Shown here: in pieces, positions 1-49,849 of the stretch
Position numbering within the stretch: the stretch's first letter is position 1
Layout of the letters: each line of letters starts with the position of its first letter
Translations under genes and position numbers: made by a program
Source: Candidatus Cryptoclostridium obscurum
GTDB taxonomy: Bacteria; Bacillota; Dehalobacteriia; UBA7702
Assembly: GCA_904420535.1 (NCBI GenBank)
Contig: CAJFVQ010000013.1
Span: 1 to 49,849 of the forward strand
Direction: 5' to 3'
Length of the DNA stretch: 49,849 nucleotides
The notes under the pieces: generated by a model
What the model was told of the DNA's origin: nothing
The model's database searches: none
The model's input: only the letters and a program-made list of their open reading frames with translations

Positions 1-223
1 CGCTATGTTGCAATGATGGCAGAAGCCGAATAAAATGTCTAAAAAGATTTCGCTTAATAATGCGAAAAGACTTTCCCTTTGTTTGATGCCGGAACGGATC
101 CGAATGATTAGAGTATCCCCCTTATGCGGCCGTTCCAGTATTCAATATATCTCTGGGCAGAAGCTGAAATTGTGCTTCACTCCTTAACATGCAATCAGCG
201 AGTAACCCAACTCATCCTCACTT

Positions 224-258
224 GCCCCGTCTTTGCAACAAAGACGGGGCCTTTTTTT
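224..258 (+). terminator. Rho-independent terminator
   Basis: A perfect 12-bp stem (224-235 with 239-250) with a 3-nt loop is followed by seven T on the plus strand. It would end a plus-strand transcript entering from the left. Positions 1-33 read as an open frame ending in TAA (last residues MMAEAE), possibly the tail of that upstream gene, but this is too short to support as a gene. I see no other coding signal between 34 and 223. Confidence 0.8.
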
Positions 259-385
259 GCCTTATTGGGGTGAACATGAAAGGACTCCCATTGCCCTGGG
301 ATACGGAAGCGCCCCAACCGGCAGCCGCGAGAAGGAAAGGTCGGCAGATCGCCGCGACAGATATACTTGCCCCACAACACAAAAA
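259..385. other. GC-rich non-coding stretch between two terminators
   Basis: This 127-nt stretch has no supported gene. It can fold into nested hairpins: TTGGGG at 265-270 with CCCCAA at 312-317, enclosing TCCCA at 286-290 with TGGGA at 297-301. It is markedly more GC-rich than other intergenic DNA here and lies between two strong terminators. It could be a small structured RNA or a leader for a gene outside the window. I could not match it to a cobalamin, ZTP, THF, SRP or tRNA consensus. Confidence 0.3.
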
Positions 386-435
386 GAAAGCCTCGCAACG
401 TTCTCCTACCCTGAGGAGTCTGTCGCGAGGCTTTC
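380..435 (-). terminator. Terminator after mttB
   Basis: An 11-bp stem (386-396 with 425-435) encloses a second short stem (CTCCT with AGGAG). On the minus strand it is followed by CTTTTTG, 28 bases beyond the mttB stop codon. The plus strand also has a T-rich run after the stem, so it may work in both directions. Confidence 0.8.
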
Positions 436-463
436 ATTATTTCGTTACATTACATGGATTCGC

Positions 464-1957
464 TTATCTTCTGCGAGCCAACTCTTCGTTCTTATCGGCT
501 TCCGCTTCTTCAAGCAATGCATGGAGTGCTTTTTTGGTATCTTCCGGCAACGGCATTTTAGGTTTGCCGTTTTCGATCATTTCAATCGCTCTTTCGTAAG
601 AACGTTCTACGATATCTTTACCGCCTTGAGCCATCCAACCATCGAAGTTATTTCTATCGATGATTTTTGCATCAGGCTGGGAAAGATGCTTGAAGTTCTG
701 GAAAGTATGCATATGGCTGATGAATTCGCCGCCGGGGCCGACTTCGTTGATGACGTCGACTGCCAGATGTTCGTCGTCTACGAGAACGCCTTCGCAAGTC
801 TTCAAGATCATCTTCATAAATTCGTCTTCCATAACGAGCTGTGCATAGTCCCAAGTAATACCATTTTCCAACATACCGATACCATAGATCATATTGGCAC
901 CTGCCAATGCGGGCAAGATAGCGGTCAAAGTTGCTTCATGGGCAGCTTGGGCATCAACGCATTTGCTGTCGCACTAACCGCCTGCGACCCAGCTGGGAAC
1001 TTTGTAGAATTGAGCCAATTTGGCGACAAAGGCACTGATCAAGGCCAATTCAGGGGAACCGACGCAAGAAACGGTGGTTCTGAGATCCATCATCGCAGTG
1101 GACGAACCGTAAACCATGGGAACGCCTTTTTGGAGAGCCTGACCAAGAACGAACATGCTCAAAACTTCAGCATTGTGTGTTACCATGGTAGCTGCCAAAT
1201 GAACACAAGTGGTACCACCAGCAAGGCCCATAGGATTAATCTTTACGGGGAGACCTTGCTTGATCGCAAGAATCAGGGAATCAGTAGCGCCCGCAGATTG
1301 AACCAAGGGGCTAATGGGGTCAGTGGAAGTACCGAACCAAGGTCTTTCTCTGAATTTATCTTCTCCGCCGGCAACGAGACCGCCCATCTTAATGGCATAT
1401 TTTACGTTTTGGGGGTCATGCATACCAATATATGCAGGTTTGGTGCTGTTGTTCAGGAATGCTTCTAAAACATACAACTGACCAACATGGGGATTGACTT
1501 CCGCAGGAACGATATTTCTTTCAAAGAGGATAATGGAATCCAAGTTATCAATCATGGTAACGGAATTCCAAAGGTCATCCATGTTCGGAGCTCTACGCTC
1601 TCTGGTGTAGGGGTCAATCACGTTAACTGCTTCCCCGAAATTAACAAAACCGGTTCTCCCGGATTCGCAATACCAGTCGTTTTTAGGATCTCTGGCGTAA
1701 GCGCGATAATTGGGGGGAGTGCTGTTAATTGCATCTTCTACGAGGAAAGCAGGGATTTTAACGATATGAGAATCCTCATCAACGGTACAACCGATTCCTG
1801 CAAAAATTTCTCTCGCTTCTTTACTTTCAACTTTTACACCAACATTCCAAAGTACATCCAGTGTTGCCAGATGGACTTCCCAAAGTTCATCATCGGTGAA
1901 CATATTCAACCCAAGGGAAGTCATGACATTTGCGTTTGCGCGTAAACCTCTAGCCAA
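464..1957 (-). CDS. mttB: Trimethylamine methyltransferase MttB with in-frame amber (pyrrolysine) codon
   Basis: It is predicted to transfer a methyl group from trimethylamine to a cognate corrinoid protein in the cytoplasm. Two open frames (974-1972 and 464-928) are one gene interrupted only by TAG at 976-974, codon 328. The flanks match MttB around its pyrrolysine: PSWVAGG before and the DSK, DAQ and ALAGAN blocks after. The codon position is close to that of Methanosarcina MttB (about 334), and the total of 497 residues is family length. I chose the TTG start at 1957 because GGAGG at 1970-1966 sits 8 nt upstream; an in-frame ATG at 1972 overlaps that site. A sigma-54 promoter lies upstream and a sigma-54 activator gene next to it. 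The corrinoid protein and the pylTSBCD genes are not in the window. Many bacterial MttB homologues lack pyrrolysine; this one keeps it. Confidence 0.95.
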
Positions 1958-2004
1958 AAGTAACACCTCCATAACTTAATTTGATCTTTGATGCTTTATT
2001 ATAA

Positions 2005-2020
2005 TGCAAGATTCATACCA
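2005..2020 (-). promoter_or_regulatory. Sigma-54 (-24/-12) promoter of mttB
   Basis: Read on the minus strand, TGGTAT, 5 nt, TTGCA matches the TGGCAC-N5-TTGCA consensus, with the invariant GG and GC at correct spacing. The expected transcript start is near 1993, giving a leader of about 36 nt before the TTG start of mttB. The neighbouring regulator gene encodes a sigma-54 activator, which supports the assignment. Confidence 0.8.
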
Positions 2021-2121
2021 AAGGAAAATTCTGAAAGAAAAATCCTTTTTTTCTATTATACACCTAAAATTTATATTTTACAACAAAATTTCTCTATGCC
2101 TTTCGCAATATTTCAAAATTA

Positions 2122-2141
2122 ATAAGTCCAAAATGACTTAT
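2122..2141. promoter_or_regulatory. Inverted repeat, candidate activator site upstream of mttB promoter
   Basis: Perfect 7-bp arms (ATAAGTC and GACTTAT) flank a 6-nt spacer, about 105-120 bp upstream of the -24 element. That is the usual distance for an enhancer bound by a sigma-54 activator. A second, weaker repeat (AGAAAAC at 2240-2246, GTTTTCT at 2261-2267) lies just past the regulator stop codon and could be another site or a weak terminator. The rest of 2021-2286 is AT-rich with nothing else recognisable. Confidence 0.4.
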
Positions 2142-2286
2142 CTATTCCTTCTGTTTTCTATATCGCCTCATTTTTTTCATAAATGTCATCCGATTAACCC
2201 ATTTTTGAATTACATTTTGAAATACATAAAGAAAACGACAGAAAACTATTTTCATAAAACGTTTTCTACCGTTCATTGCTTTCGAG

Positions 2287-3747
2287 TTATGAAGTTTGTT
2301 GCGTTTTATGATTGTGATTACCGCGACTGCTCCCACAATATTTCCGAATTAACCGACTGGCCTTGCTTTGACTCATTTTCAATTTCCTGGCCACTTCATA
2401 AGAACTGCCACATTGTTCATAGGCTTCGGTAATAATTTTTCGCTCCACCTCTTCCAGCGCCTCATCAAGAGAACCTTTACTCAGGAAAGGAAATATTTCC
2501 GTAACAGACTGATAACGAAGGGAATCCGGCAGATGATTGACATCAATGAGGTCTTCCGGCGCCATAACAACCAAACGCTCCAAAGTATTTTCCATTTCAC
2601 GAACATTCCCGGGCCACGGATATTTCAAGAGAACCTCCATAGCACGAGTTGATATTTGACGATGCAAATCGTATCGCTCATTGTAACGATTGATCAAATG
2701 ATGCACCAAAGGCACAATATCTTCGGTTCGCTCCCGCACCGGAGGAATCTTAATTTCAAATACATTCAAGCGATAATACAAGTCGTCACGAAACTTTTGT
2801 TTCATAACCATATCCTGGAGGTCCTTATTTGTCGCTGCTAAAATACGACAATTTACTTTCTTTTCCTTACGACCGCCCACGGAATAATATACCTTTTCTT
2901 GAAGGGCATGGAGTAACTTAGGCTGAAGATGCAAAGGAATTTCAGCAATTTCGTCAAGGAAAAGGGTCCCCTCGTTGGCCAATTCAAAAAGTCCAATCCG
3001 CCCTTTATTACTGGCCCCGGTAAAAGAGCCAGCAGAATAACCAAAAAGTTCCGATTCCATCAACTCTGCCGGAAGAGCTGCGCAGTTTACCGCGACAAAG
3101 GGACCGTCTTTTTGGGCACTATGCTTATGAATATATTTGGCGATAACACTTTTCCCTGTACCGCTTTCCCCCTGGATCAAAACAGTAGAATTAATGCCGG
3201 CGACACGACTAGCCAAAGTCATAAGATTTGTCATACTTTTGCTTTTATAGACAAATTCATTATCCATATCTTTTTTACGGAGTTCTTCCACTTCCAGCTT
3301 ATATTTCTCCAACTTCCTGCGGCTGACTTCCAACTCATGACTAATCCCTTTGGATTCCGTAATATCCCGGGCGTTTTCAATAATCATGATGATCTTACCG
3401 TCATCGCCGTAAACCGGCGTTGCCGTTGTCAATAAAGTCTTTCCAAGACACGTTTTTTGCTCCAAAGTAATGGATGTTTTTTTATCCATGGCAATCGGGC
3501 TGATCCGAGGTGTCCAATACTTTTTCGCGCTAATTTCATCGCGGGTTCGCCCAATTACATCTTCCGCGCGAGCACCATAATAGCGTTCACAAGCATTATT
3601 AACATAAATGACCTTCCCATCAGGGTCTGTCACATAGATTTCATCGTAAGAATTATCCACGATCATTTTCAGCGTTTCATAGTCCAGGGGACATTCGTTC
3701 TTCCGCTCCCGCTCATCCTCTTTGTGAAGTTTCTTATCTTTTTCCAA
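2287..3747 (-). CDS. PAS-domain sigma-54-dependent transcriptional activator
   Basis: This 486-residue regulator has a PAS domain at about 25-135 and a short coiled coil at about 137-160. An AAA+ domain follows, with Walker A GESGTGKS at 193-200, a GSFTGA loop at 240-245 (the sigma-54 contact motif, usually GAFTGA) and Walker B FLDEI near 263-267. A Fis-type helix-turn-helix lies at about 448-471. The frame is open to 3882, but a strong GGAGAGGAGG site precedes a TTG at 3747, 25 bp after the upstream PHP gene, so I chose that start. It probably senses a ligand or cofactor state through PAS and activates the -24/-12 promoter of mttB downstream. The signal is unknown. Confidence 0.92.
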   Translation of the reverse strand: MEKDKKLHKEDERERKNECPLDYETLKMIVDNSYDEIYVTDPDGKVIYVNNACERYYGARAEDVIGRTRDEISAKKYWTPRISPIAMDKKTSITLEQKTCLGKTLLTTATPVYGDDGKIIMIIENARDITESKGISHELEVSRRKLEKYKLEVEELRKKDMDNEFVYKSKSMTNLMTLASRVAGINSTVLIQGESGTGKSVIAKYIHKHSAQKDGPFVAVNCAALPAELMESELFGYSAGSFTGASNKGRIGLFELANEGTLFLDEIAEIPLHLQPKLLHALQEKVYYSVGGRKEKKVNCRILAATNKDLQDMVMKQKFRDDLYYRLNVFEIKIPPVRERTEDIVPLVHHLINRYNERYDLHRQISTRAMEVLLKYPWPGNVREMENTLERLVVMAPEDLIDVNHLPDSLRYQSVTEIFPFLSKGSLDEALEEVERKIITEAYEQCGSSYEVARKLKMSQSKASRLIRKYCGSSRGNHNHKTQQTS

Positions 3748-3772
3748 GAAAAATGCCTCCTCTCCAACGCAA

Positions 3773-4558
3773 TCAACGAAGGGGAATAAATTTACGTTTT
3801 CTAAAATATCCCAACGTAAACCCCTCTGCCATTTGCAAGGCCGTATCAAAACCATAAGCAAGATCTTTGGTATTATGGGCATCGGCGCCTACGGTAACAC
3901 GCTTACCACCGGCCTTTCGGTACATATCAAGAATCCGTTTTCCCGGCGCTGTTTCGGGAACCCCCTTCCGCAACGGTGACGTATTGATTTCGGGAACAAT
4001 TCCTTTTTCTACCAACATACCAATGATTTCTTCGATCAACTCATCTTCATGGTCAAGCCGCAACAAATAGCGTCTGGGATGATCAAAATGTCCAAGAACA
4101 TCAAAACCTCCCAGTTCTACTAGAGCTTTCAGCTCTTCATAATATCGGCGGTAGATGCGATCCACTGCAAAAGTAAAAATTGCTTTTCCTTCATTAGCGG
4201 TCCAGTGAATCCCCATGGGTAAATTAATATAGTGAATACTGGCGATAATCATATCATAATCGCCCTTTAACAATTCCTCATATTCTTTGGGATAACGATG
4301 GGCCTCGCCCACTTCAACCCCTTTTAGAATTTCTATTTGATCGCCGTACCGTTCCCGCATGGTTTCAATGGCTCGGGTGTAACGTTCTGCGTCAAAAGGA
4401 ATAGAATCGTCATAATTAGGATCATAATCCACATGATCCGTAATACAAATCCGTTCCAAACCGCCTTCGATAGCCGCAAGAATCATTTCTTCCATGGTGG
4501 AAGATGCATCGCCGGAGAACTCACTGGAATGGGAATGCAAATCACTTCGTAATGACAT
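3773..4558 (-). CDS. PHP-domain phosphoesterase (histidinol-phosphatase-like)
   Basis: A 261-residue protein with PHP-fold metal-binding motifs: LHSHS near the N terminus, ITDHVD, SIHY, GHFDHPRRY and GADAHN near the C terminus. These resemble HisK-type histidinol-phosphatases and other PHP phosphoesterases. No his genes are nearby, so the true substrate is open. The frame extends to a GTG at 4573, but that codon is part of the GTGAGG ribosome site; ATG at 4558 is the better start. It is probably co-transcribed with the sigma-54 activator 25 bp downstream, so a link to methylamine metabolism or signalling is possible but unproven. Confidence 0.8.
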   Translation of the reverse strand: MSLRSDLHSHSSEFSGDASSTMEEMILAAIEGGLERICITDHVDYDPNYDDSIPFDAERYTRAIETMRERYGDQIEILKGVEVGEAHRYPKEYEELLKGDYDMIIASIHYINLPMGIHWTANEGKAIFTFAVDRIYRRYYEELKALVELGGFDVLGHFDHPRRYLLRLDHEDELIEEIIGMLVEKGIVPEINTSPLRKGVPETAPGKRILDMYRKAGGKRVTVGADAHNTKDLAYGFDTALQMAEGFTLGYFRKRKFIPLR

Positions 4559-4728
4559 ATTTAGGAACCTCACTTTTCATAGTTCCATTATATACCCCTA
4601 TCATAGCAGAGTCAAGTCATTTACGACTTATGATCCTTTGCGCAAAACATATGAGTCATATCAAACTTACCAATTTTATGCTGGTATTTTCCGTAATATT
4701 CTCGCAAATTATGAAAAAATTTTACAAT

Positions 4729-4759
4729 TTAACATTTTTCGGCAGCTTTGCATATATTA
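4729..4759 (+). promoter_or_regulatory. Possible sigma-E-type promoter of the cotJ operon
   Basis: CATATATTA at 4751-4759 resembles the -10 element of the mother-cell factor sigma-E. TTAACATTT at 4729-4737 lies 13 nt upstream as a weak -35. The start would be near 4766, 25 nt before cotJA. cotJ is a sigma-E operon in Bacillus subtilis; the match here is only approximate. Confidence 0.35.
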
Positions 4760-4790
4760 CAGCATGATCTTAACAGAAAAGGAGCAAACG

Positions 4791-4973
4791 ATGGAAACTT
4801 ATAACGATTATGATCCCTACCGTTTTCCTCGGATCAAGGTCAGCGGGCCTTTGGCCATGGCCTATGTACCGATGCAAAAATTCAAAAACTTATATACGCC
4901 GGAACAGGGATATCCCTTGGGCACAATTTTCCAAGATCTTGATTTTCCCTGGGTGGGGAGGGATGAAAAATGA
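4791..4973 (+). CDS. cotJA: Spore coat associated protein CotJA
   Basis: The 60-residue product has the CotJA signature: a proline- and tyrosine-rich start, PLAMAYVPMQ, a YTPEQGY segment, then GTIFQDLDFPW. AAAGGAG lies 6 nt before the ATG at 4791. CotJA is a small mother-cell protein of the inner spore coat, working with CotJB and the manganese-catalase-like CotJC. The stop overlaps the cotJB start (ATGA), implying translational coupling. This operon is one of the main signs that the organism forms endospores. Confidence 0.9.
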   Translation: METYNDYDPYRFPRIKVSGPLAMAYVPMQKFKNLYTPEQGYPLGTIFQDLDFPWVGRDEK

Positions 4974-5227
4974 GTGAACGCCAAATGCTCTTACAGGAAC
5001 TGGGTAAAATCTCCTTTGCCGCTTGGGAGATCACTTTATTCCTGGACACCCACCCGTTCCACAGCGAAGCATTGGAATACCGCAATCATTATGAAAAGAC
5101 AGCCAGAGCATTGAGGATGGAATATGAACAAAAATATGGTCCTCTGACCTCCGCCGCGTCTCGCTCTTCTCATTGCTGGGACTGGATCGACGGCCCTTGG
5201 CCCTGGGAATATGAAAAGGAGGTTTAA
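4970..5227 (+). CDS. cotJB: Spore coat protein CotJB
   Basis: An 85-residue protein matching CotJB: the conserved LDTHP motif near residue 25, a central helix with repeated tyrosines, a YGPL segment and a tryptophan-rich end (WDWIDGPWPWEYE). It overlaps cotJA by 4 nt and ends 6 nt before the cotJC segment, the usual cotJABC order. Role by family: a coat component expressed in the mother cell. Its partner CotJC is interrupted here. Confidence 0.9.
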   Translation: MSERQMLLQELGKISFAAWEITLFLDTHPFHSEALEYRNHYEKTARALRMEYEQKYGPLTSAASRSSHCWDWIDGPWPWEYEKEV

Positions 5228-5233
5228 GGATTT

Positions 5234-5431
5234 ATGTGGATCTATGAAAAACGACTACAGTATCCCGTAAAAATCAAAAATCCCAACCCCATGTATGCCC
5301 AAATTATCATGACCCAGTTGGGTGGCCCCGATGGCGAACTGGGGGCTTCGATGCGATATCTGAATCAAAGGTACAGCATCCCCTACAATACGGTGAAAGG
5401 CGCTCTGACCGATATTGGTAGAGAAGCATAA
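5234..5431 (+). CDS. cotJC: cotJC 5' segment (codons 1-62), interrupted by the 22-kb element
   Basis: The N-terminal third of CotJC, a manganese-catalase-like coat protein: MWIYEKRLQYPVKI, NPNP, GGPDGELGASMRYLNQRY, LTDIG. Native sequence ends at Gly62 within the GGTA core (5417-5420); the following REA and TAA come from the element end. The missing part, beginning TEELGHMEM, is at 27760-28169 on the same strand. Joining 5234-5420 to 27760-28169 gives 597 nt, 198 residues in frame, with the family-typical LTDIGTEELGHMEM across the joint. As it stands, this 65-residue product lacks most of the metal-binding bundle and should be inactive until the element is excised. Confidence 0.9.
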   Translation: MWIYEKRLQYPVKIKNPNPMYAQIIMTQLGGPDGELGASMRYLNQRYSIPYNTVKGALTDIGREA

Positions 5432-5435
5432 AAAA
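5417..5435. other. attL: left recombination junction
   Basis: GGTA at 5417-5420 is the core shared with the right end. The left of it is cotJC (attB half). To the right lies the element arm AGAAGCATAAAAAA at 5422-5435, the exact reverse complement of the right arm. In the predicted circle the two arms would flank an 8-nt centre whose middle dinucleotide is GG, inside the shared core. Confidence 0.8.
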
Positions 5436-5455
5436 GGCTCCTCTAAATTGCGGTG

Positions 5456-6979
5456 TTATTCGTTTAAAATTGCATAATGCATTTCCAAAGGCAGATTCTT
5501 AAGGAATAGGGAAATATGTTCCCGATCGGTTACGACCATATGATCTAAAATTTCCCGATAAAACGTTTCGTCGCAGAGTCCGCCAAAAGCAATGGCTTCT
5601 GCAGTACTCCTAAGTTGTTTCAAACGCTCCTGTGTTGCAAAGGCTTCCGACGCATTACCACAAGTTGGCAAATTTTTTTCAAATTTTCGTCGCGCTGTGC
5701 GGAATTCATCTTCGGTGATCTCTTCATTCAAATATAGCTCCAAAAGGCGTTCTTTCTTTTTTATATTCCGCTCCCTTTGGGACTCGGAAATTTTTGACTT
5801 TTGTTCCAATATCGCGGACACGACTGTAAAAAGAGCGGTAACACATCTCTTTGTATCTATGGCAAGATGTTGGAGCGTCAATGCCATGAGATGAAATGCG
5901 TCGTCATCCCGGATACTCATAGCAAAGCATCCTTTACTGTTGTTCTGATCCGGTCTGCCATTGGCCTTGGCCTCAGAACAACACCAGGATCCGTATCGGC
6001 TATGATCCTTCCTCAGTTTAAAACGCGCCACATAATTGGCGCCACAACGGCCGCATTTGATTTTACCGGAGAAACAATGACGGCTGCTGTATTTATTATG
6101 ATTTTTCTGTCTCGCAGAACGACCCTCCAAAATTTCCTTGGCCTGCTCAAAAGTGGTGCGGTCAATAATAGGCTCATGATGATCTCTTAGGATCACAAAG
6201 GCTTCTTCACCGTGATTGTATTTTTTGGCATGGGATAAATAGTCCGGAGTAATGGTCTTTTTTTGAATCAAATCGCCACAGTATTTTTCATTACGCAAGA
6301 TTCGCAAAATGACAGAATCGGACCATTTTCGTTTCCCGGTAGGCGTTTCAATTTCCCTTGCCTCCAATTCCCGTGCAATGCTGTGAGCCCCTTTCCCCTC
6401 ATGAATCAATTGAGAAAAGATAAAGCGCACAATTTCCGCACCTTTTTCATTGACAAACATTTTGCCGTTGCGAACGTCATATCCCAGCATATCGCGGCCA
6501 AAAACAATCCCTTGTTCCATACGGCGTTTCTGGCCCCATTTTACTCGTTCTGAGGTTCTACGGCTTTCCTCTTGGGCAATGGATGACATGATAGTCAGTC
6601 GGAGTTCCGCGTCAGGATCCATGGTATTGATATTATCATTGAGAAAACATACCGCCACTCCATATTTTTTCAATTCCCTCGTATAATAGATGCTGTCCAA
6701 AGTATTGCGGGCAAAACGGGAAATTTCCTTAGTGAGAATCAGCTGAAACTTTCCTTGCATTGCATCTTCAATCATTTGATGAAATGCATGGCGTTTTTTG
6801 GTACTGGTGCCGGTAATTCCCTCGTCAGCAAAAACGCGATATAGATTCCAATCTGGTTTTCCGTCAATATACTGTCGGAAAAAACGCATTTGGCTTTCCA
6901 GGGAGTTCGCTTGATCACTATGATCAGTAGAAACACGACAATAAGCGGCTACTTGTTTTTGGTGTTCCGGAAGGATCAT
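5456..6979 (-). CDS. Large serine recombinase (SpoIVCA-like) of the cotJC element
   Basis: A 507-residue site-specific recombinase predicted to excise or integrate the element by cutting at the central dinucleotide of the att sites. The N-terminal resolvase domain carries YCRVST with catalytic Ser17. A recombinase domain follows (about 165-285, with the GYDV and ILRNEKYCGD motifs), then a zinc ribbon (Cys309, Cys312, Cys333/334, Cys351), a lysine- and glutamate-rich coiled coil near 395-425 and a C-terminal tail. The ATG at 6979 overlaps the stop of the upstream small gene (ATGA), so I prefer it to the longer frame from 7030. The gene reads toward attL, 20 bp away. The closest functional analogy is SpoIVCA of the sigK skin element; sporulation-specific expression is not visible in the sequence. 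Confidence 0.93.
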   Translation of the reverse strand: MILPEHQKQVAAYCRVSTDHSDQANSLESQMRFFRQYIDGKPDWNLYRVFADEGITGTSTKKRHAFHQMIEDAMQGKFQLILTKEISRFARNTLDSIYYTRELKKYGVAVCFLNDNINTMDPDAELRLTIMSSIAQEESRRTSERVKWGQKRRMEQGIVFGRDMLGYDVRNGKMFVNEKGAEIVRFIFSQLIHEGKGAHSIARELEAREIETPTGKRKWSDSVILRILRNEKYCGDLIQKKTITPDYLSHAKKYNHGEEAFVILRDHHEPIIDRTTFEQAKEILEGRSARQKNHNKYSSRHCFSGKIKCGRCGANYVARFKLRKDHSRYGSWCCSEAKANGRPDQNNSKGCFAMSIRDDDAFHLMALTLQHLAIDTKRCVTALFTVVSAILEQKSKISESQRERNIKKKERLLELYLNEEITEDEFRTARRKFEKNLPTCGNASEAFATQERLKQLRSTAEAIAFGGLCDETFYREILDHMVVTDREHISLFLKNLPLEMHYAILNE

Positions 6980-7173
6980 AGGCTCCCCTTTGGCTTTCTC
7001 AGCCGCTTCTCTTCCAGCGCGTCCATACAAAGAGCCGTTTCCTCCGAGGTAAGGAGTCCGCGGTTAGCGCAAGCTTTCACTAAGGCAATTTGAAACGAGA
7101 AAAAGAACGTATCATGTTCTTCCATGTGGATACTCGGCATTACATCGACCAGGACAAAATTGCGATGAGACAT
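6976..7173 (-). CDS. Small protein translationally coupled to the serine recombinase
   Basis: A 65-residue protein of unknown family, starting MSHRNFVLVDVMPS with AGGAGGTG 6 nt before the ATG. The middle is hydrophobic and helical and the C terminus is basic (RLRKPKGS). Its TGA overlaps the recombinase ATG, so the two proteins are likely made together. It is the only other gene in the recombinase unit and so a candidate helper, such as a directionality factor that decides between integration and excision. That is inference from position only. Confidence 0.6.
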   Translation of the reverse strand: MSHRNFVLVDVMPSIHMEEHDTFFFSFQIALVKACANRGLLTSEETALCMDALEEKRLRKPKGSL

Positions 7174-7261
7174 AAAAAACACCTCCTAATAATTACTATT
7201 AAGAAATGCGGTGTTCTTGCTTGTCTCTTCCAATACTTCCATAGTTTTCACAATATACGGA

Positions 7262-7292
7262 GAATCCGTGTTGCCAAAGGCAACACGGATTC
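7262..7292. other. Perfect 14-bp hairpin upstream of the recombinase unit
   Basis: GAATCCGTGTTGCC (7262-7275), AAA, then its exact reverse complement (7279-7292). It lies between the hydA stop and the recombinase pair, 89 bp before the small gene. No T-run follows on either strand, so it is not a standard terminator; an operator or an RNA processing or stability hairpin is more likely. Confidence 0.5.
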
Positions 7293-7343
7293 CCCTACCC
7301 AATTTAGTTATATGGCAAGACGCTCCTTATCCCCAAAAGCATC

Positions 7344-9068
7344 TTATTTTACAATATCACTTCGATCCGTATACACGGTATGAAGCAGTTCGTGACATTT
7401 ATGACTGTTCGGTTTACCGAAAAATTCTCGATACACCATATGGATGATGGGATTTTCATGGGATTTTCGGATTGGCAAATTTTGGTCTGTTGCGTAAACC
7501 GCGTCCATACGTTTTGCCATCTTGCGCCAATCTTTGATGGGATTTCCTCCGCCACCGATACAGCCACCGGGACAGGCCATGATTTCAATAAAATGATACG
7601 GAGATTTTCCGGTTTTCACATCCTCCATGATTTTCCGGGCATTGCCAAGGCCGTGGGCAACGGCAACTTTGACAATGGTGTCCCCTATTTTTACTTCCGC
7701 TTCTTTGACACCTTCAAAACCACGGACTGCTTTAAAATTAATATTTTCCAGAGTTTCCTTGGTTACGATTTCGTAAACAGTGCGAAGCGCTGCTTCCATC
7801 ACACCACCGGTAGCGCCAAAGATTTCGCCGGCACCGGACCCTGTGCCAAAAGGAGCATCAAAGTTGCTTTCCGGCAATTTTGTAAAATCGATTCCCGCAT
7901 ATCGAATCATCTTTGCCAATTCCTGAACGGTAAGCACTGCGTCAATGTCCTGATACCCATCGCGCCCCAATTCTGGCCGCTTGGCCTCAAATTTTTTGGC
8001 AGTACAAGGCATAATAGAAACGCTGCAGATGTCTTGAGGACGTTTCCCCGCCTTCTCAGCGTAATATGTTTTAATCACGGCGCCAAACATTCCCTGTGGT
8101 GATTTACAGGAAGAAAGATTAGGAAGACATTCCGGATAAAAAGCTTCACAAAACTTAATCCACCCGGGACTACAGGAGGTAATCATAGGCAAGACCTCCT
8201 GAGACTCCAAACGCCCGAGAAGCTCCGTTCCCTCTTCCATAATGGTCAAGTCAGCGCTGAAGTCCGTATCAAATACTCGATCAAACCCCAAACGTTTCAT
8301 TGCCGTAACCAAACGCCCGGTACTAACAACACCAGGATCTTCTCCCAAGGCCTCAGCTAATGTAATCCGCACTGCCGGGGCAACTTGAGCCACCACTTCC
8401 TTGGGACTGTCAAGCATTTCCCAAATTACATCGCGGTCGTCATGAACGGTCAAAGCCCCAACAGGGCAAGCCTGTACACATTGGCCACAGTTAATGCAGA
8501 CTGTTTCTGCCAACTGTTTTCCAAAGGCAGGACCGACTAAGGTTTGATACCCGCGTTTCGAGCGAGACAAGGCACAGACGGTCTGCACATCGTTACAGAC
8601 GGAAAAGCAGCGATTACAATCAATACATTTTGAAACATCCCTGGTAATGGATGGAGAGGAAAAATCTTTTTCGCCATTTCCTTTGATTTCCACCGGATAA
8701 CGTACGTTATAATCGAACTGCAAATCCTGGGCAATGGCCTGCAATTCACAGGTACCGTTTTTATCACATTGCAAACAATCCTTTGAATGGTGAGCAAAAA
8801 TCAATTCCAAAATATTTTTTCTTGCCCTGCGAACCCGTTTGGAGGTAGTTTTTACCACCATGCCGTCGCTTACCGGTGTAGAACAGGCCGGGGCCAAAAC
8901 GCGTAATCCTTCTACCTCCACAACGCAAATTCGACAGTTGGCCTTTACTTTTTGATCCGGATGATAGCAGAGTGTTGGGATTTTGATACCTGCTGCCATA
9001 GCAGCATCCAGCAATGTGGCGTTGGCTTCCACTTCTACGGTTTGACCATCGATTGTCACTGTTACCAT
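7344..9068 (-). CDS. hydA: Cytoplasmic [FeFe] hydrogenase catalytic subunit HydA
   Basis: A 574-residue catalytic subunit that interconverts protons and H2 at the H-cluster. N-terminal [2Fe-2S] domain: Cys34, 45, 48, 62. His-ligated [4Fe-4S] site: His94, Cys98, 101, 107. Two ferredoxin clusters: Cys148/151/154/158 and 191/194/197/201. H-cluster motifs: L1 TSCSPGW near 297-303, L2 MPCTAKKFE near 353-361, L3 EIMACPGGCIGGGG near the C terminus. There is no signal peptide. It overlaps hydB by 7 nt in a hydC-hydB-hydA unit, the arrangement of NAD-linked trimeric hydrogenases. L1 has Cys-Ser where the exported enzyme in this window has Cys-Cys. Confidence 0.95.
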   Translation of the reverse strand: MVTVTIDGQTVEVEANATLLDAAMAAGIKIPTLCYHPDQKVKANCRICVVEVEGLRVLAPACSTPVSDGMVVKTTSKRVRRARKNILELIFAHHSKDCLQCDKNGTCELQAIAQDLQFDYNVRYPVEIKGNGEKDFSSPSITRDVSKCIDCNRCFSVCNDVQTVCALSRSKRGYQTLVGPAFGKQLAETVCINCGQCVQACPVGALTVHDDRDVIWEMLDSPKEVVAQVAPAVRITLAEALGEDPGVVSTGRLVTAMKRLGFDRVFDTDFSADLTIMEEGTELLGRLESQEVLPMITSCSPGWIKFCEAFYPECLPNLSSCKSPQGMFGAVIKTYYAEKAGKRPQDICSVSIMPCTAKKFEAKRPELGRDGYQDIDAVLTVQELAKMIRYAGIDFTKLPESNFDAPFGTGSGAGEIFGATGGVMEAALRTVYEIVTKETLENINFKAVRGFEGVKEAEVKIGDTIVKVAVAHGLGNARKIMEDVKTGKSPYHFIEIMACPGGCIGGGGNPIKDWRKMAKRMDAVYATDQNLPIRKSHENPIIHMVYREFFGKPNSHKCHELLHTVYTDRSDIVK

Positions 9069-10324
9069 AGGACGTCTCCCCCTTCCAAAATGCTGATAAA
9101 CTCTTCATTAAAGTTTTTAAGCGCTGAAAGCAAAGGAACCGGAGACATCTGCCCCAAACCACAAAGGGAAGTATCCATCATCACTTCTGCCAATTCTTCC
9201 AAATTTTCCAAGTCACACATACGCCCGACGCCGCTTTTGATTTTGCGAATCAATCGCAGCAGCTGAATAGTACCCTCTCGGCACGGCGTGCATTTGCCGC
9301 AACTTTCGTCGGCAAAAAATTCTAAAGTATTTTCCACAATATCGAGGATATCGTGACTATCATTAATGACCATAACGCCGCCGGCACCCCAAGAAACTCC
9401 ATGGGGACCGATCCTGTCAAGCTCCATGGCAATATCAATTTGAGAGGCACTGATAATAGGTCCGCTGCCGCCGCCTAACTGTACGGCAAGAAGTTCCCCG
9501 CCGCAGACGCCATCGCCAACGTCATAAATCAAATCTCGCAAAGAAATCCCCATGGGAAATTCAAAAATACCGCGACGGTTCAAATTGCCGCAAAGCGTAA
9601 AAAGTTTTGTTCCCGGCGAATCCTCGGCACCAATGGAGCGGAACCATTGCGCTCCTTCTTTTAAGATCACGGAAATGTTTGCCAGCGTCTCCACATTATT
9701 GATCACCGTGGGGCAATCATACAATCCACAAACACCGGGATACGGCGGCCGAAACCGAGATTCTCCCCGTTTTCCCTCAATGGACTCAATCAGCGCCGTT
9801 TCTTCCCCGCAGACATAAGCTCCGCCGCCGGAGACCAAAGCGATCTCGAAATCCACACCGCTACCTAAAATATTTTTTCCCAAATATCCTGCCTGACGCG
9901 CATTTTCCATGGCTTGGCGCAACACGGGAAACAGATAGGGATACTCCGCTCGCAGATAAATGAATCCTTGACTGGCACCGACAGCGTAGCCGGCAATAAC
10001 CATACTTTCGATCAGGCTCAGCGGGTCCCCACGCATTAAAATGCGATCTTTATTGGTAGCAGGTTCCCCTTCGTCAGCATTGCAAATAATAAATTTCTGC
10101 TTTGCCAGCATATCGCGGACGGTACGCCATTTAAGCCCCACGGGAAAACCGGCACCGCCGCGGCCGAGTAACCCCGAGGCAATGATAACATCTATCACCT
10201 CTTGGGCTGGCATGGACAGGGCATTTTCCAACCCCTGGAACCCTCCGTTTGCCCGAAAATCTTCCACAGAAACGGGATCCATATTGCCGACATTGCGCAA
10301 AAGGATTCGGGTTTCCTCCATCAT
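9062..10324 (-). CDS. hydB: Hydrogenase NuoF-like subunit HydB (short form)
   Basis: A 420-residue flavoprotein of the NuoF family that links NAD(H) to the hydrogenase. Visible motifs are GRGGAGFP near residue 54 (NADH/FMN site), CNADEGEP, the SGGGAYVCGEETAL block and a [4Fe-4S] site ESCGKCTPCREG with a more distal cysteine. Classical HydB of trimeric bifurcating hydrogenases is about 540-625 residues, with an N-terminal thioredoxin-like domain and a C-terminal 2[4Fe-4S] domain. Both are absent here, so ferredoxin-dependent bifurcation is uncertain and simple NADH linkage is possible. It overlaps hydC and hydA, so a three-gene unit is clear. Confidence 0.9.
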   Translation of the reverse strand: MMEETRILLRNVGNMDPVSVEDFRANGGFQGLENALSMPAQEVIDVIIASGLLGRGGAGFPVGLKWRTVRDMLAKQKFIICNADEGEPATNKDRILMRGDPLSLIESMVIAGYAVGASQGFIYLRAEYPYLFPVLRQAMENARQAGYLGKNILGSGVDFEIALVSGGGAYVCGEETALIESIEGKRGESRFRPPYPGVCGLYDCPTVINNVETLANISVILKEGAQWFRSIGAEDSPGTKLFTLCGNLNRRGIFEFPMGISLRDLIYDVGDGVCGGELLAVQLGGGSGPIISASQIDIAMELDRIGPHGVSWGAGGVMVINDSHDILDIVENTLEFFADESCGKCTPCREGTIQLLRLIRKIKSGVGRMCDLENLEELAEVMMDTSLCGLGQMSPVPLLSALKNFNEEFISILEGGDVLW

Positions 10325-10806
10325 ACCACCCCCTGCTGATACTGGGAAAGAATTTCTCTAATTTTATCCGGTGTTAAGTTGCTGTAAGTCTTATCATTAA
10401 TCATCACAGAGGGAGATGATTCACAAAGACCGATACATTCGCAAAATTCTACGGTAAATAGCCCGTCGTCGGTGGTATCACCGGGTTCTACTTCCAAAAA
10501 GTCACAAATCGCCTGGGCCACGTCTCTTGCGCCGCAAATATGACACGGGGCGCTTTTGCACATGCGTATAATATATTTTCCCCGGTTTTCCGTGGAAAAC
10601 CGGGAATAAAAAGTAATATAATCATAAAGTTTTGATTCCGGAATACCGGTAAAATTGCTGACGACTTCAATGGTCTCTCTAGAAAAGCTGTTATTCGTCA
10701 ACGACTGCATTTCCAAAAGAACCTCCATCAGGCGTTCTTTGGATTCTTTATAGATCGCTGCCAAGCTTTGAATTTCTTGAATCGTTTCACTTGATAAAGT
10801 TTTCAT
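10321..10806 (-). CDS. hydC: Hydrogenase NuoE-like subunit HydC
   Basis: A 161-residue thioredoxin-fold [2Fe-2S] protein of the NuoE/HydC family. An N-terminal helical region precedes a C-terminal domain with cluster cysteines in CKSAPC and CECIGLC. GAGGAGG lies before the ATG at 10806; the frame extends upstream to 10860 without a better start. It would pass electrons between the HydB flavin and HydA clusters in the cytoplasm. Its TGA overlaps the hydB ATG. It lies 106 bp downstream of the FNT channel gene on the same strand and is probably co-transcribed with it. Confidence 0.92.
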   Translation of the reverse strand: MKTLSSETIQEIQSLAAIYKESKERLMEVLLEMQSLTNNSFSRETIEVVSNFTGIPESKLYDYITFYSRFSTENRGKYIIRMCKSAPCHICGARDVAQAICDFLEVEPGDTTDDGLFTVEFCECIGLCESSPSVMINDKTYSNLTPDKIREILSQYQQGVV

Positions 10807-10912
10807 AAAAATTTCCTCCTCTAAACAAGAATGGAAATGGAAGGACATAACTTTTCTCAATCACGTACAAGAAAAGAAACGATTGAAATAAACTGAAGCG
10901 GTATCTTCACAT

Positions 10913-11755
10913 TTAAGCCGCCGCGCTGTCCGACTTGCTTTTATCCGCCTTCCGGCCGGCATGAAGATAAGTGAAATAATAGAACATACCGACAAAAATG
11001 GCACCGCCGACAATATTCCCCAGGGTAACGGGAATCAAATTTGCCGTGAAGAAGTTCCCGAAAGTCAAAATATCAACAGAGCCCTGGGCCGCCAAAATTC
11101 CAGTGGGAATAAAAAACATATTGGCGACACTATGCTCAAATCCGCAGAGAACAAAGGTGAAGATAGGAAAGAAGCAAGCAAAAATTTTCCCAATAATATC
11201 TTGCGCCCCCAAAGACATCCATACGGCGAGACAGACCAACCAGTTGCAGCCGATACCCCGCAAAAATGCGGCCCCCCAGTCATAGGACATTTTCGTTTGG
11301 GCGGTTGCCACAGCTTTTGCGCCAAAAGCAGATAATTCACCGTTTTGGAATAGGAATCCTCCCCAATAAACAATGGCAACAATAATCAGCGCGCCGATAA
11401 AGTTGGCAATAAATACGGCAATCCAGTTTCGCAGCAGTTGCGGCAAGGTGGTACGCCGTTCTAAAAAGGATATCGCAACATACATGTTATTACCTGTGAA
11501 TAGTTCCGCACCGGCTACCACCACCAGAATAAGACCAACCGTAAAGGCCGCTGCTCCGGCCGCCTTATTCAACCCAGAGGCAGCCCAATCGCCGACCCAT
11601 CCGGAACCAATGGTTAAACAAGCCACTGCGGCAAAGGCAATATAAGCCCCTGCCAATATCCCCGGCAGAGAAATTTTTGCCACTGACATTTTACCCTTTT
11701 TCTCGCCAAGATTTGAAGCACTCTTCGCGATTTCATTTGGAGCCAAAAAACTCAA
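10913..11755 (-). CDS. Formate/nitrite transporter family channel (FocA-like)
   Basis: A 280-residue membrane protein of the FNT family with six predicted helices. Family motifs visible: GAYIAFA in the first helix, GAELFTGNN, the central GIGCNWLVCLAVW, and CGFEHSVANMF with the pore histidine seen in FocA. The start is TTG with AAAGGAGG upstream. Formate is the likely substrate because fhs, fchA, folD and metF lie upstream in the same direction; hydrosulfide, nitrite or acetate channels share the fold. The gene begins about 30 bp after the tatC hairpin, so it may be reached by read-through or by a promoter within the tatC end. Confidence 0.88.
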   Translation of the reverse strand: MSFLAPNEIAKSASNLGEKKGKMSVAKISLPGILAGAYIAFAAVACLTIGSGWVGDWAASGLNKAAGAAAFTVGLILVVVAGAELFTGNNMYVAISFLERRTTLPQLLRNWIAVFIANFIGALIIVAIVYWGGFLFQNGELSAFGAKAVATAQTKMSYDWGAAFLRGIGCNWLVCLAVWMSLGAQDIIGKIFACFFPIFTFVLCGFEHSVANMFFIPTGILAAQGSVDILTFGNFFTANLIPVTLGNIVGGAIFVGMFYYFTYLHAGRKADKSKSDSAAA

Positions 11756-11777
11756 CTTGATTCCCTCCTTTACTTGG

Positions 11778-11813
11778 GGATAAAAGACGGCGCCGACACA
11801 AGGTACGGCGCCG
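11778..11813 (-). terminator. Hairpin after tatC (terminator or partial attenuator)
   Basis: CGGCGCCG occurs at 11788-11795 and 11806-11813, forming an 8-bp GC stem with a 10-nt loop. On the minus strand it is followed by TCTTTTATC. It sits 38 bases after the tatC stop and about 30 bases before the FNT gene start. The T-run is short, so termination may be partial and allow some expression of FNT-hydCBA from the upstream operon. Confidence 0.6.
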
Positions 11814-11850
11814 AACCCCTATCCCTTGATTTTACATATAGTTCATCTCA

Positions 11851-12588
11851 TTAATCTGTTTTTACAAGACTGCGCTCTTTTTTCCTTTCAACGCGTTTTG
11901 CGATTAGAATACTGATCTCCCACAGAATCACCATGGGGATCAACAATAACAATTGAGAAACCACGTCAGGTGGTGTAAGAATCGCCGCCAAAATGGCGAG
12001 AATCACAATGACATACTTTCTGCTTTTCACCAATGTGCTCACTTGGAGAACGCCTACTTTGGTCAAAGCCAATACAACCATGGGTAAAAGAAACACCAGG
12101 CCGAAAGGAATGATAAAACTCGTTAAGAACTCTACGTATTTACTAATGGTAAGCATTGGCACGGCTGTGCCTTCTCCTGTGGTGACAAAAAAGTTGATCG
12201 TAAGCGCCAGTACTACAAAATAGGCAAAACAAACACCTAGGATAAAAAGCAATAATGATAAAAAGTAGATCAGAGCAAAAGCTTTTCGCTCATTCTGATA
12301 TAACGCCGGACGTAAAAAGCGCCAAAAGAAGAAGGAGATGGCCGGAAAAGCTGCGATAAAACCAGCAATGAAGCAAACCTTCATTTCTGTAAGCCACACT
12401 TCCCCCAATGTCGTATAAACGACATCAATTCCGAATTGGCGGATGGGAGCAAGAACAAAATCCATCAGTTCGTCGCAAAACAGGACAAAGATAATGATAA
12501 AGCAAGCCAATAAACTAATCACGCAATAAATCAGAACTTTGCGTAATTCCGATAAATGCTCCAGAAAAGCTTTTTTCGTATCGGTCAA
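11851..12588 (-). CDS. tatC: Sec-independent protein translocase TatC
   Basis: A 245-residue polytopic membrane protein that recognises twin-arginine signal peptides. TatC hallmarks are HLSELRK at the N terminus, the FxxPAL-type segment RPALYQNERKAF, and six hydrophobic segments. I chose the TTG at 12588, 5 nt after AAGGTGG; the frame runs to a GTG at 12597. It lies in one run with tatA, two hydrogenase partner genes, a Tat-signal hydrogenase and a TatB-like gene. A dedicated translocase for the exported hydrogenase is therefore likely, although it may be the only Tat system in the cell. Confidence 0.93.
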   Translation of the reverse strand: MTDTKKAFLEHLSELRKVLIYCVISLLACFIIIFVLFCDELMDFVLAPIRQFGIDVVYTTLGEVWLTEMKVCFIAGFIAAFPAISFFFWRFLRPALYQNERKAFALIYFLSLLLFILGVCFAYFVVLALTINFFVTTGEGTAVPMLTISKYVEFLTSFIIPFGLVFLLPMVVLALTKVGVLQVSTLVKSRKYVIVILAILAAILTPPDVVSQLLLLIPMVILWEISILIAKRVERKKERSLVKTD

Positions 12589-12630
12589 AGACACCACCTT
12601 ATTTCCTGATTCTTATTTGTCCCTTTCGAC

Positions 12631-12864
12631 TCATTCTTCAGAACCTTTGTCTTTTGATTGTTCCGTAGTATCCTTTGTATTTTCTGCCGGCTCTTCGGAA
12701 GTATCTTTCGGCGGGTCATCTTTTTTATCGGGGGTGTTGACTTCTTCCTTGAACTCTTTGATGCTGCGTCCTAAAGACTTACCGACACCAGCCAGTTTAG
12801 AACCGCCAAAGACAATCAATACCAATACGATAATTAAAATAATTTCCCACGCGCCAAGTCTCAT
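12631..12864 (-). CDS. tatA: Twin-arginine translocase protein TatA
   Basis: A 77-residue protein with one N-terminal membrane helix (WEIILIIVLVLIVFG), the FGGSKL hinge, an amphipathic helix (AGVGKSLGRSIKEFKEE) and a long acidic tail. This is the TatA/E pattern. ATG at 12864 has AAAGGAG 7 nt upstream; the in-frame ATG at 12870 is too close to that site. It lies between hybB-like and tatC, with 33-39 nt gaps. TatA forms the export pore for folded proteins, here presumably the hydrogenase and its ferredoxin partner. Confidence 0.92.
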   Translation of the reverse strand: MRLGAWEIILIIVLVLIVFGGSKLAGVGKSLGRSIKEFKEEVNTPDKKDDPPKDTSEEPAENTKDTTEQSKDKGSEE

Positions 12865-12903
12865 AACCATTCTCCTTTCAAACGATAGCTAATATTGGGT
12901 GCA

Positions 12904-14124
12904 TTACTGTGAAATGCCTTGGCCTTGTTGCGAATCCTTTTTCGATGTCCGAATCTGACCAATCGGCGGACGAGAGACCGTATCATTATGTTTCTCGTTT
13001 TTCCCCCGAATTATCGGTAAGTTTTCAATCGCGAAAAGATAACACAAAATAATCAGGCAAGTAAGACCGATCACCAGCCAAATTTCCATCCAACTGGGAG
13101 AATAAGGCACACCGGCATAGTCGGCCATACCGGTAAAGACAAAATTAAAACGGTTCAGCAGTATTCCGGCAACGCCGCAGAGTGCAGCAATCAACTGCAT
13201 ACTGCCTTTTTTAATCCAAGGAGAAAAGATGATCACCGCAGGGACCACAAAACCAACAATGGTTTCCAGAAGGAACATATTCCCTTCCATTCCACCGGAG
13301 AAAACTTCTCCCCAGGCGCCTCTCACCGAAAGATCAATGATTTTAAGGACCAGATACAATATGATAACAGCGCCGGCGATCCGCAGTAAATTTACAATCA
13401 TACGATCATCAGAAACCTTACGATAATGACGGTTGACGAGACGATATTCCAATGCCACAAAACATAGACCTCCGGAGAAAGAGGTGATCAGGCAGGCCCA
13501 AGGCAAATATTGAGAATACCAAATCACATTTAATTTCGTGGGCATTGCCAAGTAAATTGCACCGTAAGCCGCTTCCTGACCGAAAGGTAAAATACTAGCA
13601 ATCAGCACAATGACCGGCATAAAGAAACCAACAATAATCTTTACCCAAGGTTTGTAGCGATCCCCCCAGACCTCTACTAATTCAAGGAATTGTAAAATGA
13701 GGTATAAGGTAATGCAGATGGCAACCTCATATAATGGAGAAGTCCAGGCAAAGGAAACGAAGAACCAATAAAAGTTATCCCAACGCCCGATCTCAATAAA
13801 AAGTACAAGGAACACCAAGACATAACAGAAGAAGGACATTAATAAAGCGCGCCGTCCCAAAGGCTTAAACTGTTTGATATGGAGTACATGGCCTAAAATT
13901 CCCACAGCAAAACCACAGGCTCCCAAGGCACTGAGCACCAAATCAGCGTAAATCCAAAAGCCCCAGGGCCATTCATTGGACAGATGGGTTGTATCGCCCA
14001 AGCCGTTCAGCAGACGATAGACCATAATGAAAATACCAAAAACAGCCAACAAAAGAAGGATCCAGCGCGTTAAAGTGAACCGAAAACACGCTTTTTTGTT
14101 GATTCTTAAATTATAATCAAACAT
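12904..14124 (-). CDS. NrfD/HybB-family membrane subunit of the exported hydrogenase
   Basis: A 406-residue integral membrane protein of the NrfD/HybB family with about ten predicted helices and a polar, basic C-terminal tail. The first helix is followed by the conserved WPWGFWIYADLVLSALGACGF segment of HybB-like proteins. Members exchange electrons between a membrane quinone and an extracytoplasmic iron-sulfur partner. It overlaps the hybA-like gene by 8 nt. With that gene and the Tat-exported hydrogenase it forms a module like E. coli HybOABC, but with an [FeFe] catalytic subunit. Quinone use is inferred; no quinone biosynthesis genes are in view. Confidence 0.88.
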   Translation of the reverse strand: MFDYNLRINKKACFRFTLTRWILLLLAVFGIFIMVYRLLNGLGDTTHLSNEWPWGFWIYADLVLSALGACGFAVGILGHVLHIKQFKPLGRRALLMSFFCYVLVFLVLFIEIGRWDNFYWFFVSFAWTSPLYEVAICITLYLILQFLELVEVWGDRYKPWVKIIVGFFMPVIVLIASILPFGQEAAYGAIYLAMPTKLNVIWYSQYLPWACLITSFSGGLCFVALEYRLVNRHYRKVSDDRMIVNLLRIAGAVIILYLVLKIIDLSVRGAWGEVFSGGMEGNMFLLETIVGFVVPAVIIFSPWIKKGSMQLIAALCGVAGILLNRFNFVFTGMADYAGVPYSPSWMEIWLVIGLTCLIILCYLFAIENLPIIRGKNEKHNDTVSRPPIGQIRTSKKDSQQGQGISQ

Positions 14125-14917
14125 TTTCGTTTCCTCCTTTCTCTTTCATCTTTTCCTCTTCCAGACGAAGACGGCGTTTTGTATACAGCCCCAGTGCACC
14201 AAAGAGAACGGCGCCGCCGGCAAAAATCCCCGGTTTCCATTTGGAATAGTCGTGAAGTGTCGAAGGAATGCTCTTTGTCGGAACGTTGGTGGGGAAGCCC
14301 AACTGTTCAAAAGGCACATCGGAGATATAGAGCCAACGAGTACCTCCACCTTGGGTTTCTCCATAGACCTCATTCACATAACGAGAGTCATTGGCGATGG
14401 TTTCCTTGGCTTGAGCCAATAATTCATCCCGATCCCCAAAGGTCATAGCGCCGGTGGGGCAAACAGAGGTGCAAGCTGGTTTTTCATTCCCGGCCAATTT
14501 ATCGGCACATAATTGACATTTCATAATCGAAGGGAACACCTTATCCCATTCGTATTTGGGAATATCATAGGGACACGCAATCATACAGTAACGGCAACCA
14601 ACGCACTTTTTGGGATCGTAAACCACCGCGCCGGTACTTTCCACCACAATGGCTTTGGCAAAACATACCGCCACACAAGATGGATCTAGGCAATGCATAC
14701 ATTGATGTTTGGCAAAACGCAACACATCTTCCTTATCGGTGACGGTGGTAGCGTCATGATACTGAATTGTGGTCCAGGTTTGGGCGCCCAGCTTAGCGTC
14801 GTAACCGTGGGCATTCCCCCCTTCGTATTCCAAATCATTCCACAATTTACATGCCACAGTACAGCTTCCACAGCCAACACATTTAGTCACATCAAATAAA
14901 ACGCCACTGTTTTGCAT
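14117..14917 (-). CDS. HybA-like four-cluster ferredoxin with C-terminal membrane anchor
   Basis: A 266-residue electron-transfer subunit. Cysteine groups for four [4Fe-4S] clusters are visible: CVGCGSCTVAC near the N terminus, CMHCLDPSCVAVC, CVGCRYCMIACPYDIP, and CQLCADK with CTSVCPTGA. Near the C terminus lies one membrane helix (GIFAGGAVLFGALGLY) followed by a basic tail, as in HybA and FdnH. It has no Tat signal of its own, so export would be as a complex with the hydrogenase. Its start overlaps the hydrogenase stop by 1 nt and its end overlaps the NrfD-type gene. Confidence 0.92.
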   Translation of the reverse strand: MQNSGVLFDVTKCVGCGSCTVACKLWNDLEYEGGNAHGYDAKLGAQTWTTIQYHDATTVTDKEDVLRFAKHQCMHCLDPSCVAVCFAKAIVVESTGAVVYDPKKCVGCRYCMIACPYDIPKYEWDKVFPSIMKCQLCADKLAGNEKPACTSVCPTGAMTFGDRDELLAQAKETIANDSRYVNEVYGETQGGGTRWLYISDVPFEQLGFPTNVPTKSIPSTLHDYSKWKPGIFAGGAVLFGALGLYTKRRLRLEEEKMKEKGGNENV

Positions 14918-16482
14918 CAGGACTCACCTCCTTCTTTCGGGGTAAGCGCATCGCCACGACTGCTATAATGGGTATGGAGTAGCTCATGGGCGATTTCACT
15001 ACAGGGTTCCCCAAGGAAGTCATTGTAAGCAGTTTGGATTTCCGTGTTCTCATGGCTGGTGCGTTTATTCTCGGCCATGGTACTGTCACGGTGATAGAGA
15101 GAGTCAATCCGTTTTTCCCGCATGGAATTGTCGGGAGGCACTGTTGTTTTGGGCTGACCGCCGCCGGCAATACACCCGCCGGGGCAAGACATGATTTCAA
15201 TAAAATGATAATCAGCCTCTCCTGCCCGCACTCTATCGCAAAGGGTACGAGCCGCAGACAAACTGCTGGCCACAGCCACACGTACCTCCCCAAAACCGGG
15301 GACATTCACCGAAGCCTCTTTGATAGAATCAAGGCCGCGAACCGGCTGTAAATTCAGAAGTCCCGATGGGGGTTCCTCTCCGGCCACTACATAGTAAGCA
15401 GTTCGAATGGCGGCTTCCATGACACCGCCGGTATTGCCAAAAATAACGCCAGCACCGGAACCTTCCCCCATAATGGGATCAAAGGATTCCTCTGGCAAAG
15501 AGGCAAAATCAATATTTTCCTCTTTGATAAAGTTTGCCAATTCCCTGGTACTGAGGACAAAATCAATGTCCCGCATATCGGGGAGATTATGATATTCTCC
15601 CGCCGCGTTGAATTCCGGACGGTTGGCCTCAAATTTTTTCGCAGTGCATGGCATAATGGCGACGCTAACAATCTTATTGGGATCGATCTTCTTCCTCGCC
15701 GCATAATAAGTTTTCGTCATAGCGCCTTGCATCTGCATGGGGGATTTGGCTGTTGATAAATGATCCATAAGATCGGGATAATAGTATTCCAAAAACTTCA
15801 CCCAACCGGGGCAACAAGACGTAAACTGAGGAAGTATCCCGTCTCCGGTAAGGCGTTGAACCAATTCCGTGCCTTCTTCCATGATAGTCAAATCGGCGCC
15901 GAAATTCGTATCCAAGACCGCGTCAAACCCCAAACGGCGCAGGGCGGCAACCATTTGCCCTTCCACCCAAGTCCCGGCGTCGTCACCGAATTCTTCCCCC
16001 AAACCAACGCGAATGGAAGGTGCTGTTTGCACCACCACAAATTTATTGGGATCATTGATGGCATCCCGCACCTGGTCGATTTGGCTTCGTTCCGTAATCG
16101 CGCCGCTAGGACAGTAGAGAGCGCACTGACCGCAATGAATACAGATAAACTCATCCTTAATTGGTAGTTCATAATAATCAAAAACCGATTGCACACGATC
16201 GCAGGCTTCCAAGCACTGACCGCAAAGAATACATTTTGTATCATCCCGAACAACAGCAATATTGTCGGGATCCAAGGGGACACGCCCCTTGACCTGGGCA
16301 GTCCAATTCCCTTCACTGCGATACTGCGTCGGCAACCAGCCGCCGTCGCCGCCGATCTCCTCAACAACGCCGCAACCGGATAAAGTCGCCATCGTACCTG
16401 CCACTGCCGCTACCCCCAGAAATTGGCGGCGTGTAATCTTTGGTACGTTTTTTTCTTTGTCGTTATGCTGATGCTCTTTCAC
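14917..16482 (-). CDS. Tat-exported [FeFe] hydrogenase, probable lipoprotein
   Basis: A 521-residue [FeFe] hydrogenase with a twin-arginine signal: TRRQFLG at residues 17-23, a hydrophobic stretch, then LSGC at 34-37, a good lipobox. The mature enzyme would face outside and could be lipid-anchored at Cys37. Two ferredoxin clusters follow (CILCGQCLEAC and CIHCGQCALYC); there is no [2Fe-2S] domain. H-cluster motifs are L1 TSCCPGW, L2 MPCTAKKFE and L3 EIMSCPGGCIAGGG. The start is GTG with AAGGAGG about 10 nt upstream. [FeFe] enzymes are usually cytoplasmic in Clostridia; Tat-linked ones with HybA/NrfD partners are a minority type. The HydE/F/G products encoded nearby should mature the enzyme before export. 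Confidence 0.93.
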   Translation of the reverse strand: MKEHQHNDKEKNVPKITRRQFLGVAAVAGTMATLSGCGVVEEIGGDGGWLPTQYRSEGNWTAQVKGRVPLDPDNIAVVRDDTKCILCGQCLEACDRVQSVFDYYELPIKDEFICIHCGQCALYCPSGAITERSQIDQVRDAINDPNKFVVVQTAPSIRVGLGEEFGDDAGTWVEGQMVAALRRLGFDAVLDTNFGADLTIMEEGTELVQRLTGDGILPQFTSCCPGWVKFLEYYYPDLMDHLSTAKSPMQMQGAMTKTYYAARKKIDPNKIVSVAIMPCTAKKFEANRPEFNAAGEYHNLPDMRDIDFVLSTRELANFIKEENIDFASLPEESFDPIMGEGSGAGVIFGNTGGVMEAAIRTAYYVVAGEEPPSGLLNLQPVRGLDSIKEASVNVPGFGEVRVAVASSLSAARTLCDRVRAGEADYHFIEIMSCPGGCIAGGGQPKTTVPPDNSMREKRIDSLYHRDSTMAENKRTSHENTEIQTAYNDFLGEPCSEIAHELLHTHYSSRGDALTPKEGGES

Positions 16483-16518
16483 GACATAGTTCCCTCCTTC
16501 CTGAAAAGGATTGATGGT

Positions 16519-16866
16519 TTACTTCTTCAACATTGTTTTACCTTTTTTTAAAGTTTTTAATGGTTCCATTTCTTTCTCAATGGATTTCAACGGTTCCATT
16601 TCCTTCTCCAGATTTTCCTTTACTTCGGCCAAGGGATTTGCTTTATTGATCTCTTCTTTGACATCAGACACAGCGTCTTTCACATCCCGAATTGGATGAT
16701 TGTCACCGTCACTGTTGACATAGGATTTGATGTCATAGATAAAATTTCTCCCTTTTTTCACTGCCCGCCCCAAAGAACGTGCCACTTTAGCCAGATCCTT
16801 AGGGCCTACGACAAGGAAAGCCACCAGTAGGATGATCAGCAGTTCAGAAAAACTAATGTTGAACAT
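16519..16866 (-). CDS. TatA/TatB-family translocase protein (TatB-like)
   Basis: A 115-residue protein with a short N-terminal helix (ELLIILLVAFLVVG) ending in VGPKDL, the glycine-proline hinge typical of TatB, then an amphipathic helix (AKVARSLGRAVKKGR) and a long charged tail. The tail holds two near-identical blocks of the form EKEMEPLKS/T around residues 88-105. The gene precedes the Tat-signal hydrogenase by 36 nt and follows metF by 15 nt. With tatA and tatC further down, this operon encodes a full three-component Tat system. Confidence 0.85.
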   Translation of the reverse strand: MFNISFSELLIILLVAFLVVGPKDLAKVARSLGRAVKKGRNFIYDIKSYVNSDGDNHPIRDVKDAVSDVKEEINKANPLAEVKENLEKEMEPLKSIEKEMEPLKTLKKGKTMLKK

Positions 16867-16881
16867 AACATCACCTTGCGT

Positions 16882-18453
16882 TTATGATTTCTTTTTCACC
16901 TTAGGAGGCACATAAGGTATACCTAAGCGATCGGCGTCATGGTCACGTCCCAAGAAATAATTGGGCCAAGAAGCCTGCTGATACAGGTTCCAATCACATG
17001 GCGCTACGGAGTATTCGCTTAATTCATGTTCCAATCCATAGCCTTTCAAACGGTTATACGCTTTGACGTATACACATTTCTTTTTGCCGGGATAAACCTC
17101 GCACCATCCGTCGCGGCTGCCACCGCAAGCGCCGTTGCGCTGGTTTTTAGGGCATTTTGACATGGGACAGGAATAAGCCACCTGGGTTAAAGCACAATCA
17201 CCGCAATCTTTACAGTCATAAAGGACTACTTTTGCCATATGTTCACAAAAATGATAAGGACGCATCCATACCGTGCCGTCAATCAATTTATAAAAGCCAC
17301 GCATAAAGTTGAACAGATTTCGTCCTGGCGTCATCATTAGCCAGTGGGTAAAATGAGAAAGATGATAAATGAATCCAACCTTCATTTCCAAATCATCAGG
17401 ATCAATTTCTGTTCGTTCCTCGCTGTTTAAACCGGTCTCTGGATCCTTTTTGTAATAATAGAAACCTTTCTTCATGGGATAATCAAAGTCTTCCACATAA
17501 GATTGCCAGTGATCTACATATTTTTCGCCTTCATCAAGAATATATTCCATCTGTTCGGGCTTCAAGCCATGGCCGCCGATATGCGCCCCGGCGAATCCCA
17601 TACCTTTCATAATGCCGTACATTTTGGCAGCGCGGATCAAACGCTGTTCCAGTCCTTTATCTTCGCTTTCCTTTTCTTTCTCTAGAGTTGCCACCAGTTC
17701 ATCTGTGACGACGCATCCGGGAATCCCATTGCGGTTCATCAATTTCGCGGTACCGAGAGGCAAAAGATAAATATTGCCGACCAAAGGAACATTGAGATTG
17801 TTCAATCTCATGAATTGTAGGACTTCGTGAAATTTGCGCATATCATACCCTAACTGGGTAATTACAAACTGGGCGCCGCCATCGCGGATTTTCTTCACCA
17901 GCTTATTATACTGGGCGATCTGTTCTGATTCCTGACTTTTGAAGGGAGATACAGCACAACCGTAAAAGAAATCAGTGGGCTGATTTGTTATTTTCCTGGG
18001 CCCCATTTCATATTCCAAGCCTTTGTTCATCTCTCCCAACAGGCCGCAACAGTGAATGGGATCGATATCAAAGACAGGCTTCGCCCGTCCTTCATATGCA
18101 TTGTTCACATAGTCACCAGTCATGACCAAAAGGTTTCTGATATTACTTCTGGCCATGGCATATAGCTGGCTTTCCATTTGTGTCCTGTTTTTATCTTTAC
18201 AGGTAAAGTGAACCAGAGGCTCAATCCCAATATCCAAAATCTCTTTCCCTAAATTTTCCGCCAAAATCGCGGGATTACCGCCGGGACAATCAGTGATCGT
18301 TATTGCGTGAATCCTGGGATCCTTCACCGCAATTTTCGCTGTGGCAATGGCTTCTTCTTGAGCCTTTTCTTTAGCGCCGCGACCGGGAACAATTTCCCAG
18401 GTCACAGAAAACGTACCGGGATCCAAAAGGGATTCTTTAAATCGATTAATCAT
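16882..18453 (-). CDS. metF: Methylenetetrahydrofolate reductase MetF fused to a MetV-like zinc/Fe-S domain
   Basis: A 523-residue protein. The first 300 or so residues form the MTHFR TIM barrel (TWEIVPGRG, ITDCPGGNP, LVMTGDYV, GGAQFVITQLGYD). The rest matches the MTHFR C-terminal domain found separately as MetV in acetogens, with a cysteine-rich block at about 414-460 (CKDCGDC, CPMSKC, CGG, WC, KKKC). Usual MetF is about 290-310 residues, so this is a natural MetF-MetV fusion. It interconverts methylene- and methyl-THF. ATG at 18453 has AAAGGAG 9 nt upstream; the frame is open further upstream into folD. The gene follows folD and precedes tatB in one run, which ties the C1 pathway to the exported hydrogenase. 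Confidence 0.92.
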   Translation of the reverse strand: MINRFKESLLDPGTFSVTWEIVPGRGAKEKAQEEAIATAKIAVKDPRIHAITITDCPGGNPAILAENLGKEILDIGIEPLVHFTCKDKNRTQMESQLYAMARSNIRNLLVMTGDYVNNAYEGRAKPVFDIDPIHCCGLLGEMNKGLEYEMGPRKITNQPTDFFYGCAVSPFKSQESEQIAQYNKLVKKIRDGGAQFVITQLGYDMRKFHEVLQFMRLNNLNVPLVGNIYLLPLGTAKLMNRNGIPGCVVTDELVATLEKEKESEDKGLEQRLIRAAKMYGIMKGMGFAGAHIGGHGLKPEQMEYILDEGEKYVDHWQSYVEDFDYPMKKGFYYYKKDPETGLNSEERTEIDPDDLEMKVGFIYHLSHFTHWLMMTPGRNLFNFMRGFYKLIDGTVWMRPYHFCEHMAKVVLYDCKDCGDCALTQVAYSCPMSKCPKNQRNGACGGSRDGWCEVYPGKKKCVYVKAYNRLKGYGLEHELSEYSVAPCDWNLYQQASWPNYFLGRDHDADRLGIPYVPPKVKKKS

Positions 18454-18484
18454 TGATATCAACTCCTTTACGGCAGATTCGCAA

Positions 18485-19342
18485 TTATTCTCCTGCTTTT
18501 TCTGCCGCCATGATAACATGTTTTGCCAATACGGAGGTTGTTACACTGCCAACACCACCAGGAACCGGGGTGATTGCATCTACAAGATCCTCTGCATAAG
18601 CGAAGTCCACATCACCGACGATTTTTGACGGATCCTTGGGATCCGCGTTAATGCCGACGTCGATCACCACCTGGCCGGGAGCCAAATGTTGTTCTCCGAC
18701 CAAATTTGCTTTCCCTGCTGCGGAGATCACGATTTCAGCGTTTTTACAGGGAGTTGACACATCCTTCGTAAAAATATGACAAACTGTCAACGTCGCAAAA
18801 CGGTTTAAAAGCAAGACAGATAATGGTTTCCCCACTACAGCCCCCCATCCCACCAAAGCGACACGGGCACTTTTTACTTCAATATTGTAATAATCCAAGA
18901 TTTCCATCACCGCCTGTGCAGTACATGGAGGGAATCCGTCGGCACTGCCATCGTAGACCAAACCGCTGTTAATGGTGGTCATGGCGTCCACGTCTTTTTC
19001 TGCTACCAAAGAATTGCAAACTCTGTCGTAATTAAGATGCTCGGGCAAAGGACGGAACAGCAATACGCCGTGAACGCTTTGATCCTGATTTAACTCTTCA
19101 ATCGCACCAATCAAAGTATCTTCAGCAACGTCCGCCGGTAAGATCACGTTTCTGACAGCAATGCCCAATGTTGACATTTTTTTTGTGGCGCCTCTTTCAT
19201 AGGCAATATCACTATCTTTTTCCCCCACGCGAACAATTGCCAACGTGGGTTGAATGTTTTTTCCCTTCAGCAGCTCAACTCTTTCCAAGAGGTCTTTTTG
19301 CAGAGCCGCGGCGACTTCTTTTCCCGATAATATCTTTGCCAT
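18485..19342 (-). CDS. folD: Bifunctional methylenetetrahydrofolate dehydrogenase/cyclohydrolase FolD
   Basis: A 285-residue FolD. Motifs: the catalytic region with tyrosine and lysine near 50-55 (AYERGATKK), QDQSVHGVLLFRPLP, KDVDAM, the nucleotide-binding VALVGWGAVVGKPLSVLL, and TPVPGGVGSVTTSVL at the end. LFRPLP replaces the common VQLPLP. It interconverts methylene-, methenyl- and formyl-THF. ATG at 19342 is better placed than the ATG at 19348 relative to AAGGAGG. Because fchA, a cyclohydrolase, is adjacent, FolD may mainly supply the dehydrogenase step. Confidence 0.95.
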   Translation of the reverse strand: MAKILSGKEVAAALQKDLLERVELLKGKNIQPTLAIVRVGEKDSDIAYERGATKKMSTLGIAVRNVILPADVAEDTLIGAIEELNQDQSVHGVLLFRPLPEHLNYDRVCNSLVAEKDVDAMTTINSGLVYDGSADGFPPCTAQAVMEILDYYNIEVKSARVALVGWGAVVGKPLSVLLLNRFATLTVCHIFTKDVSTPCKNAEIVISAAGKANLVGEQHLAPGQVVIDVGINADPKDPSKIVGDVDFAYAEDLVDAITPVPGGVGSVTTSVLAKHVIMAAEKAGE

Positions 19343-19361
19343 CGTCATATGCCTCCTTACC

Positions 19362-19991
19362 TTACCGTAATTGTTTTAAAACGGACTCATATATCATATC
19401 TGCTTTTTCGCTGTATTCCTGAGACATGGAAGAAGTTTTCTCATTCATGGCATCGGCAGTTCCCCGATTTTTCATGGTTTTCGTATTAATGTAAACATTC
19501 ATCGCAGCTCCCAGCAGCGCCGCTTTACAGCACAGCGCTCCCACGCCGACATCGCTGACCAAAAGGGGGTTGCCTTTCTTGAGATATTCCTCCAAATAAC
19601 CTATGGCTTTGCAACATTCTTCCATAATTTCCAAAGGCACCTTACAGGCATCTAAAGTCGCCTGTTCCATGACCCGCTCCTTCTCGCGGCGTTCTTCCTC
19701 CGTATTCTCTTTCATGGCATATGCCTTGGATAAAGGTTCAAATAGTACAGCATCTTCATCCATAAGCTCTAAAAGCCGTTTTTGTGTTTCGTCGCATTGA
19801 CGTTGCAGTTCAATAATATCCTCTTCCACCGCAACAAACTTCTTTTTTCCTTTGGTAAAACTCCCCACCATATTGCCGAGGGCGGTGCCCACGGCCCCTA
19901 CCAGAGCCGAGGCACCGCCGCCGCCAGGAACAGGAGTTTTGGCTGCCAATTCTGAAATTACTTGGCCAGAAGTCTTCTCTGCAAAACTCAT
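19362..19991 (-). CDS. fchA: Formimidoyl/methenyl-THF cyclohydrolase FchA
   Basis: A 209-residue helical protein of the formiminotransferase-cyclodeaminase family with the glycine-rich TPVPGGGGASALVGAVGTAL near the N terminus, used in folate binding. In acetogenic and related Clostridia, FchA hydrolyses methenyl-THF to formyl-THF; cyclodeaminase activity on formimino-THF is the alternative. ATG at 19991 follows GGAGG by 8 nt. It sits between fhs (31 nt) and folD (19 nt), the classical Wood-Ljungdahl methyl-branch order. Confidence 0.92.
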   Translation of the reverse strand: MSFAEKTSGQVISELAAKTPVPGGGGASALVGAVGTALGNMVGSFTKGKKKFVAVEEDIIELQRQCDETQKRLLELMDEDAVLFEPLSKAYAMKENTEEERREKERVMEQATLDACKVPLEIMEECCKAIGYLEEYLKKGNPLLVSDVGVGALCCKAALLGAAMNVYINTKTMKNRGTADAMNEKTSSMSQEYSEKADMIYESVLKQLR

Positions 19992-20022
19992 GAGTGTCCC
20001 CTCCATTCATCAGAAGAAATTA

Positions 20023-21780
20023 TCAGAACAAACCATGAACCTTACCAGTTTCGGGACAGATGTCCACTTTCATATAAGCCGGCCGTGAACTGGTACCGGG
20101 CATCAAAGAGATCGCGCCGGCCATGGGGCAAAGGAATCTAGCTCCTCCATAGACCAAGATGTCACGGATCGGAAGCTTCCAGCCCTTAGGAGCCCCTTTC
20201 AAGGTCGGGTCATGGGTAAGGCTTAAGTGTGTCTTAACCATCATTGTAGCATAATCATTATATTTGGGATCAGCTTCAAATTTCCTTGCTTTTTCCGCTG
20301 CCAAATCTGACCATTCCACGCCGTCAGCTCCATAAACTTCCCGGGCAATAAGATCAACCCGTTGACGCAACGGCATATCCATATCATAGAGGAATTTCAG
20401 ATCCACAGGATCTTTGCAAGCATCTAATACAGCATCGGCCAAATCCAAAGCGCCTTCGCCGCCATATTGCCAATGGGAAGATTTTGCACAGCGTACACCT
20501 AATTCGTCGCAAGTGCGGCGAATCAAATTGACTTCAGCGTCGGTATCGGTATAGAAACTGTTGATACAAACAACAGGATTAATTCCTGATTTTTTAATGG
20601 TATTGATATGGTGAATCAGGTTGCACAGCCCTTTTTCCAACAAACCAAGATTTTCTTTGGTATATTCGTCAGGCAAAGGACGTCCCGGTACCACAGCAGG
20701 GCCGCCGCCATGCATTTTCAAAGCGCGAACCGTGCATACAAGCACGGAGACATTGGGTTTCAACCCGGAAATACGGGATTTTACATTCCAGAATTTCTCA
20801 AAACCGATATCAGCGGCAAAACCACTTTCTGTTACATGATAATCAAACATCTTGAGGGATAAACGGTCACCGATGATTGAAGATTGGCCAATGGCAATAT
20901 TGGCAAATGGGCCGGCATGAACAAGACAAGGCTGATGTTCAACAGTATAGCAAAGAGTGGGATTAATGGTATTGCGCATCCAGGCAGTCATAGCGCCGTC
21001 TACCTGGAGATCTGCCGTTGTGACAGGATTTCCGTTTTTATCATAGGCGACAATGATTTCACTGATGCGTTTTCTGAGATCTTTGAGATCTCTGGCCACT
21101 GCCAATATTGCCATAAGCTCGGAACTTACAGAAATACCAAAACGGCTTTTCATTTGGAAACCATCCTTGGGACCGCCAATACCAATTTCGATATTGCGCA
21201 GACATTGAGCAGCAAAGTCGATCACCCAACCCATCTCTACTTTTTCAGGGTCGATATCCAAACGTTTCAAGCCGCGTTCGGCCAATTGCTCATCATCATA
21301 GTTCGCTTCATGCTGCATACGAGCGTTCAATGCAACCATTGCCAAATTATGGGCGTTGGTAATATCATTGATGTCGCCGGTCAATCCCAGGGAAAATTCT
21401 GTCATGGGAATCAAAAGCGCATTCCCACCACCGGCAGCGGTGCCTTTAATGTTCATGGTAGGCCCGCCGGACGGTTGACGCAAACATCCGCCTACGTTCA
21501 CACCGCGTTTGCCAAGACCTTCAATAATGCCTAAGGAGGTGGTGGACTTTCCTTCTCCCAAAGGAGTGGGAGTAATGGCAGTGACTTCGATAAATTTGCC
21601 GTCAGGACGATTCTTCAAACGATCCATAATTTTCAAAAAGTTCAATTTGGGGGTACGGCCATAAGGAATGATTTCCTCAGGCAATAATCCCATTTTTTCA
21701 CGAAACTCATCCACGGACGGTAAAACTTTCTCTGCTTCCTCGGCGATTTGCCAGTCTTTCATGATGGTAGGATCTAACAT
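20023..21780 (-). CDS. fhs: Formate-tetrahydrofolate ligase
   Basis: A 585-residue enzyme that makes 10-formyl-THF from formate, THF and ATP; the reverse direction yields formate and ATP. The P-loop [11 protein letters not shown] lies near residues 70-80, followed by the [20 protein letters not shown] block. [13 protein letters not shown] and the C-terminal PGTSSRPAY are also seen. It is somewhat longer than the usual 556-560 residues. It is the first gene of the ten-gene run, with a good promoter about 90 bp upstream and a LysR gene just before that. With folD, fchA and metF it completes the methyl branch between formate and methyl-THF. Confidence 0.96.
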
Positions 21781-21869
21781 TTTTTTCCCTCGCTTTCTTA
21801 AAATCCGATTCTCTCAGTTGTTTTCTCTCTCCTGAGTTCTTTTCCATAAAGAATAGTTTCCATGTTACC

Positions 21870-21899
21870 ATTCTAACAGAAGATGACTGAATTGTCTAA
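21870..21899 (-). promoter_or_regulatory. Sigma-A-type promoter of the fhs-tatC operon
   Basis: On the minus strand, TTAGAC (21899-21894) and TAGAAT (21875-21870) are separated by 18 nt. The leader to the fhs ATG is about 80 nt and contains a small CTCAG/CTGAG inverted repeat. No folate, ZTP or SAM riboswitch pattern was recognised in 21781-22014. Confidence 0.6.
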
Positions 21900-22014
21900 C
21901 AATTAAAACAAATGTAATCATCAAGGAAGCTAATTGTGATACTCTCAAGATTTGAATCGACCGAATAAAAAACGCGTCCTATTCAAGATCCTACACAAAT
22001 CATGTAAGAAATTT

Positions 22015-22923
22015 TCAAATATTTAGTTTTCCCTCTTTTTCAAATTCTTCAAAAATTTTTAGAAACACCTGTAACGAAGGATTTGGGTTTTCGGAAAGAT
22101 AGGCAATGGCATGGGAAATGTTAATTTCCACATCACTGTTAATATCAATAAACCGCAGATTTTCGTTTTGACTGTGTTTTGCATTGGGCGGAAGCAAGGT
22201 AACGCCCAACCCTACTTCCACCATAAGAAGCAGGGAATCCATATCCTGGGGAATATCGATCATATTGGGCTTAAAGCCCAGTTCCAAACAAAGGGTTTCC
22301 AGATGCAGCCGCATCTGTGGATAAAATTCTTCGTTAAGAACCAAAAAACGTTCATTGCTGAATGCCTGTACATCCACAATCTCTTCTGAGGCCAAAGGAT
22401 GCTCGTTATTTACCACTAAACATAAGTTGTGAGCAGCGTATTTCTTAATCACAAGCTGAGGAATATCTTTTACTTCACAAGGATGGCACACAATAACATC
22501 CAATTCTCCATCGCGTAACGATTGATATAAATCCACCAAATTTTTTCGAACGAGAACTATTTCTACTCTAGGATTGCGGCTGTGAAAAATTTTTAACAGT
22601 TGCGGCAAGAATCTCTTTTCTGTATAGGATAAAAAACCGATGCGCAAATGCCCCGTATAGTCCATGGACGCAACCGACCCCCAAAACACGGCATAATCAA
22701 ATTTGCGCAACAAATTTGTAGCTTCTTCCAGGAACACCTTGCCGCCGGGAGTTAACTCCACTCGGCGATTATTCCGATAAAACAGCTTGAATCCTAACTC
22801 CTCTTCCATTCTGGAAATATGCTGGCTCATAGCTGTCTGAGAAATAAAGCACTCCTGGGCTGCTTTGGTAAAATTCATATGTTTTGCAACGCTAACAAAG
22901 TATTTTAGACAACGTATATCCAT
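22015..22923 (-). CDS. LysR-family transcriptional regulator
   Basis: A 302-residue LysR regulator: N-terminal winged helix-turn-helix (residues 1-60, with FTKAAQECFISQTAMSQHI) and a two-lobed effector domain from about residue 90. It lies just upstream of the fhs operon on the same strand, with a 234-bp gap that holds the operon promoter, so that operon is its likely target. The effector is unknown. An inverted repeat overlaps its own promoter, consistent with autoregulation. Confidence 0.9.
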   Translation of the reverse strand: MDIRCLKYFVSVAKHMNFTKAAQECFISQTAMSQHISRMEEELGFKLFYRNNRRVELTPGGKVFLEEATNLLRKFDYAVFWGSVASMDYTGHLRIGFLSYTEKRFLPQLLKIFHSRNPRVEIVLVRKNLVDLYQSLRDGELDVIVCHPCEVKDIPQLVIKKYAAHNLCLVVNNEHPLASEEIVDVQAFSNERFLVLNEEFYPQMRLHLETLCLELGFKPNMIDIPQDMDSLLLMVEVGLGVTLLPPNAKHSQNENLRFIDINSDVEINISHAIAYLSENPNPSLQVFLKIFEEFEKEGKLNI

Positions 22924-23054
22924 AGGTCTCTCACCACTCTTCTCTCTTGGATTCCAATCTACTCCATCATCTCAATGATTCACTTCTCCAATAACAGAAA
23001 AGTTATTATTGCCTTTTCCAATCACACCCCCTTTTTCTTATGCTGTAATTTTAT

Positions 23055-23094
23055 TATATAGGATAAAAACTTGCGAAGTCTAATAGTTTTATCC
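23055..23094 (-). promoter_or_regulatory. Probable lysR promoter with overlapping inverted repeat
   Basis: On the minus strand TTAGAC (23083-23078) lies 17 nt from TATATA (23060-23055). An inverted repeat, GGATAAAAAC at 23061-23070 and GTTTTATCC at 23086-23094, spans the promoter and is a candidate regulator-binding site. The flanking stretches 22924-23054 and 23095-23340 hold no gene; they are AT-rich with nothing else I can name. Confidence 0.45.
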
Positions 23095-23340
23095 AATGGA
23101 ACCAGCACAAAGGGTAATTTGAGTGAAAGATTTTACACTTTTTATCGCACTTCGACAAAAAAGGACTTTTTTCTCCCCTTCCGGCATCTGGCTCAAGCAG
23201 GGATTTCTTTCCTATGACGATTCTTTATATATTCATTATTAAAAAATATATACAGAAAATTCTGACAAATTATTCCCATCATAAAATCACGGCAATCAAA
23301 ATCCCCCAATATAAAATGATATAAGAAAAGGCTTGCGTTG

Positions 23341-23375
23341 TATAAAGAGAAAATCCCTGTATAAGCAGAGATTTT
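23341..23375 (-). terminator. Terminator after hydF
   Basis: AAAATCCCTG (23350-23359) and CAGAGATTTT (23366-23375) form a 10-bp stem with one G-U pair or mismatch. On the minus strand it is followed by CTCTTTAT. It lies 88 bp beyond the hydF stop codon and would end the TM1266-hydE-hydG-hydF transcript. Confidence 0.6.
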
Positions 23376-23462
23376 GAAAAAAAGAGTTCAAGAAACCTTG
23401 ATACAAACACCTAAGATCCCAAGTGTTTTATCTATTATATCACATTTTTATAGAAAATGGCG

Positions 23463-24671
23463 TTATTTCTCACATTTTTTCTCAGAAAGAAGAAACGCCT
23501 CCAGACAACGGGGTAAAATGCCATTTAAATGGCTGATTGTAATCCCGTAATTGGTCATGGGTACGCCGGCGTCGGCAGCGCACCCAATGCGAAACTGCAT
23601 CTCCCTACGGTTCAAGGTGCAGCCACCACAATGAATAATCAAGCGATACGGGGAAAGATCCAAAGGGAATTCCACCCCGCTGGTAAAATCAAACCGAAGA
23701 TGCTTTCCCGTATATGATTCCAACCATTTTGGCAGTTTTACCGTGCCGATGTCCTCACATTGGCGATGATGGGTGCAACCTTCTGCAATAAGGATACGGT
23801 TGCCGTCAGCCAGATGATCTAAAGTTTTCACCCCTTCGACTAAGGGGAAAAGCTCCCCTTTATGTCGAGCAAACAATATGGAGAAGGAAGTGAGTTTTAC
23901 ATCCCGGGGGACAATGGACGCTACCTCGGCAAAGGCTTGGCTATCGGTAACCACAAGACGGGGCGGTACGGGCAAAGATGCCAATGCCTCCCTAAGCATA
24001 TTTTCTTTCACGACAACAGCGATGGCATTGCTGTCTAAAATTTCCCGAATCGTTTGCTGCTGAGGCAGAATCAGCCGCCCTTTGGGTGCTGATTTATCGA
24101 CCGGTACCACTAAAACCACGGTGGATCCGGGGACCAGCAGATCTGTAATGATCGGGTAATCTTCCTTTTCTTCAACCACCCTAGTAGCAATCAGTTCTTT
24201 TAATTCATGGATATTTTGAGCAGTTGCAGCGCTGACATAGATCACATGTTCCTTATGACTGGCGGGAATTTCTTCCAATAGATCTGCTTTATTCATAACA
24301 ACCACATAGGGAATCCCTTTTTTCTGAATGCGCTCCAGAATCTTATGATCTTCTTCGGTCATACCACGAACACTGTCCACGACAAGAACAGCAATATCGG
24401 TTTGGTTCAAAGCCTGATAAGCCTTGGCCATCCGCAAATGTCCCAAATCACCTTCATCGTCAAGACCGGGAGTGTCGATCAGCATGACGGGACCTAAAGG
24501 AAGCAATTCCATGGCCTTTTTCACAGGATCCGTAGTGGTTCCCTTTACCTCGGAAACAATGGCCAGATCTTGGCCGGTAATGGCATTGATGATGCTGGAT
24601 TTTCCAGCGTTGCGACAACCAAAAATGCCGATATGTACACGATCTCCTGACGGAGTATCATTCAAGCCCAT
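23463..24671 (-). CDS. hydF: [FeFe] hydrogenase maturation GTPase HydF
   Basis: A 402-residue scaffold protein for building the 2Fe subcluster of the H-cluster. N-terminal GTPase: P-loop GCRNAGKSS near residue 19, DTPG and NKAD. The C-terminal cluster-binding domain shows the family pattern CTHH...HCGGC. It acts with HydE and HydG, encoded directly upstream, and serves both hydrogenases of the element. Last gene of the maturation operon, 21 nt after hydG. Confidence 0.97.
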   Translation of the reverse strand: MGLNDTPSGDRVHIGIFGCRNAGKSSIINAITGQDLAIVSEVKGTTTDPVKKAMELLPLGPVMLIDTPGLDDEGDLGHLRMAKAYQALNQTDIAVLVVDSVRGMTEEDHKILERIQKKGIPYVVVMNKADLLEEIPASHKEHVIYVSAATAQNIHELKELIATRVVEEKEDYPIITDLLVPGSTVVLVVPVDKSAPKGRLILPQQQTIREILDSNAIAVVVKENMLREALASLPVPPRLVVTDSQAFAEVASIVPRDVKLTSFSILFARHKGELFPLVEGVKTLDHLADGNRILIAEGCTHHRQCEDIGTVKLPKWLESYTGKHLRFDFTSGVEFPLDLSPYRLIIHCGGCTLNRREMQFRIGCAADAGVPMTNYGITISHLNGILPRCLEAFLLSEKKCEK

Positions 24672-24692
24672 GGTATATTCCCCCTTAAAACC

Positions 24693-26114
24693 TTAAAATC
24701 GAAAATCGCGCTGATTTCCCTCGGCAATGGCCTGTAAATTTCTTTTGGCAATTTCTTTAATCTTTGCACTGGGGATATGCTCTACCTCTTTGGCAATGAG
24801 AGCCTCACCCAAACGCTTCGTCTCCTCGGAAGCATAATCGCTCAAGTACTCCTGCAATGTCATCAAAGCGTTGGGGTGGCAACAATTTAAAATCTTGCCG
24901 CTTTTGCAAAGGGACATAAAGCGATCGCCAGTACGACCTTCCCGATAGCAGGCTGTGCAGAAACTGGGGATATAATCCATTTCCATCAGCCAGCGGATCA
25001 CCTCATCCAGGGTTCTGGTGTCGCTGATGTCGAACTGGGCGGAATTTTCATAAGCCGGTTCCGGCTCACAATAGCCTCCCACCGAAGTTCGAGATCCACC
25101 GCTGATCTGGGAGATTCCCAAATGCAGAACCCGTTCTCTGCTTTTTTGCGATTCTCTGGTAGAGACGATCATACCGGTATAAGGTACAGCAATGCGGATA
25201 CATGCCACCACTTTGGCGAAAATGTCGTCGTCTAAACTGTTTTTAAAATCCGCCACGTCAATATCATCGGCAGGGCAAAGTCTCGGTACGCTGATGGTAT
25301 GGGGTCCGACACCAAAAACCGCCTCCAAATGTTCGGCGTGCATCAACAGTCCGGTAAATTCATAGCGGTATTTGTCCAATCCAAAAAGGACACCGAGGCC
25401 TACGTCATCAATGCCGCCGGCCATGGCGCGATCCATGGCTTCGGTATGGTAGTCGTAATCATGTTTGGGACCCGTGGGGTGGAGCTGCAAATAACTTTCT
25501 TTATGGTACGTTTCCTGGAAGAGGATGTAAGTACCGATCCCTGCATCACGGAGCTTTCTATAATTCTCCACCGTCGTTGCGGCGATATTCACATTCACCC
25601 TGCGGATAGCGCCATTCTTATGTTTAATCCCATAAATCGTATCGATGCTTTCCAATATATATTCAATGGGATTGTTTTTGGGATCCTCGCCGGATTCAAT
25701 GGCCAAACGTTTATGGCCCATATCCTGTAAAGCGATGACTTCACGCTCAATATCTTTTTGACTCAGCTTTTTTCTGGCAATGGTCTTATTCTTTCTGTGA
25801 TAAGGGCAGTAGGTACAGCCATTGATGCAATAATTGGAGAGGTACAATGGCGCGAAAATCACAATGCGGTTTCCATAAAAATCTTTTTTGATTTGTTCCG
25901 CCAAAGCATACATTTCCTGATTTTTTTCCTCAATATCGCAATCCAACAGCACTGCAGCCTCTCTGTGGGTCAGCCCCTTACGCTCTCTGGCCTTGTTTAA
26001 AATCTCGTCGATCAATGCCGCATTGCTTTTGTTCTTTTCCGCATAGGCTAAAGTATCCATGATTTCTTCATGGTGAATGAACTCTTCTGCTTTCTTCGAT
26101 AATGGATTATACAT
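24693..26114 (-). CDS. hydG: [FeFe] hydrogenase maturase HydG (tyrosine lyase)
   Basis: A 473-residue radical-SAM enzyme that splits tyrosine to supply the CO and CN ligands of the H-cluster. The radical-SAM cluster motif CINGCTYC lies near residue 87. The C-terminal cysteine cluster for the auxiliary [5Fe-4S] site is present (CTACYREGRTGDRFM, then a CC near NCCHPNA). Strong AAAGGAG before the ATG, 12 nt after hydE. Distinguished from ThiH by the extended C-terminal cysteine region and the neighbours. Confidence 0.97.
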   Translation of the reverse strand: MYNPLSKKAEEFIHHEEIMDTLAYAEKNKSNAALIDEILNKARERKGLTHREAAVLLDCDIEEKNQEMYALAEQIKKDFYGNRIVIFAPLYLSNYCINGCTYCPYHRKNKTIARKKLSQKDIEREVIALQDMGHKRLAIESGEDPKNNPIEYILESIDTIYGIKHKNGAIRRVNVNIAATTVENYRKLRDAGIGTYILFQETYHKESYLQLHPTGPKHDYDYHTEAMDRAMAGGIDDVGLGVLFGLDKYRYEFTGLLMHAEHLEAVFGVGPHTISVPRLCPADDIDVADFKNSLDDDIFAKVVACIRIAVPYTGMIVSTRESQKSRERVLHLGISQISGGSRTSVGGYCEPEPAYENSAQFDISDTRTLDEVIRWLMEMDYIPSFCTACYREGRTGDRFMSLCKSGKILNCCHPNALMTLQEYLSDYASEETKRLGEALIAKEVEHIPSAKIKEIAKRNLQAIAEGNQRDFRF

Positions 26115-26126
26115 ATTTCCTCTCCT

Positions 26127-27170
26127 TTACTTAAAATCTCCCTTAGATATTTTGATCTCATAACCGATCTTCGCCAAATCATTTCTGATTTTTTCAATGG
26201 CTTCTGCATTTTCCATACCACTGTATTTTTTATGGTCATAAAGCTCATAGTTTTTACAAGCAAACTCCGGGGATAAATTTGGCATAATTACATTGGCTCC
26301 GGCTAAAATGCCCATTTGGCGCCCTTGGGGAGCAATGGTGTTTAAAGCCGTTGTTGCCGGCAACAGTAAGCGGGGATTCATCAGACGGAGTACCCCCAAA
26401 AGAAACAAGGTCAGATCCAAAGTGCCGGCAGGCTCCTTGGCAAAAGGCGTTTGATGATGAGGAATGAAAGGGCCGATTCCTACCATCTGGGGAGAAAATC
26501 TTTGAATAAATAATAGATCTTCCGCCAAACATTCATTGGTCTGATGGGGTGAACCCACCATAAACCCAGTTCCGACCTGGTATCCCAAGGATTTCAGATC
26601 TTCCAGACATTGGATCCGCCGTTCCCAAGACATGGAGTTCGGGTGGAGACTTTCATAATGGGAACGCAAATAAGTTTCATGTCGTAGTAAGTATCGGTCC
26701 GCTCCTGCCTCTCGGAACATTTGGTATACATCTCTGCTTTTTTCCCCCACCGACAAGGTCACAGCCACATCAGGGAACCATTCTTTGATGATACGCACCG
26801 TATTTGCCAAGTCCTCATCCCGAAAACCGGGATCCTCTCCGCCCTGCAGCACAAAGGTACGGAATCCCAAATCATATCCGCGGAGGCAGCATTGGAGAAT
26901 TTCCCTCTGACTCAAGCGATAGCGGTTCACCCCAGGATTTCCTCGGCGAATCCCGCAGTAATAACAATTATTTTTGCAAAAATTAGAGATCTCAATGAGC
27001 CCCCGAATATAAACGTCATTGCCGAAAACAGATTGCGCCGCAGCGCGACTGTGTGAAAAAAGGTATTGACTGAGGGACTCATTGCGATGCTCCAGCAAAT
27101 ACAGCCACTCCTCTTTTGTCAACACTTTCGTTGTTTCCAGTTGATCAATCAGCGCTTTTGCCACTTTCAT
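26127..27170 (-). CDS. hydE: [FeFe] hydrogenase maturase HydE
   Basis: A 347-residue radical-SAM enzyme with the cluster motif CKNNCYYC near residue 64, followed by GIRRGN and the LQGGED segment typical of HydE. It helps assemble the bridging part of the 2Fe subcluster. The start overlaps the stop of the TM1266-family gene (ATGA), so their translation is coupled. Second gene of the unit TM1266-hydE-hydG-hydF. Confidence 0.97.
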   Translation of the reverse strand: MKVAKALIDQLETTKVLTKEEWLYLLEHRNESLSQYLFSHSRAAAQSVFGNDVYIRGLIEISNFCKNNCYYCGIRRGNPGVNRYRLSQREILQCCLRGYDLGFRTFVLQGGEDPGFRDEDLANTVRIIKEWFPDVAVTLSVGEKSRDVYQMFREAGADRYLLRHETYLRSHYESLHPNSMSWERRIQCLEDLKSLGYQVGTGFMVGSPHQTNECLAEDLLFIQRFSPQMVGIGPFIPHHQTPFAKEPAGTLDLTLFLLGVLRLMNPRLLLPATTALNTIAPQGRQMGILAGANVIMPNLSPEFACKNYELYDHKKYSGMENAEAIEKIRNDLAKIGYEIKISKGDFK

Positions 27171-27427
27171 GCGTTGCCTCTGGTGGTTTTTGCATAAACT
27201 GTTTTGGCATTAACTCCCGGCAGCATACCAATTTTGCCGGAGACAGAGCTGATAACGTCATTGGGCGCATCCATGGTAATACTGATAATCGAAACGCCCT
27301 TTTCCGGGTAAGGCAATCCCATGCGTCCTATGATATATTGCCGGTTTTCACTCAATATTTTGTTGATGCTCTCTGCTGATGCGATATCCTCCACAATGAT
27401 ACCGATTAAGGCAATACGCGTTTCCAT
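27167..27427 (-). CDS. TM1266-family hydrogenase system regulator
   Basis: An 86-residue protein of the TM1266 (iron-only hydrogenase system regulator) family with an ACT-like, NikR C-terminal-like fold: METRIALIGIIVED, MGLPYPEKGVSIISITMDAP, SGKIGMLPGVNAKTVYAK. Family members are almost always next to hydE/F/G, but their action is not established. TGGAGG before ATG at 27427 sets the start; the frame extends upstream only through the leader terminator. First gene of the maturation operon, behind a structured leader. Confidence 0.88.
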   Translation of the reverse strand: METRIALIGIIVEDIASAESINKILSENRQYIIGRMGLPYPEKGVSIISITMDAPNDVISSVSGKIGMLPGVNAKTVYAKTTRGNA

Positions 27428-27469
27428 AAATACCTCCATTTTCAATCGCAAATATAGTACATTATAAAC

Positions 27470-27580
27470 AAAAAACCTTTGCACTGCGGCGCAAAGGTAT
27501 CAAAAAGGGATAAAAATCCCCTGTGAATATTCTTTTTACGCCTTCTTACGCAGGGCGAACCTTTGTAATCAGTGCTTTTC
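27470..27580 (-). ncRNA. Structured leader with terminator/antiterminator, riboswitch-like, before the hyd maturation operon
   Basis: The leader ends in a strong terminator: ACCTTTGC (27498-27491), loop, GCAAAGGT (27482-27475), then six T. An upstream CAAAGGT (27565-27559) is the exact complement of ACCTTTG, so it can seize the terminator's left arm. GCACTG (27575-27570) can pair with CAGTGC (27486-27481). Inside the CAAAGGT/ACCTTTG stem lie two hairpins: CGCC (27557-27554) with GGCG, and GGGAT with ATCCC followed by TTTTTG. CCCTG in the first loop can also pair with CAGGG. A closing stem around two hairpins, overlapping a terminator, is a riboswitch-like layout in which stabilising the closing stem would turn expression on. 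I could not match any known class. Confidence 0.6.
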
Positions 27581-27584
27581 TTTT

Positions 27585-27613
27585 ACTATACCATCAACTT
27601 TCTTTGGAAACAA
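27585..27613 (-). promoter_or_regulatory. Promoter of the hydrogenase maturation operon
   Basis: On the minus strand TTGTTT (27613-27608) and TATAGT (27590-27585) are 17 nt apart. Transcription should start near 27579, giving about 150 nt of leader before the TM1266-family gene. The remaining DNA up to attR (27614-27738) is AT-rich with no gene. Confidence 0.7.
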
Positions 27614-27738
27614 GTAACAATTTTAAGATAAAATTCAATTATTTTGTCTCATATAAGACAAAAATATTTTATTAAATAAAAGTCTCCTCATATCTGATCG
27701 CATGACTTTTGCCGTAGCCATACATTTTCAAAGGATCA

Positions 27739-27759
27739 TTTTTTATGCTTCTGTAGGTA
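27739..27759. other. attR: right recombination junction
   Basis: The element arm TTTTTTATGCTTCT (27739-27752) is the exact reverse complement of the left arm. GTA follows, then the GGTA core at 27756-27759, after which cotJC resumes. Beyond the 14-bp arms, similarity between the two ends continues imperfectly for about 15 bp, as is usual for att sites of serine recombinases. Confidence 0.8.
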
Positions 27760-28169
27760 CTGAAGAGCTGGGGCATATGGAAATGATTGCCGCCATGGTG
27801 CATCAATTAACGCGTGAGATGACCATGGAAGAAATTAAGGCAGCAGGATTCGATAAATACTTTGTCGACCATACCAATGGCGTTTATCCTGTCTCTGCTG
27901 CAGGCGTTCCCTTTACTATGTCATATCTCGGGGTCAAAGGCGATCCCATTGCCGATCTCAGTGAAGATATGGCTGCGGAGCAAAAGGCAAGAGTCACTTA
28001 CGACAATATCCTGCGTCTCGTCGATGATCCGGATATTTTGGATCCCATTCGCTTCCTCAGAGAACGCGAAATCGTCCATTACCAACGATTTGGTGAAAGC
28101 CTCCGCATCGTCCAGGATAACCTTGATGCCAAAAATTTTTATGCCTTCAATCCTTCCTTTGACAAATAA
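27760..28169 (+). CDS. cotJC: cotJC 3' segment (codons 63-198)
   Basis: The C-terminal two thirds of CotJC, a manganese-catalase-like spore coat protein: TEELGHMEMIAAMVHQL with metal-ligand Glu and His, the AAGVPFT segment, KGDPIADLSEDMAAEQKAR, LREREIVHYQRFGE. An open frame runs upstream to 27702 through attR, but those codons belong to the element and have no ribosome site. This half therefore has no start of its own and depends on joining to 5234-5420. The sequence is not degraded, so selection on the joined gene is likely. A terminator follows directly. Confidence 0.9.
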
Positions 28170-28175
28170 GCAGAC

Positions 28176-28213
28176 AAAAAAGCCGCTCCTATTTCTGGGA
28201 GCGGTTTTATATT
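28176..28213. terminator. Bidirectional terminator between cotJC and spoIID
   Basis: CCGCTCC (28183-28189) pairs with GGAGCGG (28198-28204). T-rich runs follow on both strands (TTTTATATTTT on plus, CTTTTTTG on minus). It would end the restored cotJ operon on the plus strand and spoIID on the minus strand. Confidence 0.8.
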
Positions 28214-28223
28214 TTAGATCTTA

Positions 28224-29222
28224 TCAACTTTGCGTTTCCAAATAGCATCCGGGATAGTAATGGGTGAGAATCTCTTCAAATGTATATCCCTCTTTGGCCA
28301 TACCATTTGCCCCATGTTGACAGAGCCCTACACCATGTCCGTATCCGATTGTAGAAATGGACAAAACGCCATCATTGATTTCAAAGGAAAAATTGGTAGA
28401 ATTTAACCCCAGTTTTTGACGGAAATCGGTTCCTTTCCATTGGGTACCACCGTAGGAAACCTCTTCCGCGCGGCCACTCGCCGTTTGGGATTTCACCACA
28501 GGTACCTCGCTGGGAGAAGCGGAACAATAAACAACCCCGTCATTCAAGCAGGCGTTTGCCTCTGCAACAGAAAGTTCCACCGTTTCTTGATAACGGGGTG
28601 CATCCGTATCCCAAGAACAATCAACGCTTACCAAATAAGGATAAGGAGTTCCCCAAACCTCTTCTGCAGAGGCAGTCTTCCCACCGCAAGTAGAATGGAA
28701 AAAAGTCTTTGCCAGCTGCCCGTCATAACAAAGTACCATGCCGGAGGTGGCTGTCACAGCCTCACGAAGACGGGCTTCATTTTCATCGAAACGTTCATTC
28801 CAACGTTCTCTTCGCTGGGATTCATCGTAATAGGCTTGACAACAACGGTAATCGTCACAAAGGGGTTGCCCTTCTTGTAACTTTGACTCCGTATAAGTAC
28901 GCGCGGCGATAGCTTGCGCCTTTAATGCTTCTTCGTAAAACTGCGGCGAAACCTCTGCCGAAAGAACTCCTATCAAATAATCTTCTAAAGTAAGCGTATC
29001 CACAGTGCCGTCACTGCGGGTGACAGAGATCATTTTCTCTTCTGAAACACCGCTTCCAGAATGAGAAATGATTGTCTCTTGGGTTTCTTGTTGTTCCGAT
29101 TGTTCCAACGTTATGGCGGTGCCGCTGCTGCTACCAATCATTGCCAGCGTTATGGCACCAATACAAAGGAAAATCACCGCAGCGCTAATTCTGCGGTGGC
29201 ATTTTTTTTGATGTTTTCTCAA
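28224..29222 (-). CDS. spoIID: Stage II sporulation protein D
   Basis: A 332-residue membrane-anchored peptidoglycan lytic transglycosylase needed for engulfment of the forespore. N-terminal membrane helix at about 12-32, then the SpoIID domain: LEDYLIGVLSAEV, catalytic-region EALKAQAIAARTY, FHSTCGGKTASAEEVWG, and GYGHGVGLCQHGANGMA near the end. Start TTG with GGGAGGAGGTGG upstream. It lies downstream of ywmB and the atp operon, as in Bacillus but without murAA between. Confidence 0.95.
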   Translation of the reverse strand: MRKHQKKCHRRISAAVIFLCIGAITLAMIGSSSGTAITLEQSEQQETQETIISHSGSGVSEEKMISVTRSDGTVDTLTLEDYLIGVLSAEVSPQFYEEALKAQAIAARTYTESKLQEGQPLCDDYRCCQAYYDESQRRERWNERFDENEARLREAVTATSGMVLCYDGQLAKTFFHSTCGGKTASAEEVWGTPYPYLVSVDCSWDTDAPRYQETVELSVAEANACLNDGVVYCSASPSEVPVVKSQTASGRAEEVSYGGTQWKGTDFRQKLGLNSTNFSFEINDGVLSISTIGYGHGVGLCQHGANGMAKEGYTFEEILTHYYPGCYLETQS

Positions 29223-29262
29223 GAAGCCACCTCCTCCCTATCATTGTATGGAGGATCTTTGC

Positions 29263-30054
29263 TTAATATTCCGAAAAAACGAGAGGGCTTCCCAGATAGA
29301 AACAAGTTTCGTCAAGAACCTCATTGTCAAACATGGCAATTTGCATATTGATCGATTGATCATTGGAAGTAACGCTCCGCGGCAAGCCAGGACAGTAACC
29401 ACTTTGGCTTAAATAGGTTTCATTCTCCACTCCCTCTAAAATCTCGCCGCCAACAGAGTGAAAAACCAACGATGCAACGGATTTTTTCTCGTCCATAGAC
29501 AAAATGGTATTAAATTCTCCGGAAAGAAGCATGCTCGTTTCTCCGTCACCTCCCACAGCTTCAAACAAAGTTTCCGCCTTTTTCCCAATGGCGGGAACTG
29601 CAGCCAAATCTTGATCTTCTGTGAGATTCACAATAAGGTACGTTTCTGTTGTTCCTTCGGTACTGCTGATACTTTGAATCACTAAATCCACGGCATAGCC
29701 ATCATCGGTAGTGCCTTCTGCGGTAATTCCCACATTATAGTCGTCCTTATAGGTGGTGGTTTCAACGGAAAGTTGATCGCCCAAAACTTCGATGGCCTTT
29801 TCATAAAGGGCTTTAATATCATCCAAAGTTTTGGCTGTGGCATCTAAGGTTCCCCAGCTCTGTGCTGTCACACCGGAAAAAACTGCGCCGCTGTTTTCAA
29901 AGGCAGTAATTAAGATATCATCAGCTTCACCTGTGGTTTCTGCAGTGCGCGGCAAAAAATACACCGCAATTGCCAAAAGAATGACAATTAGCATTACTGC
30001 AGCAATGAGTAACATCATTTTTTTATTCCAAAATCTTCGTTTAGTAGAATCCAT
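29263..30054 (-). CDS. YwmB-like membrane-anchored protein
   Basis: A 263-residue protein with an N-terminal membrane helix (MMLLIAAVMLIVILLAIAVYFLP) and an extracytoplasmic domain of about 215 residues that looks like the YwmB family (TATA-binding-like fold). Its place between atpC and spoIID matches ywmB in Bacillus. ATG at 30054 has GGGAG 7 nt upstream. The function is unknown; the family is linked to sporulation or the envelope only by location. Confidence 0.6.
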   Translation of the reverse strand: MDSTKRRFWNKKMMLLIAAVMLIVILLAIAVYFLPRTAETTGEADDILITAFENSGAVFSGVTAQSWGTLDATAKTLDDIKALYEKAIEVLGDQLSVETTTYKDDYNVGITAEGTTDDGYAVDLVIQSISSTEGTTETYLIVNLTEDQDLAAVPAIGKKAETLFEAVGGDGETSMLLSGEFNTILSMDEKKSVASLVFHSVGGEILEGVENETYLSQSGYCPGLPRSVTSNDQSINMQIAMFDNEVLDETCFYLGSPLVFSEY

Positions 30055-30129
30055 AGAATCACTCCCTTTTGGTAGCATTTCCCAAAAGGAACAGATTATA
30101 CACGTTCTGTGTCATGGAAATATTTCATT

Positions 30130-30170
30130 TTTTTATAATAAAAAGAGGATGGAAAAACCATCCTCTTTTA
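30130..30170. terminator. Terminator after the ATP synthase operon
   Basis: A perfect 12-bp stem (30141-30152 with 30158-30169) with a 5-nt loop. On the minus strand TTTTTATTATAAAAA follows. It lies 20 bases beyond the atpC stop and ends the atp operon transcript. Confidence 0.85.
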
Positions 30171-30188
30171 TCATTGCATACAGCAAAA

Positions 30189-30593
30189 TTATTCCGCAAT
30201 TTTTAAGCGGGTAATCGCTCTTTTCAAAGCGGCTTCCGCCCTGTCCACATCGAGCCCCTCAGTACGGCTGTTCAGTCGTTCTTCGGCCCGGGCTTTGGCT
30301 TCTTTTGCACGTTCCACATCAATGTCTTCGCGCTTTTCCGCAGATTTCGCAAGAATTACAGCTTTATCATGATTGATTTCCAAAAAACCGCCGCTGACAA
30401 AAAGCTGTTCTTCATTGCCGCCTGCAGGAGTGATGCGCAACTGACCGATAGTGAGGCCGGTAATCAACGCAGTATGACCGGGCAAAATACCAATTCCACC
30501 CAAAGTCGCAGGAGCGTAAATGGAAGTAACGTCGGCAGAATATACAATTTTCTCAGGGGTTACGATCTCCAAAGAGATTTGTCTATCTGACAT
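30189..30593 (-). CDS. atpC: F1Fo ATP synthase epsilon subunit
   Basis: A 134-residue epsilon subunit: N-terminal beta-sandwich (LEIVTPEKIVYSADVTSIYAP, GILPGHTALITGLTIG) and a C-terminal helical hairpin rich in alanine, arginine and glutamate. It couples and inhibits rotation in the central stalk. Last gene of the operon, 2 nt after atpD. Confidence 0.97.
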   Translation of the reverse strand: MSDRQISLEIVTPEKIVYSADVTSIYAPATLGGIGILPGHTALITGLTIGQLRITPAGGNEEQLFVSGGFLEINHDKAVILAKSAEKREDIDVERAKEAKARAEERLNSRTEGLDVDRAEAALKRAITRLKIAE

Positions 30594-30595
30594 GA

Positions 30596-32062
<1,467 letters not shown>

Positions 32063-32069
32063 TTAAAAT

Positions 32070-32951
32070 TTATTCGAGGGCGGCAGCACCGCCAACGATT
32101 TCTGTAATTTCTGTGGTAATAGCAGCTTGACGTGCTCTGTTCAAGGTCAAAGTCAAGCTTTGGATGAGTTCTGCCGCATTGTCGGTGGCAGCGCTCATGG
32201 CCGTCATTCTGGCTCCATGTTCACTGGCCTTGGATTCCAGCAATGCACCGAAGACCAAGGTTTCCACATAAGCGGGAAGCAACACACCGAGGACAGCTTC
32301 TTCCGAAGGTTCGAAGAGGTAGTCGGAAACGATACCATTCGCCGCATCCGAGGGTTCTTCTTCCTTTTCCACCTTTTCCACAGGAACGATGGGCAAAAGC
32401 TGCATATCTGTGGGAGTGTTGGACATGGCAGAGCGGAATTTGCTAAATACGAGATGAATTTCATCGTATTCACCAGTGGTATAGAGATGGATCAAATCCA
32501 GAGCAATGGATTTCCCCGTGGAATAAGTAGGGACATCACCAATGCCAAGATAGGATTTCATCACATTATAACCACGTTTGGCAAAATACTCGCTGCCTTT
32601 TTTGCCCACAGCCATAATAGCCGTTTCTTCTTCCCTAGCCTTGATCTGGCGTTCGCATTCTTTAATAATATTGGCGTTAAAACCGCCGCAAAGGCCGCTA
32701 TCGCCGCTGACGAGAACGTAGAGAACCTTATGGACCTCTCTTTTTTCCTGCAAAGGATGGGAAGAGTCGCCACCTTTTTCGGAAAGGTCACCCAAAACCT
32801 CACGCACCTTTTCGGCATAAGGTCTGGCTGCTATCACACCGGACTGAGCACGACGCAGTTTGGCAGAGGAAACCATTTTCATGGCTTTTGTAATCTGACC
32901 GGTACTTTCGATACTGCGAATGCTTCGTCTGATATCACTCATGCTTGCCAT
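32070..32951 (-). CDS. atpG: F1Fo ATP synthase gamma subunit
   Basis: A 293-residue central-stalk subunit. N- and C-terminal coiled-coil helices carry the conserved ITKAMKMVSSAKLRRAQ and the terminal NRARQAAITTEITEIVGGA. The middle domain includes SGDSGLCGGFN. Located between atpA and atpD as usual. Confidence 0.97.
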   Translation of the reverse strand: MASMSDIRRSIRSIESTGQITKAMKMVSSAKLRRAQSGVIAARPYAEKVREVLGDLSEKGGDSSHPLQEKREVHKVLYVLVSGDSGLCGGFNANIIKECERQIKAREEETAIMAVGKKGSEYFAKRGYNVMKSYLGIGDVPTYSTGKSIALDLIHLYTTGEYDEIHLVFSKFRSAMSNTPTDMQLLPIVPVEKVEKEEEPSDAANGIVSDYLFEPSEEAVLGVLLPAYVETLVFGALLESKASEHGARMTAMSAATDNAAELIQSLTLTLNRARQAAITTEITEIVGGAAALE

Positions 32952-32997
32952 TACGGTTCACCACCTTCCGAATTTCTTAATACTTTCAAGCAGAAAA

Positions 32998-34524
<1,527 letters not shown>

Positions 34525-35067
34525 TTAACATCTCTGTTCTTTTAAAGTATTGCTCAACTGTTTCAGTTGGTTGGCAATGGTGCCGTCGTAAACTTTATCG
34601 CCAACGGTTACCTGAACACCGCCGATCAACGACGGGTCAACCACTGCCTGAGCCTTGACGTTTTGCTTCACTAAAGCTGCAAATTTGTCTTCAATTTGGG
34701 AAATCTGCTTTGCCGAAAGAGGCACAGCGGATTTTACCACAGCCTGAACCACATTGGCAGCTTCTTCCATCAGGCTCTGATATATTTCGCACATTGCACC
34801 AAGGAATGCGGCGCGACCTTTGTCGACCACTAAGCAAACAAAGTTTAGAATCATGGGATCCATATCCTTGAGGACAGATTTCATAACCTCTTTTTTCTGG
34901 CGATTTTCAATGGACTGAATGGTCAGCATGGAAGCCAGTTCTTTACTTTCCTTGAGCAGTGCGGACAATTCGCTGAGGTTTTCGGCGAAAACCTCGGTTT
35001 TGCCTTGCTCTTCCCCAATGGCAAAGAGCGCTTTGGCATACCGTTTTGCTACTGTTTTATCCGTCAT
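34525..35067 (-). CDS. atpH: F1Fo ATP synthase delta subunit
   Basis: A 180-residue peripheral-stalk subunit (OSCP-like): N-terminal helical domain beginning VAKRYAKALFAIGEE and C-terminal IGGVQVTVGDKVYDGTI typical of delta. Overlaps atpF by 4 nt. Confidence 0.96.
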   Translation of the reverse strand: MTDKTVAKRYAKALFAIGEEQGKTEVFAENLSELSALLKESKELASMLTIQSIENRQKKEVMKSVLKDMDPMILNFVCLVVDKGRAAFLGAMCEIYQSLMEEAANVVQAVVKSAVPLSAKQISQIEDKFAALVKQNVKAQAVVDPSLIGGVQVTVGDKVYDGTIANQLKQLSNTLKEQRC

Positions 35068-35549
35068 TGCAATTCCCCTGCCTCTTGGATATATTTATCC
35101 ACCAATTGCTTATGGTCGGCATCTGTCAAAGAACGGTCAATGAGCTTAGAGGCGGCCAATAAAGCAAGCGTTGCGGCTTCGTTGCGGATTTCGCCCAAAA
35201 CTTTTTCCTTTTCATCTTGGATTTCGGCCTGGGCTTTATCCTTAATTTTCTGTGCTTCTGCTTTCGCTTCAGCAATGAATTCATTTTTCTGTGCTTCTGC
35301 GCTTTTTTCAGCACGGGCAATAATTTCCTGAGCGGTTTCCCGGGATTTTGCCAACTCAGCGGAGATTTCCGCCTTAATCGCTTCGGCTTCCGCTTTCAGG
35401 GCTTCCGCGCTTTCAATGTTGCCTTTGATCGTATCTTGTCTTTTTTTCATGGTTTTTGCCAACGGCTTGTACATAACAAAATACATGACAACAACGAGAA
35501 CAATAAAGTTCACGATTGCATAGGCAAAACTAAAAAAATCTAATTCCAC
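35064..35549 (-). CDS. atpF: F1Fo ATP synthase b subunit
   Basis: A 161-residue peripheral-stalk subunit: one N-terminal membrane helix (IVNFIVLVVVMYFVMY) followed by a long alanine-, glutamate- and lysine-rich coiled coil. Starts with GTG. A single b gene is present, so a b2 homodimer is expected. Confidence 0.96.
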   Translation of the reverse strand: MELDFFSFAYAIVNFIVLVVVMYFVMYKPLAKTMKKRQDTIKGNIESAEALKAEAEAIKAEISAELAKSRETAQEIIARAEKSAEAQKNEFIAEAKAEAQKIKDKAQAEIQDEKEKVLGEIRNEAATLALLAASKLIDRSLTDADHKQLVDKYIQEAGELQ

Positions 35550-35620
35550 TTAAATCTTACCCCCTCTCTCAAAGGTAGCTAATTTGCTCGGAGGTAACTA
35601 AACTCTGAGCGCCTTCGTTG

Positions 35621-35854
<234 letters not shown>

Positions 35855-35917
35855 TCAAAACAACAAAAAATAAATGATTATTTAATTATTATTAAATTGT
35901 AAATATTAAACTTTACT

Positions 35918-36655
35918 TTAATGGGCTTTGCTTGAAGCAGTGGAGATATAAATTGCTGCGAGCAAAGAAAAGACCAAAGCCTGAATCAGGCCGAAAAGCA
36001 CGCCGAGGATCTCCATAATAGCGGGAACGACCCACGGGCACAATAATGTTAATTGTTGCACAACAGTTTCTTCCCCAAATACGTTACCGTAAAGTCGAAG
36101 AGACAATGTCAACGGATGGACAATTTCTTCAATGATCAGGAAAGGTAACATCACGGCGATGGGCGAGATAAAATGTTTTAAATATCCAAAACCATTATAT
36201 CTTGCACCCGCAAAGTGTGTCACAAAGAACACGATCATCGCAAAACCGAGGGTTACACTGAAAACTGCCGTCGGTGCTTGTAAGTTAGAGAGTTCGCCAT
36301 TGTGAAGATTCAGTGGGAACAAACCAGAGTAATTGCATAATAGAATAAACATAAAGAAAGTTACGAGCAATGGCCCGAAACGTTTTACCTTATCTTCACC
36401 GATAATACCGCCGAAGAAATTCGTCAAACTGCCATAACACCATTCTGCAAAATTCTGGATTCCCTTGGGAACCATCGCTTTCTTTCGGGCAGCGATGATA
36501 CCGGCAATAATCATACCGGCCATGATAACCCAAAATACCACCATCCAGGTGGTGATCCCCGGTGTAAAAGAAAGGTCAAACCCCATAACGTTTTTCTCCC
36601 AGAGAGGTTCACCGCCAACGAGGTACCTTGTGTGATCCGAAGAAGCAATTTGCAT
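35918..36655 (-). CDS. atpB: F1Fo ATP synthase a subunit
   Basis: A 245-residue membrane subunit forming the ion half-channels against the c-ring. The essential arginine is in RLYGN near residue 190, and the final helix holds the GLIQALVFSLLAAIYI motif. I chose ATG at 36655 (TAATG overlap with the atpI-like stop, good GGGAG site) rather than 36667. Confidence 0.95.
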   Translation of the reverse strand: MQIASSDHTRYLVGGEPLWEKNVMGFDLSFTPGITTWMVVFWVIMAGMIIAGIIAARKKAMVPKGIQNFAEWCYGSLTNFFGGIIGEDKVKRFGPLLVTFFMFILLCNYSGLFPLNLHNGELSNLQAPTAVFSVTLGFAMIVFFVTHFAGARYNGFGYLKHFISPIAVMLPFLIIEEIVHPLTLSLRLYGNVFGEETVVQQLTLLCPWVVPAIMEILGVLFGLIQALVFSLLAAIYISTASSKAH

Positions 36656-36975
36656 TACTGCTCCCATTCATTATTCACCCCCTTACCAGTTTTTATATAT
36701 TTAACAATCAAAATTTTTTGCATGATCACCATCCCCGCTGCCGCTCCCAGCAGCAAAGGAAGACTCCTTGCCACCAACAGTAAGGCAAGGGCATCAATGA
36801 TAAAATGGATTGCATAACGGAACAAAACATTCCGTTTTAATTTCTTTAATCTGGTTAGGTTTTTCGGCGTGATTTGGTTCCAGCCTCCTACCAATAAACG
36901 GTGATTAAAGAAGGCGATCACTCCGCCGTATATTACTCCCAAGAGCGCCCATGAGGCAATGAGATACCATTCCAT
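36655..36975 (-). CDS. atpI: AtpI-like ATP synthase assembly protein
   Basis: A 106-residue protein with four hydrophobic segments, in the position of atpI (ATP synthase protein I) between atpZ-like and atpB. AtpI helps c-ring assembly or Mg2+ entry in other bacteria. Sequence similarity in this family is weak, so the call rests on size, topology and position. Confidence 0.75.
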   Translation of the reverse strand: MEWYLIASWALLGVIYGGVIAFFNHRLLVGGWNQITPKNLTRLKKLKRNVLFRYAIHFIIDALALLLVARSLPLLLGAAAGMVIMQKILIVKYIKTGKGVNNEWEQ

Positions 36976-36981
36976 CAGCAG

Positions 36982-37245
36982 TCACCGTCCTCTTTTTTCC
37001 TTTGCTTTGCGGTTTTCCTCCTCCACATCCTTGGCTACGGAGACTTGTTTAATCAAGTAGGCAAAGGACATTCCTAAAGCCACAAAGAGCAAAATAAGGC
37101 GAAAGACCGGGGCGATTCCAAGCTTATCATCCAGCCATCCTCCCAGCAACACGCTGAGAAGGTAAATGTTCAAACCCAAAGAGAGACCGAAAGTCGAGCC
37201 GATTCGGATAAAAGTGTACATGGAGGGTGTATCAAATTTTCCCAT
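36982..37245 (-). CDS. AtpZ/AtpI-family small membrane protein
   Basis: An 87-residue protein with two membrane helices, GLNIYLLSVLLGGWLDDKLG followed by FRLILLFVALGMSFAYLI, matching the AtpZ (ATPase gene 1) family. First gene of the atp operon. ATG at 37245 has AAGGTGG upstream; the longer frame from 37287 has no ribosome site. Confidence 0.8.
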   Translation of the reverse strand: MGKFDTPSMYTFIRIGSTFGLSLGLNIYLLSVLLGGWLDDKLGIAPVFRLILLFVALGMSFAYLIKQVSVAKDVEEENRKAKEKRGR

Positions 37246-37275
37246 CTTCTCCACCTTCTCTATAATCATGAAATC

Positions 37276-37305
37276 ATTATACTTCACATTATTTGTTCAA
37301 AACAA
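37276..37305 (-). promoter_or_regulatory. Promoter of the atp operon
   Basis: On the minus strand TTGTTT (37305-37300) and a consensus TATAAT (37281-37276) are 18 nt apart, about 30 bp before the first atp gene. mnaA upstream is thus a separate unit. Confidence 0.7.
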
Positions 37306-37345
37306 GTGTAATTTATTGTTATTCTAAAAAATTGTCACAATATTC

Positions 37346-38461
37346 TTAATTAATGTTGCTGTTTTCTACAAGAATGCGACAAATCTCCTCCGCAGCCTTA
37401 CCATCCCCGTAAGGATTCCGTGTTTGAGCCATGGTATCGTAGGCCGCTCGATTGGTTAAAAGTTCCTCCGCTAACCCCATGATTTTCGCCCGATCCGTCC
37501 CGGCAACTTTTACAGTACCAGCACTTACCGCTTCAGGCCGCTCCGTAGTATCACGCAAGACCAATACGGGTTTTCCCAAGGAGGGGGCTTCTTCCTGAAT
37601 GCCTCCGGAATCAGTCATCACGAAATATGCTTTGTTCATCAAAAGGGAAAAGGGATGGTAGTCCAAAGGCTCGATACAGTGTATGCCGGAAACTCCCCGA
37701 AAATGTTTGGCCGCGATTTCCCGCACCAAAGGATTCTTGTGAACGGGGAACACTACTTCCACATCGTCATGATTGACTTTGATCTCCTTCACTGCTGAAA
37801 AAATGGCGTCCATGGGAGCGCCCCAGTTTTCCCGACGATGGCAAGTGAGCAAAATAATTTTTTTTGACCAATCTACAGCATCGAGGCCAAGCCCATCCAG
37901 GTTGCACTCTTGTTTTACCGCCCAGAGTAAGGCATCAATGACCGTATTGCCAGTGACAAAGATCCGCTCTGGCGGAACACTTTCCTTTAAGAGATTCTCA
38001 CGATTTACTTCCGTGGGAGCAAAGTAATAATCGGCCAAAACATCGGTAATGCGTCGGTTCATCTCCTCCGGCCAGGGGGAGCGCTTGTCTCCCGTTCTGA
38101 GTCCCGCCTCCACATGCCCCACGACAACACCCTGATAAAAACCGGCCAAAGACGCCGCCATGGTAGTGGTGGTATCGCCGTGAACCAAAAGGAAATCGGG
38201 GTTAAAATCTTCCAATACGTCTTTCAAACCCAACAAAACATGGGAGGTAATGTCAAAAAGGGTCTGCCCCGCTTTCATAATATTTAAATCGTAATCCGGT
38301 ACGATCTCAAACAGATCCAAAACTTGATCCAACATTTCCCGATGCTGGGCCGTAACCGCCACGCCAACGGTGAACTCTTTCCTCTTTTTCAAGGCTTTGA
38401 CAAGAGGCGCCATCTTAATGGCTTCGGGTCGTGTGCCGAAAACCAACAGAACTCTTTTCAT
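37346..38461 (-). CDS. mnaA: UDP-N-acetylglucosamine 2-epimerase (non-hydrolysing)
   Basis: A 371-residue WecB/MnaA-type epimerase making UDP-ManNAc for teichoic acid linkage units or surface polysaccharide. Family motifs: GTRPEAIKMAPL, TAQHREMLDQVL, HGDTTTTMAASLA, GHVEAGLRTGD, TCHRRENWG, TDSGGIQEEAPSLGKPVLVLRDTTERPE. In Bacillus mnaA also lies just before the atp operon. Confidence 0.96.
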   Translation of the reverse strand: MKRVLLVFGTRPEAIKMAPLVKALKKRKEFTVGVAVTAQHREMLDQVLDLFEIVPDYDLNIMKAGQTLFDITSHVLLGLKDVLEDFNPDFLLVHGDTTTTMAASLAGFYQGVVVGHVEAGLRTGDKRSPWPEEMNRRITDVLADYYFAPTEVNRENLLKESVPPERIFVTGNTVIDALLWAVKQECNLDGLGLDAVDWSKKIILLTCHRRENWGAPMDAIFSAVKEIKVNHDDVEVVFPVHKNPLVREIAAKHFRGVSGIHCIEPLDYHPFSLLMNKAYFVMTDSGGIQEEAPSLGKPVLVLRDTTERPEAVSAGTVKVAGTDRAKIMGLAEELLTNRAAYDTMAQTRNPYGDGKAAEEICRILVENSNIN

Positions 38462-38537
38462 AAAATAACCTCATTTATTTTTGTTTCTCCAAAGAAAAGA
38501 AAGCCACAGCCGGGCTCTCATTTCGGAAACGGTTGCT

Positions 38538-38993
38538 TTATTTTTCTGCCTGCTCCATTTTGACCAATTCAATTCCCGCTTCTTCGGCAATGCGCACAGC
38601 AAAAGCATCGGGGTAATCCCCCTCATAAACAATACGCTTGATTCCCGAGGTAATGATGGCCTTCATACAGGTCACGCAGGGCTGATTTGTCACATATATG
38701 GTAGCGCCCTCCAGCGGGATACCGTAGCGGGCGGCAATATTGCAGATATTGGCTTCGGCGTGCTGTGCCCTACAGATTTCCTGCCGTTCTCCCGATGGGA
38801 TATTCATCTGCTGACGCAAGCACCCTGTTTCCTCGCAATGAGGCGTACCGGGCAGAGCGCCATTGTATCCCGTTCCTAAAATGCGATTATCGGGACTCAC
38901 TGCCACAGCGCCGACCTGGCGGCGCAAACAAGTAGAACGGGAAGCCGCAACTTTGGCCATATCCATAAAATAACGATCCCAGCTTTTTCTCAT
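38538..38993 (-). CDS. Deoxycytidylate (dCMP) deaminase family protein
   Basis: A 151-residue zinc deaminase of the ComEB/dCMP deaminase family. Zinc-site motifs HAEANIC and PCVTCMK are present, plus the GYNGALPGTPHC segment. It would convert dCMP to dUMP for dTTP synthesis. It lies 12 bp after rpiB on the same strand. Confidence 0.93.
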   Translation of the reverse strand: MRKSWDRYFMDMAKVAASRSTCLRRQVGAVAVSPDNRILGTGYNGALPGTPHCEETGCLRQQMNIPSGERQEICRAQHAEANICNIAARYGIPLEGATIYVTNQPCVTCMKAIITSGIKRIVYEGDYPDAFAVRIAEEAGIELVKMEQAEK

Positions 38994-39005
38994 GATCGAA
39001 CTCCT

Positions 39006-39452
39006 TTACCACCGTTCCTTATCCATAGAAGTGAGCATATCCACGCGATGTTGATGGCGACCGCCTGCAAACTCCGTGGTAAGGAAGTTTTCTACAATTT
39101 CCATCGCTAGGGCCTCGCCGATGATACGGGCGCCCATGGCCAAAATATTGGCGTTATTATGTTCGCGACAGAGCTTCGCGGAGAGGGGATCACCGCATAA
39201 AGCAGCACGAATCCCGGGGACTTTATTGGCCGCAATGCTGATGCCAATACCACTGCCACAAATCACAATGCCGCGAGATTCGGGATCAGCGGCAACTCTC
39301 TCACCGACTTTACGGCCGTAAACAGGATAATCTACACGATCTTCGGAGTAAGGCCCCAGATCTTCCACATCGCACCCCATAGATTGAACCTTAGCTAAAA
39401 CTTTGGACTTTAAAGCAACGCCTGCGTGATCCGAGCCTATATAGATTTTCAT
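39006..39452 (-). CDS. rpiB: Ribose-5-phosphate isomerase B
   Basis: A 148-residue RpiB/LacAB-family sugar isomerase: SDHAGVALK at the start, GSGIGISIAANKVPGIRAALC in the middle and EHNNANILAMGARIIG. It interconverts ribulose 5-phosphate and ribose 5-phosphate. The position between ywlE and downstream nucleotide and cell-wall genes matches ywlF in Bacillus. Confidence 0.95.
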   Translation of the reverse strand: MKIYIGSDHAGVALKSKVLAKVQSMGCDVEDLGPYSEDRVDYPVYGRKVGERVAADPESRGIVICGSGIGISIAANKVPGIRAALCGDPLSAKLCREHNNANILAMGARIIGEALAMEIVENFLTTEFAGGRHQHRVDMLTSMDKERW

Positions 39453-39575
39453 ATGATAACACCTTCATTCATTTGCCTATGCGTTTTAAAGCGGGAATAT
39501 GGTAGTATTCTACATTCATCGCGATTTCCCTCTGAAAAATCATAAAAATCCAGCGTAAAATCGCGTAAAAATATG

Positions 39576-40037
39576 TCATGATTTTTGAGTAAGGCTATGC
39601 AACATGGCATTGATATCCTGGGCCAACATGTCCCGCGTTTGCTGATACATCGCAAAACTGCCACAATAGGGGTCAGGAATATCTCGCCCCGAGCCGCTCA
39701 ATTCTCCCAAAGTATAAGTTTTATCCGCCAATTCCGGCCATTTCGTTATCAAATAGTCTTTATGGGCCGCTGTCATCACCACTAAAAGGTCTGCGACATC
39801 TCCCATTTCTCTGCGAAAGGCTTTGGAACGATGGGCACCCATATCAAGGCCTTTTTCCTTCAACACTTCACAGGCTTCCCGTGAAGCTTCACTGCCGTCA
39901 GCTGCCATCAATCCCGCGGAATCAAAACGAAACCCCTCTTGGGAAAAATCTTTTTCCGCAATCGACGCTCCAAGATAGGCAGCCATGGCACTGCGGCAAG
40001 TATTGCCGGTACACAAAAATAAAATTTTTTTCTTCAT
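39576..40037 (-). CDS. ywlE: Low-molecular-weight protein phosphatase, YwlE-like (protein-arginine phosphatase)
   Basis: A 153-residue phosphatase with the catalytic loop CTGNTCRS near residues 8-15 and the general-acid aspartate in IPDPYCG. The threonine in CTGNTCRS is the residue that gives Bacillus YwlE its phosphoarginine specificity, and its place between sua5 (ywlC) and rpiB (ywlF) matches. ATG at 40037 has GAGAGGTG upstream. No McsB kinase gene is in view. Confidence 0.85.
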   Translation of the reverse strand: MKKKILFLCTGNTCRSAMAAYLGASIAEKDFSQEGFRFDSAGLMAADGSEASREACEVLKEKGLDMGAHRSKAFRREMGDVADLLVVMTAAHKDYLITKWPELADKTYTLGELSGSGRDIPDPYCGSFAMYQQTRDMLAQDINAMLHSLTQKS

Positions 40038-40157
40038 CAACAACACCTCTCTGTTTTTTTCAAAATAATAACTCTTACATTGCAGCCGCACCCATCCATT
40101 TTTACGAGTTTAAAACGCTCTGCATCAGTTAACACAGGAAAAGAAAATCTGAGCGGA

Positions 40158-41228
40158 TCATTGTTTCTCAATCAACAACGGGCAGGAAGATGCTTTACGA
40201 ATCCGATTCATCAACGCTTCTCCCAATCCATCTTCGGAAAAGGATTCAATATAGATGGTCTCCATATCCAAAAGGTCACATTGACGTAGGGCATGGAAAA
40301 GATTGTGCGCCAGTGAATCCAAATCATCTTCTGCCCCCAATGCGATCCAGGTCACATCGGGACAGAACCGACGCCAACGGGCGATTTTTTCCGTCGAGGC
40401 AAGGATAGCGGTTTTCTCCTTTGACTCCAAAGCACGGAAAAAATCATCTTCCACATGGAGGGGCAGCATGATCATGGTTCCTTCCGGAGCGTAATGCGTG
40501 TATTTCATTCCCGGTGCTTTTGGACGCTCAATTTCTCTTCCAGAAGGATGGTGATACTCCTTCAACCGGGGCACAAAGGGTTTTAAATCATCGTAGGTGA
40601 TCTTCCCCGGCCGCAGAATTACGGGTTCCGGCCGACTCAAATCAATAATAGTGCTTTCCAAACCAATTTCTACGGCGCCGGCATCCAAAACCATGGGGAT
40701 ACGTCCTTGCAGATCATGATAGACGTGCTCTCCCCGGGTAGGACTGGGCTTCCCGGAACGGTTGGCACTGGGCGCCGCAAGAGGCAAGCCGCAGGTGTCG
40801 ATAAGATCCAAAGCCACACCATGGGCAGGCATACGCACGGCCACGGTATCAAGGCCGCCGGTGGTGGCCATTGGCACCTGATCGCTTTTGGGCAGAATCA
40901 TGGTTAAAGGTCCCGGCCAGAACTCAAAGGCCAGGCGGCGGCAAACCGAGGGAATTTCCTCCACCAAAGGTTCCAGCATGTCGATATAAGAAATATGCAC
41001 AATTAATGGATTATCCGAAGGACGGCCCTTGGCGCTATAGATTTTCGCAGCAGCTTCGGCGTCCAAGGCATTGCCCCCAAGGCCATAAACGGTTTCCGTA
41101 GGAAAAGCCACTAACTCACCGTCTCGCAACAAGGATGCGGCATCCTCTAGGGCCTTCCGATATTCTTTCATGGAGATCTCGTTGGTCTTGAGCCAACGGG
41201 TCTGACATGTTTTTTCCTTTTCACTCAT
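40158..41228 (-). CDS. Threonylcarbamoyl-AMP synthase (Sua5/YwlC)
   Basis: A 356-residue Sua5-type enzyme that makes threonylcarbamoyl-AMP for the t6A37 modification of ANN-decoding tRNAs. The YrdC domain occupies about the first 205 residues (ELVAFPTETVYGLGGNA, SAKGRPSDNPLIVH, SANRSGKPSPT). A C-terminal Sua5 domain follows after a linker. ATG at 41228 has TTGGAGG 6 nt upstream. Confidence 0.94.
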   Translation of the reverse strand: MSEKEKTCQTRWLKTNEISMKEYRKALEDAASLLRDGELVAFPTETVYGLGGNALDAEAAAKIYSAKGRPSDNPLIVHISYIDMLEPLVEEIPSVCRRLAFEFWPGPLTMILPKSDQVPMATTGGLDTVAVRMPAHGVALDLIDTCGLPLAAPSANRSGKPSPTRGEHVYHDLQGRIPMVLDAGAVEIGLESTIIDLSRPEPVILRPGKITYDDLKPFVPRLKEYHHPSGREIERPKAPGMKYTHYAPEGTMIMLPLHVEDDFFRALESKEKTAILASTEKIARWRRFCPDVTWIALGAEDDLDSLAHNLFHALRQCDLLDMETIYIESFSEDGLGEALMNRIRKASSCPLLIEKQ

Positions 41229-41240
41229 GAGATCCTCCAA

Positions 41241-41272
41241 TAACAAAAGAGAGCTGTATCAAAACAGCTCTC
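41241..41272 (-). terminator. Terminator after the cold-shock gene
   Basis: GAGAGCTGT (41249-41257) and ACAGCTCTC (41264-41272) form a perfect 9-bp stem with a 6-nt loop; on the minus strand TTTTGTTATT follows. Confidence 0.85.
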
Positions 41273-41299
41273 CTAATTTGCTATCAAATATTCATTCAC

Positions 41300-41494
41300 T
41301 CAGTTTTTGATAACATTGGCAGCCTGAAGACCGCGAGCACCCTCCACCACATCAAAAGTGACGGACTGTCCTTCTTCCAAGGTTTTAAAACCTTCGCCGG
41401 TAATTGCGGAAAAGTGGACGAAGATATCGCCTTCAGCGCTGTCGAGAAAGCCGTAGCCTTTCTCGGCATTGAACCATTTTACTTTGCCTTCCAT
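41300..41494 (-). CDS. Cold-shock protein (CspA family)
   Basis: A 64-residue single cold-shock domain with both RNA-binding motifs: KGYGFL (RNP1-like) and DIFVHFSAI (RNP2). It binds single-stranded RNA and DNA. Own promoter and terminator make it a single-gene unit with a leader of about 75 nt. Confidence 0.96.
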
Positions 41495-41574
41495 AAAAAC
41501 CTCCTAAATATCTCCGCTGTCATCTGTTCAACAGCCATCTTGACTGCCTTACGTTCTTCGACACAGCAAAGCAT

Positions 41575-41603
41575 ATTATAGCACAGTTCCTTTGGGAAAG
41601 CAA
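41575..41603 (-). promoter_or_regulatory. Promoter of the cold-shock gene
   Basis: On the minus strand TTGCTT (41603-41598), 17 nt, then consensus TATAAT (41580-41575). It starts 4 bp after the end of the moxR-like gene. The leader of about 75 nt is long enough for the cold-regulated folding known for csp mRNAs. Confidence 0.8.
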
Positions 41604-41607
41604 AGCT

Positions 41608-42465
41608 TTATTTTATATTTTTCAGCCATTCCAAATCTTCCCTATATTTCAATAAAAAAGAATATGTGGCGGGAATCCTCTCATCCTTTAAATTTTCGAT
41701 TCCCAGAGAAACCAGAACTCTGGCCCAATCGATGGTTTCAGCAATGCTGGGTTTTTTTCGCAGGGATTTTCGGCGCAGATCCGCCACGAATTCCGCGATC
41801 GCCAAGGAGAGTCTTTCGCCAATGCCGGGGATCTTTGCCCGCAAAATCAAAGCTTCCCGCGCTTCATCAGGGTAATTAAGGTCATAATGAACGCAGCGTC
41901 GTTTCAATGCGTCGCTGAAATCTCGTGCGCCGTTGCTGGTAAGAATGACCAAGGGTTTCGTCTTAGCTTGTACCGTTCCCCACTCAGGGATGGTCACCGC
42001 GAAATCAGAAAGAGCCTCCAGCAAAAAACTCTCGAATTCCTCATCGCTTTTGTCAATTTCGTCAATAAGAAGCACTGTCCGACGTTCCGATAAAAAAGCT
42101 TTTAAAATAGGGCGTGCCAGCAAAAAGGGGGCGGAAAAGAGTTCTGCTTCCAGTGAATCCCAGGAACCTTGGGGACGACTTTCCAAAAACAAAAGCTGCT
42201 TTTGATAATTCCATTCATAAAGGGCATGGCGCTCATCCAAACCTTCATAACATTGGAGGCGGATCAACTCCATCCCCAAGCCATGGGCCAAACAACGGGC
42301 AAGATCGGTTTTGCCAACTCCCGCAGGTCCCTCCAGTAGCAAAGGCTTATGAAGAAAATCCGCCAAAGAAAGGATCAAAGCCAAGTCGTCTTCGGCAAAG
42401 TAATGCTCCGTGGCGAGAATCTCTTTGATTTTTGCTTCACTGATGCGTTTTTCTTCCGCTGTCAT
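41608..42465 (-). CDS. MoxR-family AAA+ ATPase (CoxD-like)
   Basis: A 285-residue AAA+ ATPase: Walker A GPAGVGKT near residue 44, Walker B LLIDEIDKSDEEFE, sensor LTSNGARDFSDALKRRC. It is transcribed divergently from a VWA protein of the CoxE type, 100 bp apart. MoxR-VWA pairs act as chaperones that activate or insert metal in partner enzymes, as for CoxD/CoxE with CO dehydrogenase. No obvious client gene is adjacent. Confidence 0.88.
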   Translation of the reverse strand: MTAEEKRISEAKIKEILATEHYFAEDDLALILSLADFLHKPLLLEGPAGVGKTDLARCLAHGLGMELIRLQCYEGLDERHALYEWNYQKQLLFLESRPQGSWDSLEAELFSAPFLLARPILKAFLSERRTVLLIDEIDKSDEEFESFLLEALSDFAVTIPEWGTVQAKTKPLVILTSNGARDFSDALKRRCVHYDLNYPDEAREALILRAKIPGIGERLSLAIAEFVADLRRKSLRKKPSIAETIDWARVLVSLGIENLKDERIPATYSFLLKYREDLEWLKNIK

Positions 42466-42565
42466 AAGCGCCCCCGTAGATTTTTTTCACAAATTATTAT
42501 ATCATATTCTGTAAAGAAAGAAAACCTTTCCAATATAAAATACGGAGCAAAGAAAGGAGAACATT

Positions 42566-43951
42566 ATGGAGGAAGCAATTCTTCGCTTTGGTCAGGCATT
42601 GCGCCGGGCAGGAATTCGCATTACCGTCAGTGAACTTCAAGACGCACTCCGCGCCGTGGATGAATTTGGTCTGGAGGATTCCCATCGCTTCCAATGTCTG
42701 CTGCGGGCGGTATTTGTAAAAGATCGAAGTGACAATATTATTTTTGATCGCGCTTTCCGTCTCTTCTTTCTCAAAAAGGATCCTAAGCCCGATTTTGCTG
42801 AAATATCGACACAAAATCGCTGTGACGGTGACAATGGCGACGGACCCAAAAGCACCGGTGGACCCAAAGGTACCGGTGGCATGAACCAAATGGCAAAAGA
42901 ATTTTATCAAGCGTTGACCCAAAAGGACGGAGCTGCTCTGTGGGAATTAACAGAGCAAGCATTGGATACCGCCGAAGAGTTGACAGATTCCGAACTTTCC
43001 ATAGATGAACAATTAGAACAGCTGAAAATCGCGCTTTCCTGGTATATGGTATCTTACGCAGCTGAAGTCAATCAAGACCAATCGGCCGTCAAAACCATGG
43101 AAGAAATGGAGCGTTACCTTCGCCACAGTTTGGAACGAAAGGCGGCGCTGGCTTCAGAGGAAGGCTTCGACTGCCTCATGAAACAAGCAAACCTCAAAAC
43201 CTGCGATTTGGCGGCCCTCAGCGAAGGACAAGTCAAGGAAATGGAGCGGCGCATCGAAAAATTGGGACGACATTTGGCTTCGCGCTATTCTTATCGGTTC
43301 AGGCCCGCAAAATATGGAATTCCTGATATGCGACGAATCATGGCGGAAACAGCAAAACGGGGAACGCCGCCAATGCCACTGCCACGACTCAATAAAGAAA
43401 AGAACCGCCCTTCTCTGGTGGTTTTATGCGATATTTCCGGTTCCATGTCGGTATACAGTACATTTCTCATGGAATTGGTCTACGCTATGCATAAACGTTT
43501 CCGAGATCTGCGCTCTTTTTTATTCATTGACGGCGTGGTGGAAGCCGACACCTCGTTGCGAAAAGGATCTGTTAGTGAAGCGGTGAAGGCTGCCATCACC
43601 AAGGCTTACGCTCCCAGAACCGGACGGACCGAGGGCCATTGTACCACTACAGGGCTTTCAGATTACGGCAAAGCCTTTGAAACTTTTTCTAAAAATTTTG
43701 GCCATGTTTTAACGGAGCAGACGACTTTAATCATTATGGGGGACGGTCGCAGCAACTGGTTCCCTCCTAAAAAAGAAGAATTGGCCGCCATTGCTCAAAA
43801 GGTAAAACGTGTATTTTGGCTGAATCCCGAACCCCGGGAACGCTGGAATACTGAAGACAGTGTCATAGGACTTTACGCTCCTTTCTGTGATGGCGTCTAT
43901 CAATGCCAAAATCTGGAACAGCTGACCGATGCCGTAAGGCATATCACTTAA
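42566..43951 (+). CDS. VWA-domain protein (CoxE-like)
   Basis: A 461-residue protein. An N-terminal helical region (1-80) is followed by a linker with repeated GGPKGTGG-type sequence, then a second helical region. A C-terminal von Willebrand A domain follows with the MIDAS motif DISGSMS near residue 292 and a downstream MGDGRSN. This is the CoxE family, usually paired with a MoxR ATPase, here divergent on the left. The client enzyme is unknown. AAAGGAG lies 6 nt before the ATG. Confidence 0.88.
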   Translation: MEEAILRFGQALRRAGIRITVSELQDALRAVDEFGLEDSHRFQCLLRAVFVKDRSDNIIFDRAFRLFFLKKDPKPDFAEISTQNRCDGDNGDGPKSTGGPKGTGGMNQMAKEFYQALTQKDGAALWELTEQALDTAEELTDSELSIDEQLEQLKIALSWYMVSYAAEVNQDQSAVKTMEEMERYLRHSLERKAALASEEGFDCLMKQANLKTCDLAALSEGQVKEMERRIEKLGRHLASRYSYRFRPAKYGIPDMRRIMAETAKRGTPPMPLPRLNKEKNRPSLVVLCDISGSMSVYSTFLMELVYAMHKRFRDLRSFLFIDGVVEADTSLRKGSVSEAVKAAITKAYAPRTGRTEGHCTTTGLSDYGKAFETFSKNFGHVLTEQTTLIIMGDGRSNWFPPKKEELAAIAQKVKRVFWLNPEPRERWNTEDSVIGLYAPFCDGVYQCQNLEQLTDAVRHIT

Positions 43952-43972
43952 AGGAAGGAAGGCAGATCACTT

Positions 43973-44320
43973 ATGACAAATATCGGAGAAATCGCCGTAT
44001 GGTTCATAAGCTGTTGGGGATGCGCCCTCTTATTTACAGTCCTTGGGGGGTTTGCGCGCAAAAGCAAGACTCCGATGCCATTTTGGAGCGGGACTAAAGT
44101 AAAGCCCGAGGAGATAACGGATATCCATAAATACAATAGAGCCAACGCTAAGATGTGGCTCTTTTATTCCATACCCTTTTGGATTGCAGGGATATTGGGA
44201 ATCTTTCATCCTATGGCGGGAGGCATTCTCATAGGCCTCAGCTGCATTCCCGGTATTCTTTTCTTGATTCTATGGTATCGACAAATCCAAAAACAGTACT
44301 TTGTGAAATATCAAAAATAA
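43973..44320 (+). CDS. Small membrane protein of unknown function
   Basis: A 115-residue protein with three hydrophobic segments (about 8-25, 60-78, 82-101) and a conserved-looking cytoplasmic loop, MPFWSGTKVKPEEITDIHKYNRANAKMW-like, resembling DUF3784/SdpI-type proteins. AAAGGAAGGAAGG precedes the ATG. It follows the CoxE-like gene by 21 nt and is probably co-transcribed. I do not recognise a function. Confidence 0.7.
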   Translation: MTNIGEIAVWFISCWGCALLFTVLGGFARKSKTPMPFWSGTKVKPEEITDIHKYNRANAKMWLFYSIPFWIAGILGIFHPMAGGILIGLSCIPGILFLILWYRQIQKQYFVKYQK

Positions 44321-44384
44321 CGATAACCATTTCACCCAATTCATAGCTTTACTGCCCAAAGAACATCCATTGCGATTCGCCACA

Positions 44385-44423
44385 GTCAAACAAACACAAA
44401 GCGCAGCCAAATCATGGCTGCGC
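44385..44423 (-). terminator. Terminator after ispH-rpsA
   Basis: GCGCAGCC (44401-44408) and GGCTGCGC (44416-44423) form a perfect 8-bp stem; on the minus strand TTTGTGTTTGTTTG follows. It lies about 32 bp past the ispH-rpsA stop. Confidence 0.75.
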
Positions 44424-44454
44424 TGAATTTATTTGGTGTCAAAGAATGATACCA

Positions 44455-46548
44455 TTAGTTGGTTTCATCTTCGTTTACCATATCGCCGATGGTTACAACA
44501 TCCTCTTCCGGAGTATAAGCCGCTTCTTCTTCAACTTCTTTTTGGGAAGCAACAGGGGGTTCTTCCGGTTCCGGACGATCCAAAGTTTCTTTAATGCTCA
44601 AGCTGATTTTTTTACTGTCGAGGTCAAAACCAAGCACTTTTACTTTGACAATATCACCGGGCTGTACGGCATCTTCGGTTTTGGCAACTCTACCCCAAGC
44701 CAGCTGAGAAATATGGACAAGACCTTCCACACCGGGTTCCAACTGAACGAAAGCACCAAAAGTCGCGAGACGAACTACTTTTGCCTCTACAATGGCACCG
44801 ACGGGATACTTATCCGGCACAAGGCTCCAGGGGTTGGGGATGAGCTGTTTTAAGCCCAGAGAAATTTTCTCATTTTCTCTATCTACAGCAAGGACATACA
44901 CGTCGATTTCATCACCAATATTCAAGATTTCAGAGGGATGGTTCACGCGATACCATGCCATTTGAGAAACGTGCAGTAAGCCATCAACACCGTCCAAATC
45001 AATGAATGCACCGAAATTCGTAATTCTTTGCACTACACCGTGACGGGTCTGGCCTTCTTCAATTTCCGCGAAAACTTGGGCATGTTTTTTGGCTTTTTCT
45101 TCTTCCAAATATGCTTTTCTGGAAAGAATCAGTTTGTTGTGATTTTTATCACATTCAATAATTTTTGCCTGGATAGTGGTACCTTTATATGCATCCAACT
45201 GGTTGGCAAAACCGATTTCCACCAAAGATGCGGGAACAAAGCCTTTGAGCCCCACATCCACAAGAAGCCCGCCTTTTACGACATCGACAACCTTTCCTTC
45301 CATCACTTCGCCATCTTCCATTGCTTTGGCCATTTTATCCCAGGCAATATCAACATCCACTTTCCTTTTTGAGAGGATCGGATGACCGTCTTCATTCTCT
45401 TTTCTTACGACGATGACTTCAACTTCATCGCCTTCGTGGAAGATTTCGGTAAGATGTTCCGCTTCTGCGGGTGTGAATTCGCTGCGAGGAATCACGCCTT
45501 CGCTCTTTCCGCCGATGTCCACCATTACCTCGCTATCAGTGACTTTGATAATTGTACCGGTAAGGCGTTCGCCGCGGCGAATCACGGTGAAGTCTTTATT
45601 GAAAGCAGCATAAGAAGCGGCCATGGTTTCCTCTTCTTCTACTTCCGGCGCGGTATTGACTTCCGCTTCGACTTCATTCATAATTTTCTCTTCCATTACA
45701 TTGTCCTCCTTCATTTTTTCCGTAACCTCCTCAATGATCCATTTCGGGGTTGAGGCACCAGCGGTGACTCCAACTGTGAGTTCCTCAGAAAAATTTGATT
45801 TTTTTATAATATTTTTAATGTTAATAATCTCATCCACCGTTTCCACGGTATAGGTTTCCGCACCGTTTTCCCGCGCGATATCCGCCAGCTTTTTAGTATT
45901 GGCGCTATTTTTCCCGCCAATTACCAGCATAAAATCTACCTGTTTGGCCAAAGCGGCGGCTTCTTTTTGCCGCTCCGCAGTGGCCCGGCAAATGGTATTA
46001 TAAACCACTACTTCTTCTACGCGGGTTTTGATATAATCCACAATCTCCCGAAACCGCTCCATGGTTTGGGTCGTTTGAGACATCACCCCTACCCTGGCAG
46101 GGAATTCCTTCTTTTTTGCTTCCTCCAAACTGTGAAGCACCATGGCATTTTCTCCCAAAAAGCCTAAAATGCCAATGACCTCAGGATGATTTCTATCGCC
46201 CACCACCACCACGCAGCCTGTTTCCGCCTGAAGTTTTTCCGCGATGGACTGGGCTTTTTTCACAAAGGGACAAGTTGCGTCTACAATATGGCAGCCTTTG
46301 GCTTGTAATGCTTCTACGACTTGAGGAGGTACGCCGTGAGAACGAATGATCACGCTGCTGCCCTGGAGATCATCGAGAGAATCCGCCTGAAAAACGCCGA
46401 GTTTAGCCAAGCGTTCCACTTCTTGGGGATTGTGAATCAACGGTCCAAGAGAATAAATACTGCCGGCAACGGCGGCATCTAATGCGATTTTAATGGCACG
46501 TTTCACACCGAAGCAAAAACCTGCGGAGTTTGCTGTGATAATTTTCAT
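44455..46548 (-). CDS. ispH-rpsA: Fused HMBPP reductase (IspH/LytB) and ribosomal protein S1
   Basis: A 697-residue fusion. Residues 1-285 are IspH, the last enzyme of the MEP isoprenoid pathway, with the three [4Fe-4S] cysteines Cys12, Cys93 and Cys187 and the SAGFCFGVKRA start. After an acidic linker (about 288-312) come four S1 RNA-binding domains (about 318-390, 405-475, 490-560, 575-645) with a short acidic tail. Such fusions are known in Clostridia. The S1 part binds mRNA and ribosomes but has fewer domains than E. coli S1. ATG at 46548 gives the classical IspH start; a GTG at 46554 is better spaced from AGGATAGG and is the alternative. Confidence 0.95.
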   Translation of the reverse strand: MKIITANSAGFCFGVKRAIKIALDAAVAGSIYSLGPLIHNPQEVERLAKLGVFQADSLDDLQGSSVIIRSHGVPPQVVEALQAKGCHIVDATCPFVKKAQSIAEKLQAETGCVVVVGDRNHPEVIGILGFLGENAMVLHSLEEAKKKEFPARVGVMSQTTQTMERFREIVDYIKTRVEEVVVYNTICRATAERQKEAAALAKQVDFMLVIGGKNSANTKKLADIARENGAETYTVETVDEIINIKNIIKKSNFSEELTVGVTAGASTPKWIIEEVTEKMKEDNVMEEKIMNEVEAEVNTAPEVEEEETMAASYAAFNKDFTVIRRGERLTGTIIKVTDSEVMVDIGGKSEGVIPRSEFTPAEAEHLTEIFHEGDEVEVIVVRKENEDGHPILSKRKVDVDIAWDKMAKAMEDGEVMEGKVVDVVKGGLLVDVGLKGFVPASLVEIGFANQLDAYKGTTIQAKIIECDKNHNKLILSRKAYLEEEKAKKHAQVFAEIEEGQTRHGVVQRITNFGAFIDLDGVDGLLHVSQMAWYRVNHPSEILNIGDEIDVYVLAVDRENEKISLGLKQLIPNPWSLVPDKYPVGAIVEAKVVRLATFGAFVQLEPGVEGLVHISQLAWGRVAKTEDAVQPGDIVKVKVLGFDLDSKKISLSIKETLDRPEPEEPPVASQKEVEEEAAYTPEEDVVTIGDMVNEDETN

Positions 46549-46677
46549 TAACACTGGTACCTATCCTTTAAAGGTTCTACTATTGTCTAAATTTTCCTGC
46601 AAAGAAAATGGATAAATTTTCCCCCATTTTACGACAAATTATTCCACCACTTTGGTATCATATTTATGCTGCCGTCA

Positions 46678-47274
46678 TCAATCAGCGGGGAAGGCCAGTT
46701 TTCTTACGGCGGCCTCTTGCTTTTCCAACATACGGTTCAATGTGTCACGGCGGCTTTCCCCCTCCAACCCCTCATAAGGAAAAGAAGCACCAATATGAAC
46801 TTCCGCCGGTTTGGCGAAGGGATTGAACAAATTGCCCCCGTAGCGGACCCCTACCGGAACAATGTGACAAGGAGCCTGGGAAGCAATAAAACAAACACCG
46901 CTTTTGAATGGTAACAATTCTTTGCCGTTGCCGCGGGTACCTTCGGGGAAAACCCCTAAAATTCCGCCTTCCCGCAGAACAGTGATGGATTCCCGCAATG
47001 CCGAGCGATCCAATTTATCACGATCAATGGGGATACAATTCATTTTATGCATGAACCAGTTGAGAAATTTCCCTCGAAACAATTCTTTTTTCGCCACAAA
47101 ATGGACGTTCCGTTTGGCGGCCAACCCCACCACAATGGGATCCAACGCCGAAATATGATTGGAAACCAATACCACGGCGCCGTCTCGGGGAATGTTTTCC
47201 CGACCGTAAAAACGAATGCGACGCGGCAATATTAAAAGTAAATCAGCGATGATCCGCATGAAACGATAAATCAT
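46678..47274 (-). CDS. plsC: 1-acyl-sn-glycerol-3-phosphate acyltransferase
   Basis: A 198-residue PlsC-family acyltransferase making phosphatidic acid at the membrane. N-terminal hydrophobic helix, catalytic NHISALDP (HX4D-type, near 35-42) and FPEGTRG. ATG at 47274 follows GGAGGAGGG and overlaps the cmk end by 32 nt, so the two are coupled. The cmk-plsC-ispH/rpsA order is common in Clostridia. Confidence 0.93.
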   Translation of the reverse strand: MIYRFMRIIADLLLILPRRIRFYGRENIPRDGAVVLVSNHISALDPIVVGLAAKRNVHFVAKKELFRGKFLNWFMHKMNCIPIDRDKLDRSALRESITVLREGGILGVFPEGTRGNGKELLPFKSGVCFIASQAPCHIVPVGVRYGGNLFNPFAKPAEVHIGASFPYEGLEGESRRDTLNRMLEKQEAAVRKLAFPAD

Positions 47275-47962
47275 GGGCGCCCTCCTCCCCACTGATTTGT
47301 TGCCACTGTCGCACAATCCAAGCGACTACCTGGTCAACAGACATTCCGTCGGTATCGAGTAAAATGGCGTCTTCTGTCCGGCAAAGGGGATTTAAGGCCC
47401 GCGTGGAATCAAGATGATCCCGGCGGTTAATATCTTCGATGGTCTCCTCTAAGGACATTGAAATCCCCTTCTCCTGCCATTCTTTATGGCGACGGCGACC
47501 GCGTTCCTCAGAAGAAGCAGTCATAAAAATTTTCAACATCGCATTGGGCAGCACATGGCTACCAATGTCACGGCCATCCATGATTACGCCGCCCCCATCG
47601 GCCATGGCTCGCTGCTGAGCCACCATGGCTTCACGTACGCCGCCATAACTGCAAACGGCAGAGACATTGGCGGTCACTTCCGGACCGCGAATTTCCTCGC
47701 TGACATCTTCACCGTCTAAAAATACCAAAGTACCTCCAATTCCTTCCTGTAGGGAAATGGAACAGCGGCAGGATTTCTCTGTTACAGCCGCCTCGTTGTC
47801 AACTGGAATCCCCTCTCGGAGAACCCCCAAAGTAACAGCGCGGTACATGGCGCCGGTATCAATATATTGAAAGCCCAATTTTTTGGCAACTGCTTTGGCC
47901 ACAGTGCTTTTCCCTGCGCCAGAAGGACCGTCAATGGCAATGGCTCTGGTTTTTTGTCTCAC
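47243..47962 (-). CDS. cmk: Cytidylate kinase
   Basis: A 239-residue CMP/dCMP kinase: P-loop IDGPSGAGKST near residue 9, DTGAMYRAVT, GRDIGSHVLPNA and the LID region RRHKEWQEKG. I chose the GTG at 47962, 6 nt after AGGAAAG; the frame is open to 47992. Product starts MRQKTRAIAIDG. Confidence 0.94.
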   Translation of the reverse strand: MRQKTRAIAIDGPSGAGKSTVAKAVAKKLGFQYIDTGAMYRAVTLGVLREGIPVDNEAAVTEKSCRCSISLQEGIGGTLVFLDGEDVSEEIRGPEVTANVSAVCSYGGVREAMVAQQRAMADGGGVIMDGRDIGSHVLPNAMLKIFMTASSEERGRRRHKEWQEKGISMSLEETIEDINRRDHLDSTRALNPLCRTEDAILLDTDGMSVDQVVAWIVRQWQQISGEEGAHDLSFHADHR

Positions 47963-48103
47963 AGTTCTTTCCTGCCTTATATTTGAATTCAATTATGATG
48001 CGATATATGGTACCCTTTAGTATACCGCAAATGGAGACGCACTGCAACAAAATCTTTAAAAAGATTTCTTTAACTATCGTAAAACATTACAATGGTTCCA
48101 ATT

Positions 48104-48574
48104 TTATTGAAACGCAATGCGCCCCCAGAAGACAGTTCTACTGCCACCAGCCAAAGTCACTTCTGTTTCAACGCCATCGGCAAGGTTTTCCGGCGGGTCT
48201 ACCATGGAAACGATAAGCCCCCTCGCCCCACCGCGAATTTCTAAGGTATCCCCCTCGGCAGCGCGAAAACCAAGAATTCCGTTTTCAAAAGTTCCAACAG
48301 AAACTCCATCCAGCAAAAGCTCGGCGGAAGAAGGGACCCCTTTATCGGTCTCCAACGTAAAGTAAGCGTCAAGACCGCTGTAAGATTCCGCCGCGGCGAT
48401 CACCGTATCGAGATCGCTGCGGATTTCCGCTCCCAGACGTTCTGCACGCTGTTCCTTTTGATATTGGGGAAAAATCGCAAAAAAGCATTGAATTATAAGA
48501 AGCAAAGAAAAAACCGCTGCCCACAGAATCAGGAATAGGCGGCGGCACCGGCTTGCCCAAGAGTTTTTTTTCAT
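48104..48574 (-). CDS. Membrane-anchored protein of unknown function
   Basis: A 156-residue protein: a basic N terminus, one membrane helix (LFLILWAAVFSLLLIIQCFFAIF, about 16-38), a charged helical stretch and a beta-rich C-terminal part (about 65-156) with a region resembling a small sandwich domain. ATG at 48574 follows GGTAGGGG. Family not recognised. Located between cmk and an AlkD-like gene, likely its own unit. Confidence 0.65.
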   Translation of the reverse strand: MKKNSWASRCRRLFLILWAAVFSLLLIIQCFFAIFPQYQKEQRAERLGAEIRSDLDTVIAAAESYSGLDAYFTLETDKGVPSSAELLLDGVSVGTFENGILGFRAAEGDTLEIRGGARGLIVSMVDPPENLADGVETEVTLAGGSRTVFWGRIAFQ

Positions 48575-48640
48575 AACCCCTACCAATTCATGGTTCATAG
48601 ATATAGGCTAGTTTTTCCTTCCCTCAGGCAAATTATTCAC

Positions 48641-49351
48641 TTATAGGCGCATGGCTCGAATTTGCTCTTTATCTTCCTGAGATACGCGACGCGATTCAAG
48701 GATTTTTTGTAATGCTTTTTGATAAGTCCAATCCGGCAGTTTGCAATGTTTGAGATAAGTCATGGTCTCTGAAGGGAATTTGGCAAAAGCAGTGGAAACC
48801 CCCCAGGCAACAGCCATCTTTACATAATAATTGGTATGGGATATCTCATCATAAACGGAAAATAGATCCGACAAATGTTCTGCATCGGTAAAATGATCCA
48901 TAAGCAAGACCACGGCAAAACGAACCTCGTAAGTTTGTTCCGACCGCAAATAAGGGTCCAGGAACCCCCGGACAATATCGTAGTGTTGTTTCACACCTTT
49001 CAATCCGCCGCAGAAGCAGTCGCACAAAGCCCAGTTGGAAATCAAAGGCACAAAATCGGCCGTATCCTTTAACAAAGTATCAATATCAGATTTCATTGCA
49101 CCGATGACGATGCCTTGGAGCATGATTTCTTCATAATATTTATGACCTGCAACAGTCAGGAATCCTCGGCCGTCGCCTTTGGCAATCTCTTTTCCCAGCT
49201 TTCTCAATTGGGGCATACGCACTCCCAAAAAATTCATGCAGCCGGGAACGATCTGCAAATGGAACTCCCGATAAGTATCGTCAACCATAAATTTCAGTTC
49301 GTTGATAAGTTTTGTGTAATTCGTTTCATTCCAGGATACTTTGCTCCGCAT
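48641..49351 (-). CDS. DNA alkylation repair protein (AlkD-like)
   Basis: A 236-residue all-helical HEAT-like repeat protein of the AlkD family: an N-terminal segment with GVRMPQLRKLGKEI, the NWALCDCFCG block with the catalytic-region Trp and Asp, and EVRFAVVLLMDHF. AlkD enzymes remove bulky or cationic alkylated purines. GGGAGGAG lies before the ATG. Confidence 0.88.
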   Translation of the reverse strand: MRSKVSWNETNYTKLINELKFMVDDTYREFHLQIVPGCMNFLGVRMPQLRKLGKEIAKGDGRGFLTVAGHKYYEEIMLQGIVIGAMKSDIDTLLKDTADFVPLISNWALCDCFCGGLKGVKQHYDIVRGFLDPYLRSEQTYEVRFAVVLLMDHFTDAEHLSDLFSVYDEISHTNYYVKMAVAWGVSTAFAKFPSETMTYLKHCKLPDWTYQKALQKILESRRVSQEDKEQIRAMRL

Positions 49352-49475
49352 GGCACTCCTCCCTTTTGTTCGCCATTATATCAAGATTTCTCATGGGACA
49401 CAAGGACAAATACTTTTTAAATTACATATTTCCCTGTTCTTTTGTTTATAAAATTATTATTTTGTCACAAAACTA

Positions 49476-49504
49476 TTGATATTTATTCGTGTCTATGATA
49501 GTAT
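49476..49504 (+). promoter_or_regulatory. Promoter of the amino-acid binding protein gene
   Basis: TTGATA (49476-49481), 17 nt, TAGTAT (49499-49504), about 55 bp before the ATG at 49563. The stretch 49352-49475 is AT-rich with no gene. Confidence 0.6.
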
Positions 49505-49562
49505 TTACACAGCATAACAATTTCTTTACAAAATGAAAAGAGAAAATAAAAGGAGAAGAATT

Positions 49563-49849
49563 ATGAAAAAGCTTATTGCATCCATGGTTGCTCTTGTGAT
49601 GATGTTCTCTTTCGCCGCCTGCAGTGACAACAGCAGCGAAGGAAGCAACACCGAAGGAGAACAAGCACAATCCCAGTCTTTGGACGCCATCAAAGAAGCT
49701 GGGGAAATCGTTATGTTCACCAACGCCGAATTCCCGCCTTTTGAATACAGAGACGATAACAATGAAATTGCCGGCGTCGATGTAGACATCGCCAATGAAA
49801 TTGCTAACGATATCGGCGTAGAACTGGTCATTGAAGACGTGAATTTCGA
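49563..49849 (+). CDS. Amino-acid ABC transporter substrate-binding lipoprotein (5' part)
   Basis: The first 95 codons of a periplasmic-type solute-binding protein of the SBP_bac_3 family. A lipoprotein signal peptide (MKKLIASMVALVMMFSFAAC) has its lipobox cysteine at residue 20, followed by a Ser/Glu/Gln-rich linker. The domain start AGEIVMFTNAEFPPFEYRDDN and GVDVDIANEIA are typical of polar amino-acid binders. AGGAG lies 7 nt before the ATG. The gene runs off the right edge. Confidence 0.9.
   Translation, partial: MKKLIASMVALVMMFSFAACSDNSSEGSNTEGEQAQSQSLDAIKEAGEIVMFTNAEFPPFEYRDDNNEIAGVDVDIANEIANDIGVELVIEDVNF

Follow-up and report, generated by a model that had tools for sequence, protein, structure and literature searches.

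The mttB gene of Candidatus Cryptoclostridium obscurum carries one TAG codon in frame. With a probability of about 0.96 on sequence evidence, its product is an MttB-type (trimethylamine) methyltransferase that contains pyrrolysine and is made at full length by decoding UAG as pyrrolysine. The gene (positions 464–1957, minus strand) lies in a stretch of 49,849 nucleotides, contig CAJFVQ010000013.1, which was analyzed as a whole and is called the window here. The mid-gene TAG is almost certainly read as pyrrolysine, because the codon occupies a known active-site position and all components of the pyrrolysine machinery are encoded in the genome. The first-pass annotation of the window had proposed pyrrolysine in a bacterium, and this is supported by a complete pyl cassette and by a TAG at the position of the archaeal residue Pyl334. 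Bacteria with pyrrolysine were known before, and published examples include members of this class (PMC6778437, PMC9768040). The genome appears to belong to the class of 'Ca. Formimonas warabiya' DCMF and Dehalobacterium formicoaceticum, and to another family within it.

The in-frame amber codon and its surroundings

The minus-strand frame from 1972 to 464 has a single internal TAG at 976–974 ('cta' on the plus strand) and ends with TAA at 466–464. The mechanical start of this open reading frame is the ATG at 1972, which makes the TAG codon 333. The likely start of mttB is the TTG at 1957, and the TAG is then codon 328, the number first given to it. With this start and the one TAG read through, the product has about 497 residues. 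A ribosome-binding site, GGAGGTG (1964–1970, minus strand), is located 6 nt 5′ of the TTG, and the same arrangement of TTG and GGAGGTG is conserved in three homologues (L070, L071 and L078) from the family of the window's genome, f1. With the TAG read as a residue, the product scores 592 bits with TIGR02369 (trimeth_pyl, equivalog; cut-off 525). PF06253 covers residues 22–488 without a break (294 bits), and residues 12–491 align with two trimethylamine methyltransferases of known structure, 7xcm and 7xcl. Because the MttB homology (PF06253, 7xcm) runs unbroken across the TAG, the frame has neither a frameshift nor a second internal stop. This bears out the earlier description of a TAG flanked by MttB sequence as the sole lesion. 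An open frame of 411 codons runs antisense to mttB at 233–1468 (plus strand); nearly open antisense frames occur in the homologues too, and the frame is probably a composition effect.

To compare the amber position, MttB-family proteins, 34 encoded in this genome and 27 in related genomes, were aligned with 7xcl by MAFFT. There are 34 pyrrolysine rows: nine belong to this genome, 24 to its relatives and one to the archaeal 7xcl. In all 33 TAG-bearing genes the TAG falls in a single column, that of residue 334, the Pyl of 7xcl. Judged by this shared column, the placement of the TAG at 974–976 (minus strand) is not chance. The MttB of Methanosarcina barkeri (7xcl, 7xcm, 7xcn) is homologous over its whole length and has the same context as this mttB, FY.(V/L)PS.VAG.-Pyl-.D.K..D.QA.HE. 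The match to the archaeal MttB pyrrolysine in position and context, noticed at first reading, is thereby confirmed. In the tree, the pyrrolysine rows and the archaeal enzyme form one supported branch (100/99) with a single non-pyrrolysine row inside, L084. This MttB (G008:C5:11471–12940) has isoleucine at the pyrrolysine column in a genome that retains the pyl genes, which looks like a loss of pyrrolysine.

Two other origins of the TAG were considered, a sequencing error and a nonsense mutation in an mttB gene undergoing decay. Decay does occur in this genome, as one pyrrolysine-type MttB copy is found in pieces (C2:24093–25470). However, the TAG of mttB is kept in all of the seven nearest homologues (90, 88, 76, 62, 61, 61 and 60% identity), which come from four other genomes and more. 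The dN/dS values against the two nearest homologues are 0.053 and 0.074 before the TAG and 0.062 and 0.111 after it; dS is 0.8–1.5, synonymous sites are near saturation, and yet the codons after the TAG are strongly constrained. By these ratios, the stretch of about 160–165 codons 3′ of the TAG is under strong purifying selection. A terminating stop would leave no such constraint on downstream codons, which argues that the TAG does not end translation. The promoter and terminator of mttB are intact as well. Conservation of the TAG together with dN/dS makes a pseudogene or sequencing error extremely improbable and rules it out for practical purposes.

The promoter is of the sigma-70 type, TTGTAA-17-TATAAT (2055–2083, minus strand; 10/12 matches), and the 17-nt spacer and exact TATAAT are found in L070, L071 and L078. 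An intrinsic terminator 3′ of mttB at about 380–435 (minus strand), AAAGCCTCGC...GCGAGGCTTT followed by a T-run, gives a strong hairpin on folding. The claim of a separate promoter and terminator for this gene therefore holds, with promoter counterparts in three homologues and the downstream hairpin in seven of seven. A sigma-54-like site, TTGGTATGAATCTTGCA at 2021–2005, matches the consensus and has a sigma-54 activator gene upstream. It was rejected as the main promoter; about one third of shuffled windows match equally well, and the site is missing upstream of the three homologues, where the sigma-70-type promoter is common to all. The gene upstream of mttB encodes a PrdR-like PAS/sigma-54-activator regulator (2287–3882, minus strand) with 228 bits for PF00158; its score with NF041552 is 423 bits, below the cut-off of 795.

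A close comparison is with the pyrrolysine-type MttB of DCMF and D. formicoaceticum, which is about 61% identical and has TAG at the same codon. These organisms also resemble the window's genome in a split PylSc/PylSn synthetase and in a related regulator (57–58% identical) that adjoins mttB. In both of them mttB is directly 3′ of the pyl cassette, whereas in the window's genome the two are on different contigs and mttB is flanked by a promoter and a terminator of its own. The DCMF-type mttB/pyl neighborhood has been split here. The contig ends 463 bp downstream of mttB. Near mttB and the regulator, at 5456–7030 (minus strand), is a gene for a large XisF/Ccr-type serine recombinase, which scores below the cut-offs of those families and could be the mark of a mobile element.

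Pyrrolysine machinery and probable decoding of UAG

The genome is a draft of 101 contigs and 2.1 Mb, 99% complete and 0.6% contaminated. A search for pylT, pylS, pylB, pylC and pylD, proposed in the first-pass annotation, found pylT, pylSc, pylSn, pylB, pylC and pylD. They are located on the minus strand of contig C90 in the order pylSc, pylD, tRNA-Pyl(CUA), pylB, pylC, methyl-tetrahydrofolate:corrinoid methyltransferase and pylSn. All five proteins score above the curated cut-offs (PylSc 345, PylD 192, PylB 479, PylC 374 and PylSn 135 bits). The tRNA-Pyl has the anticodon CUA, a 6-bp anticodon stem and a 3-nt variable loop. The methyltransferase gene (L010:15281–16159) fills the gap between pylC and pylSn within the cassette, and likewise in three other genomes of the family, G001, G002 and G003. 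The cassette arrangement is identical in these three genomes, which argues against a binning error of C90.

In the proposed pathway, PylB, PylC and PylD would make pyrrolysine from two lysines, and PylSc and PylSn would charge tRNA-Pyl. At UAG 328 the charged tRNA would then compete with release factor 1, with no dedicated mRNA element, to give the protein of about 497 residues. The genome also encodes release factor 1, and pyrrolysine insertion at UAG must therefore compete with termination. Since real genes still end in TAG as well, some truncated MttB product is expected. Full reassignment of TAG to a sense codon is rejected on the same two grounds.

Alternatively, a standard amino acid might be inserted at the UAG, through either an ordinary suppressor tRNA or near-cognate read-through. 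However, the CUA-anticodon tRNA that was found is tRNA-Pyl, accompanied by its synthetase and the biosynthesis genes, and TAG is confined to the catalytic pyrrolysine column, where non-pyrrolysine homologues have L, V, A, S, C, M, T, N or I. Insertion of a standard residue is thus very improbable compared with pyrrolysine.

A match to Rfam RF02510 (PYLIS_3) downstream of the UAG (877–976, minus strand) scores 66.5 bits with a gathering threshold of 38; it is a sequence match only. Covariation and pairing of the PYLIS_3 pairs in 19 homologues were no better than in shuffles. Folding 3′ of the UAG in 30 sequences showed no excess over random synonymous recodings (mean MFE z +0.17, s.e. 0.15). 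The match was rejected as evidence of a recoding element on both counts. These null results agree with a statement in one review (PMC8211752) that a cis element is not required for pyrrolysine decoding.

Amber codons as stops

TAG stops were counted in sampled stretches using heuristic coding-score gene calls, and every TAG followed by coding sequence was excluded. The loci sampled in this genome (G000) were the window, L010–L029, L057–L064 and L158–L163. TAG is the stop codon of 15/327 genes (4.6%) in this genome, 5/132 in G001 and 2/74 in G002 and G003 together, all members of family f1. The counts are 38/153 in DCMF, 22/141 in D. formicoaceticum and 23/86 in G004 and G008 together, while four classmates that lack pyrrolysine genes give 32/192. 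The share of TAG terminators is thus about 4% in f1 versus 17–22% in pyrrolysine-bearing and pyrrolysine-lacking classmates of other families (f1 versus f2, Fisher P = 1e-16). The stretches sampled here have 44.6% G+C, a value inside the range spanned by the f2 and pyrrolysine-lacking samples. DCMF and D. formicoaceticum use TAG freely as a stop, but f1 does not.

Bacteria are described in a passage of PMC3941956 as handling pyrrolysine by regulation rather than by codon avoidance. Family f1 looks like an exception to this, as a correlation in one lineage that is based on heuristic gene calls. A more tentative proposal is that the entire genome of f1 is adapted to pyrrolysine through amber avoidance, as in methanogenic archaea, and that its nine pyrrolysine-type MttB may include non-trimethylamine enzymes; we regard this as possible, although the odds are against it. 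If f1 does avoid amber, its pyrrolysine machinery would be expressed more constitutively than with regulation alone. The low-amber f1 and its amber-rich pyrrolysine-bearing sister families offer a natural comparison of UAG as stop and UAG as pyrrolysine without a cis signal. With this finding, one more family of anaerobic bacteria joins the few known organisms that naturally use the 22nd amino acid.

Methyltransferase paralogues and methyl metabolism

The genome has 42 MTTB matches, fragments counted. Nine full-length MttB genes bear a TAG (this mttB and eight others), and one more TAG is in a fragment of a decayed copy. The decayed copy (in L013) retains its TAG and adjoins an intact pyrrolysine-type MttB at C2:22621–24030. 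MtmB and MtbB have one in-frame TAG each. The 2.1 Mb genome therefore has at least 11 pyrrolysine genes. Standard annotation would truncate each at the UAG and so hide the methylamine metabolism of the organism. In about 525 kb sampled, TAGs with strongly coding sequence beyond them occur only in the nine MttB, MtbB and MtmB, and no other pyrrolysine proteins were found. Two further TAG-containing frames in the sampled genome have no Pfam match. One paralogue (L064:11136–12620, contig C41) has two ambers, one inside at the pyrrolysine position and one as terminator, and a TGA follows 31 codons later. For comparison, DCMF has 82 mttB genes and 23 pyrrolysine methyltransferases (PMC6778437), and seven pyrrolysine-type MttB were detected in its proteome (PMC9768040).

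The substrate of this pyrrolysine-type MttB may be another methylated amine and not trimethylamine. The nine full-length paralogues fall on separate tree branches in a genome of 2.1 Mb, and the TIGR02369 score of this mttB (592 bits) is below those of the copies on C41 (707), C17 (683), C28 (677) and C56 (671). New roles for pyrrolysine-type MttB in DCMF have also been raised (PMC9768040). On the other side, all nine exceed the trimethylamine equivalog cut-off, and the homologues in DCMF and D. formicoaceticum adjoin the pyl cassette, as expected of a core trimethylamine enzyme. A different substrate is therefore unlikely, roughly one chance in a few, and trimethylamine is the candidate substrate.

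By analogy with the archaeal enzyme, the active-site pyrrolysine would activate the methyl group of the methylamine for transfer to a Co(I) corrinoid protein, which RACo/RamA-type activators would keep reduced. M. barkeri is an archaeal methanogen with a single-chain PylS, and the analogy to the bacterial pathway holds only at the level of partners. Nine TIGR02370-type corrinoid protein matches and three RACo-type activators were found in the genome. The corrinoid protein that the first-pass annotation had suggested looking for thus has homologues here, but only one of the nine is over the curated cut-off; it adjoins mtmB, and no corrinoid gene lies beside this mttB, where the contig end is near. 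One candidate corrinoid protein is encoded at C17:41806–42396. The trimethylamine pathway of Bilophila wadsworthia (PMC7593587) is similar in its bacterial split synthetase and in a pyrrolysine methyltransferase apart from the pyl genes. However, B. wadsworthia is a Deltaproteobacterium with no MtbB and a non-pyrrolysine MtmB, whereas MtbB and MtmB both have TAG here.

From the corrinoid protein, a methyl-tetrahydrofolate methyltransferase, one of which is in the pyl cassette, may feed the methyl group into the Wood-Ljungdahl pathway. Formate--THF ligase, an enzyme of that pathway, is encoded in the window as part of an acetogen-like set that also includes a methylene-THF-reductase-like protein, an NADH-dependent [FeFe] hydrogenase, HydE, HydF and HydG, F1F0 ATP synthase and SpoIID. 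These genes are bacterial, and they are a plausible sink for methyl groups. Two group-A [FeFe] hydrogenase genes are present at 7344–10324 and 14917–16482 (minus strand), in the same window as HydE, HydF and HydG, and one of the two hydrogenases is an NADH-dependent enzyme of type A6 that has a NuoF-like partner.
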